From Parasutterella secunda (lineage in GTDB: Bacteria > Pseudomonadota > Gammaproteobacteria > Burkholderiales > Burkholderiaceae_F), in contig NZ_JACJKX010000002.1 of NCBI RefSeq assembly GCF_016901835.1, positions 1 through 64,000 of the forward strand: a stretch of 64,000 bases of DNA, in the 5' to 3' direction. The number at the start of each line of letters is the position of its first letter. Position 1 is the first letter of the stretch. The notes beneath the pieces are model-generated. The model worked only from the letters and a program-made list of their open reading frames with translations. It searched no databases and was not told where the DNA came from. This document shows, in pieces, positions 1-64,000 of this stretch. The translations under genes and the position numbers were made by a program.

Positions 1-134
1 GCTTCGTGAGCAACGGATTGCGTATTTTAACCCGCGTTTTCCCTTTGTCAAGCCCTTTTTCAATTATTTCTTCTGACGCCTCTTTCCCCTTTTTCCAACT
101 CTTTGATTATTTTGTCTTTCCTATACAACAGTTT

Positions 135-150
135 GGGGGCTTGCGCCCCC
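135..150. other. GC-rich hairpin downstream of the AsmA-family gene
   Basis: A perfect 6-bp GC stem (135-140 with 145-150) with a 4-nt loop lies 24 bases beyond the stop codon of the AsmA-family gene. Neither side carries a clear U-tract, so it may be a 3'-end stabilising hairpin or a weak terminator. The rest of 1-173 holds no gene that I can recognise. Confidence 0.4.
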
Positions 151-173
151 GCTTGATTTGACTGCGTTTCAAT

Positions 174-2279
174 CTACCGATTGAATAGCTTACCTAAACC
201 CTCTATCAAACGTTTTTGACCTTCTTTAAGTTTCGGGTTTTCAGTAACGGCCTTTTCTATTGCATTATGCAGTTGGTCCTTGATGACTGCCTCAAGATTG
301 ATCCCGTAAGTCGGCGCCTGAATCGTTCCTCCTAACTTAATGGGAACCGTCACACGTCGCCCATCTACACTGGTGGCCAATTTAGCGCTGACTTCACCAT
401 ACAAACTACTGTCGATCATGCCGACTTGAACCTGACCATTAACTTCCGCAACACTGGCTCTACCCTGAATAGATCGTGCATTCAATATACCGTTACCGAC
501 CGTTGCTGTTGCGCTCAACACACTAAAACGGGTTTGATCTTCGGGATGCATCACCAAACCGGTCACTTTCTTTTGCTTAACAGCCGTTGCAACTTTTTCT
601 AAAGATAACCCTTTCAGTACCGCATCATTGATCGACAATGACATATTACCGTTCGCACTCTTTAACAAGGCCGTTTTTTCCAACCCCAGACCGTTCAATT
701 TCACCGTAGCGTTAGCTTTACCCGCAAAATCAACTTGGCTGCCAAGCCCCTTGAGAAGCTCCTGCATACTCAAGCCTTTGACATTCATGTTGACAGACCA
801 TTTCTCTGAAGCATTGACCTGGGCACTACCCGTAATAGCGCCCGAACACGTACTCGCTTTTACGTTACCCAACGTTAATACTCCCTTTGAAAGAGTAATC
901 GTTGTATCAACTCCGGACACATTCAAACCTTGATAACGAACGGAATTGACCTGTATACCGAAGCGACCGTTGGCTTTATTGAGTACATCCAAGCTTTGAG
1001 AAGGTGCTGCATAAGCATCACTAATCAGTTGCAATGAATTTAAAGCAGTCTTCTTGCTCGGCGCCGCCTCAGAAGCGATCCACTTATCTACGACAAATGT
1101 CTCCAATGCAAAATTACCGTTTATTGTCGGAACTGTGAATCCGCTTACCTGCACATTTGCTTGCCATGGTGATTTATCAAGCGTTCCCTTTAAATTCAAG
1201 TTTGCTTTTTCTCCGGGTTGAACGGATACCGTTCCCTCAAACGGAACCGACAAAGTAGACTGCGCTAATACAGTTTGCACTTCCCCTTTGAGCGCTTGAC
1301 TCTGCAAAGTGAGGTTTTTGAGTTCTCCCTTAAAACTACCGGTTAAATTCGCTTTAAGACCTTTATTGTCCGTTGCATCCAACTTCAAACCATCAATGCC
1401 CCATGACTGCATCCCTTGGGTTTGTGCGGCTGCCACTTGAGCTTTGACACTCATACCTGCTACGTTAGCAGTCAGATCCAAAACCTTGGCTGAGACATCC
1501 TGATTGACGTATTGCAATTGATCAGCTTTCAGTTCAGCAGAGGTCGTTTCACCATTTTGTTGAATTGAAACCGCCAAAGAAGGTTTAGCCAGGCTGACTG
1601 ATATCGTCCGCACATCATAGGTAATCGTTGAATCCAGTGAGAGCTGTCCGCTCAGTCTCTGAGTTTTTTCTGAAAAATTTGTGCTGAATTTAAGCGGTGT
1701 CGTTCCGCTTAAACCTACTTTTCCAGTCGACAGATTTAAAGAATCTACAGCATAGATCTTCTTATCCTGAAGTCCATAAACCGTCAGACCTGCATTTTTA
1801 ATCTCGACGCTCGCAACTTCCAGATTTTTGATAAAGGAAGAGCCGGAGTTATCGGCTTTCGTTTCAACAGAGCTACCTGCAGCAGTTTGCGCCTTAGGAG
1901 ACTGTTGAGCTTTTTGCAAAATACGTGCTGCGTTAATCTGTCCCTTCAATCCATCAATTACGACATCATCAAACTGCACATCACCCTTTAAGAGCGGCAT
2001 CACCGCTACACCGATTTGGGCACCTTGGAGGGTAAACTGAGGTTTATCACTTCCCTCAAAGGAAAGTGATGTAGCCGGCAACACAATCTGTACTTTCGGG
2101 AAGAAATTTGTTTTCAAATCCCCTTGAAATACCAAGGTTCGATTGAATCGAGTCGTCACTTCCTTTTTGAGCTGTTCGGCGATGGTTGCGCTATCCAAAA
2201 AATACGTCACGGCTGCCCAAAGGGCACCAAACGCGATAACAACAACCGCTACGATGGCAATTGCTACCTTACGGAACAT
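174..2279 (-). CDS. AsmA family protein (large envelope protein)
   Basis: This 701-residue protein has an N-terminal membrane anchor (about residues 4-26) followed by a long beta-rich, Ser/Thr/Gly-rich periplasmic region. That is the AsmA layout; members of the family are linked to outer-membrane assembly and inter-membrane lipid transport. The N-terminal block after the anchor resembles the AsmA N-terminal domain, and the stretch near residues 530-650 resembles the AsmA C-terminal domain. I chose the ATG at 2279 because GAGG sits upstream at normal spacing; an in-frame start 30 bases earlier has no such support. The gene stands alone. It is preceded on its own strand by the hairpin terminator at 2368-2393, so it must have its own promoter in 2280-2367. 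Which AsmA paralogue it is cannot be told from the sequence. Confidence 0.85.
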   Translation of the reverse strand: MFRKVAIAIVAVVVIAFGALWAAVTYFLDSATIAEQLKKEVTTRFNRTLVFQGDLKTNFFPKVQIVLPATSLSFEGSDKPQFTLQGAQIGVAVMPLLKGDVQFDDVVIDGLKGQINAARILQKAQQSPKAQTAAGSSVETKADNSGSSFIKNLEVASVEIKNAGLTVYGLQDKKIYAVDSLNLSTGKVGLSGTTPLKFSTNFSEKTQRLSGQLSLDSTITYDVRTISVSLAKPSLAVSIQQNGETTSAELKADQLQYVNQDVSAKVLDLTANVAGMSVKAQVAAAQTQGMQSWGIDGLKLDATDNKGLKANLTGSFKGELKNLTLQSQALKGEVQTVLAQSTLSVPFEGTVSVQPGEKANLNLKGTLDKSPWQANVQVSGFTVPTINGNFALETFVVDKWIASEAAPSKKTALNSLQLISDAYAAPSQSLDVLNKANGRFGIQVNSVRYQGLNVSGVDTTITLSKGVLTLGNVKASTCSGAITGSAQVNASEKWSVNMNVKGLSMQELLKGLGSQVDFAGKANATVKLNGLGLEKTALLKSANGNMSLSINDAVLKGLSLEKVATAVKQKKVTGLVMHPEDQTRFSVLSATATVGNGILNARSIQGRASVAEVNGQVQVGMIDSSLYGEVSAKLATSVDGRRVTVPIKLGGTIQAPTYGINLEAVIKDQLHNAIEKAVTENPKLKEGQKRLIEGLGKLFNR

Positions 2280-2367
2280 GGCACACCTCACTACAAAGTT
2301 TATCTTCATAGCTCAGTGTAGTACATTGAGTCTGCTTGGTCAGAGTAACTTGTTGTAAAGTGTTAAA

Positions 2368-2393
2368 AAAAAAGCTGCCGAAGCAGCTTTTTT
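2368..2393. terminator. Bidirectional intrinsic terminator, originally that of pyrD
   Basis: An 11-bp A/T-flanked stem (2368-2378 with 2383-2393) has a CGAA loop, an A-run on the left and a T-run on the right, so it can work in both directions. Read leftward, it lies directly beyond the IS copy. Removing the IS and one copy of its target duplication would put it just downstream of the pyrD stop codon. The IS therefore separates pyrD from its natural terminator. Confidence 0.85.
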
Positions 2394-2397
2394 CTTA
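2392..2397. repeat. Left copy of the 6-bp target site duplication (TTCTTA)
   Basis: TTCTTA occurs immediately outside the left inverted repeat and again at 4323-4328 immediately outside the right one. A 5-6 bp duplication fits the IS1634 group. The left copy overlaps the T-run of the terminator. Confidence 0.85.
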
Positions 2398-2418
2398 CCT
2401 GAACTCCGTGTTACCTAC
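2398..2418 (+). repeat. Left terminal inverted repeat of the IS
   Basis: Twenty-one bases starting CCTGAACTCCG, matching the reverse complement of 4302-4322 at 18 of 21 positions. Confidence 0.85.
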
Positions 2419-2419
2419 T

Positions 2420-2450
2420 CCCTATTTGAGTTGATTTGACTCAAATAGGG
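2420..2450. repeat. Perfect 11-bp subterminal inverted repeat inside the IS
   Basis: CCCTATTTGAG at 2420-2430 is repeated inverted at 2440-2450 around a 9-nt loop and is followed by a T-rich stretch. It sits between the left repeat and the transposase gene. It may act as a terminator shielding the transposase from outside transcription, or as an extra transposase-binding site. Confidence 0.7.
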
Positions 2451-2554
2451 TTTACTTTCCTACTTTTTCTCTTTGATTTTTAAAGAAAAAATTTCTTGAT
2501 AGACCGTCTTTTGTGTTAAAATACTCCCTATCTTATACATGGGGATTATTTACT

Positions 2555-4309
2555 ATGGCTGATCCGGTCAATTGGAACTTCACCGCTGAAACAAACGCCC
2601 AAGGGCGCACTTACATCAAGGCCTACAAAATGGCTTGGGACAAAGTCGCTAAAAAGCCCAAACGTGCCCTGCGCCGTCACGTCGGTCGACTTTTGCCAGA
2701 TGACCGTATCGCCATGTCTGAAAAATTCCTCGCCGATCACCCCCAGTACCGCGGACAAGACTGGTATTGGGGAGCTTCTAAACGGCCCGTCACGTTAGCT
2801 GAGTACAAAAACGATTTCCCGACTCCTCCCGGCACTGCAGTTGACCCTGAAGACGCCGACATACTCAACAACATCAGTGTTGGTCTCACTTGGGCGGCCT
2901 ACCAAGTCGCTTACAACAGCGGCATTCTTAAGCACCTTAAAGAAGTCTTCGGTGATGACACCGGTGAGCAGCTGCTCTATTTAGCTCTGTATAAGCTTGC
3001 CGGAGGCACATCTATGATGACTTATGACTTCTGGCGGCAACAGGTTTGGTTGCCTAAGAATATTCGCTTGAGCGGACAGAAGATTTCGGAAATTTTGCAG
3101 TCCGTCACAAAGACTCAAATCAATGACTACTTCCAGTTAAGGCACCTCCGTCAAGGTGAAGTCTGGGAGAAAATCTTTGAAAAACAACCCGAGCTTAAAG
3201 GAAAGAAAATCAAATACGCTTTGGACAGTACCTCTATCTCTTCGTATTCAGATAATCCCATGGCCCAAATCGGTCATGCCAAGCAAAACGAGGGGCTTAA
3301 ACAAATTAATCTGACAGTGGTTTGTGACCAACGAAGCGGAGAAATCGTTTTTGCCTATCTCTATGACGGATCGGTCAATGACGTCGTTTCTTTGCAAGAC
3401 GTTTTATGGGCGATGAAAGAAGCCAACTTCGATCTCAACAACAATATTTTGGTTACCGACCGTGGCTACAACAGTCTCATCAATGTACAGAAAATGATCA
3501 ATATTGATCTGTCCTTTGTTCAGGGAGTCAAGCGACAGGAAGATGTAATCAAGAGAGCCTTTAAAAAGCATCGAGCGTCTTTGATGAATGGCGCTTTTTA
3601 CAACGGTCACTTGAGAGCCTCAGCCTTCACCTATAAGGAAGAATGGGAACAAGGACAAATAAAGTGTCCTGTCTACGTTCATTTATACCGGCTTGATGAG
3701 CGCTATGAGCAGCAACGAGCTTTGATTTGGGAAAACGTAGCTGAAATGATTGAACTCAAGCAACGGCAACAAAGAGTGCCATCAGATCAGTGGGACAACT
3801 ACGGACGTTATTTGGTGGAAAGAAACAATGATGACGGTTCAACGAGTTGGATGATTGATACGGCAAAGATGGATCAAGCGGCAGAAAGAGCCACGCAGTT
3901 TGTTCTGCGATCCAACTGCATCGGCAATCCCTTTGAGGCATTGGAAATCTACCATCAACGAGGGATTGTAGAACAGGATTTCAATCAGATGAAGAACTGG
4001 GTCGATGGTGATCGGCTGCGGGTAGGTGCTAAAGCTGTGCAAGGCAAGATGCTGGTGACAGTATTGGCCACAACCTTACGAATGATGATGCTGTTTACGG
4101 CAAAATCAGTTGTAGAGAAAAAGCCCGGATACCGAATCCCGAATGATTCGATTGATTATTTGCTGAAGTCTCTGGAATTGGTGAAAGCGGAGAAAAGGAA
4201 AAACGCCAACGCTTGGGTGAGAACTACAATTCCAGCCAAACGTCGGCGTTGTTTTGAGCTTCTTGAGCTGCCTGAACCGCCTAGAACCTTACTCGTGGGG
4301 AGCAGGTAA
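2555..4309 (+). CDS. IS1634-type DDE transposase
   Basis: This 584-residue protein catalyses movement of the surrounding IS. Visible DDE features are the first Asp in a DSTSIS context, the second Asp in DRGYNS, and the C-terminal YHQRGIVEQDFNQMK block, which fits the IS4-superfamily pattern Y-(2)-R-(3)-E-(6)-K and holds the catalytic Glu. A long insertion between the second Asp and the Glu is typical of IS1634 members. I chose the ATG at 2555, preceded by GGGGA at 9 nt; an upstream in-frame start has no ribosome-binding site. The reading frame is intact, and the stop codon falls within the right inverted repeat. Confidence 0.92.
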   Translation: MADPVNWNFTAETNAQGRTYIKAYKMAWDKVAKKPKRALRRHVGRLLPDDRIAMSEKFLADHPQYRGQDWYWGASKRPVTLAEYKNDFPTPPGTAVDPEDADILNNISVGLTWAAYQVAYNSGILKHLKEVFGDDTGEQLLYLALYKLAGGTSMMTYDFWRQQVWLPKNIRLSGQKISEILQSVTKTQINDYFQLRHLRQGEVWEKIFEKQPELKGKKIKYALDSTSISSYSDNPMAQIGHAKQNEGLKQINLTVVCDQRSGEIVFAYLYDGSVNDVVSLQDVLWAMKEANFDLNNNILVTDRGYNSLINVQKMINIDLSFVQGVKRQEDVIKRAFKKHRASLMNGAFYNGHLRASAFTYKEEWEQGQIKCPVYVHLYRLDERYEQQRALIWENVAEMIELKQRQQRVPSDQWDNYGRYLVERNNDDGSTSWMIDTAKMDQAAERATQFVLRSNCIGNPFEALEIYHQRGIVEQDFNQMKNWVDGDRLRVGAKAVQGKMLVTVLATTLRMMMLFTAKSVVEKKPGYRIPNDSIDYLLKSLELVKAEKRKNANAWVRTTIPAKRRRCFELLELPEPPRTLLVGSR

Positions 4310-4322
4310 GGCGGAGTTCAGG
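4302..4322 (-). repeat. Right terminal inverted repeat of the IS
   Basis: Inverted copy of the left end, with three mismatches. It overlaps the last codons of the transposase. Confidence 0.85.
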
Positions 4323-4328
4323 TTCTTA
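4323..4328. repeat. Right copy of the 6-bp target site duplication (TTCTTA)
   Basis: Direct copy of 2392-2397, adjoining the right IS end, 6 bases from the pyrD stop codon. Confidence 0.85.
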
Positions 4329-4334
4329 CCTATT

Positions 4335-5408
4335 TCAAGGACGCAACGAAGCGACGGAACCGGTTTGGGTTTTACGCCACTTGGCTACAGCATCAACGCA
4401 ATCCGGTACCAACACCGGTCCGTTATAGATAAAGCCTGTAAACAATTGAACCAGCTTGGCTCCGGCTTGCATCTTTTCAACAGCATCTTCGCCTGTCATC
4501 ACACCGCCGCTGGCAATGATCGGCATCGTCTCCTTAAGGTGACGATACAAAAGATCAACCACTTCAGTAGAACGAGCACGCAGAGGTTTACCGGACAAAC
4601 CGCCTGTTTCTTCACAGTGCGGCATACCGGGAATCGCATCACGAGAAATCGTTGTATTGGTCGCAATAATGGCGTCAATTCCAAAACTGACCAACTGGTC
4701 GGAAATTCTCAAAATATCATCGTTTTCCAAATCCGGTGCGACCTTCAAAGCGATCGGCACATATTTGCCCTGGTTTTCATCAACCAAACGCTTGCGCTCA
4801 TCTGTAATAGCGGTCAAAAGCTTATTTAATTCGCTATCGGCTTGCAGACTTCTTAAATTCTTTGTGTTAGGAGAGGAAATATTAATGGCGATGTAATCGG
4901 CATGGTTATAGACCTTACGCAAGCAAATCAGATAATCGTCCACTGCTCGCTCAATCGGTGTCACGGCATTCTTACCGATATTGATGCCGAGAATGCCACC
5001 ACGACTTCTGAACGCAGCCGCACTGCGAAGGTGTTCAAGCACTTCGTCAACGCCGTGGTTGTTAAATCCCATGCGATTGATCACGCCTTCGGCGGGAATC
5101 ACACGGAACAAACGCGGTTTAGGATTGCCCGGTTGGGCTTTGGGAGTAATCGTTCCGACTTCGACGTGGCCGAAGCCCAAACCACCGAAAGCACTGACGC
5201 GTTCGCCATTTTTGTCCATGCCGGCGGCTAATCCCACAACATTCGGAAAACGCAATCCCATCACTTCAATCGGATCCTCAACCGGATCTCTTGTCACCAG
5301 TTTTGTCACCCCCAAATTTACGGCCCAATCCAAGTTGGCCATAATCACAGAGTGGGCGGTTTCCGGATCCATGGAGAAAAGAATTTTGCGAGCGATGGAA
5401 TAAAGCAT
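4335..5408 (-). CDS. pyrD: Dihydroorotate dehydrogenase (quinone), class 2
   Basis: The enzyme oxidises dihydroorotate to orotate in pyrimidine synthesis and passes electrons from FMN to membrane quinone. Its 357 residues fit class 2. It has an amphipathic N-terminal extension, the KNGE and GFGHVEVGT blocks, NISSPNTKNLR with the class-2 catalytic Ser, KVAPDL, ATNTT, GGLSGKPL, and the phosphate-binding region from ASGGV to LFTGF. The ATG at 5408 is preceded by a purine-rich stretch. The gene is probably monocistronic. Its terminator has been displaced about 1.9 kb by the IS, so transcripts may now run antisense through the transposase gene. Confidence 0.96.
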   Translation of the reverse strand: MLYSIARKILFSMDPETAHSVIMANLDWAVNLGVTKLVTRDPVEDPIEVMGLRFPNVVGLAAGMDKNGERVSAFGGLGFGHVEVGTITPKAQPGNPKPRLFRVIPAEGVINRMGFNNHGVDEVLEHLRSAAAFRSRGGILGINIGKNAVTPIERAVDDYLICLRKVYNHADYIAINISSPNTKNLRSLQADSELNKLLTAITDERKRLVDENQGKYVPIALKVAPDLENDDILRISDQLVSFGIDAIIATNTTISRDAIPGMPHCEETGGLSGKPLRARSTEVVDLLYRHLKETMPIIASGGVMTGEDAVEKMQAGAKLVQLFTGFIYNGPVLVPDCVDAVAKWRKTQTGSVASLRP

Positions 5409-5523
5409 TTTGTCTCTCTTTTATCGAAAAATCATTCAATTTTGCCCTGAAACAGGCTTGATCATCGAGTCAATAATTGTACCCGATTGCTCCGTAATAC
5501 GCTTTTGCCATATTGCAGGGAAT

Positions 5524-6078
5524 TCAATCATCCAATCGATACTGATGCAACATGAAGCTTCCTTGATGTCTGTCCTCAAAGAAGTGCTCTAAAGTTGTTC
5601 TGACGGTTGTAAAACTGATTTTATCCCATGGGATTTCATTTTCGGCAAATAGTTTTTGCTCTATCGTTTCTGGCCCCGGATTGGTAGGTAGTTGCGTAAT
5701 TTCAGCCAAGAAAAAGAAGTGAATCTGACTGGCGTACGGAACATCAATCACGGTAAAAAGCTGCCCGCCTTTGGCCTCTGTTCCCGTTTCTTCACGAGTT
5801 TCCCTCAGTGCCCCTTCCAGAAGGGTTTCATGAGCTTCCATGAAACCGGCCGGCAGTGTCCATTTTCCTTTTTGCGGCTCAATGGCTCGCTTGCATAGCA
5901 AAACGCGATCCCCGCACACCGGCACCGTACCGACCACCGGAATCGGGTTGACGTAGTGAATGTAGCCGCATGCCTCACATAGTTCTCGAACCCGTACGTC
6001 ATCCTGCGGACGCTTGGTGACCATCGGGTGACCGCACATCGGACAAAATTTAAACAACGGTGCTTCGATAACCTTCAT
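5524..6078 (-). CDS. NUDIX hydrolase with N-terminal zinc ribbon
   Basis: This 184-residue pyrophosphohydrolase has four N-terminal Cys in two CxxC pairs (CPMC and CEAC), a zinc ribbon as in NADH-pyrophosphatase-like NUDIX enzymes. A complete NUDIX box follows, matching GX5EX7REUXEEXGU with Gly, Glu, REtrEE and TG in place. The substrate is not certain; ADP-ribose or a dinucleotide is plausible. I chose the ATG at 6078 because AAGG lies 8 nt upstream and this start begins 5 nt after the bcsG stop. A longer start at 6111 would overlap bcsG. The position suggests co-transcription as the last gene of the cellulose operon, although a functional link is not evident. Confidence 0.88.
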   Translation of the reverse strand: MKVIEAPLFKFCPMCGHPMVTKRPQDDVRVRELCEACGYIHYVNPIPVVGTVPVCGDRVLLCKRAIEPQKGKWTLPAGFMEAHETLLEGALRETREETGTEAKGGQLFTVIDVPYASQIHFFFLAEITQLPTNPGPETIEQKLFAENEIPWDKISFTTVRTTLEHFFEDRHQGSFMLHQYRLDD

Positions 6079-6083
6079 AGGCT

Positions 6084-7730
6084 CTACCTTTCTCGAGGAT
6101 AGGGACGCCATTCACCTCCCTTTTGGCGAATGTAGTCGTTCCCGCGATAGGTTAGCACGACAGACTGTCCGTTTTCAGAAACGGGATTGGTTTCAGGAAG
6201 ATCGCGCACCAACTCTTCAAGCGGCACACTGCCTCCGTCAGCACCGAAGTAATTGAGACTGAGGACTCGGCCGATAAGCGTACTCATGGCAAGGTAACTG
6301 GTCGGACCTGTGACATGAATCGGTTCGGCAGGCATATTTTTAATGCCGAAAAACTTCACCATCAAAGGCACTTCCGTAATACGCATACTCGGAATATCAC
6401 GCAAGCGCGGAGCCTGAATTCGATCACCGCGAACAGCTGCTCCGTGTTCAGGCACCACAATAAGCATCACTTTACGACCAGAGCGTTCCAACTCATGCAT
6501 AAAGGTCTGCAAATCGTTTAAGAAACGAATAGCACGAGGTTTAAATTCTTCCCAACGGCTATGTCGCGGCAAACGGTTACCATCGTGTAACGCAATGAAG
6601 TTAAAGAGCGTGACATGCCGCTTTGTTTCCTTATCTCGCGAGGTCTTTCTTTGCCAATCGCGAAGCACGGCTAAATCATCGGCGATTTCTTCATCGTCAA
6701 AAGCCATATAGCGCACTGGGTATTTTGCGGTACTTTCGAGCGGCGCCATCAGACCGGCTTTATCTCGAAGAGTCTGCAAGTAATTGTCGTACTGTCCTCG
6801 GTGATCGAGATAAAGATGTTGACGATAGCCCAATTGATCGAGCCGATTCATGATTTCGCACTCGGGGCGTCTGCCGTCGTAGAGCGAATCATGATTGACC
6901 TGACCACACACGGCATTTAACAGTCTGAGCGTTGCCGGGCCGGAATAAGACGTAGCAGAATTGAAATGATCAAACCGAATATTAAATTCAGACAAGACCG
7001 GATGATTCATTAAATCCGACGCCAACAAATCGTCATTGGATAATGAACAAATGTTCATCAAAATGATTTCAAAAGGCGTGTCATTAGCCGAAAGTCCCTG
7101 AGGAAATTCTGCACGACGTCCTTTTTCATAATCAAGAAATGCGGTGTACCACTTATCGATGGTTTCTGAAGTAATTGCAGAAGGATCGGCGTTGGTTTCC
7201 TGCTGAGGTTGAGAGGGCTTGTTTTGTGCGACAACTTCAACATTTTGTTCAACAGCGGGCTTTGTTGTCCACGCCACATAATAGGGTTGTAAAACCAAAC
7301 AAATAAAATAACCCAACGTAAAAACAGTTAACCGAACCCAATTTTTAATCAGCAGGTACGCCAAGACAATAACGATGCCCCAGATAACCATCTTGACGTT
7401 GACAAAATCAACAATGAGCTGCGCCACATACATGGCAGAAAATCCTGCGATGTTCTGGGCGTTGCTGATAATACTGTCGGGACCGGGAAGCCAACTTTCA
7501 GAATAGAGCAAAGCGACAGCGGCGATTAAAGCTACAACTGTTCTGGCAATGCATAAAAAGCGGTTTTTCAACGGCAACAGAATAAAAAGCAGCAGTAATC
7601 CGTTGTACAGAAAATTAAGCGTCAGATACTCATAGTGAGCAAGCGCAAACTTCGCGATGAAGTATACGTTCCACAGTCCTAAGCCCGTAAAGGAAAGAAT
7701 ATTGAAATTCCCTTTCGTGTCCTCTTGCAT
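6084..7730 (-). CDS. bcsG: Cellulose phosphoethanolamine transferase BcsG
   Basis: BcsG is an inner-membrane enzyme with a periplasmic catalytic domain that decorates cellulose with phosphoethanolamine, taken from phosphatidylethanolamine in the family. The 548 residues show about five N-terminal membrane segments (residues 18-155) and an alkaline-phosphatase-fold domain. The family signatures are well kept: NICSLS with zinc-ligand Cys about residue 228, NSATSYSGPA with the nucleophilic Ser about 261-263, and VVPEHGA with Glu428 and His429. The gene follows bcsZ by 13 nt. No bcsE or bcsF, which accompany bcsG in enterobacteria, is present in this window. Confidence 0.93.
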   Translation of the reverse strand: MQEDTKGNFNILSFTGLGLWNVYFIAKFALAHYEYLTLNFLYNGLLLLFILLPLKNRFLCIARTVVALIAAVALLYSESWLPGPDSIISNAQNIAGFSAMYVAQLIVDFVNVKMVIWGIVIVLAYLLIKNWVRLTVFTLGYFICLVLQPYYVAWTTKPAVEQNVEVVAQNKPSQPQQETNADPSAITSETIDKWYTAFLDYEKGRRAEFPQGLSANDTPFEIILMNICSLSNDDLLASDLMNHPVLSEFNIRFDHFNSATSYSGPATLRLLNAVCGQVNHDSLYDGRRPECEIMNRLDQLGYRQHLYLDHRGQYDNYLQTLRDKAGLMAPLESTAKYPVRYMAFDDEEIADDLAVLRDWQRKTSRDKETKRHVTLFNFIALHDGNRLPRHSRWEEFKPRAIRFLNDLQTFMHELERSGRKVMLIVVPEHGAAVRGDRIQAPRLRDIPSMRITEVPLMVKFFGIKNMPAEPIHVTGPTSYLAMSTLIGRVLSLNYFGADGGSVPLEELVRDLPETNPVSENGQSVVLTYRGNDYIRQKGGEWRPYPRER

Positions 7731-7743
7731 TGCTTATCCGTTC

Positions 7744-8826
7744 TCAATGTTGTTTTTGTTGATTGGGGAAATAAACCCGCCCCTTTTCATCAAATGCAAA
7801 ATAGCCTTCATCAAATCCCATACCGAAGAGAGTCAGGACATTACGATAATAGTTTTCCTTCTCGATCGGCGCACTCGACAAAACAGTACGAATCAAATCC
7901 GCAGACTTATCGGCTCCTAAAAGCTCAAGCAGACAAGCTCCGAATCCATCCCAAGCCGGTTGATTGATTTTAAGCGTGTTGACATCAATCTTTTCGGGGG
8001 GCATATTCAATCGACGTGTGATCTCAATCATAGGTTCAAAGTGAGCCTTAAGTTCTCGATACACGGGATCTTTAGGAGACATCATCCCAGCCCATAAATA
8101 AACTCGAATAGAGTTATAGCTGCCAATTGTGTTATCAATGTTATCAACCGGTACTAATTCACCACGACTGGAAAAGGTTGCCCAATCAGGAGAGATGCCT
8201 GCCGGTGCACTACGAATGAGAACTCGGGCGCTGCCCTCAAACACATCCAACCAATATTCGTCTTCTAAGGCAAAGCGTTGTAAAAGAAAAAGGGGATAAT
8301 AGCTCGGATTGAGTTTGTATTCTCCATCATGCTCAAAACCAATACGGCCGGGAAGAAGCACCTTACCCAAGTTATCAATTTCACGAACCTGAGTTTTTAA
8401 CAACTCCAGCATCGCATGAGCTTTTTCGATGTAGTCAGGCCTATCCCAGAGTCGGCCGGCTTCCAACAAGCAGTAAGCAATCCACATATCTGAGTCCACT
8501 GCATTATTGGTATCCAGAATCGTCCAGTCGTTACCGTCCCTACCCCAAAGCCAGGCAGCAAAATTTTTAGTTATGTCACCACCGGAGAGGTTATTTTCCG
8601 TCCAAGCCAGCAACTCCTCAAAAGTCTCCCGGTCGTTATCCACGAGAGCAAAAAACATTGCATAAGATTGGCCTTCTGAAGTCGTCACCGCACGGGCATC
8701 GCTGTAGTCAATCACTCGTCCGTTTTCAATCCCAACTGCTTTGAAAGCATCCCACATGGGCCAAGCTGCCCAAGTCGGCGAACTCATTCCCATGGCCAAC
8801 ACCAAGGCTAAAATCAACTTTCTCAT
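7744..8826 (-). CDS. bcsZ: Cellulose-operon endoglucanase BcsZ (GH8)
   Basis: BcsZ is a periplasmic endo-beta-1,4-glucanase that trims cellulose during secretion. The 360-residue protein has a signal peptide cleaved after an SPTWA-type site near residue 20. GH8 features include TSEGQSYAMFFAL with the proton-donor Glu and the NNAVDSDMWIA block with the conserved Asp. I chose the ATG at 8826, where ATGA overlaps the bcsB stop by 4 nt. A longer reading frame to 8904 would run into bcsB without a signal peptide. The overlap implies translational coupling to bcsB. Confidence 0.93.
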   Translation of the reverse strand: MRKLILALVLAMGMSSPTWAAWPMWDAFKAVGIENGRVIDYSDARAVTTSEGQSYAMFFALVDNDRETFEELLAWTENNLSGGDITKNFAAWLWGRDGNDWTILDTNNAVDSDMWIAYCLLEAGRLWDRPDYIEKAHAMLELLKTQVREIDNLGKVLLPGRIGFEHDGEYKLNPSYYPLFLLQRFALEDEYWLDVFEGSARVLIRSAPAGISPDWATFSSRGELVPVDNIDNTIGSYNSIRVYLWAGMMSPKDPVYRELKAHFEPMIEITRRLNMPPEKIDVNTLKINQPAWDGFGACLLELLGADKSADLIRTVLSSAPIEKENYYRNVLTLFGMGFDEGYFAFDEKGRVYFPNQQKQH

Positions 8827-11042
8827 TTTGCACGTCCTCTCACCCACAGGCGCATGAAGTAGAAAATGCCTGTACCGACCAAGACGGCACAAATCAAAGC
8901 ACATAAAACCAAAAGTAACGGGTAATTACTCATGGTTTCCCAAATCTTGTGATACCAAGGAAGATCTCCGATGCTATAAGTGTCTCCGACTTTAAAGTCG
9001 ACAATTGACTGCTCATTAATAATGGCAACGGCTCCGGCCACGGTCTTCATGGATGAGGGGCTCTTGAGCTGTTCGTTCAATAAGTAGCTGCCCGACTGTC
9101 CCTCACTTAAGAGAGCCACAACCGTACGATCGGAATCAAACGGAGATTGAAGCGATACGATTGCCCCGACTCCTCCGTCAGGGCTAAAGAGCACTTCTTC
9201 AGGTTGCAAGATTTCCTCACCTTTCAGACTATTGGCAATAGCATTTTGCAACTCTTCAGCGTTCTCCTTTTTAAAGTCAGGCAATGTAATCGGCATTTCA
9301 CCGATAAACAAAATATCCTTCCCATCCAAGGCGGCTTCACTGGCTTGATCAACCACAGTCAATTTTGTGGCCACGGCTCCGGTAACCGAAGCAATACGGG
9401 CCATGGTATTTAATAGTGTGGTCACCTTTTCTGCCGAAGCTTCTTTGGAAATCACCGCGGCCGTTCGGGATAAATCAGCATAAACCGAGTAAGGATATGC
9501 ACTCTGCGTAAACAGCGTCAAATTCGGCATCTCGGCATAATGGAAAAGACCGTTCAGCGTCATGGTGGAAGCCGGATCAATTTCCATCTGATGAGGCAGC
9601 AGCACCACAGACTTGCAATTATCGGGCGACCCCTCAGAGAGCTCGCGACGATACACGACCTCAAAACTCAGATCATTTTGTGCTGCCAGAGCCAATGCTT
9701 CAGAAGGACTCGTTGCCAAGGGACCGTTGAAAGACGGCAGACGCATCTCACGAATTCCACTGCTGGACTGAGACGATAAGTTGACCGAATCAATCAGGTA
9801 ATTGTTGATCCGCATACGAAGTTGAGCCTGATCGCCCCCTTCGGGTTTGGTATAACGGTACTTAAGATTCACATCCAGGCCACCCGTTCCCACCATGTAT
9901 AGGTCAGGTGCAATACTCATCGGCATATGAACGGGAGGCGGTGCATAGCCACGAGACGTTAACTGCCCCGGGTACTGCATAATGCGGGAAAAGGCAATGG
10001 TCTCATCAATCGGCACCCAATTTGGGGCGTCGTATGCCTGACGTTCAGGGGATTCTTTAAAATCCTGAATCCGCAGTTTGTCACCGATTAAAACAAGATC
10101 TTCCGAAGCCAAAGCTTTAGCCGCCAGCACTAAGTCCGCTTCATCTCGGCCTGCAATCACAAGCATTTTGTCACTTCTGCTTTCAGGCGCATCCATCATG
10201 AAAATCTGCGGACCTTCTACCATCGGTAAATCGTTAAGGAAGGCCGGCCGACTGGAGTTGGTTGCAAAGACAAAGAAATGCCCGTTTGTCGGCACCCGGT
10301 TGAAATAAACCGGGAAATCCGCTCCCCGCCACTGAGTATGTTTACCAACCAAAGAAGATAAAATGGCCGCCGCTTTTTTCGTTTCGCTATCCGGAGTTTT
10401 TGCAAAAACAAAAGGAATAACCGTCGGATTATTTGTAAAGGTGTCAATAAATGGAGCCGGCCAACGGGCCAGATCGTTGGCAATTTTCACCTTTTGCTTA
10501 ACAAGTGATAAGTAGCTCTTGGCATCGACATTAAGCCATAAAGTTTCACTGGAGGGGCGTTCGCAAATATTTTGATAATGACCGACAAACTCCAACGTAA
10601 TCTGATTGACGGACTTGATTTGTTTGGGATCCAAAGACACTGACGTACGATAGAGTTTGCCCAATGCATCAGCAGTGACAGGTACCGACTGTTGAAGTTG
10701 TCCGTTTAAAAACACATTGATTTGAGAGCGAATAGGAATCAAGGCTGGCGACGCAGTAAAAGCCAACTCAAGAGTTGCCTGCGAAACCAATTCGTCTGCG
10801 CGTACACCGAAATCAAGATATTGAATGTTGCTGATACCCGTTAAACGAATGGCTGTGGCTTGTCCACCCGGGACCAAACGAATCAACGGTGTCTGTTGTG
10901 TAAAAGAACCGGTGACATCGGTACGCCAGACAGGAGCAACTGTAGAGGCATCATGAGGAGTCTGTTGAGCATAGGATGAAACCGTCGCCGCCAACAGCAA
11001 CGCAGAAGTCATCAACGCCTTAGAAAATTTTGATAATTTCAC
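8823..11042 (-). CDS. bcsB: Cellulose synthase periplasmic subunit BcsB
   Basis: BcsB forms the inner-membrane synthase complex with BcsA and guides the glucan through the periplasm. The 739 residues include a signal peptide (to about residue 25, after SSYA), two repeated carbohydrate-binding/flavodoxin-like halves as in the family, and a C-terminal membrane anchor (about 710-732) that packs against BcsA. It lies 22 nt downstream of bcsA and overlaps bcsZ by 4 nt. The length is close to enterobacterial BcsB. Confidence 0.93.
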   Translation of the reverse strand: MKLSKFSKALMTSALLLAATVSSYAQQTPHDASTVAPVWRTDVTGSFTQQTPLIRLVPGGQATAIRLTGISNIQYLDFGVRADELVSQATLELAFTASPALIPIRSQINVFLNGQLQQSVPVTADALGKLYRTSVSLDPKQIKSVNQITLEFVGHYQNICERPSSETLWLNVDAKSYLSLVKQKVKIANDLARWPAPFIDTFTNNPTVIPFVFAKTPDSETKKAAAILSSLVGKHTQWRGADFPVYFNRVPTNGHFFVFATNSSRPAFLNDLPMVEGPQIFMMDAPESRSDKMLVIAGRDEADLVLAAKALASEDLVLIGDKLRIQDFKESPERQAYDAPNWVPIDETIAFSRIMQYPGQLTSRGYAPPPVHMPMSIAPDLYMVGTGGLDVNLKYRYTKPEGGDQAQLRMRINNYLIDSVNLSSQSSSGIREMRLPSFNGPLATSPSEALALAAQNDLSFEVVYRRELSEGSPDNCKSVVLLPHQMEIDPASTMTLNGLFHYAEMPNLTLFTQSAYPYSVYADLSRTAAVISKEASAEKVTTLLNTMARIASVTGAVATKLTVVDQASEAALDGKDILFIGEMPITLPDFKKENAEELQNAIANSLKGEEILQPEEVLFSPDGGVGAIVSLQSPFDSDRTVVALLSEGQSGSYLLNEQLKSPSSMKTVAGAVAIINEQSIVDFKVGDTYSIGDLPWYHKIWETMSNYPLLLVLCALICAVLVGTGIFYFMRLWVRGRAK

Positions 11043-11064
11043 TTTTGGGCTCTCTTTCTATATC

Positions 11065-13644
11065 TTATTCGTCCGAGTTTAGCGCACGAGCCGTCCGTCT
11101 CGGCATAAACGATAGGCACCAAGCCAATCCTTTGGGAACAATTTGTAACTTTCCGGGCAGGAACTCAATCATTGAACGGTAACCGTACCAAGCCAATTGT
11201 CCGAGTTTGAGGAAACCCTTCAACATACGGTCATCCACTTTAACCTTTTCCGGCACCCACATTCCTTCACGGGCAAACGTACAACGATTAAAGGCTTTTT
11301 CAGTCTCATAATCTTCAAAATTCAAACTCAATTCCAAAGCGCCGGACGTGTCACTGGACAAAACTTTGCTCTTAAAGCAGTAATACTTTTCTTTATACGT
11401 CATCAAAAGACGAATCTCGTCACCGCAAGTCCAGGTCTTTTGGCTATTAAGAACCTGAAGTCGAACTTCAGTTTGTGAATACTGAACCATTCGAGCCTTG
11501 TAATTGGCATCCTCTGCATCACAAATATTTACATCAATTTTGCAATGAATCCGTGGGAATTGATGAGTTTGAACCTCTTCTACCGCCACAGCCATGGAGG
11601 CACCGAGAATCATCAAGTTGTAGGCAATCCATCCCATATTAATGACCAAGGTAAGGTATTCGGGATTAGGATCAAAAAATGCTTTATAAAAACCGATGAA
11701 CAACCCGATCAGATTCAAAGCAATCAATACCAAATAGGGTTTGCTGACCGGCCAATCCAAATACTTTTCACCGATCGTACCGCCTTTGGCCGTTACATTA
11801 AATTTACCTTTGTGGGGGAAAATCAGCGCCACGGTCGTAGGCAGCAGAATGTACCAGGATAAAACCGTCTCATAGACTCCACTTAAGAACGGGTAGCGAT
11901 AACCTCTTTGCAAAATCTGGTTAGTCAACGCTGAGTGAATCATGTGCGGCAACACGTAGGCAAAAATGGCTGCGGCCGTTGCATAGATCACATAAACATT
12001 GGCAAACATATAAGGCAGAGGCGCAACCAGGAAAATCAGACGCGGTAAGCCATGGAAAAAATGGAACATGGCATTAAAGAAACACAGCCGCTGGGGAAGC
12101 GTCAGTCCTTTCCCGAGGAATGGATTATCGAGGCGGAAAATCTGAATCATGCCACGCGCCCAACGGATACGCTGCCCGATGTGTGCAGCCAAAGTCTCAG
12201 TGGACAGACCGGATGCCAAGGGTAAATCAATAAAAGCCGACGACCAACCTTTACGGTTAAGTTTCAGGGACGTGTGAGCATCTTCGGTTACCGTCTCAAC
12301 GGCAATTCCTCCTACCTCCATCAAAGCCTTTCTTCTCATGACAGCGCTCGAGCCGCAGAACATGGTGGCATTCCACGTGTCATTACCCTTTTGAATGAAA
12401 TCATGAAACAGGGAATTTTCAATCGGTATCGTACGATCCAAATGAAGATTCTTCTCAAAAGGATCAGGAGAGTAGAAATGATGCGGCGTTTGGACCAAGG
12501 CAATCTTGGGATCCTTAATCAGCCAGCCCATGGTTTTGATGAGAAAATCAGAAGACGGGACATGGTCGCAGTCGAAAATTGTGACGAATTCTCCGTTTGT
12601 CACCGTCATCGCATGGTTGATATTACCTGCCTTGGCATGATTGTGCTCGACACGCTTGATATAGCCGGCACCGACATCGGCTGCAAACTTTTCAAAAAGC
12701 GGACGACTCCCATCATCCAAGATGTAGACATGAAGCTTTTCCTCTGGCCACTGCAGATTCAGGGCCGCAAATACGGTGGGCTTTACCACATCAAGCGACT
12801 CGTTGTATGTCGGAATAAAAATATCGACATGAGGCCAAAGGTTTTTGTCTTCAGGCATCGGGTAGGGTTTACGATCCAAGACCCAGCAAACCTGGAAATA
12901 ACCCAAAACCATAACGACAAAAGCATAGAGTTCTGCAGCCAACAGTAAGCCGCTTAAAACAATTCCCAAGGCGGAGTCGGTATTTAACGTTGACGTACAA
13001 CGCCACCACAAATAACGTCCCGAGACAACCATGGAGATGACAAAAAGAAGCATCAAAGTTAAACGTGCTTTGATTTTTCTTAATGCAAGTGCAGACAGAA
13101 GCATCACGGAAAGGAAAACGACTTGTCCCTGAATATTAAAGGGCTGCGTAATACACAGGATAGCTAATGCTGCCGCCAAGCCTCCCAACACGCTGATGAC
13201 AACAAGCTTGACCGGGCGCGACAGCTCCTCCCCTTTTTTGTCAATGGTATCCAAACTCTTGTGATTCCCATCCAGAATAAGAGCGCCGTGATAGCCAATC
13301 CAATTACCCAGTTTTGTCAAAATGATGCCGATTTTATTGGCTGTCCAAATAATCGCACTCCACAGCCAGCTGCCGTGGCCGGTTGTTTTAAAACATAAAA
13401 GGAAAATTGTTTGAACAAGCCAACGCACACAATCGCCGGCTTTAGGAGCATCCGGGTTAATCTGAGGATAGAGCGACCTGAATAATGAGCGATAAGCAAC
13501 ACATGGCTTGGACTCTAAAGGAACAAACAGCCATGCCAACGCAAGCCAAGTCAAATTCACCGCCACGCTGAATTTGCTTGATCCATTTTGTCGCCAAAGA
13601 TGAGCTTTCTCAGAGAAATAATTCAAAATTGTTGCCAATGGCAT
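11065..13644 (-). CDS. bcsA: Cellulose synthase catalytic subunit BcsA
   Basis: BcsA polymerises UDP-glucose into beta-1,4-glucan and pushes it through its own membrane channel. In this 859-residue protein the GT2 motifs are complete: DDG at 310-312, DCD at 358-360, TED at 453-455 and QRIRW at 491-495. The gating loop FNVTAKGG is at 615-622, and several membrane segments flank the catalytic domain. The C-terminal PilZ region aligns well with E. coli BcsA, but the cyclic-di-GMP motifs are changed: RxxxR reads HxxxR (694-698) and D/NxSxxG reads QxSxxE (721-726). Activity may therefore not depend on cyclic-di-GMP. The ATG at 13644 has only a weak ribosome-binding site. It is the first gene of the leftward operon bcsA-B-Z-G. 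No bcsC outer-membrane porin gene is found here. Confidence 0.95.
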   Translation of the reverse strand: MPLATILNYFSEKAHLWRQNGSSKFSVAVNLTWLALAWLFVPLESKPCVAYRSLFRSLYPQINPDAPKAGDCVRWLVQTIFLLCFKTTGHGSWLWSAIIWTANKIGIILTKLGNWIGYHGALILDGNHKSLDTIDKKGEELSRPVKLVVISVLGGLAAALAILCITQPFNIQGQVVFLSVMLLSALALRKIKARLTLMLLFVISMVVSGRYLWWRCTSTLNTDSALGIVLSGLLLAAELYAFVVMVLGYFQVCWVLDRKPYPMPEDKNLWPHVDIFIPTYNESLDVVKPTVFAALNLQWPEEKLHVYILDDGSRPLFEKFAADVGAGYIKRVEHNHAKAGNINHAMTVTNGEFVTIFDCDHVPSSDFLIKTMGWLIKDPKIALVQTPHHFYSPDPFEKNLHLDRTIPIENSLFHDFIQKGNDTWNATMFCGSSAVMRRKALMEVGGIAVETVTEDAHTSLKLNRKGWSSAFIDLPLASGLSTETLAAHIGQRIRWARGMIQIFRLDNPFLGKGLTLPQRLCFFNAMFHFFHGLPRLIFLVAPLPYMFANVYVIYATAAAIFAYVLPHMIHSALTNQILQRGYRYPFLSGVYETVLSWYILLPTTVALIFPHKGKFNVTAKGGTIGEKYLDWPVSKPYLVLIALNLIGLFIGFYKAFFDPNPEYLTLVINMGWIAYNLMILGASMAVAVEEVQTHQFPRIHCKIDVNICDAEDANYKARMVQYSQTEVRLQVLNSQKTWTCGDEIRLLMTYKEKYYCFKSKVLSSDTSGALELSLNFEDYETEKAFNRCTFAREGMWVPEKVKVDDRMLKGFLKLGQLAWYGYRSMIEFLPGKLQIVPKGLAWCLSFMPRRTARALNSDE

Positions 13645-13870
13645 CTTTTAACGGTACTTTCTGCGTAAATAAAGGCGGAAAGAGTACGAAGGTTAAAACG
13701 TTATTCGTTGTAATTGGTGGGTGACGAATTATAAACAAGTCAAAAAATAAAGCCTTAACAAATTGTTAGCTCAAGAACAACGGCTTGAAATAGGCAAAAA
13801 TTTTCTCAAAAAGAGCGCGTAAATTGAGGCTATTGTGCCTACTATTAAAGAAAAATCATGGGGAAATTTT

Positions 13871-15010
13871 ATGAAGCGTCGATCTGCATTCATATTATCA
13901 GGAGTCGGTATTGCTGTAGCCGCCTGCTTCGGCGGCACGTATGGTTTCCTTAAATCTGCACGATTCGGGGCGATTCCCGCTTCAACTGCTGCCTTTAAAA
14001 CTTGCCCACATTTCTATGACGGAGTCTTTCACAACACTTTACCGACTCCGGTACTAACGGATAACTCTTCTTTCATCGGAGCATTTGCAAAATCCTTTTT
14101 GACTGAGAAAATTGATCCCGAACCGACAAGGGATTTACCGACAGTTAAGATCGATTTAGAGACTTTAAACCGTCAGATCGATACCGTAATATGGTTGGGG
14201 CATTCTTCATTCTTTATTCAACTGTCTGGGAAAAGAATCCTGATTGATCCGGTTTTAAGTGATCATGCCGCCCCGGTTTCTTTCAGCACACGAGCTTTTA
14301 AAGGGACCAATATTTATCACCCATCAGAATTCCCAACAGTGGATTTACTGATCGTTTCTCATGATCATTGGGATCACTTAGATTATCCGACAATAAACTC
14401 ATTAAGGCACAAGATAAAAGAAATTGTCTGCCCGTTAGGAACAGATGCACACTTTTTACGTTGGGGCTTTCAACCCGAACACCTACATCCTTTGGATTGG
14501 AATCAAAGCTATATCGTTTCTGAAAATTTGACGGTGACAGCTTTGGAAGCCAGACACTATTCCGGCAGGAGTCTAGATCAAAACAAAAGTTTTTGGGCTT
14601 CATTCCTTCTGCAACGCCCTGACTACAAAATCTTTTTCAGTGGTGATTCCGGGTTTGGTCCTCATTTCAAAGAAATAGGGAATCGTTACGGAGCCGTTGA
14701 TCTGGCGCTTCTCGATAGCGGACAATATAACGAGCGTTGGCGTTACATTCACATGAATCCCGATGAAGCTCTGCAGGCTGCAAAAGATTTAAGAGCTCAG
14801 AACTTCATCCCTGCCCATATCGGAAAATTTTGCATCTCTATGCACCCGTGGTACGAGCCCTTTGATCGTCTGAAAATCGGTGCTTTAAAAAATGGCGTCC
14901 GGCTCATTACCCCTAAAATCGGCCAACCCTTAGAACTGACAAAACAAATACCCCTTCAACCGGTTTGGTGGGAAGAAAACAAAAATTTGAGCCAAAAACA
15001 ACACCCCTGA
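13871..15010 (+). CDS. Exported or membrane-anchored metallo-beta-lactamase-fold hydrolase
   Basis: This 379-residue protein of the UlaG/NAPE-PLD/RomA-like branch has a double-Arg N-terminus and hydrophobic stretch (residues 3-23), suggesting export or an N-terminal anchor. Metal ligands are visible in SHDHWDH (His164, His166, Asp168, His169), in the ARHYSGR and SGDSG blocks, and in the late PAHIGKF His. The WLGHSSFFIQL and ILIDPVLSD strands are typical of the lipid-hydrolase-like group. The substrate is unknown; NAPE-PLD-type phospholipid hydrolysis is one possibility. I chose the ATG at 13871, preceded by GGGGA, over an earlier in-frame start at 13835. The gene is divergent from bcsA with a 226-bp AT-rich gap and appears monocistronic. 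Confidence 0.82.
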   Translation: MKRRSAFILSGVGIAVAACFGGTYGFLKSARFGAIPASTAAFKTCPHFYDGVFHNTLPTPVLTDNSSFIGAFAKSFLTEKIDPEPTRDLPTVKIDLETLNRQIDTVIWLGHSSFFIQLSGKRILIDPVLSDHAAPVSFSTRAFKGTNIYHPSEFPTVDLLIVSHDHWDHLDYPTINSLRHKIKEIVCPLGTDAHFLRWGFQPEHLHPLDWNQSYIVSENLTVTALEARHYSGRSLDQNKSFWASFLLQRPDYKIFFSGDSGFGPHFKEIGNRYGAVDLALLDSGQYNERWRYIHMNPDEALQAAKDLRAQNFIPAHIGKFCISMHPWYEPFDRLKIGALKNGVRLITPKIGQPLELTKQIPLQPVWWEENKNLSQKQHP

Positions 15011-15040
15011 AACAACATGCGGGAAATCTTAAGAAGAAAC

Positions 15041-15070
15041 TTGACAATAGATTCATCAAAAGGATATAAT
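15041..15070 (+). promoter_or_regulatory. Consensus sigma-70 promoter of tRNA-fMet
   Basis: A perfect TTGACA (15041-15046) and a perfect TATAAT (15065-15070) are separated by 18 nt and lie 20 nt upstream of the mature tRNA. Confidence 0.9.
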
Positions 15071-15090
15071 TCAGTCCTTCGTTAGGTGAT

Positions 15091-15167
<77 letters not shown>

Positions 15168-15176
15168 GTTGAATGT

Positions 15177-15207
15177 CTCAGCAGTCGAAAGACTTCTGAG
15201 ATTTTTT
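15177..15207. terminator. Terminator between tRNA-fMet and the convergent small-peptide operon
   Basis: A 10-bp stem (15177-15186 with 15191-15200, one mismatch) with a GAAA tetraloop is followed by a T-run on the plus strand. The leftward transcript from the decarboxylase locus also ends near here, but on that strand the tail is less clearly U-rich. Confidence 0.8.
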
Positions 15208-15279
15208 ATTTCATATTCAAGCAGTCGCAAATATCTCTGTGTTGTCCTTCTTATGATGACTGAGATGCTAAGCCTCAGA

Positions 15280-15351
15280 TCATGCAGCACAAGCCCCCAT
15301 AGAAATGGCCATCGTAGCAGCAACAGCTGCAGCAGCTACAGTCTTTGTCAT
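15280..15351 (-). CDS. 23-residue lipoprotein-like peptide
   Basis: The gene is a tiny frame with a strong ribosome-binding site (GGAAGGA, 7 nt before ATG) and a start 21 nt beyond the stop of the decarboxylase pseudogene. The product begins MTKT, continues with an Ala-rich hydrophobic segment and ends MGACAA, so it is essentially a signal sequence with a lipobox-like MGAC. It could be a minimal entericidin-like lipopeptide, a degraded remnant of a longer lipoprotein, or a chance frame. I see no homologous continuation after the stop in any frame. The strong ribosome-binding site argues for translation. Confidence 0.45.
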   Translation of the reverse strand: MTKTVAAAAVAATMAISMGACAA

Positions 15352-15372
15352 TTTTATATCCTTCCAAAAATA

Positions 15373-16070
15373 TTACTTCCGAGATTGCAAAACCGTCTTT
15401 AACGCCTGATCAGCTAAATTCGCCTCTTCAGTGCCGACTTTTTCACGCAACACCTTCACGAATTCTTTCAATTCGTCCGGAGTCAATCCGACATTCAGAC
15501 AAACATTGAGATGAGAACGTAATTGCACAGGAGCCGGCAATGAGGCTAGGCAGAAACGGTTGCAATTTCTCGCGCTTGATGATCGAGTACATCACTGGCA
15601 AAAATATCGCCGAACAAATGCTCTTTCAGATAGGTATCAATTTCAGGAGAAAAGTCATAAACGGGACTTGCTGCCGGACGTCCGATCAGCTCAGTCTGAA
15701 CTTTTGTTCCCAATTCACGAATATTGGTTCCTTCGGGCAAAGGGGTAGGACCACGACCGACCTTATCGTTAATTCCGGAGGCTTTTCTTTCTTTTAATAA
15801 ATTGACAAAAACACCCAAACCGGTCAAGCTCCGCGGGAAAGCGGTATAGGCATACATTTGCACTAAAACTTCTTTAATTTCATTAACGGTCATCCCATTG
15901 TTGAGCCCTTCTACCAGAGCTTTTTTCAAGGCTTGTTCATTGCCTTGAGCCGTATAGGCAGCAATGGGGACGATGCTGATTTCTCGTGTATCCGGTGCGG
16001 CATTAGAAACCGCAGGAATACTCAATGCCATAACAGCAGAAAGAACAGCGGCAGCAGCTTTTTTCTTCAT
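15373..16070 (-). pseudogene. Exported carboxymuconolactone decarboxylase family protein, broken by a 1-nt deletion
   Basis: The gene starts at the ATG at 16070 with AAGGAG 6 nt upstream. It encodes a signal peptide (residues 1 to about 25, ending SNAA) and two AhpD-like helical CMD repeats. The frame meets TAG at 15546-15548, in the middle of the second repeat. Moving to the frame offset by one base continues with LASLPAPVQLRSH and then the typical LNVGLTPDELKEFV block, ending at a TAA at 15373-15375. The total span is 698 nt, one short of a multiple of three, as a single-base deletion near 15549-15551 predicts. The restored protein would be 232 residues. No homopolymer or slippery site is present at the break, so decay or a sequencing error is more likely than programmed frameshifting. 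Confidence 0.8.
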
Positions 16071-16305
16071 GACGAACTCCTTAATGAGACAATCGCTCAA
16101 GTGCTAACTCCTTGAGCTTTAAGCATTTTTATTGCATGAAGTTGTCAGATTGTGCTATTGCTGATTTTTAAAGTATTTTTGCCAAATACTTTGTTTTAGG
16201 AAGAAAAGAATAGGTTATGTTGTTTTTCCTCTAACGGACTGGCTCAATTATTTGCTTATTCAAACGGAGAGAAAATTCTCTGAATTTTTCATTGGCATGA
16301 AAGCA

Positions 16306-16344
16306 CAAAAGGTGCCCGACTGAGCGACAGCGGACACCTTTTTG
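16306..16344. terminator. Terminator downstream of the M20 amidohydrolase gene
   Basis: A stem formed by AAAAGGTGCCCG and CGGACACCTTTTT around an 11-13 nt loop has one non-Watson-Crick position, with A and T runs on both sides. It lies 19 bases past the amidohydrolase stop codon. The remainder of 16071-16305 holds only the decarboxylase promoter region. Confidence 0.8.
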
Positions 16345-16362
16345 GTACTAAGAGTAGAACGA

Positions 16363-17562
16363 CTAAGAAGCTAAGGCTTCAAGACGTTTAATGGCCATAT
16401 TGGCAACCACACTGACGGCAACGGGTAAGACTTCATCATTGAAGTCAAAGTTCGGGTTATGCAAACTCACTGCATGGTCTTCATCTTTAATACCCACGCG
16501 AATGATGCAACCCGGTACACGCTGCAGATATTCGCTGAAGTCTTCAGAACTCATAAAGGGATCAATCACCTTCACGTGATCTTCACCCAACAGTTCACCT
16601 GTCACCTTCAAAGCTGCTTCGGTTTGAGCAGGGGTATTGATGACAGAGCCGCACTCGTGAACATATTCGACTTCAGCTTCACAGCCGTTGGCTTTAGCAA
16701 TGGCAGGCACCATTGTCTTCACGGTTTCTTCAACGAACGCTCGCGTTTCAGGCAAGAAGGTACGAATTGTGCCGCTTAATGTGCATTGAGCCGGAACGAT
16801 GTTGACCGCTTCAAAGCGACCGGCATTAATTGAACAAATGGACAGAACAGCCGTATCGATCGGGTTGATCTTACGGGAAACGATTGTTTGCAAAGCGGTA
16901 ACAATCTGAGCGGCTACCGGAATCGGGTCTACACCCAAATGAGGACGTCCGCCGTGCGTGCCGAACCCCTTAACCGTCACATAGACGCTGTCAGAGGCAG
17001 CCTGCAAGGGACCGGGCTTAAAGCCGATGGTTCCCTTGGGAAGCATCGGTTCGGTATGACCGCCGTAAATTTCTTCAATGCCATACTTTTCCAAAAGACC
17101 GGCTTTGACCAGTGTTTGTGCGCCACGACTGATTTCTTCAGCCGGTTGGAAAATCAAAACAACCTTACCCGGGAAATCGCGATGAGCGGCCAAATAACGA
17201 GCTGTTCCCAATAACCACGTCGTATGACCGTCATGACCGCAGGTATGGGCCAAGCCTTCATTTTGGCTGGCATATTCTTTACCACAATGATCATTCATCG
17301 GCAGGCAGTCCATATCGGCACGAATACCGATCGTATGACCCGGGCGGGTCCCTTCGATGACGGCGATAACCGCCCCTTTGACAAATTCGGTATTGATATC
17401 GGTTACACCCCATTTACGGAGATTTTCGCAAATAACTCCCACCGTCCGATCGGTGTCAAAACCACGTTCGGGATGGCTGTGCAAATCATGACGGATTGCG
17501 GTTAATTCATCGGCCCAGTCGGCAACGCCGGGCAACAATCGATCGGCTAATAAAACTGCCAT
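16363..17562 (-). CDS. M20 family amidohydrolase (HipO/AbgB-like)
   Basis: This 399-residue metallopeptidase-like hydrolase removes an acyl or amino-acid group from amide substrates in the cytoplasm. Conserved features are HDLHSHPE near the N-terminus, GIRADMD, the TCGHDGH metal site with Cys and His ligands, PAEE with the Glu pair, the GGH block, the dimerisation-domain GTHGGRPH, and MSSEDFSEY near the C-terminus. These match the hippuricase/indole-acetyl-amino-acid/aminobenzoyl-glutamate hydrolase group; the true substrate is not evident. The ATG at 17562 has AGGAG 6 nt upstream. It is divergent from xpt with a 313-bp gap and has its own terminator. Confidence 0.9.
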   Translation of the reverse strand: MAVLLADRLLPGVADWADELTAIRHDLHSHPERGFDTDRTVGVICENLRKWGVTDINTEFVKGAVIAVIEGTRPGHTIGIRADMDCLPMNDHCGKEYASQNEGLAHTCGHDGHTTWLLGTARYLAAHRDFPGKVVLIFQPAEEISRGAQTLVKAGLLEKYGIEEIYGGHTEPMLPKGTIGFKPGPLQAASDSVYVTVKGFGTHGGRPHLGVDPIPVAAQIVTALQTIVSRKINPIDTAVLSICSINAGRFEAVNIVPAQCTLSGTIRTFLPETRAFVEETVKTMVPAIAKANGCEAEVEYVHECGSVINTPAQTEAALKVTGELLGEDHVKVIDPFMSSEDFSEYLQRVPGCIIRVGIKDEDHAVSLHNPNFDFNDEVLPVAVSVVANMAIKRLEALAS

Positions 17563-17726
17563 TTTTCTCTCCTAAATAGAGTACGTGTCTGTCACGAATA
17601 AAAAGTTATGCCTTTATGAAAAAGCCCGAGTACGTACCTTTTCAAAGACTATCGCTCACTTTAGCACTCATGGAGGTATTTTCTCCACTAAATTCACACA
17701 CAAAGCAGAGAATTCCTCTTTCGCCG

Positions 17727-17732
17727 TATAAT
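17727..17732 (+). promoter_or_regulatory. Likely -10 box of the xpt-pbuX operon
   Basis: There is an exact TATAAT, but no good -35 hexamer at 16-18 nt upstream, so the promoter may need an activator. A start near 17739 would give a leader of about 137 nt. The 17563-17726 stretch upstream holds the amidohydrolase promoter region and no gene. Confidence 0.5.
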
Positions 17733-17748
17733 TCCGCAAATTTTATTT

Positions 17749-17788
17749 CTCAATAAGATAGCGTAAATTGTCGCTATTCTTCATTGAG
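17749..17788 (+). other. Long hairpin in the xpt leader
   Basis: CTCAAT-AAGA-TAGCG (17749-17763) pairs with CGCTA-TTCTT-C-ATTGAG (17772-17788), about 15 bp with small bulges and an 8-nt loop. It is followed by an A-run rather than a T-run, so it is not a terminator for xpt. It is part of the structured leader. Confidence 0.6.
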
Positions 17789-17820
17789 TTACCGGATAAA
17801 AAAAAATTCCAACTATTGAT

Positions 17821-17875
17821 AAGGAGACGGTCAACAGCCTTTGCCTGAAAAGCGAGGTTTCTGGACCGATATTTT
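17821..17875 (+). promoter_or_regulatory. Candidate translational riboswitch: hairpin bridging the Shine-Dalgarno and start codon of xpt
   Basis: The only strong Shine-Dalgarno (AAGGAG, 17821-17826) lies 49 nt before the ATG, too far to act directly. Between them is a hairpin: an outer stem CGGTC/GACCG (17828-17832 with 17864-17868), an asymmetric internal loop, and an inner stem (17838-17844 with 17852-17857) capped by an A-rich loop. If folded, it leaves exactly 8 unpaired nt between AAGGAG and ATG. The small hairpin with an internal bulge, beside a xanthine phosphoribosyltransferase gene, recalls the xanthine-sensing NMT1-type class, but I could not check its consensus. Confidence 0.5.
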
Positions 17876-18442
17876 ATGAAAGCACTCAAAGAACGCATCC
17901 TAAAGGATGGTAAATGCCTCGATGGCGGTATTCTGAAAGTGGACAATTTCATTAACCATCAGATGGATCCCATTTTGATGAAATCCATGGCCGTGGAATT
18001 TGTCCGTCGCTTTGCAAGTACCGACATCAATAAAATTCTGACGATTGAGGCCAGCGGTATCGCTCCGGCCATTCTGGTCGGCTATCTTTTAGAGTTGCCC
18101 GTTGTGTTTGCCAAAAAGAAAGTGCCGAGCACCATGGACAACATGCTTTCCACCAAGGTGTTCTCCTTTACTAAAAATCGCACCTATGACGTCTGCGTGA
18201 GCAAAGACTATCTGCGTCCCGGTGACAAAGTTCTTTTCATCGATGATTTCCTTGCCAACGGCAACGCTGCCAAAGGCATTCTGGATTTGGTCGAGCAGGC
18301 CGGCGCAGAACTCGTCGGTATGGGCTTTTTGATTGAAAAAGGCTTCCAAGCCGGCGGAAATGAGTTGCGCAAAATGGGCATTCACGTTGAATCCCTCGCC
18401 ATTATTGACAGTCTGGATAACAACAAAATCACGCTTCGCTAA
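17876..18442 (+). CDS. xpt: Xanthine phosphoribosyltransferase
   Basis: The enzyme converts xanthine and PRPP to XMP for GTP salvage in the cytoplasm. The 188-residue protein matches the Bacillus-type Xpt along its length. It starts with the MKALKERI block, carries [10 protein letters not shown], and has the PRPP-binding loop [13 protein letters not shown]. The start is fixed by this family N-terminus even though no Shine-Dalgarno lies at normal distance; see the leader hairpin. It is 10 nt upstream of the permease gene, so the pair forms one uptake-and-salvage operon. Confidence 0.94.
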
Positions 18443-18452
18443 AGGATAAAAA

Positions 18453-19826
18453 GTGGCCGAATTAAATTTCGAAGAACATTCCTACAACGCTAAGTCCTCC
18501 GAGTTGATTTACGGTCTTGAGGATCGTCCCCCTTTAAGGGAAACTCTTTTTGCCGCATTGCAGCACATGCTGGCCATTTTCGTGGCCATCGTCACCCCTC
18601 CCCTTATCATTGCGGGGGCGTTGCAATTGGACCTTGAAACAACTGGCTACCTTGTGTCCATGTCTCTTATGGTTTCCGGTATCGCCACGTTTATTCAGTG
18701 CCGAACCGTGGGCCCCATCGGTTGCGGTCTGCTTTGCATTCAGGGAACCAGCTTTTCATTTATCGGACCGATCATTTCGGCCGGGATGACAGGAGGGCTG
18801 TCCTGCATTTTCGGGGCAACGATTGTTGCCTCCACGGTGGAAATGTTTGTGAGCCGCATTCTTAAGTACACCCGGCGTGTGATTACACCTTTGGTCTCCG
18901 GCATTGTGGTGACCTTGATCGGCATGAGCCTTATTAAAGTGGGCATTATCGCTTGCGGAGGCGGCTACGGAGCCAAGGCTGCGGGCACCTTCGGAAGCTT
19001 CCAACACTTGGGCATTGCAGCTCTTGTTCTGTTTTCTATTATTTTCTTTAACCGCAGCTCCAACCGTTACCTTCGTATGAGTTCCATCGTCATCGGCTTG
19101 GCGATCGGCTACGCAGTCTCCTGGTTCTGCGGTATGGTGGATTTTTCTGCCGTTAAAAGTTACGGCGGTTTCAATATCCCCATTCCCTTTAAGTACGGCA
19201 TTTCTTTTGACTGGGGTGCCATTATCGGCTTAGGTCTTGTTTACCTCATTACAGCTATTGAAGCTTACGGTGATGTAACCGCCAACTCGATGATTTCAGG
19301 ACAACCCTTCCGCGGTGACCGTTTCATGAAGCGTGCTCAAGGCGGCATCCTAGCCGACGGATTCAATTCTATGTTGGCCGGCGTGCTCAATTCTTTCCCG
19401 AATTCAATTTTTGCCCAAAATAACGGCATGATTCAATTAACCGGTGTGGCAAGTCGTTATGTCGGTTACTTTATCGCGGGCTTTTTGGTTCTGCTCGGCC
19501 TCTTCCCTGCCATCGGTCTCGTATTTTCCTTGATGCCTGATCCGGTGTTGGGTGGTGCCACTCTTTTGATGTTCGGTACAGTCGCTGCTGCCGGTATGCG
19601 TATCATTGCCAGCCAGCGTATTGACCGTAAAGCCATTTTAGTAATTGCGTTGAGTTTCTCCTTCGGCTTAAGTGTTGAATTGGTTCCGGAAATTCTTTCG
19701 CAATTCCCCGAAACCCTGAAAAACATCTTCGCTTCGGGCATCACTACGGGCGGTCTGACAGCTATTGTTGCCAACACCTTAATTCACATTGAGGAATATC
19801 AAGACAACAAAGACGAGCAGCTTTAA
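18453..19826 (+). CDS. pbuX: Xanthine permease, NCS2 family
   Basis: This 457-residue inner-membrane transporter of the nucleobase-cation-symport-2 family probably brings in xanthine by proton symport. It shows about 12-14 hydrophobic segments and the NCS2 signature region QGTSFSFIGP near residue 97-106. A conserved acidic helix reads LITAIEAYGD and the following block NGMIQLTGVASR. It starts with GTG at 18453 behind AAGGAT. The coupling to xpt makes xanthine the likely substrate; uric acid is an alternative. A strong terminator follows. Confidence 0.9.
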   Translation: MAELNFEEHSYNAKSSELIYGLEDRPPLRETLFAALQHMLAIFVAIVTPPLIIAGALQLDLETTGYLVSMSLMVSGIATFIQCRTVGPIGCGLLCIQGTSFSFIGPIISAGMTGGLSCIFGATIVASTVEMFVSRILKYTRRVITPLVSGIVVTLIGMSLIKVGIIACGGGYGAKAAGTFGSFQHLGIAALVLFSIIFFNRSSNRYLRMSSIVIGLAIGYAVSWFCGMVDFSAVKSYGGFNIPIPFKYGISFDWGAIIGLGLVYLITAIEAYGDVTANSMISGQPFRGDRFMKRAQGGILADGFNSMLAGVLNSFPNSIFAQNNGMIQLTGVASRYVGYFIAGFLVLLGLFPAIGLVFSLMPDPVLGGATLLMFGTVAAAGMRIIASQRIDRKAILVIALSFSFGLSVELVPEILSQFPETLKNIFASGITTGGLTAIVANTLIHIEEYQDNKDEQL

Positions 19827-19836
19827 TGCTCTTTTG

Positions 19837-19868
19837 AAAAGCTCCTGGCAAAAATCAGGAGCTTTTTT
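19837..19868 (+). terminator. Intrinsic terminator of xpt-pbuX
   Basis: AAAAGCTCCTG and its inverted copy CAGGAGCTTTTTT surround an 8-nt loop, with a T-run at the end, just beyond the permease stop codon. Confidence 0.92.
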
Positions 19869-19974
19869 CAAGCGTGAGGCTCATAGGTCATTTCGCCTAC
19901 CTGCTTTCTCTAAAGATTACCTAAAATCGTTATACTTTCTGGATTCGCTTAATTAATTGTGATTGGATAGCACT

Positions 19975-22611
19975 ATGCGTGAAACTTACTCTCCGCAAAT
20001 TGTTGAAGCAGAGGTACAGGCAGCCTGGAAAAAGGCTGACGTTTACCATGCTCACGAACATGCTAAGGATAAAAACGGTAAAGAAAAACCCAAATTCTAT
20101 GTCCTGTCAATGTTGCCCTATCCGAGCGGCAAACTGCACATGGGTCACGTCCGTAACTACACATTAAATGACGTAATGTACCGCTACCTTCGCATGAAGG
20201 GCTACAACGTCATGACCCCGATGGGATGGGATGCATTCGGTCTGCCGGCCGAAAACGCCGCCATCAATCACGGCATTGCCCCGGCCAAGTGGACTTTTGA
20301 CAACATTGCCGAAATGAAAAATCAAATGCAGCCCTTGGGCCTTGCATTTGACTGGTCCAGAGAAGTCGCCACCTGTACACCTGAGTACTACCGCTGGAAT
20401 CAATGGATGTTTTTGAAGATGCTCGAAAAGGGCATCTGTTATCGCAAAACACAGATCGTTAACTGGGACCCGGTCGATAAGACGGTTCTCGCCAACGAAC
20501 AAGTGGTCGACGGAAGGGGTTGGCGCTCCGGTGCTGTTGTCGAAAAGCGAGAAATTCCGGGTTATTACTTGGGCATTACGCAATACGCCGATGAACTGTT
20601 AAAGGATCTGGACATCCTTAAGGGATGGCCGGAGCAGGTTCGTAGCATGCAGGAACACTGGATCGGCAAATCCGTCGGTGTCAAACTTGCGTTCCCCTAC
20701 AGCATTGACGGCCATGACGAAAAACTTCAGGTTTTCACCACTCGTGCCGATACCTTAATGGGTGTGACGTTTGTAGCAGTTGCTGCCGAACACCCCTTGG
20801 CCAAACGCTTGGCTCAGGATAATCCTCAAGTTGACGCTTTCATTAAGGAATGCGCCAAGGGCGGTGTAAGCGAAGCCGACTTAGCCACTCGCGAAAAAGA
20901 AGGCGTTCCGACCGGTTTCTGCGTTAAGCACCCGTTGACCGGTGAAGACGTGCCCGTGTGGGTGGGCAATTACGTGCTGATGAGCTACGGCGAAGGCGCA
21001 GTAATGGGCGTGCCGGCGCACGATGAACGTGACTTTGCCTTTGCCAAGAAGTACGGCTTACCGATCAAACAAGTGGTCGGGATGCCCGGCAAAACCTACT
21101 CGACTGACACTTGGCAAGAGTGGTATGCCGATAAAAGCGACACAACCGAACTGGTTAATTCCGGAGAATTCGACGGTCTGACCGTTCATCAAGGTATCGA
21201 CAAGATTGCCGAAGCGCTGCAAGCCAAGGGCTTGGGTGAAAAACGGACTCAATTCCGCATCCGTGATTGGGGCATCAGCCGTCAACGTTATTGGGGTACG
21301 CCGATTCCGATCATCAACTGTCCGCACTGCGGCCCGGTTCCGGTCCCTGAAAAAGATCTTCCGGTTGTATTGCCTACGGATCTCGTACCTGACGGCTCCG
21401 GTAACCCGCTCAACAAGTGTGAATCCTTCTTGAAGTGCAAATGCCCGGTATGCGGAGCTGATGCCACGCGTGAAACCGACACGATGGATACATTCGTGGA
21501 TTCTTCCTGGTACTTTATGCGTTATTGCTCGCCTGACTGCGACACCGCTATGGTCGACGAACGCAACGACTACTGGGCTCCGGTTGATCAATACATCGGT
21601 GGTATTGAACACGCTGTGCTGCACTTGCTCTATGCCCGCTTCTGGACAAAAGTCATGCGTGATTTGGGCCTGGTGAAGTTTGACGAACCCTTCACCCGCT
21701 TGTTTACCCAGGGTATGCTCACTGCTGAGTGCTACTACCGTGAAATGCCTGACGGTAAAAAGCGTTGGTACTACCCCGACGAAATTGAAATCTTCTACGA
21801 TGAAAAAGCCCGTCCGGTACGCGCCATTGCAAAGGATGACGGCCAACCCGTCACAATGGGCGGCGTCGAGAAGATGAGTAAATCGAAAAACAATGTGGTG
21901 GAACCGAAGACCATCATTGATAAGTTCGGCGCCGATACGGCCCGCAGCTTCGTGATGTTTGCCGGACCTCCTGATCAATCCGCTGCTTGGAGTAATTCCG
22001 GAGCCGAAGGTACCTTCCGCTTCCTGCGCAGACTTTGGAACTGGTGCTTCAAGAACAAAGAGACGATCGAGACGGCAACAGCGATTGATGTTGCAGCATT
22101 GTCCGCTGAGCAGAAAAATCTTCGCCGCGATATTTATCAGGCGCTCAAGCAGGCAACTTCTGACATCGACCGTATGCAATACAACACGGTTGTTTCTGCC
22201 ACGATGAAAATGCTCAATTCGCTTGAGAGTGCCAAGATCGGAAGCGATGCGTCGGCTGCTGCAGTCAAGAAAGAGTGCGCAAGCATCCTTATTCGCACGC
22301 TCTATCCGATTGCCCCGCACATCACCACGCAGTTGTGGCAAGACTTAGGCTTTGAAGCGGTCCAAGGTTCCATTCTTGATGCTTCTTGGCCTGAAGTGGA
22401 TGAAAAAGCCCTCGTTGCTGATGATATGACGTTGGTCGTACAGGTCAACGGCAAACTTCGCGGTTCCGTGACGGTTTCTGCGCAAGCCGCGAAAGAGGAA
22501 ATTGAAAAGGCTGCACTGGACAACGAAAATGTGAAGAAATTCACTGACGGCAAGACGATTCGAAAGATCATTATTGTTCCGAAGAAGCTCGTCAATATTG
22601 TGGCAGCTTAA
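19975..22611 (+). CDS. leuS: Leucyl-tRNA synthetase
   Basis: This class I synthetase charges tRNA-Leu. The 878 residues include the HIGH-type motif HMGH at 55-58 within [11 protein letters not shown], the editing CP1 domain with the [10 protein letters not shown] threonine-rich block, a zinc-type insertion with CPHCG and CPVCG, and KMSKS at 633-637. I chose the ATG at 19975, which gives the usual N-terminus; an in-frame TTG four codons earlier is unlikely. It is closed by its own terminator, while lptE-holA follow as in other Burkholderiales. Confidence 0.97.
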
Positions 22612-22635
22612 TTTCTAAGTTCTGAGATCAACGGG

Positions 22636-22668
22636 AGTCCCGAAGTCGCATTGGCTTCGGGACTTTTT
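22636..22668 (+). terminator. Terminator between leuS and lptE
   Basis: AGTCCCGAAG (22636-22645) pairs with CTTCGGGACT (22655-22664), followed by TTTTT. A TATAAT at 22673-22678 directly after it may be the -10 box of an lptE promoter. Confidence 0.88.
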
Positions 22669-22721
22669 GCCCTATAATGAGCCTATTGTTTTGAAGCTAT
22701 TCATTTTTGGGAAGTTAAATC

Positions 22722-23237
22722 ATGGCTTTGGCCCGACGCTCCTTTCTTTTATCAGCTCTTGCCCTGACTGCTGCGGCAGCAACCGGATGCGGTTGGCATT
22801 TGCGCGGACATGTCACGTTGCCTTTCAATACTCTTTACGTCAATATGCCGGTCAACAACAAGGTTGGTGCTGACATTCGTCGTATGATTGCCGCCTCAAC
22901 CAATGTCAAGATTGTCATGGAGGCAGAGGGTGCCGAAGCCATCTTGGAGTTGCTCTCCTCCGGACGACATCGTGAAGTGGTCTCTCTGAACATGGAAGGC
23001 GAGGCCCGCGAGTACGAGCTCACACTGAACATGACTTTCCGTCTGGTCAATCCTGATGGCGAGGAATTCTTTCCGCCTACAACCTTTACTGCCTCTCGTA
23101 ACATGTACTACAACGATGATGAGTACCTTTCCAGAAACGCTGAAGAAAATGTGCTCTACAACGAGATGCAGCAGGATCTGATCGCACAGCTTCTGAGCCG
23201 TTTAACCACCGTTCAAGCTATCTCGCATGAATATTAA
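22722..23237 (+). CDS. lptE: LPS-assembly lipoprotein LptE
   Basis: LptE is an outer-membrane lipoprotein that plugs LptD and helps insert lipopolysaccharide. The 171 residues begin with a double-Arg charged region, a hydrophobic segment and a lipobox ending AATGC, with Cys at residue 23. GWHLRG follows at once, which is the typical start of mature LptE. The mature part is a small alpha/beta domain as in the family. The last 11 nt overlap holA, as is common for this gene pair. Confidence 0.93.
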   Translation: MALARRSFLLSALALTAAAATGCGWHLRGHVTLPFNTLYVNMPVNNKVGADIRRMIAASTNVKIVMEAEGAEAILELLSSGRHREVVSLNMEGEAREYELTLNMTFRLVNPDGEEFFPPTTFTASRNMYYNDDEYLSRNAEENVLYNEMQQDLIAQLLSRLTTVQAISHEY

Positions 23238-24240
23238 AAGCGAAGAGTTGCCTCGCATCCTTGAGCGTGAACGCACCCAAGGAGCACTGTCGCCCTTATG
23301 GATTATTGTGGGCGAGGAGCCTTTGCTTGCTCTGGAAGCCGGAGATGCGCTTCGTAATACAGCGAAAGATCTCGGGTACTCCGAAAGGGTGGTGTTGGCT
23401 TTCAATTCCGTAAGCGACTGGTCTCCGCTTATTGATGCGGTGAGTTCCGTCTCGCTTTTTGATGATCGAAAAATTATTGAACTGCGTTTTCTCTCTTCGG
23501 GACCCGGCATTAAGGGCGCTAAGGTATTGGCTCAATTTGCTCAGCTTGTCCCGCAGATTGATTCCACGGTTACGGTCGTTCATTTAACGCAAACAGATTA
23601 TTCCACTCAAAAAAGTTCATGGTTTAAAACTCTGGCCGCCTGCGGGCATGTCATTTCCTGTCAACCCATTTCTCACGCTCAATATCCGACCTGGATTCGG
23701 GAACGGCTTCGTCAACAAGGGCAAAGCATGCAGGATCAGGCGTTGACATTTTTTGCTGAACAGACCGAAGGCAATTTGATGGCAGCCAAGCAGGAACTGA
23801 TGAAACTTGAGTTGCTGTACCCCGGAAAAGAGCTGACACTAAAAGAAGTAGAAGACTGCGTGATGAATGTCTCGCGCTACAGCATGGAAGATTTAATTGA
23901 GGCGGTGGCCCAAGGTGATGTTGCCCGTACGGCCCGCACGGTCTCTGGGATGCAATCCGAAGATGAACCTTTACCCCTTATTTTGATGCGGCTGAGCAGT
24001 TTTCTTCGCGACACCCTCGCCTTAACGGTTGATCGTCAGGCTCCTATCATGCCTTCAACACGTTATCTTGCCACACAACTGGCCAAGCGATCCAGCACAG
24101 CCAAAATCGCCAATATGCTGGGACGTTGCGCAGACTTAGACCGGTTGGCCAAAGGTCTTACTGTCGAAAATCGAGATGATGTTTGGTCGGAATTAAAAAC
24201 TCTTTGCGTGTTTCTTGCACATATTCCCAATAGGAAGTAA
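23227..24240 (+). CDS. holA: DNA polymerase III subunit delta
   Basis: HolA is the delta subunit of the clamp loader and opens the beta clamp. The 337 residues fit the family: an N-terminal AAA-like domain without a functional Walker motif (WIIVGEEPLLALEAGD at about 22-37), a middle helical domain and a C-terminal collar domain. The start overlaps the last codons of lptE by 11 nt, indicating translational coupling. Confidence 0.93.
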   Translation: MNIKSEELPRILERERTQGALSPLWIIVGEEPLLALEAGDALRNTAKDLGYSERVVLAFNSVSDWSPLIDAVSSVSLFDDRKIIELRFLSSGPGIKGAKVLAQFAQLVPQIDSTVTVVHLTQTDYSTQKSSWFKTLAACGHVISCQPISHAQYPTWIRERLRQQGQSMQDQALTFFAEQTEGNLMAAKQELMKLELLYPGKELTLKEVEDCVMNVSRYSMEDLIEAVAQGDVARTARTVSGMQSEDEPLPLILMRLSSFLRDTLALTVDRQAPIMPSTRYLATQLAKRSSTAKIANMLGRCADLDRLAKGLTVENRDDVWSELKTLCVFLAHIPNRK

Positions 24241-24245
24241 TTGTC

Positions 24246-25433
24246 ATGCCCGCTTACCACTTTTTTGCGGTTTGCCCCCGCACACTTGAACCGGTTTTAG
24301 CTGAAGAACTGCGTGGACTGGGTGCACAGAACATTAAAACCAATGCGGGCGGAGTCTTGTTTGAAGGACCGCTTGCACTGGCCATGGCTGCCTGTTTAAG
24401 AAGTCGATACGCCAGTCGGATTCTGCTTCGTATCGCTACCCGCCAGTACTATGACAGTCATGACATTTACGACATGGCTCATGTATTGCCTTGGGAGCGT
24501 TTTTTTGACTCTGAAGCCAAAATCCGAGTCGATGTGACCGCTCACCGCTCACCCTTAGAAAGTTTGGATTTCACAACCCTTCGTATCAAAGACGGCATTT
24601 GTGACCACTTCCGTGAAGGATGCGGAAAAAGGCCGAGTATTGAAAAAACAGATCCCGATGTACGTATCCATGCGTTCATTAATGAGCGTTACTGCACGTT
24701 TTATCTGAATTTATCGGGTGAACCTTTGTTTAAACGTGGCTGGCGCGTGGAAAAAGGCGAGGCACCTTTGAAAGAAAATATGGCTGCGGGGCTGCTTGCA
24801 CTGTCGGGCTGGACTCCTGATCAACCACTGTTGGATCCGTTCTGCGGCTCGGGCACCATCGCTATCGAAGCTGCTCAGATTGCCTGCGGCATAGCCCCCG
24901 GACTCAATCGCTCTTTCGGTTTTGAAAAACTGCATATTTTCGACATGCAGGAATGGCGAGAAATGAAGGAAGATGCCAAGGCAGAAGTCAACCTGCACGC
25001 CAAACTGAATATTCGTGCCAGCGACATTTCAACAATTGTTGTCGGTAAAGCTCAGGCAAATGCTCAACGAGCGGGGCTTCAGGCACTGCTCGATGACGGG
25101 AGGCTCTCTTTCAGTCAATGTGATGCCCGCGAGGTTTCCCCATCGAGCGAAAAAGGCTTCATCGTCACCAATCCGCCTTACGGGGAACAGTCCAATCCGA
25201 AAAGCGCTACGGTCGGTTCCATGATGAAAAATGTAGCCGACAATCTGAAAAAGCAATTTTCAGGATGGACAGCCTGGATGCTCACAAGCGATCGTAAGCT
25301 GCCCAGTCAGATGCGATTGTCTGAATCGAGAAAAATCGTTATTTTCAACGGACCGCTGGAGTGCCGTTTCTTTAAATTCGAAATGGTCAGCGGATCTTTT
25401 CGCAGTAAGAAAAACCAGGCTCAGGGAAGTTAA
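24246..25433 (+). CDS. RlmL-type 23S rRNA guanine-N2 methyltransferase (THUMP domain)
   Basis: This 395-residue SAM-dependent RNA methylase corresponds to the N-terminal half of E. coli RlmKL, which makes m2G2445. It has a ferredoxin-like/THUMP region (residues 5 to about 155), then a Rossmann methylase domain with LLDPFCGSGTIAIEAA as the SAM-binding motif and IVTNPPYGEQ as the catalytic N/DPPY motif. The RlmK half is absent, which is normal for stand-alone COG0116 proteins. It starts 5 nt after holA and is probably in the same transcript. Its TAA shares bases with the stop codon of the convergent gtrA-like gene. Confidence 0.9.
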   Translation: MPAYHFFAVCPRTLEPVLAEELRGLGAQNIKTNAGGVLFEGPLALAMAACLRSRYASRILLRIATRQYYDSHDIYDMAHVLPWERFFDSEAKIRVDVTAHRSPLESLDFTTLRIKDGICDHFREGCGKRPSIEKTDPDVRIHAFINERYCTFYLNLSGEPLFKRGWRVEKGEAPLKENMAAGLLALSGWTPDQPLLDPFCGSGTIAIEAAQIACGIAPGLNRSFGFEKLHIFDMQEWREMKEDAKAEVNLHAKLNIRASDISTIVVGKAQANAQRAGLQALLDDGRLSFSQCDAREVSPSSEKGFIVTNPPYGEQSNPKSATVGSMMKNVADNLKKQFSGWTAWMLTSDRKLPSQMRLSESRKIVIFNGPLECRFFKFEMVSGSFRSKKNQAQGS

Positions 25434-25792
25434 CGAAAAACCAAAAGTTTGGACAATATAAAACCCAACACCAGGCTTGTTGCCGATGAAAGAACCAATG
25501 TCACCATCGGGTGCCAGGAACTTTGATCGGCACACCAGCCGATTCCCCAGGAAATGGAAGCCATCACCACGACCATTCTGAGGTAGCCTGCCAGATTCTG
25601 TTCCTTTTTAAAGGTGAATTTTGCATTCATAACATAGGAAAATGTCACCGCGATCAGGAACCCCAACAGATTCGATATGCTCTGAGAACAGTCCAAAAAA
25701 TTATAAAAGCAACCGAAAGCTCCCCAATGAATGCCGGTATTGACTACACCGATCGTGGCATACGTCAAAAACTGTTTAAGTTTCTCATCCAT
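25430..25792 (-). CDS. GtrA family membrane protein
   Basis: This 120-residue protein has four predicted membrane segments and the GtrA-family pattern: GVVNTGIHWG in the first segment, FSYVMNAKFTF after the second, and GFILSKLLVF at the C-terminus. GtrA proteins are thought to flip or support undecaprenyl-linked sugars. I chose the ATG at 25792, with GAGG 6 nt upstream, which overlaps the upstream oxidoreductase stop by 8 nt. Starts at 25807 or 25804 are possible. It is the last gene of the hrpA-oxidoreductase-gtrA run. No glycosyltransferase partner is nearby. Confidence 0.82.
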   Translation of the reverse strand: MDEKLKQFLTYATIGVVNTGIHWGAFGCFYNFLDCSQSISNLLGFLIAVTFSYVMNAKFTFKKEQNLAGYLRMVVVMASISWGIGWCADQSSWHPMVTLVLSSATSLVLGFILSKLLVFR

Positions 25793-27776
25793 TTTGGGCC
25801 TCATCATCCAATCCTTGTGCAACGATTTCCGACAACTCAATAATGTCCATTCCGGAAAGAACCTTATCGGCCGTCATGGCACTTTCAAACATAGTCAGGC
25901 AATGAGGACAGCCGACCGCAACGGTCGAAGCAGATTTACGTAAGTCCACCAAACGGATAAAGTTGATCTTCTTGGTTGAACTCTCCATCCACATCTGACC
26001 GCCACCGGCGCCGCAACACATTGCCGTCTTACCCCTCTCAAGATTTTCTACTCGCGAAACGCCTTCAATGGAATCTAAGATCTTGCGAGGCGTTCCGACA
26101 CTGTTGTTGTACCGAGCCATGTAGCACGGATCGTGGAAAACAATTTTCTCAGCGTGTTTGAGTTTCGGTTTGATACGCCCCGACTCAATCAATCCCAAAA
26201 TCAACTGGGTATGACTGATCACATCAAATTTACCGCCTTCAAACTGCGGGTATTCGTTTTTGAGCGTGTTAAAACAGTGCGGACAATGAGCCAAAATGTG
26301 TTTGAATTGATACTTATGTAAGTTTTCAATGTTTTCAAGCGCTGCCAGCTGGAAGGTATACTCTTCGCCACTGCGTCGGGCAAAATCACCGTGACAGCGT
26401 TCTTCCTGCATAACGGCAAAAGAGACCCCTGCCGCATTTAAAATCTTTACCATGGCGCGGGCAATTTTCTGCGCTCTTCGGTCATAAGAAGCCGAACAAC
26501 CGACCCAATACAAATAATCAACAGGTTGGCCTTCGGTGGCAACAGGGACGTTGAGTCCTTTAGCCCAATCCAAGCGCGAAGCCGGGTCCATCCCCCAGGG
26601 ATTTCCGACGTTTTGAGTATTTTGTAAAGCTTTGGGAAGTCCGGCGGGAAATTCTCCCAATTCCAACGCCAGGTGCCTGCGCATATCCACAATGGTTGAA
26701 GGCAAATCCAAGCGTGCCGGACAAGCCTGCATACAGGCTCCGCACGTTGTACAGCTCCAGAGTGCCTCCTTGCTGACAATATCTCCGATCAGGGCCTTGT
26801 CTGCGGGATGATGCAGACGCTTTTTCAAACTCATGACCAGCGCTTTAGGATCCAAAGGAGCACCAGAACGTAAGGCAGGACACACTTCAGAGCAACGTCC
26901 GCATTCCGTGCAGGCATCAAAATCCAAACGCTGTTTCCAAGTAAATTGATTGAAATCAGAGACGCCGAATGATTCCTGCTCTTCAATATCCTCGATCTTG
27001 GCCAACTGTCCTTTGTGAGCAAGTTTCCTCCAATAGATGTTTGCAGGAGCTTTAAACATGTGGCCAAAGAATGTAAACGGAATTAAGGCAACAAAAATCA
27101 AAGCCCCCGCACCATGCACCAGCCACCAAGTAAAGTGCGCGCCTTGGAGCTGCTCGGGGGTAAACATCTGAAGGAAAAGAAGTGATAGGGCATAGCCCAC
27201 GGGCGAATACACAGCCCACTCAGGTTGCTGCGACGCCAGACGCAAACCTTCGACGATGAATCCTGTAAAAATAATGATGGCCAGAGACGTCAGAATCCAG
27301 GCAAAACGCCATGAGCGTTCCAGTTTCTTTCCTTTTACCGCGAATCGTCTCCAGGCGGCCACTGCTAATGCGATCAAAGAGAAAAGACCGGCAATATCCA
27401 ACACAAATTTGTAGACGAGATAGATATCGCCCTTGAGTAAACGCGCATCAAACAGATAGTGTGCGATATCCCAATCCAACACCGCTGTCGCAGTACCCAA
27501 AAAGAGAAAAATGAAGCCCCAGAAGATGGCAAAGTGGATCAAACCGCCCGGTGTTTTCAGTAAGCGTCTGTGCATAAACCCATCCCGCCAGAGTCCGAGC
27601 CATCGCTCTTTTCTGGCCTGTGGCAACTGAAGAGGACGTCCTTGACGCCAAAGATGCACACAGCGGCAAATGCCGACCACGCAGACAACGGCAGCAATCA
27701 ATCCCACTACATAAACACCAATTTCCGCCCAAAATGGAATGTTCCAAAATGCGGGACGAATCGGCATGGATTCCAT
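25785..27776 (-). CDS. EtfD-like membrane iron-sulfur oxidoreductase (heterodisulfide reductase-related)
   Basis: This 663-residue fused protein has an N-terminal NarI/HdrE-like membrane domain with about six helices (residues 15-255) and candidate haem His residues. Two ferredoxin motifs follow (CTECGRCSEVCP at about 301-312 and CTTCGACMQACP). Two CCG domains end it, with ERCHGD, HCPHCF, DPCYM, CCGAGGG and GCPHC signatures. The layout matches EtfD/FadF-type enzymes, which pass electrons from electron-transfer flavoprotein to (mena)quinone. No etfAB, acyl-CoA dehydrogenase or other donor gene lies in the window, so the donor is inferred only from family. It begins 14 nt after hrpA and is probably co-transcribed. 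Confidence 0.85.
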   Translation of the reverse strand: MESMPIRPAFWNIPFWAEIGVYVVGLIAAVVCVVGICRCVHLWRQGRPLQLPQARKERWLGLWRDGFMHRRLLKTPGGLIHFAIFWGFIFLFLGTATAVLDWDIAHYLFDARLLKGDIYLVYKFVLDIAGLFSLIALAVAAWRRFAVKGKKLERSWRFAWILTSLAIIIFTGFIVEGLRLASQQPEWAVYSPVGYALSLLFLQMFTPEQLQGAHFTWWLVHGAGALIFVALIPFTFFGHMFKAPANIYWRKLAHKGQLAKIEDIEEQESFGVSDFNQFTWKQRLDFDACTECGRCSEVCPALRSGAPLDPKALVMSLKKRLHHPADKALIGDIVSKEALWSCTTCGACMQACPARLDLPSTIVDMRRHLALELGEFPAGLPKALQNTQNVGNPWGMDPASRLDWAKGLNVPVATEGQPVDYLYWVGCSASYDRRAQKIARAMVKILNAAGVSFAVMQEERCHGDFARRSGEEYTFQLAALENIENLHKYQFKHILAHCPHCFNTLKNEYPQFEGGKFDVISHTQLILGLIESGRIKPKLKHAEKIVFHDPCYMARYNNSVGTPRKILDSIEGVSRVENLERGKTAMCCGAGGGQMWMESSTKKINFIRLVDLRKSASTVAVGCPHCLTMFESAMTADKVLSGMDIIELSEIVAQGLDDEAQNG

Positions 27777-27790
27777 GACTTATTTTCCTT

Positions 27791-30700
27791 TTAATACTTA
27801 ATTGAAGACCATACTTTATCGAGTCGCTTGACGCTCACCGGCATAGGTGTTCTTAATTTTTGGGCAAAAAGCGACACTCTAAGTTCTTCAATCATCCAAC
27901 GGAATTCTTCCAAACGACTGTCGGTCACTCCCTTTCGAGCTGCAAGTTCGCGCTCATACATCGTCACAAAACGTGTGACATCGCGCATTTTCTGCGCATC
28001 CTTCTCCGGTTCGTCGCGTCTTTTTTCCAAACGCAGCTCTATAGCTTTTAAGTAACGCGGGTAGTGAGACAGATGTGAGTAGCCAATTTTAAGCAAAAAG
28101 TCTTTAAAAAAGAGACTCTTTAGCTGGTGATTCACATCTTCGAGAACCCATTTGTCCGAACATGATTTCAATTTCTTCATCACTGATGCGGTTTGCTCAA
28201 CCACTTCGCTTAAAAGATGAGAAATATCCTGAGCAATCAAATTTAATTTGCCTTTGGCATCCTGACGTCTGAGCTCAAACTGCTCGGCATTAACCGGCAA
28301 CGGTTCACATAAAGCACACTGCTTCAGTGATGCGTCCACAACCGCCTCTCGCATCGCTTCAAAACTCTCAAACACTTCTTTCATCGGTTCAAGCATTGAT
28401 GCTTGCATCTGAATGCTCTGAAGGGATTTGAGATTTTTTTCCAAATAACGTATCTGTTCCCGCAGTTGCAGCTTAAATAACCTCAGCAACCCCTTTTGAT
28501 GCTGACGGGCCGCTTCATCAGGACTGTCAAATACTTCCAATGAACAGAATGTTTCGTGATCAACAAGCGCTGGGTGACCAATTAAAGATTGCCCCTTGCG
28601 TTTAATCTCCATAATGTCAGGCAATTCTCCGAAATCCCATTGCGTGATTTCCTGTTCGCACTCCTGAGAGACGGAGGTATCTTGAGAGGCAACCTGTTGG
28701 AATGATTTTTGAGCCTGAGGGCCCAACTCAGATTTCAATTCCGCCAAGTTTCTGCCCATCTCTATTTGTCTGCCGTATTCATCGAGAACTTTAAAATTCA
28801 TCGTCAAATGGGGCGGTAATTGCTCCGATTTAAAATCCTCAACTTTCGGTCGGACAGCACATTGTGTTTCGATATCCTCACAAAGCACTTGCAAAAGCGG
28901 TTTTTGTCCGGCTACGGACTCACTTCGCTGAGCAAACCCTTTGGCATAGTCACCTAACGGCACGCAGTGCCTGCGGTAGCGCTGGGGAAGGCTCTTAAGT
29001 AAAAGCTGAACTTTTTCCTTGAGCATACCCGGGACAAGCCACTGAGTTCTGACTTCATCGACAAGGTTTAATGCATAAAGCGGAACTGCAAGTGTCACCC
29101 CGTCTCGAGGGCTACCCGGCTCAAAGTGGTAGGTGAGCGCCATCGATACGCCCTTCATTTCCATTTGTTTCGGGAAATACTCGGTAGTGATGCCGCTTGC
29201 CTCATGACGCATCAGCTCATCACGAGACAAATACAAAAGCTTCGGGTTCGATTTTTCAGCCTTCCTGCGCCATTGTTCAAAGGTCACCGCACTGACAACT
29301 TCTGCTGGCAAGTGCAAATCGTAGAACTGAACAATCAACTCATCGTCGACCAATACATCCAAGCGTCTGGCCTTATGTTCAAGATTTCGAATCTCACGAA
29401 CAAGTTGTTGATTGTGCTTAAAGAAAGGCGCCTGAGTTTCAAATTCTCCATTGACCAGTGCCTCTCGGATAAAAAGCTCACGACACAGTGCCGGATCTTT
29501 GTCGGTATAAGTAACTTTTCGCTGTGCGTAAACCGTCAATCCGTATACGGTTCCCTTTTCCATGGCCATCACGGCACCGGCTTTTTTCTCCCAGTGAGGT
29601 TCCGAGTAGCTCTTTTTAATCAAATGTGACCCCACCCGTTCAATCCACTGAGGATCAACGTCAGCCACCGTGCGGGCAAAAAGGCGTGAGGTCTCCACCA
29701 ATTCTGCCGCCATGATCCAACGGCCGCATTTTTTCACTCGAGGAGAACCCGGCCAAATGAAAAACTTAATCCCACGTGCCCCTAAAAAAGGAGCGGCTTT
29801 AGGTTCTGCATCCGGAATCTTGTAGCCGAGGTTACCGAGAAGACCACTCAAAAGCGCGGTATGAACCTGTTCATAGTTGGCATCCTTGTCATTGATCTTC
29901 CAGCCCAGTTCAGTACAAAGCTCTTTGAGCTGACGGTAAACATCCCGCCACTCACGCAAACGTCTGGGGCTGAGGAATTGCCGTCGGAATTGTTCGGTTA
30001 ATTTTCGGTTACTTTCTTTGTGCTCCATGGCGTTTTGTACATAGCGCCACAGTTTTACAAATGTTGTGAAATCACTTTTATCATCGGCCATCGCCCGATG
30101 AACATTGTCTGCTGCTTCCTGACGATCCAGTGGACGCTCGCGCGGATCCTGCACGGACAGAGCACTGGCGATAATCAACACTTCGGCAAGAGCACCGTTC
30201 TCTTTAGCGGCCAAGAGCATTCGAGCCACTTTGGGGTCAACAGGCAGTTTTGCCAGAGCCCTGCCGGTCTCCGTTAATCGTTCCCTATCATCGAGCGCAT
30301 TGAGTTCCTTTAAAAGTGAAATACCGTCGACGATGGCTCGATTGGGCGGCGCCTGAACAAAGGGAAAGGCCCGTACGTCTCCTAACTTGAGCGACTTCAT
30401 CCGCAAAATTGCCGCAGCCAGATTGGTGCGCATGATTTCTGAGTCAGTAAAAGGTGCTCTTCGGGCAAAATCTTCTTCACTGTAGAGACGAATGCATACG
30501 CCGTTTGCCACACGCCCGCACCGACCCGAGCGCTGATTGGCAGAGGCCTGGCTGATGGGTTCAATTAGCAGTTGATCGACTTTATTGCGGTAGGAATAAC
30601 GTTTGACTCTGGCTAAACCCGTATCCACAACGTAATGGATGCCAGGAACCGTAATAGAGGTTTCCGCCACATTGGTTGATAACACAATGCGTCGTTTCTC

Positions 30701-31714
30701 ACTGGGTTTAAAAACTTTTTCCTGCTCTGCTGCAGACAGTCTGGCATACAAGGGCAATATCTCTGTTGTCGGCGGTTGTGACCGCGTCAATGTCTCAGCC
30801 GCTTCCCGAATTTCACGCTCCCCGGGTAAAAACACCAGGATATCGCCCGGTCCCTCCCGACAAAGTTCGTCGCAAGCATCTGAAATGGCATTCATCCAAC
30901 TCTTGTCATCGGTTTCATCTTCGTCTTCAGGCGGTCGATAACGGATTTCTACCGGATAGGTTCTCCCCGAGACCGTCAATACCGGAGCGGGGATGCCTTT
31001 GTCGTCTGCAAAGTGTTTGGCAAAGCGCTCACTGTCGATCGTCGCCGAGGTCACGATCACTTTCAGGTCGGGCCGTTTTTTCAATAAACCCTTTAAATAC
31101 CCCAACAAAAAGTCAATGTTGATACTTCTTTCATGGGCTTCGTCAATGATGATCGTGTCGTAGGCTCGAAGTAAAGGATCGCCTTGAGTCTCAGCAAGCA
31201 AAATGCCATCAGTCATCATCTTGACTTTGGCGCCGGGCTCGGTCTTATCGGTAAATCGAATTTTGAATCCCACCCACTGGCCGAGCTCTGTTGCGGTTTC
31301 TTCAGCCAATCGCTTGGCAATTGAAGATGCGGCGATTCGACGCGGTTGAGTATGAGCAATTTTTCCTCTACGACCGCGACCGGCTAAAACACACAGTTTC
31401 GGCAATTGAGTTGTTTTGCCGGAACCCGTTTCGCCGCAAAGAATTAAGACGCGATTTTTCCTAATAGCCTCAATGATCTCTTGGGCACGCTCTGAAACCG
31501 GCAGTCCCGGCATCGGGGTCAGTCGTGCACGGGGTACGGCCTTTTGTTCGCTGCTTTTCGTTACTGTTTCGGAAGCTTCTTTCTCAGTATGCTTGAGCTC
31601 AGACTTAGCGGCGGGCGCTTTCTTTTTTTCCTCTTGCAATTGCGCCTGCTCACGTTGCTTTTGGCGCTCCAACGCCAACCCTTTTAACTGATCACGAAGA
31701 CTGTTACCGCTCAC
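27791..31714 (-). CDS. hrpA: ATP-dependent RNA helicase HrpA
   Basis: This 1307-residue DEAH-box helicase is the full length of proteobacterial HrpA; in E. coli it rescues stalled ribosomes and processes mRNA. It carries Walker A GETGSGKTT, the DEAH box in IIIDEAHERS, motif III VTSATID, STNVAETS, and motif VI QRSGRCGR. Helicase-associated and OB-like domains and the long HrpA-specific C-terminal region follow. A lysine/glutamate/glutamine-rich N-terminal stretch precedes the helicase core. Translation starts at GTG 31714 with GAGGA 7 nt upstream. It is divergent from yggX across 95 bp. Confidence 0.95.
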   Translation of the reverse strand: MSGNSLRDQLKGLALERQKQREQAQLQEEKKKAPAAKSELKHTEKEASETVTKSSEQKAVPRARLTPMPGLPVSERAQEIIEAIRKNRVLILCGETGSGKTTQLPKLCVLAGRGRRGKIAHTQPRRIAASSIAKRLAEETATELGQWVGFKIRFTDKTEPGAKVKMMTDGILLAETQGDPLLRAYDTIIIDEAHERSINIDFLLGYLKGLLKKRPDLKVIVTSATIDSERFAKHFADDKGIPAPVLTVSGRTYPVEIRYRPPEDEDETDDKSWMNAISDACDELCREGPGDILVFLPGEREIREAAETLTRSQPPTTEILPLYARLSAAEQEKVFKPSEKRRIVLSTNVAETSITVPGIHYVVDTGLARVKRYSYRNKVDQLLIEPISQASANQRSGRCGRVANGVCIRLYSEEDFARRAPFTDSEIMRTNLAAAILRMKSLKLGDVRAFPFVQAPPNRAIVDGISLLKELNALDDRERLTETGRALAKLPVDPKVARMLLAAKENGALAEVLIIASALSVQDPRERPLDRQEAADNVHRAMADDKSDFTTFVKLWRYVQNAMEHKESNRKLTEQFRRQFLSPRRLREWRDVYRQLKELCTELGWKINDKDANYEQVHTALLSGLLGNLGYKIPDAEPKAAPFLGARGIKFFIWPGSPRVKKCGRWIMAAELVETSRLFARTVADVDPQWIERVGSHLIKKSYSEPHWEKKAGAVMAMEKGTVYGLTVYAQRKVTYTDKDPALCRELFIREALVNGEFETQAPFFKHNQQLVREIRNLEHKARRLDVLVDDELIVQFYDLHLPAEVVSAVTFEQWRRKAEKSNPKLLYLSRDELMRHEASGITTEYFPKQMEMKGVSMALTYHFEPGSPRDGVTLAVPLYALNLVDEVRTQWLVPGMLKEKVQLLLKSLPQRYRRHCVPLGDYAKGFAQRSESVAGQKPLLQVLCEDIETQCAVRPKVEDFKSEQLPPHLTMNFKVLDEYGRQIEMGRNLAELKSELGPQAQKSFQQVASQDTSVSQECEQEITQWDFGELPDIMEIKRKGQSLIGHPALVDHETFCSLEVFDSPDEAARQHQKGLLRLFKLQLREQIRYLEKNLKSLQSIQMQASMLEPMKEVFESFEAMREAVVDASLKQCALCEPLPVNAEQFELRRQDAKGKLNLIAQDISHLLSEVVEQTASVMKKLKSCSDKWVLEDVNHQLKSLFFKDFLLKIGYSHLSHYPRYLKAIELRLEKRRDEPEKDAQKMRDVTRFVTMYERELAARKGVTDSRLEEFRWMIEELRVSLFAQKLRTPMPVSVKRLDKVWSSIKY

Positions 31715-31809
31715 CGCGTATTCCTCAAAATTTAACTCGCCAAGACAAATGCTTGCCGAATACTTACAATTAGCGAAAGTTTCACTCTACGATAGGAGAG
31801 ACAATCAGT

Positions 31810-32079
31810 ATGGCTCGCATGGTCCACTGTCTCAAACTCAATAAAGAAGCCGAAGGGCTTGATTTCGCCCCTCTGCCCGGCCCCTTGGGTCAAAAGGTTT
31901 ACGAAAACATTTCCAAGGAAGCCTGGAACGAATGGATCCGTCTGCAAACAATGATGGTCAACGAATACCAACTCAATCTTGCAGATCCGGAGGCCAGAAA
32001 ACATCTTCTGGGTCAGATGCAAAAGTATCTCTTTGGTGACGGCGTGGAATCCGTTCCTAACTACACGCCACCCAAATGA
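31810..32079 (+). CDS. yggX: Fe(2+)-trafficking protein YggX
   Basis: This 89-residue cytoplasmic protein protects iron-sulfur clusters and helps iron movement. It aligns end to end with E. coli YggX: the conserved Cys at position 7, [25 protein letters not shown] and the C-terminal YTPP. AGGAG lies upstream of the ATG. It is monocistronic and ends in a strong bidirectional terminator shared with rpiA. Confidence 0.95.
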
Positions 32080-32084
32080 TTCAT

Positions 32085-32111
32085 CGGGCACCTTAGGTGC
32101 CCGTTTTTTTT
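32085..32111. terminator. Terminator of yggX, overlapping the end of rpiA
   Basis: A perfect 8-bp stem CGGGCACC/GGTGCCCG with a 3-nt TTA loop is followed by eight T on the plus strand. The rpiA stop codon lies at its right edge. Confidence 0.93.
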
Positions 32112-32766
32112 AACGTTTAAAGGTCTTAACTCCCTGCGAAGTTCCCAACAGCAAAACGTCGGCTCCGCGCTTGGCGAAAAGTCCCACCGTCACTACGCCG
32201 ACGATTTGGTTGAGTTTTTGCTCCCATTGCTCGGCATCAGTAATCTGCCAACCGTGAACATCCAAAATTTTGTTGCCGTTATCCGTTGTGAAATCGCGCA
32301 AAACGGGCTTGCCGCCTAATTTTTCGATTTCACGACTCACGGCTCTGACAGCCATCGGAATGACTTCAATAGGCAGCGGGAATTTACCCAAAACATCCAC
32401 CTTCTTGGACTCATCGGCAATACACACAAAACGCTCGGAAACCATCGCCACGATTTTTTCTCTCGTAAGCGCTCCGCCACCGCCCTTGATCATGGCAAAG
32501 TGAGGATCAATTTCATCGGCTCCGTCCACATACACACCGATTTTCTCAACTTCATTCAAGTCGAGTACTTTAAAACCGTAAGCCTGAAGCTTTTGAGTTG
32601 ATCGAACGCTGCTTGAAACGCAGGCCGGGACGTCGATACCGCTTTCTTTTAAGGCATCGATAAAACAATCCACCGTAGAGCCTGTCCCCACCCCAAGAAT
32701 TTCACCGGGTTTGACATACTCAAGCGCAGCCCGCCCTACGGCCTTTTTCAGTTCTTGCTGATCCAT
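32110..32766 (-). CDS. rpiA: Ribose-5-phosphate isomerase A
   Basis: RpiA interconverts ribose-5-phosphate and ribulose-5-phosphate in the pentose phosphate pathway. Its 218 residues carry the family motifs [33 protein letters not shown] with the catalytic Glu, and a conserved C-terminal Leu/Gly block. The ATG at 32766 has GAGG 5 nt upstream. It is convergent with yggX and divergent from the sensor kinase gene. Confidence 0.96.
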
Positions 32767-32855
32767 ATTGACCTCTTTTAATCCGATTGTCCAACAGCAC
32801 GAATTCTAAATGACAGCTATTATTCGGTGTTAAGAATTTTTCAGTTTTCTATACA

Positions 32856-35234
32856 GTGCAAAGAGCTACTCCAATTTTTGCCGTCGAAACCTTTAAGAGT
32901 TTGGGCGACAAATCGTTTCGCGGTCAAAGCATGTTCGGTGTCGTCATGACATGGATCATGCTCATTTGCGTCATTATCGGATTACTGTTTATCGGCCGAG
33001 TCATTCAATCGGAAGACGAGAAATCTCAACTGTCTCAGTTGCACCAAACGACGGAATTGTGGGCCGAATCTTTTTCCATTCGACTCAATGCAGATTTAGA
33101 TCGACTCGGCCAGCTCAATAACTCACTGCCTCCCAATCTTGGTTTTGCAGAAAACATGGCACTCATTGCCCAACAGGCGCGTGAGTTAATGCAGCAACGA
33201 GCAGAAATCCTGGAGATCAATTACCTCGACAGTCGTAACCGTGTTATTTCAACCTTTGCCTCTCCTCACCCGTTCGGCAATATCACCTCTACCGTCGGTC
33301 AGCAATATCGTCGCTCGGCCAATGCCATTGTGCGTACCAAACGTACGGGATCCTCTTCTTTTTCGGAACCTTACTCGTTGCCGATTGAAGGTTCTCCGTT
33401 TATTGATCTGGTTTCGCCTGCATTAATCGGAGGGGAGAGGTACCTGCAGATTTCTCGTTTATCGATCTGGTCACTGTTGCGTCAGGCCACTCAGAACCGT
33501 CAGAATTCCTCTTTCCGCATCAGTATTCTGTACGAAGACAAACCGATCATCGCGGCCAGTACTGACTCCCGACGTCAATCCATCTCATACAAAATTCCCT
33601 TAGAGCCCCTGCCCGCCGGATTCGAACTGCAGGTATCGAGTTATGCTCAAGGTCTCATAACCCAGAACACTCTTTTTTGGGTGATCAGTGCTTTGGGAAT
33701 TTTTCTTATCGTCGCCCTTTTGGGACTCATTCGTTTCAATTGGCGGCAAAACAGTACGGAAACAGCCCTTCGTGCAGAATCGGCACTAAGACGAACCATT
33801 GCAGACAGTCAATTATCCGGCCTTCAAGTCACCGACCGTAACGGTCGGATTGTCTACACCAATAAAACGTTCACCGACCTTCTCGGTATCGGCTCCAATG
33901 ACCATTTAATCGGTCAGCTTCCGCCTTACTCCTATTGGCCTAAAGGGGATGCAGGCTTTCGCTTGATGGAGCTTTTTGAAACCATCAGACGCGGTCAAAT
34001 GACCACGACCAGTTATGAGTTTCATCCCATGCGACCGGACGGATCCACGTTCAGTGCCTACCTGCACATCTCGCCGATGATTACGATGGAAGGCACGCAT
34101 TTAGGATGGCTATGGACCTTAACCGACATTTCAGAAATCCGTCAGGCACAGGAACGTGTGACGGCTGCTCACGAACGATTCACCCGCGTGCTCGAATCCA
34201 TGCAGGATGCGATCAGCGTCGTTGACCCCCAAAGCAATGTCTTATTGTTTTCCAATTCCGTCTACGATTCGCTCTTCGGAGATGATAGTTCCGGCCATCT
34301 TCAGGCGCATATGGAACTCATCAATGAAAAAGGTGAAGAAAAAGTCAAAGCAGCCAACGATATCTCCACCGACATTTATTTGGAAAAACTAGATCGTTGG
34401 TTTGCTCTGCACGAAAGGACCATTACTTGGACCGATCGCACGGAAGTGAGACTGCAGATTCTCTCCGATATCACGGAAAGACGTAAAAACGAAAATTTAC
34501 TCGTTGAGCAGCAGGCTCGCTCGGAACTCAACTCCCGTCTGGTTACCATGGGTGAAATGGCGAGTTCCCTCGCTCACGAGCTGAATCAACCTTTAAGTGC
34601 CATTTCCAATTACGCCTACGTGGTCGGTTCCATGATGAAAGCGGCCGGGGTGCCCGAAGAACATGAAATGTTTTATTCCGTCTCACGCATTAAGGCGCAG
34701 GCACAAAGAGCAGCCGGAATCATTCAGCGTATTCGCGCTTTCACCAAACGCAGTGAACCGAAGATGGAGTCCATTCCGGTTATCAACCTGGTTAAAGAAG
34801 TCATGGAACTGGCCAACATCCAAGCACGACGTCATAACGCCAAGGTGCAATACTTTATCGCTCCAGACGTCAGTAATGTCTGGTGCGATGAAATCATGAT
34901 CGAACAGGTTCTTTTGAATTTGATCAAAAACGGTATTGAAGCCAGTCTCGGCATTGAAGGTCAAAAGCCCGAAGTCTCTCTGACGATTTACTCGGACATT
35001 AATCATCATGTCGTTTTTGAAGTAGCTGATAACGGCTGCGGCATTGACGATGAACATAAAGCCCAACTGTTCGATCCGTTTTTTACGACTAAATCGACCG
35101 GTATGGGTATGGGGCTCAATATTTGTCGCACGATTGTTGAGCTGCATCACGGGCGACTGGCGATTTCAGACAATATCGGCCGAGGAACGATTTTCACATT
35201 AACCCTTCCTTCCGAAAAAAAGGAAACAGGTTAA
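32856..35234 (+). CDS. Membrane sensor histidine kinase with PAS domains (DctS-like)
   Basis: This 792-residue sensor has a first membrane helix at about 26-47, a large periplasmic sensing domain (about 50-270), a second helix at about 272-293 and then two PAS-type modules (about 310-420 and 435-530). The dimerisation domain has SSLAHELNQP with phospho-acceptor His574. The ATPase domain has NLIKNGIEAS (N box), DNGCGID (G1) and MGMGLNIC (G2). The layout and its FixJ-type partner resemble DctS/DctR C4-dicarboxylate sensors, but the ligand is not provable here. The frame begins with GTG at 32856 without a visible ribosome-binding site; ATG at 32931 is an alternative. Confidence 0.85.
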   Translation: MQRATPIFAVETFKSLGDKSFRGQSMFGVVMTWIMLICVIIGLLFIGRVIQSEDEKSQLSQLHQTTELWAESFSIRLNADLDRLGQLNNSLPPNLGFAENMALIAQQARELMQQRAEILEINYLDSRNRVISTFASPHPFGNITSTVGQQYRRSANAIVRTKRTGSSSFSEPYSLPIEGSPFIDLVSPALIGGERYLQISRLSIWSLLRQATQNRQNSSFRISILYEDKPIIAASTDSRRQSISYKIPLEPLPAGFELQVSSYAQGLITQNTLFWVISALGIFLIVALLGLIRFNWRQNSTETALRAESALRRTIADSQLSGLQVTDRNGRIVYTNKTFTDLLGIGSNDHLIGQLPPYSYWPKGDAGFRLMELFETIRRGQMTTTSYEFHPMRPDGSTFSAYLHISPMITMEGTHLGWLWTLTDISEIRQAQERVTAAHERFTRVLESMQDAISVVDPQSNVLLFSNSVYDSLFGDDSSGHLQAHMELINEKGEEKVKAANDISTDIYLEKLDRWFALHERTITWTDRTEVRLQILSDITERRKNENLLVEQQARSELNSRLVTMGEMASSLAHELNQPLSAISNYAYVVGSMMKAAGVPEEHEMFYSVSRIKAQAQRAAGIIQRIRAFTKRSEPKMESIPVINLVKEVMELANIQARRHNAKVQYFIAPDVSNVWCDEIMIEQVLLNLIKNGIEASLGIEGQKPEVSLTIYSDINHHVVFEVADNGCGIDDEHKAQLFDPFFTTKSTGMGMGLNICRTIVELHHGRLAISDNIGRGTIFTLTLPSEKKETG

Positions 35235-35283
35235 AATGGTTGGTTGTTGACTAAAAAACAGGGACTTTACCCGCTATTGAACT

Positions 35284-35934
35284 ATGTCTTTTCCTGCATT
35301 TAATTTTGACAATATCCGCAAGGAACCACTGGGAACGGTTTACGTTGTAGATGACGACGTTGATGTCCGCGATTCTATGCGCAGACTTCTTGAATCCCAA
35401 GGCTATCGAGTCGAAGCGTACGACAGCGGTGAAGCCTTTATTGCTAAGTATGACCCCAACGCCATTGCGGTTCTTTTGCTCGATCAGCGCATGCCCGGCA
35501 TGACGGGCACGGAGGTGCAGGATCACTTGATCGCGCGCAAGGCTACGATTCCCATCATCTTCATGACCGGTCACGGTGACGTGCCGATGGCTGTCAGTAC
35601 GTTGAAAAAGGGAGCGGCCGACTTTATGCAAAAGCCTCCTCAGATTGAGCTTCTTTTGCCGCAGATCTCACGCCTTTTATCTGAAGCGCGTGAACAGCGA
35701 GTCAAAAGTGAGCGTCAATCCTTAAATGAAGCCATGCTCTCAAAATTGACTCCCCGCGAGCAACAGGTGCTCGAGCGTATTGTGGCTGGCCGCCTCAATA
35801 AACAAATCGCTGATGACTTAGGCATTTCCATTAAGACTGTGGAAGCCCATCGTGCCTCTATCATGGATAAAACCAACTCCGGAACGGTGGCCGATTTGAT
35901 GCGCGTGGTGATGAGCGCCAATAAACAAATTTAA
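35284..35934 (+). CDS. FixJ/DctR-type response regulator
   Basis: This 216-residue regulator has an N-terminal receiver domain with the acidic pair DDD (23-25), phospho-acceptor Asp67 in LLLDQRMPG, FMTGHGD, and Lys near 118 in QKPP. A LuxR-type helix-turn-helix follows (LTPREQQVLE to VEAHRASIM). It lies 49 nt behind the kinase and is surely its partner. No transporter or catabolic target gene lies beside the pair, so the regulon is unknown. The ATG at 35284 has no obvious Shine-Dalgarno, so translation may depend on upstream coupling. Confidence 0.9.
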   Translation: MSFPAFNFDNIRKEPLGTVYVVDDDVDVRDSMRRLLESQGYRVEAYDSGEAFIAKYDPNAIAVLLLDQRMPGMTGTEVQDHLIARKATIPIIFMTGHGDVPMAVSTLKKGAADFMQKPPQIELLLPQISRLLSEAREQRVKSERQSLNEAMLSKLTPREQQVLERIVAGRLNKQIADDLGISIKTVEAHRASIMDKTNSGTVADLMRVVMSANKQI

Positions 35935-35954
35935 GTCGAATTTTTCAGTGCCGG

Positions 35955-35983
35955 GAAAGTCCGCTCGTGTGGGCGGACTTTTC
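35955..35983 (+). terminator. Terminator after the response regulator gene
   Basis: GAAAGTCCGC pairs with GCGGACTTTTC around an 8-nt loop, just upstream of folD. Confidence 0.8.
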
Positions 35984-36002
35984 CGTATGAGGACAGTCAC
36001 AA

Positions 36003-36851
36003 ATGTCAGCTCAAATCATCGACGGCAAAGCAATTGCCAAAGCCATTCGGGAAAAGACCAAAGCTGCGGCCGCTCGTCTGCGCCGTGCTCCGGCTTTAGC
36101 CGTAGTCATGGTCGGAGAAAATCCTGCCAGTGCCGTTTATGTTCGAAACAAAGTTCGGGCCTGCAACGAAGTCGGAATCACCTCGATTGAACACCGCCTG
36201 CCGCAAGATTGCACCGATGAGCGCTTACTTGAAGTCATCAAAGCATTGAACGAAGATGCAACGGTTGACGGTATTCTGGTTCAACTGCCTTTGCCCGAGC
36301 ATATGCATGCAGGCTTAATTCTTGAAACCATTGACCCCAACAAAGACGTGGATGGTTTTCATATTTACAACACGGGCAAACTTGTGACAACCGGAGGGGG
36401 ATTCAAACCCTGTACCCCGGCCGGGATCATTGAACTACTTAAAGCCATTGATTATCCCATTGAAGGCAAGCATGCCGTGATCCTCGGGCGCTCCAACATT
36501 GTCGGTAAACCGTTGGCGATGCTGATGCTGCAGGAAAATGCAACCGTGACCATGACACACAGCCACACACCGAATCTGAAACACTACACATTGGATGCCG
36601 ACATTTTGGTGGCTGCGATCGGTCGGGCCAAATACGTCAAAGCCGATATGGTTAAACCGGGTGCGGTAGTCATTGACGTCGGCACGAATCGGGATGAAAA
36701 CGGAAAATTATGCGGCGACGTTGATACGCAAGCCGTACAGGAAGTGGCCGGCTGGATTACCCCGGTTCCCGGTGGCGTCGGCCCGATGACCATTGCCATG
36801 CTGATGCACAATACTTTGATATCTGCACAGAAACGGCAAAATATTTTCTAA
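36003..36851 (+). CDS. folD: Bifunctional methylene-THF dehydrogenase/methenyl-THF cyclohydrolase
   Basis: FolD interconverts one-carbon folates and feeds formyl-THF to purine synthesis. The 282-residue cytoplasmic protein has the motifs VGENPASAVYVRNK with the catalytic Lys, GILVQLPLP, KDVDGFH, and the NADP-binding GRSNIVGKP. The C-terminal PGGVGPMT block is typical. GAGGA lies upstream of the ATG. It is flanked by terminators on both sides and is probably monocistronic. Confidence 0.96.
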   Translation: MSAQIIDGKAIAKAIREKTKAAAARLRRAPALAVVMVGENPASAVYVRNKVRACNEVGITSIEHRLPQDCTDERLLEVIKALNEDATVDGILVQLPLPEHMHAGLILETIDPNKDVDGFHIYNTGKLVTTGGGFKPCTPAGIIELLKAIDYPIEGKHAVILGRSNIVGKPLAMLMLQENATVTMTHSHTPNLKHYTLDADILVAAIGRAKYVKADMVKPGAVVIDVGTNRDENGKLCGDVDTQAVQEVAGWITPVPGGVGPMTIAMLMHNTLISAQKRQNIF

Positions 36852-36856
36852 GCAAA

Positions 36857-36905
36857 AGAGTGTTGAATGCCGCTCAAACCCAATGAGCGGATCAACACTC
36901 TCCTT
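36857..36905. terminator. Bidirectional terminator between folD and recX
   Basis: A 10-bp outer stem AGAGTGTTGA/TCAACACTCT encloses a 7-bp inner stem CCGCTCA/TGAGCGG. The two genes converge on it. Confidence 0.88.
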
Positions 36906-37414
36906 TAAAACGCATCATCGAAATCATCTGCCTGAACGACTTTTCGGGCGATTTCCATTGAAAAACCTCGAGCCAACAGGTATCGCATCTGTTTGGCTCT
37001 TTCTTTATAGTCCTGCGCAATTTGTCCGAAGCGCTTGGACCATAAGGCTCGAGCCCGTTGTCCTTCGCTTTGGCCTAAATCATCGAGCGCCTGATCAATA
37101 AGTTCGTTCGAGACCCCGCTTGATCGAAGCTCATAGGCCAAGCGAGCGTTACCGTATCGGGCAGCTCGCAGTCTGACGCGAGAACGAGCAAATCGTTCGT
37201 CCGATAAGTACCCTTTTTGCTCAAGCTCATCGAGGACAGTATCTAATTCCTCCTCACTTTGAGATTCCTGCAGGTAGGGGCGTAACTTTTCACGCAGCTC
37301 ACAGCGACTGTATTCCCGCCGTGCCAGGTAACGCACTGCCCGAGTTTTTAAGCTCGGGCCTGCGCGACGGGAGCAGCCACTCCCGTATTTTTCTTCGCTA
37401 TTGTTGATCGGCAT
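36905..37414 (-). CDS. recX: Regulatory protein RecX
   Basis: RecX inhibits RecA by blocking filament growth. The 169-residue helical protein shows three RecX repeats: [19 protein letters not shown] at the start, [18 protein letters not shown] in the middle and the C-terminal [16 protein letters not shown] chose the ATG at 37414, inside the last codons of recA (17-nt overlap); a TTG at 37426 is also in frame. The overlap implies translational coupling to recA. Confidence 0.92.
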
Positions 37415-38477
37415 GGGCTTCTTCAACCGCTGCGGTCTTGACCAGAGACTTCACGCCCTTAATTTCCCGAATACGATTTTCTACCTCTGTCAAAATTTCC
37501 GGATTGGCCTTGAGGTATTCACGAGCATTATCGCGTCCTTGTCCAATCTTACTGCCTTGATAGCTGTACCAGGCACCGGACTTCTGGATGAGATTGAGGT
37601 CTACGGCCATATCAATCACTTCACCCTCATGCGAGATCCCGTCACCGTAAAGGATGTCAAACTGAGCGGTCTTAAAAGGAGGCGCCACTTTATTTTTTAC
37701 CACCTTCACCTTGGTATCCGAGCCGATCACTTCATCGCCCTTTTTGATAGCACCGACGCGGCGAATATCCAGGCGAACGGAGCTGTAGAACTTTAATGCG
37801 TTACCGCCGGTTGTTGTTTCAGGGCTGCCGTAGCTCACGCCGATCTTCATACGAATTTGGTTAATGAAAACCACGAGCGTGTTGGTACGTTTAATCGATG
37901 AAGTCAGTTTTCGTAAAGCCTGACTCATCAAACGAGCCTGCAGTCCGGGCAATGCCTCACCCATCTCACCTTCAATTTCAGCCTGCGGAGTCAGTGCAGC
38001 GACCGAGTCAATCACCACCATATCAACAGAACCGGAACGAACCAGGGCATCACAAATTTCCAAAGCCTGCTCACCGGTATCCGGCTGAGAGATCAACAGA
38101 TCTTTGAGGTTAACGCCCAATCGTTGCGCATATTGAATATCCAAGGCGTGTTCAGCGTCAATGTACGCACAGGTGCCGCCTGTTTTTTGCATTTGCGCCA
38201 CCACGTGAAGCGCAAGAGTGGTTTTACCGGACGATTCCGGTCCGTAGATTTCAATGATGCGTCCGCGAGGCAGACCACCCACACCGAGAGCGATATCCAA
38301 GCCGAGTGAACCCGTTGAGATCACGTCAATATCTTCACTCATGCCCTTATCGCCCATGCGCATAATGGAACCCTTACCGAATTGCTTTTCGATTTGAGCC
38401 AGGGCGGCACTCAGAGCCTTTTTTCGTTCTTCACCTTCAACGCGTTCGACCCGCGGTAACGTTTTCTTTTCTGCCAT
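37398..38477 (-). CDS. recA: Recombinase A
   Basis: RecA forms ATP-dependent filaments on single-stranded DNA for recombination and triggers LexA cleavage. The 359-residue protein has Walker [10 protein letters not shown], Walker [10 protein letters not shown], the L1/L2 DNA-binding loops with the MSQALRKL and [10 protein letters not shown] blocks, and an acidic-poor C-terminus. The ATG at 38477 has AAAGGA upstream. There is no intein. I found no clear LexA box of the CTG-N10-CAG type in the upstream 100 bases, although degenerate sites cannot be excluded by eye. Confidence 0.98.
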
Positions 38478-38845
38478 TTTTATTCCTTTAACAGTTATCG
38501 TGTGCCCCAACTCTTGTTCGTTTTGACTAATATATTTTTTAATAATTTAAAAAAAAAATATCAATCAAGATCAAACTCCCATCATTCGGGCGATTTATTT
38601 TCTTCATAGGTCAAATTATTAACAATAAAAGATCATTTGTCGAGACTTTATTTTGTTAAATTTGTTATCGTTTACCCTAACTTTCATATCAATCAATGAT
38701 CTATATCAAGATTCCAAAATTTTATCCGTTTTTCATGTTTTTCACTTTTTTCTCCAAAATTATTTGACAAACCGATTTTAATGAGGCATCATTTCGCACT
38801 CGGTTGGACACGTTACCTGTGGGCTTGTCCCGCTCGTTAATCTAC
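38478..38845. other. AT-rich intergenic region between recA and the tRNA-Lys cluster
   Basis: This 368-bp non-coding stretch is strongly A/T-rich and holds the recA promoter region (right to left) and the tRNA-Lys promoter (left to right). TATCAATCAA occurs twice in direct orientation (38559-38568 and 38687-38696), each followed within a few bases by GATC. I see no reading frame worth calling and no small RNA with a terminator. Confidence 0.6.
38764..38792 (+). promoter_or_regulatory. Promoter of the tRNA-Lys cluster
   Basis: Consensus TTGACA (38764-38769), a 17-nt spacer and CATCAT (38787-38792) lie about 53 nt upstream of the first mature tRNA. Confidence 0.65.
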
Positions 38846-38921
38846 GGGTCGTTAGCTCAGTCGGTAGAGCAGCGGACTTTTAATCCGTTGGTCGAGAGTT
38901 CGAGTCTCTCACGACCCACCA
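38846..38921 (+). tRNA. tRNA-Lys (TTT)
   Basis: The 76-nt cloverleaf has an encoded CCA and anticodon loop CTTTTAA, giving anticodon TTT. It is first of three tandem Lys tRNAs. Confidence 0.96.
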
Positions 38922-38944
38922 CCACCGAAAATTGTTGAAGGTTT

Positions 38945-39020
38945 GGGAGCGTAGCTCAGTTGGTAGAGCAGCGGACTCTTAATCCGTCGGTCCAGAGTTC
39001 GAGTCTCTGCGCTCCCACCA
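38945..39020 (+). tRNA. tRNA-Lys (CTT), copy 1
   Basis: The 76-nt cloverleaf has an encoded CCA and anticodon loop CTCTTAA, giving anticodon CTT. It is identical to the copy at 39046-39121. Confidence 0.95.
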
Positions 39021-39045
39021 AACCTCACAACCGTTGATTGGCATT

Positions 39046-39121
39046 GGGAGCGTAGCTCAGTTGGTAGAGCAGCGGACTCTTAATCCGTCGGTCCAGAGTT
39101 CGAGTCTCTGCGCTCCCACCA
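39046..39121 (+). tRNA. tRNA-Lys (CTT), copy 2
   Basis: Identical to the preceding tRNA-Lys (CTT), with a 25-nt spacer between them; a recent tandem duplication. Confidence 0.95.
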
Positions 39122-39280
39122 TCGCCAAAATCCTCTTCCTTTTCTTTGTTGACTTCCTATCTTTGCTTCTTTGTAACGACTTGAAATTTTTTAGTCGAAG
39201 AAGGCATTTTTTCGTCCAAAAATAAGCGCTTACCTTTAAAATATTTTCCTTGTTTGAATTTATCTGAGTGGCTTTTCAAT

Positions 39281-39781
39281 ATGATTCTTTTGCCTTCGCC
39301 CGATGATACGGATCGATTGGGACAACTGTTGGCGCAATGCCTGACTAAATTTCGCCCAAATGTTGTTCTTCAGGGCTTTAACATTCGATTGGAAGGCAAT
39401 TTGGGTGCTGGCAAAACCAGTCTCACCCGCGCCACGCTTCGTGCACTCGGTGTCACCGGCAGAATCAAAAGCCCGACTTTCACACTTTTGGAAACTTATC
39501 CGATCGATTCTGAAATTGAAGTGTTTCACTTTGATTTCTATCGTTTCGAAACACCTGAAGAATTTTTGGATGCGGGTTTTCGCGATAACTTCGGCCCGGG
39601 TCACATCACGTTTTGCGAATGGAGCGAAAAGGCCGGCGAATGCTTGCCGCCCGCCGATCTGACGATTGAATTAGAACCCCACGATGACGGTCGGTCTGTT
39701 CAACTATCTGCCTCATCTGACTTAGGTGTAAACGTTTTAAGCGAATTGAAAAAACAATGGCCCTCTCCCGTAGAACTTTAA
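39281..39781 (+). CDS. tsaE: tRNA t6A ADP/ATP-binding protein TsaE
   Basis: TsaE is the ATPase of the TsaBDE complex that makes t6A37 on ANN-decoding tRNAs. The 166 residues include Walker A EGNLGAGKTSLTR, SPTFTLLE, HFDFYRFE and the downstream FCEWSEK block, all family features. I chose the ATG at 39281, which gives the usual short N-terminus; TTG at 39254 would add nine residues. The 3' end overlaps amiC by 25 nt. The partner tsaC is also in this window, at 45517. Confidence 0.93.
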   Translation: MILLPSPDDTDRLGQLLAQCLTKFRPNVVLQGFNIRLEGNLGAGKTSLTRATLRALGVTGRIKSPTFTLLETYPIDSEIEVFHFDFYRFETPEEFLDAGFRDNFGPGHITFCEWSEKAGECLPPADLTIELEPHDDGRSVQLSASSDLGVNVLSELKKQWPSPVEL

Positions 39782-41127
39782 TTAAAACCACGACAGGAAC
39801 ACTGGCTCTGTCACTTTTGCCTGTACGTGCGACTCAAGCCGCGCAAATGGTGGATGTGCGTATGTGGCCGGCCGAGGAATATACCCGCGTAACGCTCGAA
39901 CATGATGAGCCGATTAAATTTAAATATTTCCTCGTTCGCTCACCCATGCCCTATCGCTTGGTGGTTGATATCGAGGGGCTGACACTGACGGCCAAACTAC
40001 AGAAAATGATTTCCGATGTCTCACCTAATGACCCTTATATTCAGGCGGTGAGAATCGGTCAGTACACACCGAGCGTTGTTCGCCTGGTCATGGATCTTAA
40101 AAACGAGGTCCGACCGGAAGTGTTTTCTTTAAAACCGATAGCCAATTACAAGTACCGTCTCATTTTCGATATTTACCCCGTCGACAAAGACCCCATTGCA
40201 GGCGTGATCGCCGGTCTCAATGACAAGTCGAAAAAATCAGATCCGGTGGGAGACTTATTAGCGAAAAATCGTTCCCAGTCCTCAAAGTCGACAAGCAGCG
40301 CAGCTCAAAATAAACCCGCTCAATCAACGGGCCAACAGGCCGTTTCGCCTCAGAAAACCACTCCTCAGAAGTCTCAGCCGACACAGACTAAAAAGCCGGC
40401 TCAAACCAAACCTGCGTCCAAACCCAAGCGTGACATTATTGTCGTGGTGGACGCCGGTCACGGCGGTGAAGACCCCGGAGCAGTGGGTAAAAGAAAAACG
40501 TACGAAAAGCACATCACTTTGTCGATTGCCAAACGACTGGAACGGTTGATCAAAAAGGAAAAGGGCATGAAAGTTGTCATGACCCGCACGTCCGACCACT
40601 TTGTCAGTTTGAGTCAGCGGGTGATGATTGCTCAAAAAGCGAAAGCCCACCTTTTTGTGAGTATTCACGCTGATGCTTGGACGAAACCCTCTGCCAAGGG
40701 CGCCTCGGTTTACGCATTGGCCGAACGCGGCGCGACGAGCTCTGCTGCCATGTGGTTGGCTAAAAACCAAAATGAAGCCGACTTGATCGGCGGGGCCAAC
40801 TTCAAAGAAGTGGATAAAAGACTGCAATCTGTTTTAGTCGATATGACGACCTCATGGAAGATCAACTACAGCCTTGAATTGGGTCACAGTGTGCTGCAGT
40901 ATCTGGGCAAAATCAATACCTTGCATCGCAGACAGGTTGAGCAGGCGGGCTTTTTAGTCCTTAAAACGCCGGGAGTCCCCTCCATTCTTGTTGAAACCGC
41001 CTTCATCAGCAATCCGCAAGAAGAGCGCAAACTGAAAACCGCTGCCTATCAGCAAAATGTTGCGGAGGCTATTTTAAAAGGCATAAAAGCTCAGGTTAAG
41101 AAAAATGACTCTATCATGCAGGGCTGA
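39757..41127 (+). CDS. amiC: N-acetylmuramoyl-L-alanine amidase AmiC-like (AMIN + Amidase_3)
   Basis: This periplasmic zinc amidase splits septal peptidoglycan for daughter-cell separation. The 456 residues begin with a Tat signal (SRRTLIK, hydrophobic core and ATQAA cleavage region near residue 30). An AMIN localisation domain follows (about 33-140), then a Lys/Pro/Gln/Thr/Ser-rich linker (about 165-225). The Amidase_3 domain has VDAGHGGEDPGA, the FVSIHAD zinc His and SILVETAFISN with the catalytic Glu. The start lies inside the end of tsaE, the arrangement usual in Burkholderiales. Confidence 0.94.
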   Translation: MALSRRTLIKTTTGTLALSLLPVRATQAAQMVDVRMWPAEEYTRVTLEHDEPIKFKYFLVRSPMPYRLVVDIEGLTLTAKLQKMISDVSPNDPYIQAVRIGQYTPSVVRLVMDLKNEVRPEVFSLKPIANYKYRLIFDIYPVDKDPIAGVIAGLNDKSKKSDPVGDLLAKNRSQSSKSTSSAAQNKPAQSTGQQAVSPQKTTPQKSQPTQTKKPAQTKPASKPKRDIIVVVDAGHGGEDPGAVGKRKTYEKHITLSIAKRLERLIKKEKGMKVVMTRTSDHFVSLSQRVMIAQKAKAHLFVSIHADAWTKPSAKGASVYALAERGATSSAAMWLAKNQNEADLIGGANFKEVDKRLQSVLVDMTTSWKINYSLELGHSVLQYLGKINTLHRRQVEQAGFLVLKTPGVPSILVETAFISNPQEERKLKTAAYQQNVAEAILKGIKAQVKKNDSIMQG

Positions 41128-41224
41128 TCGGAAAAGTTTTGCAACGTTGTTTTGTTAACAATTTAAAGCTTAACCGCTAAAATTACCTAATCGTATTGAT
41201 TTTTAACTCTAGGACATCGCAATC

Positions 41225-42289
41225 ATGGCTATTGTCTCTCTACGTCAATTACTGGATCACGCTGCTGAAAACGGTTACGGCGTTCCGGCTTTCAACGTCA
41301 ACAACATGGAACAGGTTCAGGCCATCATGACGGCCGCCCAGGAAGTAGGCGCCCCCGTCATCATGCAGGCTTCGGCCGGTGCCCGTCGCTATACGGGTGA
41401 ACTTTTCCTGAAGAACCTCATTCAGGCGGCTGTTGAAACCTATCCGGATGTCCCGGTCTGTATGCATCAGGACCACGGCCAAAACCCGGCCGTCTGTCAA
41501 GGCGCTATTCGCATGGGCTTTTCTTCAGTCATGATGGACGGTTCACTGCAAGCCGACGGCAAAACCATTGCCAGCTACGACTACAACGTCAATGTGACGC
41601 GTCAGGTCGTTGAAATGGCTCACTGCATCGGCGTAAGCGTGGAAGGCGAATTGGGTTGCTTGGGCTCTTTGGAAACGATGAAGGGCGACAAAGAAGACGG
41701 TCACGGGACGGACGCCAAGATGACTCGTGATCAATTGCTCACGGATCCCGATCAGGCAGCCGATTTTGTCGAAAAGACCCAATTGGACGCTCTGGCCATT
41801 GCGATCGGTACGAGCCACGGCGCCTACAAATTCACGCGTAAGCCCACCGGCGACATTCTGTCCATTGACCGCGTCAAAGAAATTCACCGCCGTCTGCCCA
41901 ACACCCATTTGGTGATGCACGGCTCGTCCTCTGTTCCCCAGGAATATCTGGCTGAAATCAGAGAGTTCGGCGGCCAATTCCGTGAAACTTATGGTGTTCC
42001 GGTTGAAGAAATTCAGGAAGCCATCAAGCACGGCGTGCGCAAGGTCAATATTGACACGGACATCCGTTTAGCAATGACTGCAGCCGTTCGTCGCTTCCTG
42101 GTCGAAAATCCGACGAAGTTTGACCCCCGCGAATACCTCAAGGCTGCACGCCAAGCTGCTTATGAGCTTTGCAAGAAGCGTTACCTTGAATTCGGTTGCG
42201 AAGGTCAAGGTGCCCGCATCAAGCCGATTGATTTGTTCTCGATGGCTAAGCGCTATGCCAACGGCGAATTAAAGCAAAACGTCATCTAA
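41225..42289 (+). CDS. fba: Fructose-bisphosphate aldolase, class II
   Basis: The enzyme is a zinc-dependent aldolase of glycolysis and gluconeogenesis. The 354-residue protein has the metal-binding HQDHGQN block, the EGELGCLGS region, a GTSHGAYKF His ligand, HGSSSVP and the [11 protein letters not shown] substrate loop. The type with an EDGHGTD insertion is common in proteobacteria and photosynthetic organisms. It works opposite fbp (56370) in gluconeogenesis. Confidence 0.97.
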
Positions 42290-42306
42290 CTGTTTTTGAC
42301 CGATAA

Positions 42307-42330
42307 AAGAGGGGGAAACTTCCCCCTCTT
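42307..42330 (+). terminator. Hairpin after fba
   Basis: AAGAGGGGG pairs with CCCCCTCTT around a 6-nt loop. The U-tract is weak (only TTATT), so termination may be partial and allow read-through into dgkA. Confidence 0.6.
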
Positions 42331-42348
42331 ATTGACTGCAAATATCAA

Positions 42349-42738
42349 ATGTCTGACGCAAAAGATCTCAAAGGTAAAACCGGGGTTAAACGCCTCACCA
42401 ATGCATTTTTTTACTCTAAAGACGGTTTTGCCGCAGCGTATCAATCGGAAGAGGCATTCAGACAGGAATTCTGGCTTTTAGTGGTCGGTTCGATCATTGC
42501 CTTTGTCTTACCAGTTACTCTGCTACAGACGGTGGCTCTTATTGCTGTTTTGCTGCTATTGCTGATTGTGGAAATCCTTAATTCTGCCATTGAAGCGGCC
42601 ATTGATCGGATCGGCACTGAGATTCATCCCTTATCCAAACGTGCCAAAGACATGGGCAGCTGCGCAGTACTGTTTGCCTGTTTCCTGGCAGCCATTGTCT
42701 GGATTGCTGTTGTTGTCGATTGTTTTTTCCTGAATTGA
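42349..42738 (+). CDS. dgkA: Diacylglycerol kinase
   Basis: This small inner-membrane enzyme phosphorylates diacylglycerol to phosphatidic acid, recycling lipid from envelope glycan synthesis. The 129 residues have three membrane helices and the catalytic signature [16 protein letters not shown], with the preceding EEAFRQE amphipathic helix. The ribosome-binding site is weak. It is between fba and purC and may be expressed by read-through from fba. Confidence 0.94.
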
Positions 42739-42868
42739 CGAGCTTGTTGTTTTTCCGTTAAGACGAATCTGCTCAAAAACACTCGCAGCGACGTCAAAAA
42801 CCGCTAGAATGTATCCGTTAAGCAGTTGGCAGTGGGCCAACCCATTTTTCAAACGGAATCAAACGATC

Positions 42869-43756
42869 ATGCCCATTCTTGATACTTCTTTGCACTCCTT
42901 AAAGCGCATCTATCGCGGCAAAGTCCGCGACAGCTATGAGCTCGACGATGACAAATTGCTGATCATCGCAACGGACCGCATCTCCGCATTTGACGTGATT
43001 CTTGACGATCCCATTCCTTACAAAGGTATGGTTTTGCAGGCACTCACGGATTTTTGGTTTGATAAGCTCAAAGGCATTGTGCCGAATCACTTAACGGGCA
43101 TTGATCCCACTACGGTCGTTGCCGAGGATGAAGTCGAACAAGTCAAGGGCCGTTCTGTAGTTGCCATGAAGCTCAAACCCATTCCTATTGAATGCGTCGT
43201 TCGCGGCTACATCATCGGCGGCGGTTGGAAAGACTATCAGGCGACCGGTAAAGTCTGTGGTATTGAGTTACCCGCCGGTCTCAAGCAAGCTCAGAAACTT
43301 CCCGAACCGATTTTCACGCCGGCAGCCAAGATGGAAGTGGGCACGCACGATGAAAATATCTCCTTTGAACAAGCCGTTGAATTGGTCGGTGAAAAGATTG
43401 CCAACCAAATTCGCGATTACTCGATTGAACTGTATACGCGTGCAGCCGAGTATGCCCTCACCAAAGGTATCATCATTGCGGATACAAAGTTTGAATTCGG
43501 TCTGGATAAGGACGGTACGGTGCGCCTGATGGACGAAGTCCTCACACCTGACTCTTCCCGATTCTGGCCTGCCGATCAATATCGTGAAGGCATTTCGCCG
43601 CCTTCCTTTGATAAGCAGTTTGTTCGCGATTGGCTCGAGACGCAAACGTGGGATAAAACCCCTCCGGCTCCCCGGGCTCCTGAAGAGATTTTGGAAAAAA
43701 CCTCCCAGAAGTACCGTGAAGCGCTTCGCCGACTCGCCGGTCGTGATGTGGCTTAA
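42869..43756 (+). CDS. purC: SAICAR synthase
   Basis: PurC joins CAIR and aspartate with ATP in purine synthesis. The 295 residues carry [31 protein letters not shown], and the C-terminal [12 protein letters not shown] motif of the long proteobacterial/yeast-like form. I chose the ATG at 42869, which starts the family N-terminus; an upstream in-frame ATG at 42809 lacks support. A small hairpin (about 42825-42840) sits in the leader. First of a purC-purE-purK run. Confidence 0.95.
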
Positions 43757-43780
43757 AAAGGTCGCTTAAATGTATCCGAT

Positions 43781-43822
43781 GGCGCGGAAGAGTCCTTTCT
43801 TTCCGCGCCCTTCTTCTTTTTT
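43781..43822 (+). terminator. Hairpin plus T-rich tract between purC and purE
   Basis: A perfect 9-bp stem GGCGCGGAA/TTCCGCGCC (43781-43789 with 43801-43809) is followed by CTTCTTCTTTTTT. It could partly terminate transcription within the purine operon, lowering purE-purK relative to purC, or be a full terminator with a promoter downstream. Confidence 0.65.
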
Positions 43823-43838
43823 AATAGGTAATCTGACT

Positions 43839-44333
43839 ATGCAAAACAATCCTGTTGTCGGTGTTGTCATGGGGTCAAATTCTGACTGGGACATCATGAA
43901 AAATGCTTGCGATATTCTTCAGCAATTTGAAGTCCCGTTTGAAGCCAAGGTGGTTTCCGCTCACCGCATGCCGGATGAAATGTTCCGTTACGCCGAAACG
44001 GCCCAAGAGCGCGGTCTCAAAGTCATTATTGCCGGTGCGGGCGGCGCTGCTCACTTACCCGGCATGCTCGCCGCCAAGACTGTTGTCCCGGTTTTAGGCG
44101 TACCGATTCCCTCACGCTATCTTCGTGGTGAAGATTCTCTGCTGTCGATTGTTCAAATGCCCAAAGGCGTTCCCGTTGCTACCTTTGCTATCGGTGAGGC
44201 CGGTGCAGGCAACGCCGCACTTTTTGCCATCGAAATGTTGGCAAGCGCAGGCTGCCCTGAAATGCAGAAAAAGATTGCCGAATTCCGCAAAGCTCAGAAC
44301 GAAAAAGCCCGCAACATGATTTTGCCCCTTTAA
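43839..44333 (+). CDS. purE: N5-carboxyaminoimidazole ribonucleotide mutase
   Basis: PurE (class I) converts N5-CAIR to CAIR, working with PurK directly downstream. The 164 residues include [18 protein letters not shown] and [12 protein letters not shown], the class I active-site blocks. I chose the ATG at 43839 with AGGTAA upstream; an earlier in-frame ATG at 43770 would run through the intergenic hairpin. Confidence 0.95.
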
Positions 44334-44350
44334 TAAACGGACACATCACG

Positions 44351-45517
44351 ATGCAGAAAAAATTTCCCTTAAATCCCGGAGAAGCGCTCGGCATGATGGG
44401 CGGTGGCCAACTGGGTCGAATGTTTGCCATCGAAGCTGCTTACATGGGTTATCACGTCACGGTATTGGAGCCCGGTGAGTTGCCGCCTGCCGCTGAAGTT
44501 TCACTTCATCATATCGCCCGTCCCTACTTGAGTGAAGAAGGGCTTGATGCATTGGCCGCCGACACCGCTGCCGTCAGCACTGAATTTGAAAACGTCCCGG
44601 CACAAGCCTTGGATCGCTTGGCCCAAAACGTTTTTGTTGCTCCTCCCGGATCGGCTGTCGCAGTCGCACAGGACCGCAACAGTGAAAAGCATTTCATTGA
44701 GAGCGTAGCCCACGTTCCTGTGGCACCTCACTGCCGCATCAGTGCTCAATCGGATATTGAAGCGGTAGAGGATTCACTTTTTCCTGCCATTTTAAAAACA
44801 GCCCGCCTGGGCTATGACGGCAAGGGACAAGTCCTCGTTGACTCCCGCCAAGATCTCACACGTGCCTTTGAAAGCCTTCACAAGGTTGGCTGTATTCTCG
44901 AGAAACGATTAAAGCTTTTTAAAGAAGTCTCAGTCATTGTGGCTCGTTCGGTCAACGGACAAACCGCCACTTTCCCGGTGTGCGAAAACAAACATCGAAA
45001 CGGTATTTTGGCCGTTACCGTGATGCCTGCGCGTGTGAGTGAAGCCATTTCCATGCAGGCTCGCCGCTACGCCACACAAATCGTCGACGCTCTGCACTAT
45101 GTAGGGGTACTTTGTGTGGAATTCTTTGTCCTTGAGGACGGCAGCCTCGTTGCCAATGAAATGGCTCCCCGTCCGCACAATTCCGGACACGCCACGATTG
45201 ATGCTTGCTGGAGCAATCAATTTGAACAGCAACTTCGATGCATGACCGGCCAACCACTGGCCGATACCACTCAACACAGCCCTGCAGTGATGTTGAATTT
45301 GCTGGGAGACATTTGGTTTGACGGCGACAAGCCCAAACAACCTCAGTGGTCTGCCGTTTTGGCGATTCCCGGTGTGAAGCTGCACCTCTATGGCAAAGCC
45401 CAAGCCCGCCACGCCCGTAAAATGGGACATGTGACCTGCCTCGGACACACGATCGAAGAAGCTCTTGATCGGGCGAAAAAAGTTGCCAAAATTTTGAATT
45501 TACCGGAGCCGCAATAA
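44351..45517 (+). CDS. purK: N5-carboxyaminoimidazole ribonucleotide synthase
   Basis: PurK is an ATP-grasp enzyme making N5-CAIR from AIR, bicarbonate and ATP. The 388 residues show MMGGGQLGRM at the N-terminus, the TEFENVP block, ILKTARLGYDGKGQ of the ATP-grasp fold and NEMAPRPHNSGHATID near the metal site. It is 17 nt behind purE. Its TAA overlaps the tsaC ATG by one base (TAATG). Confidence 0.95.
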   Translation: MQKKFPLNPGEALGMMGGGQLGRMFAIEAAYMGYHVTVLEPGELPPAAEVSLHHIARPYLSEEGLDALAADTAAVSTEFENVPAQALDRLAQNVFVAPPGSAVAVAQDRNSEKHFIESVAHVPVAPHCRISAQSDIEAVEDSLFPAILKTARLGYDGKGQVLVDSRQDLTRAFESLHKVGCILEKRLKLFKEVSVIVARSVNGQTATFPVCENKHRNGILAVTVMPARVSEAISMQARRYATQIVDALHYVGVLCVEFFVLEDGSLVANEMAPRPHNSGHATIDACWSNQFEQQLRCMTGQPLADTTQHSPAVMLNLLGDIWFDGDKPKQPQWSAVLAIPGVKLHLYGKAQARHARKMGHVTCLGHTIEEALDRAKKVAKILNLPEPQ

Positions 45518-46497
45518 TGCAACCTGTTGATGAACGTGCCATACGAGCTGCTGTTGATGTCTTGGAATGCTCGGGACTGGTCGCAATGCCCACAGAAACT
45601 GTCTACGGACTTGCAGCCAATGCCGAGGACGAAAAGGCCGTAATGAAAATTTTTGAGGCTAAACACCGCCCCACGACTCATCCTCTGATCGTTCACATCA
45701 CGGGCGAAGAAGCACTGGATCACTGGGCCCGAGAGATTCCTCAGAGTGCCTACGTATTGGCAAGACGCTTCTGGCCCGGACCGCTCACTATGATTTTGAA
45801 AAAGAGTGATTCTGTGGGCGATTGGATTACCGGAGGTCAAGACTCTGTGGGTCTTCGTTGCCCCTCTCATCCTTGGGCTGTCGCGCTGATCAAGTCTTTT
45901 GCGGGCAAACACCATCGAGGATTGGCAGCCCCTTCTGCCAACACTTTCGGTCGGATCTCCCCCACAACAGCTCAGCACGTCAGAGACGATTTGGGAGAAA
46001 AACCCAAGGGTAAAGTCGACTTCATTCTCGATGGCGGCGAATGTGAAGTGGGAGTTGAATCAACCATCATCAATCTGAGCGGTGAACACCCCGAAATTTT
46101 GCGTCACGGAGCCATCACCCGAAACATGCTTGAAGAGGCTCTCGGTTGTGCTGTACCCGACGGAGGAAAAGACTCACCTCGCGTTTCCGGCTCATTAAAG
46201 AGCCATTATGCGCCCAAGACCAAAGTCATTCTGTGCGATGACCTGGTCTCTGAGCTCAAAAAGTACGGGGATAAAAAAATTGCCGTCATGGCCAGTGCAC
46301 GATCCCTTGCACAGACACCTGATCACGTCATCAAATGGTTTGTCGCCCCGGATAATGCCACGGCCTACATGCATGATCTGTACGTTCGTCTGCACGAGCT
46401 TGATCAGGCCGGTGCCGACTTGATTTTGATTGAAACGCCTCCTACGGGTGATGCCTGGAATGCCGTTCAGGATCGCTTATCCCGTGCCGCTGCTTAA
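45517..46497 (+). CDS. tsaC: Threonylcarbamoyl-AMP synthase (Sua5/YwlC type)
   Basis: The enzyme makes threonylcarbamoyl-AMP from Thr, bicarbonate and ATP for t6A37 of tRNA. The 326-residue protein has the YrdC domain (PTETVYGLAAN, KHRPTTHPL, FWPGPLT, LAAPSANTFGRISPT, GVESTIINL) plus the C-terminal Sua5 domain beginning at SGSLKSHYAP. It is therefore the longer Sua5 form rather than short TsaC. It is coupled to purK by a one-base overlap and is followed 3 nt later by the pseudouridine synthase gene. Confidence 0.93.
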   Translation: MQPVDERAIRAAVDVLECSGLVAMPTETVYGLAANAEDEKAVMKIFEAKHRPTTHPLIVHITGEEALDHWAREIPQSAYVLARRFWPGPLTMILKKSDSVGDWITGGQDSVGLRCPSHPWAVALIKSFAGKHHRGLAAPSANTFGRISPTTAQHVRDDLGEKPKGKVDFILDGGECEVGVESTIINLSGEHPEILRHGAITRNMLEEALGCAVPDGGKDSPRVSGSLKSHYAPKTKVILCDDLVSELKKYGDKKIAVMASARSLAQTPDHVIKWFVAPDNATAYMHDLYVRLHELDQAGADLILIETPPTGDAWNAVQDRLSRAAA

Positions 46498-46500
46498 GCC

Positions 46501-47253
46501 ATGTCAGAAGAACTTGTCAGACTCTCCAAACGCATCAGTGAACTCGGTATCGCCTCGCGTCGCGAGGCCGATGCCTGGATTGAAAAGTGCTGGGTCAAAG
46601 TCAACGGAGAGATCGCTACGCTCGGCATGAAAGTCACTCATTCCGATCGGATTCAAATATCTTCCAAAGCGAAAAACGAGCAGAAAAAACTCGTCACGAT
46701 TTTGCTCAACAAACCGGTAGGGTACGTAAGCGGTCAGGCCGAAGACGGCTATGAACCCGCTAAAGTTCTGATCACCGCCCAAAATCATTGGGTAAAAGAT
46801 GATGCACCTATTCGATTCTCCCCCTCGCAACTGAATCATTTGGTACCTGCCGGCCGACTTGATATTGATTCGGTAGGGCTTTTGGTTCTGACTCAAGACG
46901 GACGTGTTGCAAAATCCATTATCGGAGAAACCACCGATCTGGAAAAAGAATACATTGTGCGTGTAGCCGCGCTTGACGGATCGCGCCCGACATTAAGTGC
47001 AGAGAATCTTGCGCTCCTCAATTTCGGATTGCAGCTTGACGGCAAACCTTTACTACCGGCCAAAGTCTCCTGGCTTAATGAGGATGAACTGCGTTTTGTT
47101 CTGAAGGAAGGGAAAAAAAGACAAATTCGCCGCATGTGTGAGGCCGTAGGTCTGAAAGTTCTTCGCCTCAAACGCGTCCGTGTCGGTCGGATCGTTCTCG
47201 GTCATTTACCGCTCGGTCAATGGCGTTATTTAAAACCCGGCGAAAATTTCTGA
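46501..47253 (+). CDS. RsuA/RluB/RluF-family pseudouridine synthase
   Basis: This 250-residue RNA-modifying enzyme has an N-terminal S4 RNA-binding domain (RLSKRISELGIASRREAD) and a pseudouridine synthase domain with catalytic Asp in PAGRLDIDSVGLL. The late KKRQIRRMCEAVG motif is also present. The N-terminal region looks closest to RluF, which modifies 23S rRNA U2604, but RluB or RluE-like specificity cannot be excluded. It starts 3 nt after tsaC. Confidence 0.88.
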   Translation: MSEELVRLSKRISELGIASRREADAWIEKCWVKVNGEIATLGMKVTHSDRIQISSKAKNEQKKLVTILLNKPVGYVSGQAEDGYEPAKVLITAQNHWVKDDAPIRFSPSQLNHLVPAGRLDIDSVGLLVLTQDGRVAKSIIGETTDLEKEYIVRVAALDGSRPTLSAENLALLNFGLQLDGKPLLPAKVSWLNEDELRFVLKEGKKRQIRRMCEAVGLKVLRLKRVRVGRIVLGHLPLGQWRYLKPGENF

Positions 47254-47263
47254 ACACTTCAGT

Positions 47264-48151
47264 ATGCACAACCGCTCGATATTGGCTCAGCTTCTGTTGG
47301 TTTTCGTCACACTCTTGTGGGGCTCGACGTTTCTGACTCTTCAGATAGCTCTGACCTGGGCTGATCCTGTGGTTATCGTCGCATTGCGCTTTGTCATCGC
47401 CACCGGCATCCTCACTTGTCTTCTCAGAGGCGAAATACTGAAAATCTCCCGCTACGAGTGGAAGGCCGGAATAGTAGTGGGAATTTGTATTTTCGGTGTT
47501 TACACCCTTCAGACAATCGGCTTGCAATCTATTGCCAGCAGCACTTCGGCTTTTCTCACCGGACTTTATGTCGGCTTTGTGCCGCTTTTGCAATGGTTGA
47601 TTTTTAAAAATGCCCCTCAACCCATAACCATTGTGACAATCGTGCTCGCCTTTGCCGGCATGACCCTTTTTGCCAATCCCTTCTCCGTAAGCTTTTCCGG
47701 TCAAATGGGAGAATGGATCACCGTTTTAAGTGCGCTTATCTGTGCTGCTGAAATTCTTTCAATCAGCTATTTCACGAAAGGTTGTCGACCGCTTCAACTG
47801 AGCTTTACTCAACTGATCACTGTTGCTTGCCTGGCATTATTGACCCTTTTGTGGCACGAGCCTTCTCGTCCCACAGAATGGACGTCAGGACTTTTTATCT
47901 GCGTCATCGCCTTAGCGGCCATTGTCAGTTTTGTGCAATTCGGGATCGGTTGGGCTTTGAAATACGTTCCTGCCATGCGAGCGACACTCATCTATGCATT
48001 GGAACCGGTATTTGCAGGTATTATCGGGTGGTTCGCCGGTGAACAGTTCGGCTTATCGGAACTGTCCGGTGCTACACTGATCATCTTTGCAGTTCTGATC
48101 AGTGCCTGGCGTCCCAGTAGCGGCAAGAAAAATAATGGGGAAACATTATGA
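47264..48151 (+). CDS. EamA/DMT-family membrane transporter
   Basis: This 295-residue protein has ten predicted membrane segments forming two EamA repeats. Features include LLWGSTFLT in the first segment and the LKYVPAMRATLIYALEPVFAGIIGW block typical of the second repeat. The substrate is unknown; family members export amino acids or metabolites. It starts 10 nt after the pseudouridine synthase gene, and its ATGA overlaps murI by 4 nt. Confidence 0.88.
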   Translation: MHNRSILAQLLLVFVTLLWGSTFLTLQIALTWADPVVIVALRFVIATGILTCLLRGEILKISRYEWKAGIVVGICIFGVYTLQTIGLQSIASSTSAFLTGLYVGFVPLLQWLIFKNAPQPITIVTIVLAFAGMTLFANPFSVSFSGQMGEWITVLSALICAAEILSISYFTKGCRPLQLSFTQLITVACLALLTLLWHEPSRPTEWTSGLFICVIALAAIVSFVQFGIGWALKYVPAMRATLIYALEPVFAGIIGWFAGEQFGLSELSGATLIIFAVLISAWRPSSGKKNNGETL

Positions 48152-48945
48152 GGCAAAATCAACCGATCGGTTTTTTCGATTCCGGCTGGGGCGGTCTGTC
48201 CATCATGAAAACAGCTCGCCAAATACTACCATCGGAAGATTTTATTTACGTAGCCGACTGCGCCAATGCTCCTTACGGCGACCGTACTCACGAATTCATT
48301 GTTGATCGGGCCCGCAAAATTGCCCGTTTTCTTTTTGAATCCCAACAGGTCAAAGCACTGGTCATTGCCTGCAACACGGCAACAGCCGAGGCCATTGATA
48401 CATTAAGAAAAGAGTTACCGCAAGCTCTGATTGTCGGCGTTGAACCAGCAGTCAAACCGGCCGTCGCGTTATCGAAAAAACAGTGCATCGGTATGATCTC
48501 CACAACCCGTACCGCCACATCCGATCGCTACCGTCAACTTCTCAAGCGTTACGGACAAAATTCTCACATCCTCTCAACGGGCTGTCCGGGATTAATGGAC
48601 TGTGTGGAAGCTGGAGAATTTGACACAGCGACCACTCGTGAGCTTTTACACCGCTATCTGGATCCTATGCTTGAAGCCGGAATCGATACTTTGGTTTTAG
48701 GCTGCACGCACTACCCGTTTTTGAGCGATACGATCTCATCAATTGTCGGCCCTGAAGTAACCCTCTACGAACCGAGTCTTGCTGTCTCCAGACGCCTTCA
48801 GATGCTTTTAAAGGATGCTCATGCTCTGAGAGAAAATCACCGTGGTAAGGAATGCTTTTACGTCAGCGGACTCAATGAGCAAAGAAAAAGTGTGGCCCGC
48901 CGTTTATGGCGCAATGCCACACTTTTTGAAAATCTGGCAGTTTGA
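48148..48945 (+). CDS. murI: Glutamate racemase
   Basis: MurI makes D-glutamate for peptidoglycan. The 265-residue protein has FFDSGWGGLS near the N-terminus, the first catalytic Cys in VIACNTATAEA and the second in LGCTHYPFL. It is coupled to the transporter gene by a 4-nt ATGA overlap. Only one base separates its stop from that of the convergent thioesterase gene, leaving no room for a dedicated terminator. Confidence 0.95.
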   Translation: MRQNQPIGFFDSGWGGLSIMKTARQILPSEDFIYVADCANAPYGDRTHEFIVDRARKIARFLFESQQVKALVIACNTATAEAIDTLRKELPQALIVGVEPAVKPAVALSKKQCIGMISTTRTATSDRYRQLLKRYGQNSHILSTGCPGLMDCVEAGEFDTATTRELLHRYLDPMLEAGIDTLVLGCTHYPFLSDTISSIVGPEVTLYEPSLAVSRRLQMLLKDAHALRENHRGKECFYVSGLNEQRKSVARRLWRNATLFENLAV

Positions 48946-48946
48946 C

Positions 48947-49363
48947 TCAGGCTTCTGTCAAAAATGGAGTCATCCGCTCACGAAGTTTTTCAGGAATGGG
49001 GGTCGATTTTCTGCTCACGGGATCAATGCAGACCATGACTTCACGACACTTCACGTGAAGGGCTTCGCCCTTGTAAAACTCAATTTCTACTGTAAAGGAG
49101 CTGTTGCCGATATGACTGACCCAAAGGCGCATTTCACCTTGATCCCCGATTGTAAAGGGTTTGAAAAAATCCGAGTGAACGGAAACAACCGGGATTAAGA
49201 CCCCGAGCTCAGACATGCGTTCCCAGGGCAGTTGCATTCCTTCGCGGAACCAATCTTCCGTTAAGCCGTTAAACAATACAAAAAAATTGGGATGAAACAC
49301 AATGCCGGCAGGATCACAATGCGCAAAACGAATCATGCAGGACTTTTTAAATACAGCTCCCAC
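48947..49363 (-). CDS. Acyl-CoA thioesterase, 4-hydroxybenzoyl-CoA thioesterase type
   Basis: This 138-residue single-hotdog protein has the signature RFAHCDPAGIVFHPNFF, in which the Asp is the catalytic residue of the 4HBT group. Acyl substrate unknown. I chose the GTG at 49363 because AGGAG lies 8 nt upstream; GTG at 49372 is also in frame. The start lies inside the end of the cyclase gene, so the two are coupled. Third gene of a DUF72-cyclase-thioesterase operon. Confidence 0.85.
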   Translation of the reverse strand: MGAVFKKSCMIRFAHCDPAGIVFHPNFFVLFNGLTEDWFREGMQLPWERMSELGVLIPVVSVHSDFFKPFTIGDQGEMRLWVSHIGNSSFTVEIEFYKGEALHVKCREVMVCIDPVSRKSTPIPEKLRERMTPFLTEA

Positions 49364-49970
49364 TTTCACCACTCCTTTGATCGATTAATACTGCCCGCAC
49401 TGGGCTTGCCTCCAACCCCTTAATTTTCAGAGGCAGAGCAATCAATTCATATTCGCCTGCCTGTACGGCAGATAGTTTAAGATTTTCCAAAATGAGAATC
49501 CCGGCGTCAATAGCTAAAACATGGGAGGGAAGTTTTTCATCCTCTGCCGGATCAATGCTGGGCGTATCAATCCCGATCACTTTTACGCCTTGCTCAATTA
49601 AAAACGCAACGGCATCGGCTGACAAATAACTAAACTCGTTCGTCCAGCAGCAAGGCCTGTTAAAGCCCGTTTTAATCAGCACCCGTCGTGCAGACAGCCT
49701 CGAAGGTAAATCTTCGGCAGTGATAACTTTTTTCCCTATTCTTTCAATGACCTGACACGGTCCGATCAGCTCTGTCAAAGCTATTTCGGAAACATCTCCC
49801 ACACGGTTGAGGTGCTGAGGAGCATCCACATGTGCTCCCAAATGCGCACTCATAGTCAACGTACCGACACACACCTGAGATGAGCGGACAAATGACAAAC
49901 TCAAAGGGGCATCGCCCGGATACACGGGCGATGCTTCTGTAATCAAGGGAGAGATATCAAGGATTCTCAC
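49347..49970 (-). CDS. Cyclase-family protein, kynurenine formamidase-like
   Basis: This 207-residue metal-dependent hydrolase has the family signature HLGAHVDAPQH (HxGxHxDxPxH metal site), preceded by VYPGD and followed by GIDTPSIDP. Those features are shared with KynB, which hydrolyses N-formylkynurenine, but other cyclase-family amidases share them too and no other kynurenine-pathway gene is nearby. It starts at GTG 49970, overlapping the DUF72 stop by 4 nt (GTGA). Confidence 0.82.
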   Translation of the reverse strand: MRILDISPLITEASPVYPGDAPLSLSFVRSSQVCVGTLTMSAHLGAHVDAPQHLNRVGDVSEIALTELIGPCQVIERIGKKVITAEDLPSRLSARRVLIKTGFNRPCCWTNEFSYLSADAVAFLIEQGVKVIGIDTPSIDPAEDEKLPSHVLAIDAGILILENLKLSAVQAGEYELIALPLKIKGLEASPVRAVLIDQRSGESGSCI

Positions 49971-51043
49971 AGGTTACGGGGATCCAATTGAGCGTCTTTT
50001 TCGCTCGACAGTTTATTGACGACCTCTCGAGCAATTTCAATCATTGTCAACGGAGCACAACCTTCGGCCTTATTATTGGTAATCACAAAACTCTTTTGCC
50101 CGGATTTTTGCGCAATGTCCAACAGATGAACGATACCGGAGCGGGTAGCAAGATCCGGATGAACAACACGGTTAAACGGCGCATAGGTCATCTTGGCTAC
50201 ACCGTGACGTTGAATGGGATTTAAAGACCAACGAACTACCAACGGTCCCTTCATCTTCCAATCCTCTCCTTGGGCCTCCGGGTCTTCGTAATAACGCAAG
50301 GCCGCCGTTTGACGGATGACATCCGGCATGGAGGGATGAACCCCGACAACCAAACGTACTCCGCTCGGACGCAAGGCATTCAATAAACGTTTTGTATAAA
50401 TAGAAAGCGTACGGACTTCAACCGCATAGACGGGATGTTCCCCTTCCACTTCTTTCGGCAAGTCTGCGAAAAATTGAGCAATTCGATCAATGTAGCTGTA
50501 ACACTCAGCTTGGGTGGGTAAAAGCGGTCTGGGGATGGGAGACAATTGAAAGACCAAGGGACCCGCGTTTTCTCCCAAACCGTTAATCACCGGATACACA
50601 AATTCATGCATGGCTGCGTGCAAATCAAGGAAATCCTGATTGAGGGAACGGAAACGTCCCTTAGGATCACGCTTGACGGCATCGGTCACACTTTGCGGAG
50701 CCTTGATAAGAAAACGGAATTTTTCGTCCACCTGAGCAGCCATGGCAGCGTAGGACATTTCATTGAGAGTGCCGAAAAACGACCAATCGATACCAACGGC
50801 ACGCAAAACCGGGTGCTTGCAATACGCTGTCAATCCCCGTTTGGTTAAATCCTCTACTCCACTTGTTTCACCCCAAACGATTCCCTTCCAACCCGGAAAA
50901 TTCCAACTGGCACAACCCAGATAGATGGAAGAAGGTAATAAGCGACCTAAACGCAAAACGTCTTGAGAAGGGGTAACCGGAGTAATGGGGGAAGATGTCA
51001 CTTCATCAAAACTGTAAGGATCTGTCGTAAATTGATCAAACAT
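49967..51043 (-). CDS. DUF72 protein (YecE-like TIM-barrel)
   Basis: This 358-residue protein has the DUF72 pattern: LGCASWNFPGWKG near the start, VGIDWSFFGTL, FRFLIKAPQSVTD, and the LVFQLSP block. The biochemical role of the family is unknown. A 35-residue N-terminal extension precedes the domain. It leads the tightly overlapping operon with the cyclase and thioesterase. Confidence 0.85.
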   Translation of the reverse strand: MFDQFTTDPYSFDEVTSSPITPVTPSQDVLRLGRLLPSSIYLGCASWNFPGWKGIVWGETSGVEDLTKRGLTAYCKHPVLRAVGIDWSFFGTLNEMSYAAMAAQVDEKFRFLIKAPQSVTDAVKRDPKGRFRSLNQDFLDLHAAMHEFVYPVINGLGENAGPLVFQLSPIPRPLLPTQAECYSYIDRIAQFFADLPKEVEGEHPVYAVEVRTLSIYTKRLLNALRPSGVRLVVGVHPSMPDVIRQTAALRYYEDPEAQGEDWKMKGPLVVRWSLNPIQRHGVAKMTYAPFNRVVHPDLATRSGIVHLLDIAQKSGQKSFVITNNKAEGCAPLTMIEIAREVVNKLSSEKDAQLDPRNL

Positions 51044-51234
51044 AACTTTCCAATCTGTATATCAACAAACAAAAATAAAGCCGAATGACTGCTTTTTTTA
51101 GTATACGTCCGAAAATTCAACAACATAGGACGAAAAATGAGTAATTTTGCTCAGAAGATTGAAAAATAGCAGAAAAAATTTTCTACTTCAATGTCTGAAG
51201 TTGAGCAATTGAGACAAAAGTTCGGTTGCAGCTC

Positions 51235-51263
51235 ATGGCGGGAATTTTTTTATTTCCCGCCAT
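51235..51263. other. Perfect hairpin downstream of the Spy-like gene
   Basis: A 10-bp stem ATGGCGGGAA/TTCCCGCCAT has a T-rich loop (51245-51253). It lies 10 bases past the stop codon of the Spy-like gene but lacks a trailing U-run on that strand. The rest of 51044-51272 holds the DUF72 promoter region and no gene. Confidence 0.55.
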
Positions 51264-51272
51264 TGATAAATA

Positions 51273-51863
51273 TTACAGACGAGGACCACGAGGAGGACGA
51301 GGTTGTGCGCGCGGGGCCGGAGGTTCTAAAAGGCTACCGGTGTTGACGATGTAGTCAAATTCGTGCATCTTCTCTTGTCCGAACACCTTTTGTAATTCGG
51401 CTCGAGCCTTGACGTAACCGTCAAACGCCTGAGCATGAGCACTCATAAAAGCACTGCGTGCCTGAAGTCTTTCCTGCCGGTTTTGAGGTGCTTCACCCGT
51501 TTTCCAGCGATCATATCGTGTCTGGGCCAAATCGGCATAGGCTTTTTGCATCTGCTGCCATGCCTTTTGCTCGTTGCTCTTAATTTCTAAAACAGATCCG
51601 ACTTCCGTCATGAAGTGCTCTGCCTCTGCACGATCCATACCGAAAGTGCGCACTCCCAAACCGTAAGGAGCTTGAGCCCGAGCACGGTGGTGAGGCCCGA
51701 AGCGAGGAGCGTCTCCACGCATCATGCAGTGAGGCCCTTCATCGTAGTGATGCCAACCCGGCGCTCCGGCACCCCAACAAGGAGCCCCATGCCAAGCAAA
51801 AGAAGCCAGCGGAATAAAACCGACGGAAGCTACCGCAGCGATCAATAATGTTTTCTTTGTCAT
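51273..51863 (-). CDS. Spy/CpxP-like LTXXQ-motif periplasmic protein
   Basis: This 196-residue protein has a signal peptide (residues 1 to about 23, ending ASFA), then a His/Gly/Pro/Trp-rich segment (about 24-60). A helical domain follows (about 75-170) with an LEIKSNEQKAWQQM block of the LTxxQ type, and a Pro/Arg-rich tail of about 18 residues. Spy-like proteins act as ATP-independent periplasmic chaperones; the His-rich segment could bind metal. I chose the ATG at 51863, which has GGGGAG upstream and gives a proper signal peptide. Monocistronic. Confidence 0.78.
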   Translation of the reverse strand: MTKKTLLIAAVASVGFIPLASFAWHGAPCWGAGAPGWHHYDEGPHCMMRGDAPRFGPHHRARAQAPYGLGVRTFGMDRAEAEHFMTEVGSVLEIKSNEQKAWQQMQKAYADLAQTRYDRWKTGEAPQNRQERLQARSAFMSAHAQAFDGYVKARAELQKVFGQEKMHEFDYIVNTGSLLEPPAPRAQPRPPRGPRL

Positions 51864-52034
51864 ATTTGCTCCCCTACTAGAAAAATGTCCCCTGCGAGTC
51901 GTTGCTGTCAGGCAGGGGGAAAAGACTTTAGCTTGTTTGTTAATTGCAGTGTACGGATCAGTTAAGCAACAATCTTTTGGCAACTGTGTGATTTTGTTAT
52001 TAAGCTCAACAGATGCTTATCGGCTCAATCTTAA

Positions 52035-53498
<1,464 letters not shown>

Positions 53499-53518
53499 TC
53501 CGCTTTGTTTGTTTTTCG

Positions 53519-53557
53519 GCCCGGGAATCTCCTCCGACGAGGTTCCCGGGCTTTTTT
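53519..53557 (+). terminator. Terminator of purB
   Basis: A perfect 9-bp GC-rich stem GCCCGGGAA/TTCCCGGGC has a 15-nt loop and a run of T. Confidence 0.92.
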
Positions 53558-53675
53558 AATGCCATCAAATCGTGTCGTTAAAATCTGCACGCGATAGCGG
53601 AAATTTCATCATCATATGCTTACAATGTGAAAGTTGAAACACTAAAAAGCGTCTTGATTTTCAGAGGTTTTGAGC

Positions 53676-56348
53676 ATGGCGTCGGCTACCGTTTATCGCA
53701 AAGATTACATTCCACCCACTCATTGGGTTGATTCAGTCCATTTGGAGTTTGATCTCCATCCCCAACAAACCCACGTTCACAGTACCTTGATAATCCGCCC
53801 CAATGAAGATCGGATTAACAATGACCTTGTTTTAAACGGTCGGGATTTGGAATTGGTCCGTATCGTCATGGACGGGCGTGAATTGGATCGGACCGAATAC
53901 ACGCTGATGCCCAACGGTGACATTGTTTTGCGTGGAATTACCAAAGAAATCAAGCTTGAAATTGAAAATATCATCAATCCTCAAGCCAATACCTCACTGA
54001 TGGGTCTTTACCTTTCCAAAGGTAATTTCATGACTCAGTGCGAAGCCGAAGGGTTCCGACGCATCACTTATTACCCGGACCGCCCGGATATTTCGGCCAA
54101 ATTTACTGTCCGAATCAACGCTCCGAAATCGGTCTGCCCGGTGCTGCTCTCTAACGGCAACCTTGTTGAGGAAGGTGAACTTGACGGCAACTGGCACTAC
54201 ACCTGTTGGGAAGACCCGTTCCCCAAACCCAGCTATCTTTTCGCCTTAGTGGCCGGGAACTTAAAGTGCCGCGAAGAAAAATTTCAACTGAAAAACGGCA
54301 AAAAAGCACTGCTTCAAATTTGGGTCGAGCCGCAAAACCTGGATAAAACAGAATTTGCCCTTGAAAGTCTCAAGCGTGCCATCGCTTGGGATGAGGAACG
54401 TTTCGGACTCGAACTGGATCTTGAACGTTTCATGATCGTCGCCACGGATGACTTCACCATGGGTGCGATGGAAAACAAAGGACTCAACATTTTCAATTCC
54501 CGCTGCGTACTGGCAACGCCTGAGGTGGCTACCGACCGGGATTTTGCCCGCATTGAAAGTGTGATCGGTCACGAATACTTCCACAATTGGACCGGGAACC
54601 GTGTCACTTGCCGTGACTGGTTCCAACTCACGCTTAAAGAAGGACTCACTGTTTTCCGTGAACAGGAGTTTGCCGCCGACATGTTAGGCGACAGCACGGC
54701 GCGCGCCGTCAAACGCATTGAAGATGTGCGTTATTTGCGTGACAGACAGTTCACGGAAGACGCAGGCCCCATGGCTCACCCGATTCGTCCGGAATCCTAC
54801 GAAGAAATTAATAACTTCTACACGACTACCGTGTACGAAAAAGGTGCCGAAGTCATCCGTATGCTGCAAACCCTTTTGGGTAAAGACGGCTTTAAACGGG
54901 GACTGGAACAATACATCCGAGACCATGACGGCTCGAGTGCTACTTGCGAAGATTTTCTCAACGCCATGGCAGAAGCCAACATGCGTAATTTGTCGCAATT
55001 TACCCGTTGGTACTCACAAGCCGGCACTCCCCACGTTCGTGTTCGCACGCATTGGGATGAGCGCAGTGCCACGTACACCATTACCCTGTCGCAATTCTGT
55101 CCGCCGACTCCGGGTCAAACGAAAAAAGAACCGTTCTTTATCCCGTTTGACGTGGCGCTCTTTAACAGCAAAGGCAAACCGATTGCTTTGCAATTGCAAG
55201 CTGAAACGAACGCAAAAGGAACTTCGCGCGTACTGGAACTGACCGACGAGGAACACTCCTGGGTGTTTGTGGGCGTCAAAGAAAAGCCGATCCCCTCATT
55301 GGCAAGAAACTTCTCCGCTCCGATCATCGTTGACTACAACTATTCGCCTGAAGAACTTGTCTTTTTAAGTCAGTGCGACAATGATGCGTTCAATCGAGCC
55401 CATGCCATGGAAGAGCTTTCTCTTTTATGCATTAATGAGATGGTGAGTGATTATGAGCGCGGCACTCGCATGGTCATCAATCCTCACTACAGAAATGCCT
55501 TCGAGTCCATGCTCACGGATAAGAGTATCTCGCCGGCATTTAAGGCTATTGCACTGACCTTACCCAGTGAGACGCGCATTGCCGAAGCCCAACCGATGAT
55601 CAATCCCATTTCGATTCGAGCAGCTATCCGTTCACTACGCGAACAATTGGGCCGCCAATTCTCGCATCTGATCATGCGTGTATTTGACGACAATGCCCCC
55701 AATCCCGTTTACTCACCCAATGCAGCCGACGCCGGCAAGCGTGCGATGCGTGCATTCTGCTTCGAACTGTTGTTAGCGGGCGGTAATGCCAAATCTCTGC
55801 TTCGAGCCAGACAAATTTTTGAAACAAGTAAAAATCTGACCGAAAGACTCGACGCTTTGCGAATCATTGTCAACAGTGCATCTCCGACGAAGTTCACCCT
55901 TTTGGAAGCAGCAGAGACCGAATGGCGAAACGAACCCTTGCTGATCAATAAGTGGTTTACACTTCAGGCTACAGCGACTGTTCCGATGGACGAATGCCCG
56001 ATTGTTGATGTAGTTCAAAACCTCGTAGAACGCTACCCAGGTTACAACGCCCACAATCCGAATAACGTTTACTCACTTGTGTTGGCTTTCTGCCAGAATA
56101 ATCTGGCCGAATTCCACCGCCCCGACGGTGTGGGTTATAAATTCTGGGTTGAACAGGTTCTCAAACTCGACCGAATCAACCCTCAGGTTTCAAGCCGCCT
56201 AGCTCGCTGCTTGGACGGCTGGAGACGCTACACACCGGAGTGCTCTAAATTGATGTTCAGTGCACTCAAATACGTGTACTCTCAACCCAATCTGTCGACT
56301 GACCTTAAGGAAGTCGTCGGCAAAGCGCTCAATAACGCTACCCATTAA
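53676..56348 (+). CDS. pepN: Aminopeptidase N (M1 family)
   Basis: PepN is a zinc aminopeptidase that finishes peptide breakdown in the cytoplasm. The 890 residues carry GAMEN at 263-267 and the zinc site HEYFH at 299-303, with the downstream NWTGNRVTCRDWFQL and Glu ligand in LKEGLT. The later DUF3458 immunoglobulin-like and C-terminal helical domains are present. I chose the ATG at 53676 with GAGG 8 nt upstream; TTG two codons earlier is possible. It is 21 nt ahead of fbp and may be co-transcribed with it. Confidence 0.96.
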   Translation: MASATVYRKDYIPPTHWVDSVHLEFDLHPQQTHVHSTLIIRPNEDRINNDLVLNGRDLELVRIVMDGRELDRTEYTLMPNGDIVLRGITKEIKLEIENIINPQANTSLMGLYLSKGNFMTQCEAEGFRRITYYPDRPDISAKFTVRINAPKSVCPVLLSNGNLVEEGELDGNWHYTCWEDPFPKPSYLFALVAGNLKCREEKFQLKNGKKALLQIWVEPQNLDKTEFALESLKRAIAWDEERFGLELDLERFMIVATDDFTMGAMENKGLNIFNSRCVLATPEVATDRDFARIESVIGHEYFHNWTGNRVTCRDWFQLTLKEGLTVFREQEFAADMLGDSTARAVKRIEDVRYLRDRQFTEDAGPMAHPIRPESYEEINNFYTTTVYEKGAEVIRMLQTLLGKDGFKRGLEQYIRDHDGSSATCEDFLNAMAEANMRNLSQFTRWYSQAGTPHVRVRTHWDERSATYTITLSQFCPPTPGQTKKEPFFIPFDVALFNSKGKPIALQLQAETNAKGTSRVLELTDEEHSWVFVGVKEKPIPSLARNFSAPIIVDYNYSPEELVFLSQCDNDAFNRAHAMEELSLLCINEMVSDYERGTRMVINPHYRNAFESMLTDKSISPAFKAIALTLPSETRIAEAQPMINPISIRAAIRSLREQLGRQFSHLIMRVFDDNAPNPVYSPNAADAGKRAMRAFCFELLLAGGNAKSLLRARQIFETSKNLTERLDALRIIVNSASPTKFTLLEAAETEWRNEPLLINKWFTLQATATVPMDECPIVDVVQNLVERYPGYNAHNPNNVYSLVLAFCQNNLAEFHRPDGVGYKFWVEQVLKLDRINPQVSSRLARCLDGWRRYTPECSKLMFSALKYVYSQPNLSTDLKEVVGKALNNATH

Positions 56349-56369
56349 TTTCGAGAAGGACTCATAAAG

Positions 56370-57362
56370 ATGGCAAAAACTTTAGACCTTTACCTGCATG
56401 ATCTGGAAGTTCACCACCAGGTCGATCCTCGACTGACCGCTTTGATCAATCATCTGGCCTGTACCTGTAAAGAGATCAGTTTCAAAGTCAGTCAAGGTGC
56501 CCTAGCAGGCGTCTTGGGCTCAGCAGGCAGTGAAAATGTGCAAGGCGAAACTCAGAAAAAGCTTGACATCATTGCCAATGACATCATGTGCCGAGCTTGC
56601 ACGGAAAGCGGCTTTGTGAGCGGGGTAGCCAGCGAAGAAATGGATCATGCGCTGCAGGTTCCTGAAGACTGTGAAGTCGGTCCGTATCTGGTGCTTTTTG
56701 ACCCGCTCGACGGTTCCAGTAACATCGACATCAACGTTTCGATCGGTACGATCTTTTCCATCCTACCGGCAGGCGAAGCCCGTCGTCAGGTCAAAGACGA
56801 AGATTTCCTGCAATCCGGTCGCCATCAATTAGCTGCCGGCTACGTCATCTACGGTCCTCAGACTCAACTGGTTTTCACCTTAGGGTTCGGTACGACTCTC
56901 TTTACGTTAGACTTGGGAACCGGCAATTTCTACCAAACGGTAGAAAAACTGGAAATTGCTCCTCAAGCCAAAGAATTTGCCATTAACTGCTCGAATATGC
57001 GCCATTGGGAAGCGCCCGTGCAACGTTATATCACCGAGTTGTTAGCCGGTTCGACCGGTCCGCGCGGCAAAGATTACAACATGCGTTGGGTGGCTGCTAT
57101 GGTTGCCGAAGTGCACCGCATCCTCAACAGAGGCGGTATTTTCATGTACCCGAAAGACAATCGTGATCCCTCCAAGCCCGGCAAGCTCCGCCTGATGTAT
57201 GAAGCCAATCCGATGAGCTGGCTCGTTGAACAAGCAGGTGGTCGAGCAACAAACGGCAAACAAAATATTCTTGATATTCAACCTGAAGGTCTGCACCAGC
57301 GCGTTGCAGTCTTCTTAGGCGCTAAAGAAGAGGTGGAACTTGTAACGTCCTACCACAACTGA
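56370..57362 (+). CDS. fbp: Fructose-1,6-bisphosphatase, class 1
   Basis: Fbp is the key gluconeogenic phosphatase in the cytoplasm. The 330 residues have ASEEMDHAL with metal-binding Glu, the [11 protein letters not shown] active-site loop, and the late [21 protein letters not shown] block of class 1 enzymes. AAGGA lies upstream. It probably shares a transcript with pepN and the small membrane protein gene behind it. Confidence 0.96.
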
Positions 57363-57372
57363 GACGGGGCAA

Positions 57373-57549
57373 ATGGTTGTTATTGATTTTTTGATCAACT
57401 GGGTGTTACTACCCGGAATTATTATTTACGGCTTTGTCAGTTGGTCCAAGGAAAATCCGGATACAAAATTCTGGATTGAGCCCGAGGACGACAACAAGAC
57501 AAAAAGCCCTCAGGCAAATCCTGACAAAAAATCTGAATTACGATCCTGA
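57373..57549 (+). CDS. 58-residue single-pass membrane protein
   Basis: A short frame starts 10 nt after fbp with GGGG just before the ATG. The product has one membrane segment (about residues 4-24, VVIDFLINWV then LLPGIIIYGF), followed by a charged tail rich in Asp, Glu, Lys, Asn and Pro. I do not recognise a family. A clean membrane helix, an operon-like position and an immediate terminator support a real gene. The base composition is like that of its neighbours. Confidence 0.6.
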   Translation: MVVIDFLINWVLLPGIIIYGFVSWSKENPDTKFWIEPEDDNKTKSPQANPDKKSELRS

Positions 57550-57554
57550 TCTAC

Positions 57555-57595
57555 AGGCGTTTTTGATAGACAAAATCAATCAAAAACGCCTTTTT
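57555..57595 (+). terminator. Terminator after fbp and the small membrane protein gene
   Basis: A 12-13 bp stem, AGGCGTTTTTGAT with ATCAAAAACGCCT, around an 11-nt loop is followed by TTTTT. Because the stem itself has A and T runs it should also stop transcription in the other direction. Confidence 0.88.
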
Positions 57596-57632
57596 GATAA
57601 ACAAAATCTATCGGCCAAAGTTCAAACTTAAA

Positions 57633-57661
57633 TTGAGTTTTAAAGTTTGACTTCTTATACT
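57633..57661 (+). promoter_or_regulatory. Promoter of the hydrogenase-rubrerythrin gene
   Basis: TTGAGT (57633-57638), a 17-nt spacer and TATACT (57656-57661) lie 56 nt upstream of the start codon. I see no clear FNR-type TTGAT-N4-ATCAA site beside it. Confidence 0.65.
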
Positions 57662-57717
57662 CTCATTTAACCCCTTTTTGACCCCTTTAAGCTCTACACT
57701 AGAGTTTGGGAGAAACT

Positions 57718-59766
57718 ATGTCTAAACACGAGTCTATGGATGTTCGGGTTGCTGTGGAACCCGATAATCCGGCGTTGGCGCGCAACGAGGCCTTATGCGT
57801 CAATTGCTCCATGTGCCGTCAGGTTTGCGAAGACTATATCGGCGTACATGGACACTATGATTTGACTAAGACAGGCGACAAAGCCATTTGCATTCATTGC
57901 GGTCAATGCATCAATGTTTGCCCCACCGGCAGCCTTTTTACGCCAAACGAATATCCTCAGGTACAACAAGCCATTGATGATCCCGACAGTATTGTTGTGG
58001 TTTCAACCTCACCGGCCGTGCGAGTGGCCCTAGCCGAGGCTTTTGGATTAGAGGCTGGACGTTTTGAAGAAGAAAAAATGATCGGCCTTCTGCGTAAACT
58101 CGGTGCCGATTATGTCTTGGATACCAACTTTGCCGCAGACCTCACAATTATGGAAGAGGCCTCCGAATTGGTTGAGAGAATTACCAAAAAAACGGCTCCT
58201 TTACCTCAGTTTACAAGTTGCTGTCCGGCTTGGGTGAAATATGCCGAAACGTTTCACCCGGAAATCATTCCGAATATCTCCAGTGCAAAGAGTCCCATCG
58301 GGATGCAAGGTGCAACGGTTAAGACCTACTTTGCCCGTGAAAAAGCCCTGACGGCCAAGCAGATTGTTCATGTGGCACTGGCCCCATGCACGGCTAAAAA
58401 ATTTGAAGTTCGTCGTGAAGAATTCAACAGCAGCGGCCGCTATCACGGTGATCCCGCTATCCGAGACACGGATTTTGTCATTACCACGACGGAATTAGCG
58501 GAATGGGCCCAATCCAAAGGCATCGGCTTTGATGATATCGAACCCTCTCATTATGACAACCTAATGGGAGAAGGGTCCGGAGCCGGCGTGATCTTCGGTA
58601 ACACCGGCGGGGTAATGGAGGCGGCTTTACGTACCGCACACTACTTGATTACAGGAACAGCTGCCCCGACAGAATTTTTCGACCTTCAACCCGTCAGAGG
58701 CTTAACGGACGTTAAGGAAGCTCAGGCTCAAATCGGTGATCTGACCTTAAATGTGGCGGTTGTCTACGGAACAGCCAATGCTGGCAGACTGATTGAGCAG
58801 ATCAATCGCGGCGAAAAACAGTATCACTTCGTTGAAGTGATGACTTGCCCCGGCGGGTGTATCTCAGGTGGCGGCCAACCCAAACTGAATTGGGGACAGG
58901 AAGATCTGACCCGTCAACAAAGAATTGATGCGCTTTACACTCGTGACCGTTCGATGGATATTATCCATCGTACCAGTTACGACAATGAAGAAATCAAGAA
59001 AATTTATGAACGTTTTTACGGCCATCCCCTTTCTGAACTGGCCGAAAAGCTTTTACACACGCACTACACGGACCGTAGTGCATCTTTAGGAGTTAAAAAA
59101 ATGAAATACCGTTGCAAAGTTTGCGGTTTTATCCATGAATGCGATGGCGAATTGCCCGCCGACTACATCTGCCCGATCTGCAAAAAGGGTGTCGAATTTT
59201 TTGAATTGGTTGAAGAACCCAAACAAGGTTGCGGCAAATTAGCCGGCACGAAGACCGAAAAGAACTTGATGACCGCTTTTGCCGGCGAATCTCAAGCCCG
59301 CAACAAGTACACCTATTTTGCTGAAGTAGCCAAGCGTGAAGGCTATGAACAAATTGCCGCTATTTTCTTGCAAACGGCTCGCAACGAACAAGAACACGCC
59401 CGCTTGTGGTGTGACGCTTTAGGTTGGATCCAAGACACTGCCAAGAATTTAGGTGCTGCCGCTGATGGTGAAAACTACGAATGGACGGATATGTACGACG
59501 GCTTTGCAAAGGAAGCTGATGAAGAAGGCTTCCCGGAATTGGCTGCTAAATTCCGCGCCGTTGCCGCCATTGAAAAAGCCCACGAAGAGCGCTATCGCAA
59601 GCTCTTGAAGAATGTCGAAATGAAGCAGGTTTTTGAAAAGGCCGGTCAAACAATGTGGGAATGCCGTATCTGCGGTCACCTCGTTATGGGCGTGAAAGCT
59701 CCTGAAGCTTGCCCGGTTTGTGGTTACGCACAAAGCTACTTCGAAGTACGTGCTGAAAACTACTAG
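57718..59766 (+). CDS. [FeFe]-hydrogenase fused to rubredoxin-rubrerythrin-rubredoxin
   Basis: The 682-residue protein has two joined modules. Residues 1 to about 461 are a hydrogenase: two [4Fe-4S] ferredoxin motifs (Cys27, 30, 33, 37 and Cys58, 61, 64, 68) and the H-cluster motifs TSCCPAW (166-172), APCTAKKFE (222-230) and [16 protein letters not shown] (373-388). The usual Met before the second motif's PC is Ala. Residues 462-682 are a rubrerythrin: CxxC pairs at 466/469 and 485/488, diiron ligands in AGES, NEQEH and EKAHEE, and a final rubredoxin with Cys649, 652, 665 and 668. The joint is GTT followed by seven A; six would create a TGA stop. An AGGAG 8 nt before Met462 (59101) could start rubrerythrin alone. 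I chose ATG 57718, behind GGGAG. Confidence 0.92.
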
Positions 59767-59801
59767 ACCTGTCGCACTCTAAAGAGCTAGACAAAACCAT
59801 T

Positions 59802-59835
59802 AAGGACCAGACCGGGATCGGAATGGTCCTTTTTT
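59802..59835 (+). terminator. Terminator after the hydrogenase-rubrerythrin gene
   Basis: AAGGACCA (59802-59809) pairs with TGGTCCTT (59824-59831) and is followed by T residues. The stem's A/T ends may also serve the convergent mscL. Confidence 0.85.
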
Positions 59836-59864
59836 GTACTTTAATTAAAGCCTGCTTCGTCGGC

Positions 59865-60347
59865 TCAACGATGATTTTGCTGTTGTTTGAGCAGATCGCG
59901 GATTTCCCTGAGCAAAGCTATATCCTCAGGAGTGGGCGCAGGAACGGCAGCAGCCTTTCTCTCTTCTTCATGTTTGACCCGAAGCTTGGCTTGGGCGGCA
60001 GCACGAACTTTGCTGACAACACGTACCAACGTAAAAACAACTAAAGCCATCAAAAGAAAATGAAAAACCGCGGTAAAAAATGCCCCGTATCCGAACACCG
60101 CTGCCCCGGCTTTTGTAAGAGCCTCATAAGTCATCGGACCGGTGTAGTTTTCCGGCATTGAAAGAACAAGGAAAAAGTTTGAGAAATCCTGTGATCCGAT
60201 TAAAACACCGAGAACTGGATTGATCACATCCTTAACCATGGAATTGACAATTGCTGTAAAGGCCGCTCCGACAATCACACCAACGGCCATGTCAATCACA
60301 TTGCCTCGACTGATAAAAGATTGAAAATCCGAAATAAATTGTTTCAT
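59865..60347 (-). CDS. mscL: Large-conductance mechanosensitive channel
   Basis: MscL is the inner-membrane safety valve for hypo-osmotic shock. The 160 residues start with the amphipathic helix MKQFISDFQSFISRGN, then TM1 DMAVGVIVGAAFTAIVNSMV with the Gly-rich gate. A periplasmic loop, TM2 (about residues 84-106) and a long C-terminal helical bundle region follow. I chose the ATG at 60347, which gives the exact family N-terminus and has AAGGA upstream; the longer frame to 60494 would run through the tRNA-Gly gene on the other strand. Confidence 0.95.
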   Translation of the reverse strand: MKQFISDFQSFISRGNVIDMAVGVIVGAAFTAIVNSMVKDVINPVLGVLIGSQDFSNFFLVLSMPENYTGPMTYEALTKAGAAVFGYGAFFTAVFHFLLMALVVFTLVRVVSKVRAAAQAKLRVKHEEERKAAAVPAPTPEDIALLREIRDLLKQQQNHR

Positions 60348-60457
60348 AGAAAAATTTCCTTGCAAAAAATTTAGCCGATTATATAAGTTTATTTTTCTAC
60401 TCTGGAATTTGAAAAACCATTTTCCGAATAAATTCATTAAAATGACAATCCTGTTTC

Positions 60458-60531
60458 GCGGATGTAGCTCAATGGTAGAGCAGAGGCTTCCCAAGCCTAC
60501 GACGGGGGTTCGATTCCCCTCATCCGCTCCA
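60458..60531 (+). tRNA. tRNA-Gly (CCC)
   Basis: The 74-nt cloverleaf has an encoded CCA and anticodon loop TTCCCAA, giving CCC. It is divergent from mscL and followed by a terminator. Confidence 0.96.
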
Positions 60532-60549
60532 CTTCTACATTGATCGCAA

Positions 60550-60571
60550 CGGACCTGTGAGTCCGTTTTTT
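60550..60571 (+). terminator. Short terminator after tRNA-Gly, abutting trmB
   Basis: CGGAC pairs with GTCCG around a 6-nt loop and is followed by six T; the trmB ATG begins 3 bases later. Confidence 0.75.
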
Positions 60572-60574
60572 AAT

Positions 60575-61297
60575 ATGACCGAAAGAAAAATCCTGACCGC
60601 CGAAGAAATTGAAGCGTTCAAGAAAAAGCATATCCGCAGTTTTACCCTGCGTCGCGGCCATATCAGCCAAGCCCAAAAACGTGCTTTAGAAGAACTGCTA
60701 CCCCATTATGCGGTTGAATACACTCAGAACCTTATGAACCCGGAAGAGATTTTCGGACGGAAAGCTCCATGGGTTCTGGAAATCGGCTGCGGTATGGGAG
60801 AAACAACCGCCGCCATTGCCCAAATGCATCCTGAAGTTAATTTCCTGGGCTGCGAAGTCTTTTCCGCCGGCGTTGGTGCTCTTGCCAAACGTTTGGACGA
60901 AATGTCATTGACCAACGTTCGGATTATTCAGCACGATGCCGTTGAGGTCGTCAAAGACATGATTGCGACGGATTCATTAGACGGCGTGCATATTTACTTC
61001 CCGGATCCTTGGCGTAAAGCACGGCATCACAAGCGCCGTCTTGTCGCACAACCGTTCATTCACGAGCTTGTCCAAAGAATTAAACCGGGCGGCTATATTC
61101 ATTGCGCTACCGATTGGGAAAATTATGCTGAGCAAATGCTTGAAGTGCTAACAGGAGAACCTTTACTTAAAAATATGTACGAGGGCTACTCACCTGTTAT
61201 GGCCAATCCCATCACCGAGCGGCCGATGACGAAATTCCACGCTCGTGGAGAACGTTTGGGACATGGCGTTTGGGATTTGGTATTTAAACGTCAATAA
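60575..61297 (+). CDS. trmB: tRNA (guanine-N7-)-methyltransferase
   Basis: TrmB makes m7G46 in tRNAs using SAM. The 240 residues have a basic N-terminus, [12 protein letters not shown] as the SAM-binding motif, the [22 protein letters not shown] signature region and a C-terminal [12 protein letters not shown] block. I chose the ATG at 60575, but no Shine-Dalgarno is present because the start abuts the tRNA-Gly terminator. GTG at 60557 inside the terminator hairpin is the alternative. It is followed closely by uppP. Confidence 0.93.
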
Positions 61298-61315
61298 CCG
61301 ATGGATCGTTTCAGT

Positions 61316-62167
61316 ATGGATATCGTCTACCAAATCAAAGCTTTTATTCTCGGAATTGTAGAAGGATTGACCGAATTTTTACCGATCTCTTCAACCGGTC
61401 ACCTGATCATTGCGGGGGATTTGCTCAACTTCAACGGTCCTGAGGTCAATACGTTCAGCATCGCCATTCAAGCGGGGGCTATTTTTGCTGTCTGCTGGTT
61501 TTACCGAGTCAAATTGTGGAATATCCTCATTCACTTATTTGAACGGGGTAAGGATCAGCAGTTAGCGATTAATATTGTTGTGGCTTTTTTACCGGCAGCG
61601 ATCTTGGGCGTATTACTTGCCGATTTAATTGAAGAGCTTTTATTCAATCCGATCACTGTTGCTATTGCTTTGGTTATCGGCGGTCTGATTATTTTTTGGA
61701 TTGAAAATATGCATGCCAAGCGCACGTATGCTCCCCGCGTGCAAAACATGGATGATATGACCGTCAAGGATGCTTTTCTTGTGGGTTGCATGCAGTGCAT
61801 TGCCATGATTCCCGGTACAAGCCGCTCGGGCTCGACAATCATCGGTGGCTTGGTATTGGGTTTATCCAGAAAAGCAGCCACAGAATTTTCATTCTTTTTA
61901 GCGATTCCGACGATTTTCGGCGCGACTGTCTATTCCTTAGCCAAAATTTTCCTACGTGTCTCTAACGAGCATAGTTTCGTATGGACCACTGACATGACAA
62001 TCGGCTTTATCGTGGGCTTTGTGGTTTCCTTCATCAGTGCACTCATTGTCGTCAAGTGGTTATTGCGCTATGTTTCCAGCAACGATTTCAAATCATTTGG
62101 CTGGTATCGCATTATTTTCGGCTTTGTCATCCTCGGTACGCACTACAGCGGGCTGGTGCAATGGTAG
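61316..62167 (+). CDS. uppP: Undecaprenyl-diphosphatase UppP
   Basis: UppP (BacA) recycles undecaprenyl pyrophosphate, the lipid carrier of peptidoglycan and LPS. The 283-residue integral membrane protein has EGLTEFLPISSTGHLI near the start and PGTSRSGSTIIGGL, the two active-site motifs, among about eight membrane segments. I chose the ATG at 61316, which gives the usual MDIV-type N-terminus; ATG at 61301 would add five residues. It follows trmB closely. Confidence 0.95.
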   Translation: MDIVYQIKAFILGIVEGLTEFLPISSTGHLIIAGDLLNFNGPEVNTFSIAIQAGAIFAVCWFYRVKLWNILIHLFERGKDQQLAINIVVAFLPAAILGVLLADLIEELLFNPITVAIALVIGGLIIFWIENMHAKRTYAPRVQNMDDMTVKDAFLVGCMQCIAMIPGTSRSGSTIIGGLVLGLSRKAATEFSFFLAIPTIFGATVYSLAKIFLRVSNEHSFVWTTDMTIGFIVGFVVSFISALIVVKWLLRYVSSNDFKSFGWYRIIFGFVILGTHYSGLVQW

Positions 62168-62250
62168 TCTGAGGCGGTACTGAAACATTCTTTTTCAGTA
62201 CCGCTGTCATTTTGTTTGTAATTTTGTTCATTCTGATCCAAAATTAACTT

Positions 62251-62425
62251 GTTCCCGGTAGGCGATAAGTTGCTTTAAGATTCCTTGTTCCAATGCTTAA
62301 CCCAACCGGTTGCTGGGCTTGGGGCCGGCTGTGCGGAGGCACGTGTTGCTTCCCCGAAACCCGCCTCAGAGGCGACCACTCTTGATTCTTCGGACTCAGG
62401 ATGCAAGGCAACCCCTATCGGGAAC
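62251..62425 (+). ncRNA. ssrS: Candidate 6S RNA
   Basis: This 175-nt non-coding stretch has complementary ends: GTTCCCGGTAGG (62251-62262) pairs over 12 bp, with one G-U, with CCTATCGGGAAC (62414-62425). GTTGC (62269-62273) can pair with GCAAC (62408-62412) and CCTTG with CAAGG further in. A central GC-rich hairpin region carries GGGCTTGGGG against CCCCGAAACCC. The overall rod with a closing stem, open centre and terminal hairpin, the length, and the T-rich tail (62427-62447) fit 6S RNA, which binds sigma-70 RNA polymerase. I infer the identity from shape and position; no covariance-model score was run. The frame running through it has no coding features. Confidence 0.7.
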
Positions 62426-62467
62426 GTTTTCTTTTTATTTTTCCGAATATCCTTACACCGATATCCC

Positions 62468-62944
62468 ATGACTAAAAAATTCTGGTTAATGAAATCTGAA
62501 CCTTCCGAATGCTCTTTTGAAAGTGTCTTAGCCAGACCGGATAAAACCATTGATTGGTTCGGAATCAGAAACTATCAGGCAAGAAACTTTATGCGCGATG
62601 AGATGAGTGTCGGTGATGCGGTGTATTTCTATCACTCCTCTTGTCCTAAGCCCGGCATCGTGGGTCTTGCACATGTGGCGACAAAAGCCCACCCTGACGC
62701 GACGCAGTTTGATCCCGACAGTGAATATTTTGATCCGAAATCAGATAGAAATAACCCTCGTTGGGTGTGTGTTGACATCACGGCCGATGAAGCCGTGGAA
62801 TTGATTGATCTGGCCACCCTCAGGCAATATTCGGAACTGACCGAAATGAAAATCCTGCAAAAAGGTAACCGTCTTTCCATTACGCCGCTGACTGAAAATG
62901 AATATTTCTTCATTTTGAACAATTTGGTCCGAAAGAAAAAATAA
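62468..62944 (+). CDS. EVE domain-containing protein
   Basis: This 158-residue single-domain protein of the EVE (PUA-like) family starts MTKKFWLMKSEP, with SFES, the DWFGIRNYQARNFMRD block and FYHSSCPKPGIVGLA. The EVE fold binds modified bases; the role of the bacterial stand-alone form is not established. I chose the ATG at 62468, which gives the exact family start; an upstream in-frame extension would cover the 6S RNA candidate and is rejected. Confidence 0.88.
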   Translation: MTKKFWLMKSEPSECSFESVLARPDKTIDWFGIRNYQARNFMRDEMSVGDAVYFYHSSCPKPGIVGLAHVATKAHPDATQFDPDSEYFDPKSDRNNPRWVCVDITADEAVELIDLATLRQYSELTEMKILQKGNRLSITPLTENEYFFILNNLVRKKK

Positions 62945-62964
62945 GAGAAATTTTCAAAAATAGT

Positions 62965-62993
62965 TTGCAAATCAAAAAAAACTACGGCATAAT
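62965..62993 (+). promoter_or_regulatory. Promoter of tRNA-Thr
   Basis: TTGCAA (62965-62970), a 17-nt spacer and CATAAT (62988-62993) lie 36 nt upstream of the mature tRNA. Confidence 0.7.
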
Positions 62994-63029
62994 TCTGCTT
63001 CTCCCGAAACGGGAGACTGAAAATGGTAA

Positions 63030-63105
63030 GCCGGTTTAGCTCAGTTGGTAGAGCAGCGCATTCGTAATGCGAAGGTCGGGAGTTCAAGTCTTCTAACCGG
63101 CACCA
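63030..63105 (+). tRNA. tRNA-Thr (CGT)
   Basis: The 76-nt cloverleaf has an encoded CCA and anticodon loop TTCGTAA, giving CGT. Confidence 0.95.
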
Positions 63106-63111
63106 TCTCCT

Positions 63112-63137
63112 AAACTCGTCATCTGACGAGTTTTTTT
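63112..63137 (+). terminator. Terminator of tRNA-Thr
   Basis: AAACTCGTC pairs with GACGAGTTT around a 4-nt loop, followed by a run of T. Confidence 0.9.
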
Positions 63138-63194
63138 GTTTCTACGCCTGTTTTTCTGTGTTAGGCTTTACATTTCTTTGTTTTCGGTACTCGT

Positions 63195-64000
63195 ATGATT
63201 GATATCAGTCACCTCTCACAGGCTTTCACTTCCCCGGACGGTAAAACAGTTCATGCCGTCAAGGACGTGTCTCTACACATTAATAAAGGGGAAATCTTCG
63301 GCATTATCGGTCGATCCGGCGCCGGCAAATCTACGTTGGTGCGAACCATTAACTTTTTGAATCGGCCGACAGAGGGCACTGTTACAGTCAACGGTCAAAA
63401 ACTCAATGAACTCAACGCTGAGCAACTCCGAACGATCCGCTCGAAAATCGGCATGATTTTCCAGCATTTCAATTTGCTGAGTTCTCGTACGGTTTTTGAC
63501 AACATTGCCTTGCCGCTTGAGTTGCATAACACCGCAAAAGAAGAAATCGACCGGAAGGTCAATCATTTGATTGAATTGGTGGGGCTGACTGAACACAAAG
63601 ATAAGTATCCCCGTCAACTTTCGGGCGGTCAAAAACAGCGTGTCGGTATTGCCCGTGCTTTGGCTAACGATCCGATGGTTTTGCTCTCTGATGAGGCCAC
63701 CAGTGCGCTTGACCCCGAAACCACACGAGCCACTTTGGATTTATTGCTCAAGATCAATCAGACCTTAGGCGTAACCATCGTACTCATCACTCACGAAATG
63801 GAAGTCGTGAAACAAATTTGTGACCGTGTCGTTGTGATGGATAAGGGTGTGATTGTTGAAGCCGGTACCGTGCTTGAAGTATTTCGTCATCCCAAGCATG
63901 CCACGACACGAGCCATGCTGGCCGACGTTGTCGTTCACGATATGCCTCAACGCATTTACGACACCGTTCGTGATCGAATCAACGTCGCTACAGAAAACGG
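63195..64000 (+). CDS. metN: Methionine ABC transporter ATP-binding protein MetN (cut by window end)
   Basis: The frame starts at ATG 63195 and is still open after 268 codons at the window edge. The product has Walker [10 protein letters not shown], the Q-loop [12 protein letters not shown], the ABC signature [15 protein letters not shown], Walker [13 protein letters not shown] and the H-loop His in ITHEM. The [11 protein letters not shown] start and the [12 protein letters not shown] region match MetN, whose C-terminal ACT-like domain would lie beyond the window. MetI and MetQ genes are expected downstream. The ribosome-binding site is weak. I saw no S-box or other riboswitch in the short leader. 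Confidence 0.92.

Follow-up and report, generated by a model that had tools for sequence, protein, structure and literature searches.

Hairpins that join a distant Shine-Dalgarno (SD) sequence to its start codon are best known from two genes of phage T4. In these genes, 38 and 25, the hairpin shortens the SD gap from 22 to 5 nt and from 27 to 11 nt, respectively; mutations that destabilize the structure reduce initiation at such split sites, and close relatives retain the gene 25 hairpin (PMC3014915). A hairpin also interrupts the ribosome binding region of Escherichia coli thrS, where it is accommodated without being unfolded (PMC3936740), whilst the hairpins of the NMT1 xanthine riboswitch carry highly conserved junction nucleotides and act as OFF switches, with sequestration of the ribosome-binding site (RBS) as their common expression platform (PMC7373994). 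Our search of the open-access literature returned no chromosomal case of SD bridging.

The stretch of DNA analysed here (the window, 64,000 nt) comes from a 1.98 Mb Burkholderiales genome (G000) of the GTDB genus Aphodousia, which takes in Parasutterella secunda; its closest relatives with names are P. secunda ET73 and Candidatus Aphodousia species. Its plus strand carries xpt, encoding xanthine phosphoribosyltransferase (17876-18442; TIGR01744, XPRTase, 279 bits against a cut-off of 164), followed as the second gene of the operon by a pbuX-type NCS2 xanthine permease gene (18453-19826; TIGR03173, pbuX, 456 bits against a cut-off of 414); an M20 amidohydrolase gene on the minus strand (16363-17562) is divergent from this operon. 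Because the TIGR01744 match and the alignment with Bacteroidaceae Xpt both begin at residue 1, the protein sequence identifies ATG 17876 as the correct xpt start. The leader consists, in order, of TATAAT, a 15-pair bulged hairpin, AAGGAG, a second hairpin, ATATTTT and the ATG. The initial annotation had noted that AAGGAG lies 49 nt from the start codon and that the hairpin in between, if folded, leaves exactly 8 nt, and the coordinates are as it described them. The distant SD (AAGGAG, 17821-17826) is followed by a hairpin at 17828-17868, with an outer stem CGGTC (17828-17832)/GACCG (17864-17868) and an inner bulged stem (17836-17859), and then by a single-stranded ATATTTT (17869-17875), such that folding reduces the 49 intervening nucleotides to 1 + 7 = 8. 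The 45-nt hairpin piece has a predicted energy of -14.6 kcal/mol (z = -2.1). As in T4 genes 38 and 25, a hairpin between SD and AUG would thus shrink an otherwise unworkable gap.

In isolation, the window site does not exceed chance. Across ~855 kb scanned in G000 and in P. secunda (G001), a hairpin as good was found at 12 of 448 SD-like hexamers, five of these 12 being the two xpt genes counted repeatedly through overlapping hexamers, compared with 41 of 2092 non-SD hexamers (about 2 %), a rate not markedly lower, and 3.9 % of shuffles of the window spacer gave some bridging stem. The remaining SD-like matches all have a usable start directly after the SD, apart from one with an 86-nt gap and an internal GTG; xpt is therefore the only clean bridging case in this sequence. 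What exceeds chance is the comparison with relatives. A distant AAGGAG next to an unrelated hairpin would be unremarkable at the control rate, but a coincidence of this kind can hardly be credited when five orthologues show the same arrangement, their pairing preserved and their letters changed.

Eight of the nine genus genomes have xpt; the gene was not found in any other genus of the family searched. Seven leaders, including that of the window, are readable, the leader in G005 consisting of N. Five of the seven (G000, G001, G002, G008 and G004) share one plan, namely AAGGAG, 0-1 nt, a hairpin, 7-8 nt and the ATG, with total SD-ATG gaps of 49, 46, 36, 46 and 46 nt that become 8, 9, 7, 7 and 8 nt, in the same order, upon folding. 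The corresponding outer stems are CGGTC/GACCG, CGGCG/CGCCG, CGATG/TATCG, CGGTG/CACCG and AGCGC/GCGCT, and the hairpins span 29-41 nt and are often bulged, that of G002 being a simple stem of 11 bp capped by a 7-nt loop. In full-leader folds the outer stem has pair probabilities of 0.94-1.0 in G000, G001 and G002; the value for G004 is about 0.8-1.0 and that for G008 is 0.67. AAGGAG is invariant, whilst gapped alignment of the spacers yields about 45-60 % identity, hardly above unrelated sequence.

A lack of covariation in related xpt leaders had been named beforehand as one of the results that would refute the proposal; covariation is present, in favour of bridging. All 25 of 25 core stem pairs are formed over the five species, with two-sided changes at three core positions (CG/AU, GC/AU/CG and UA/CG/GC) and also at the innermost pair (CG/GC). 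A distant AAGGAG, a hairpin and a folded gap of 7-9 nt recur together with compensatory outer-stem changes. When 3' arms were swapped among species, derangements gave a mean of 14.5 pairs and a maximum of 17, and the true assignment was the only one of 120 to give 25; shifting the 3' partner sideways by 1-3 columns lowered pairing from 100 % to 11-50 %. Dinucleotide shuffles of each leader produced a bridging stem in only 2-6 % of cases, rates that are not strictly independent as the five leaders belong to one genus and are kin by descent. When a covariance model was made from the leaders of three other species, it returned window positions 17821-17878 as its top held-out match and in exact register, with a weak score (19.1 bits, E 0.056). 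The same model missed the held-out leader of G004, which has its stem shifted by about one nucleotide, and detected no further copies of the hairpin in the nine genus genomes.

The spacing of ordinary SDs in the genus gives these gaps their meaning. AAGGAG-type sites peak at 5-10 nt from the ATG, with 72 at 4-10 nt, two at 11-20 nt and almost none at 11-23 nt; the folded gaps of 7-9 nt fall inside this peak in all five species, and the unfolded 36-49 nt lie far outside it. No other SD of at least 4 nt was found near the xpt ATG by scanning G000 and G001, and none is visible on reading G002, G008 and G004. The further claim that no start codon lies at a workable distance from AAGGAG needs qualification, as TTG 17841, 14 nt downstream, opens a 12-codon frame whose TGA stop overlaps the xpt ATG (ATGA); this TTG frame, however, is not conserved in relatives. 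AAGGAG might accordingly serve a short leader ORF, with xpt translated by coupling at the overlapping stop, and the existence of a frame ending in ATGA speaks for such an arrangement. It is nonetheless quite improbable, given that a 14-nt SD-TTG gap is outside the genus peak, that the spacer of G001 contains no ATG, GTG or TTG, that the frames in G008 stop early and that the one in G004 is in frame with xpt. We rejected a leader peptide, whether acting by attenuation or by coupling, and an N-terminal extension alike as shared explanations, no start being conserved and start, frame and length differing or missing in relatives. In G002 (Ca. Aphodousia faecigallinarum; L019:2968-3003), the 5' hairpin arm contains an ATG that follows AAGGAG at 3 nt and shares the xpt frame (MQEIASCIVNT-MKALKE); it possibly provides a species-specific N-terminal extension of Xpt, and it counts against the bridge.

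We consider it probable that the hairpin at 17828-17868 acts constitutively as a structural bridge from SD to AUG of the kind described for T4 genes 38 and 25. The 30S subunit would pair with AAGGAG (17821-17826) whilst the hairpin, still folded, protrudes from the stretch separating the SD helix from the P site, resulting in an SD-to-AUG path of 8 nt rather than 49. The ends of the hairpin keep a set position with respect to SD and ATG and its interior is free, which fits what is needed of an element that folds away a spacer; selection would then act on hairpin shape and end points and not on letters. We infer that the hairpin is accommodated by ribosomes and increases the translation of xpt. 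In contrast to the T4 genes, the xpt case is chromosomal, belongs to a metabolic operon, and has a gap of 36-49 nt and a hairpin of 29-41 nt; moreover, its letters have turned over almost fully between species, making it structure-defined rather than sequence-defined. If correct, bacteria can maintain a gapped RBS by structure alone with nearly all letters changing, and the five leaders form a natural series of gap (36-49 nt) and hairpin (29-41 nt) sizes for probing ribosome accommodation. To gene callers and expression predictors that use only adjacent SDs, such genes would appear to be SD-less.

The hairpin had also been proposed to sense purines as an NMT1-type riboswitch, and this part of the initial annotation was not borne out. 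A purine-sensing element, NMT1-like or new, would bind xanthine or guanine at the bulged hairpin and thereby switch bridging, as might suit genes for xanthine salvage and uptake. The likeness to NMT1 (RF03054) is that both are small bulged hairpins found close to purine genes of Proteobacteria. However, searching the leader with Rfam covariance models, both at the gathering score and with E up to 10, yielded chance-level matches only. RF03054 has no match in the window or its genome, yet the same model matches in four of 120 Burkholderiales genomes; the purine riboswitch model RF00167 matches in none of the nine genus genomes and does so in the Bacillus subtilis and Lactococcus lactis controls. 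Conserved letters would be required for an aptamer or a binding site, and in the sequences compared the hairpin interior has none: it is unalignable over the five species, nucleotides in the style of the conserved NMT1 junction are absent and the G002 hairpin is a plain stem-loop. Neither does the NMT1 scheme of an OFF switch with RBS sequestration apply here. A riboswitch at this position is thus very improbable. An intrinsic terminator was likewise rejected, as on reading the sequences no U-run follows the hairpin in G001, G002 or G004.

A further alternative takes the hairpin to be a separate element, either a protein or RNase site or a thrS-type stem that masks SD and AUG, with its spacing incidental and xpt translated SD-less as in Bacteroidota donors. 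The origin of the operon lends this some weight. Identity to the Bacteroidaceae proteins reaches 86 % for Xpt and about 83 % for the permease, with the same gene order; based on these identities and the shared order, the whole xpt-pbuX operon was most likely acquired horizontally from Bacteroidaceae (Bacteroidota). Bacteroidota rarely use SDs, and xpt of G007 lacks a recognizable one. Furthermore, the SD can pair with its neighbours in G000, less so in the other leaders: the fold predicted for the window leader partly pairs it with UUUU beside the AUG, and this could mask it. SD masking is therefore possible, but the models do not support it as a conserved mechanism, because the pairing partners differ between species, being UUUU next to the ATG in the window and a CU-rich 5' end in G001, G002 and G004. 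A separate element would also leave unexplained the invariant AAGGAG, the start of the stem 0-1 nt after it and the end of the stem 7-8 nt before the ATG, and the interior offers no conserved motif for a protein. As in thrS, the hairpin interrupts a ribosome binding region; the thrS hairpin, however, precedes an SD and AUG at normal spacing and is what autoregulation acts on, whereas no regulator is evident at xpt. On balance we regard a separate element as unlikely.

No comparable SD-hairpin arrangement was present in the Bacteroidaceae donor leaders that were read, nor were relatives found among viral contigs. It is plausible that a foreign operon from an SD-poor phylum was given a host-style signal after transfer. 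The bridge is not essential throughout the genus: in G003 the leader is short, its weak SD (GGTGG) is adjacent to the start and a bridge is missing, G007 also lacks one, and both presumably still express xpt. The xpt tree places G003 together with the bridged G004 (support 0.975), and its deeper branches are weak; a single origin, followed by loss or replacement in G003, is consequently plausible, if unproven.

The 5' end of the leader was mapped from sequence and recurrence in relatives. TATAAT at 17727-17732, on the plus strand within GCCGTATAAT (17723-17732), is the probable -10 element of the xpt-pbuX operon. GCCGTATAAT precedes xpt in five other species as well, and is thus common to the xpt promoters of six, their upstream regions having otherwise diverged; a variant, GGTATAAT, is found in the sixth of the other species. 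It occurs once in contig C2 of G000 and once in contig C1 of G001. Transcription would accordingly start at ~17739. Several relatives have a CU-rich stretch at the first bases of the transcript (17739-17750), reading AUCUCUUCUUU, UUCUCUUUU and UCCUUUUCUUUUCCUU (leaders L018, L019 and L021). In fold models of G001, G002 and G004 the CU-rich 5' end pairs with AAGGAG at a probability of about 0.2-0.6, offering a possible SD-masking alternative. That the bridge is a regulated switch, in which a protein, an sRNA, a ligand or this CU-rich 5' end decides whether SD and AUG are joined, seems doubtful; were it so, xanthine salvage would be controlled by the geometry of the RBS and not by masking.

The 15-bp hairpin reported further upstream is likewise present, at 17749-17788 on the plus strand and shortly behind the presumed transcription start, with 15 pairs, two one-base bulges and an isolated fold of -12.3 kcal/mol (z -3.5, 46-nt piece). 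It is conserved in G001 and G002, where related stems with CAAY..AGATAG show one or more compensatory changes (CAAU..AUUG to CAAC..GUUG), and other hairpins replace it in G008, G004 and G007, that of G004 being more complex. Its role is perhaps protection of the 5' end. In the divergent region, finally, CACTTTAGCACT (17656-17670) is conserved in G000, G001 and G002, and its minus-strand reading, AGTGCTAAAGTG, resembles an extended -10 for the amidohydrolase gene.
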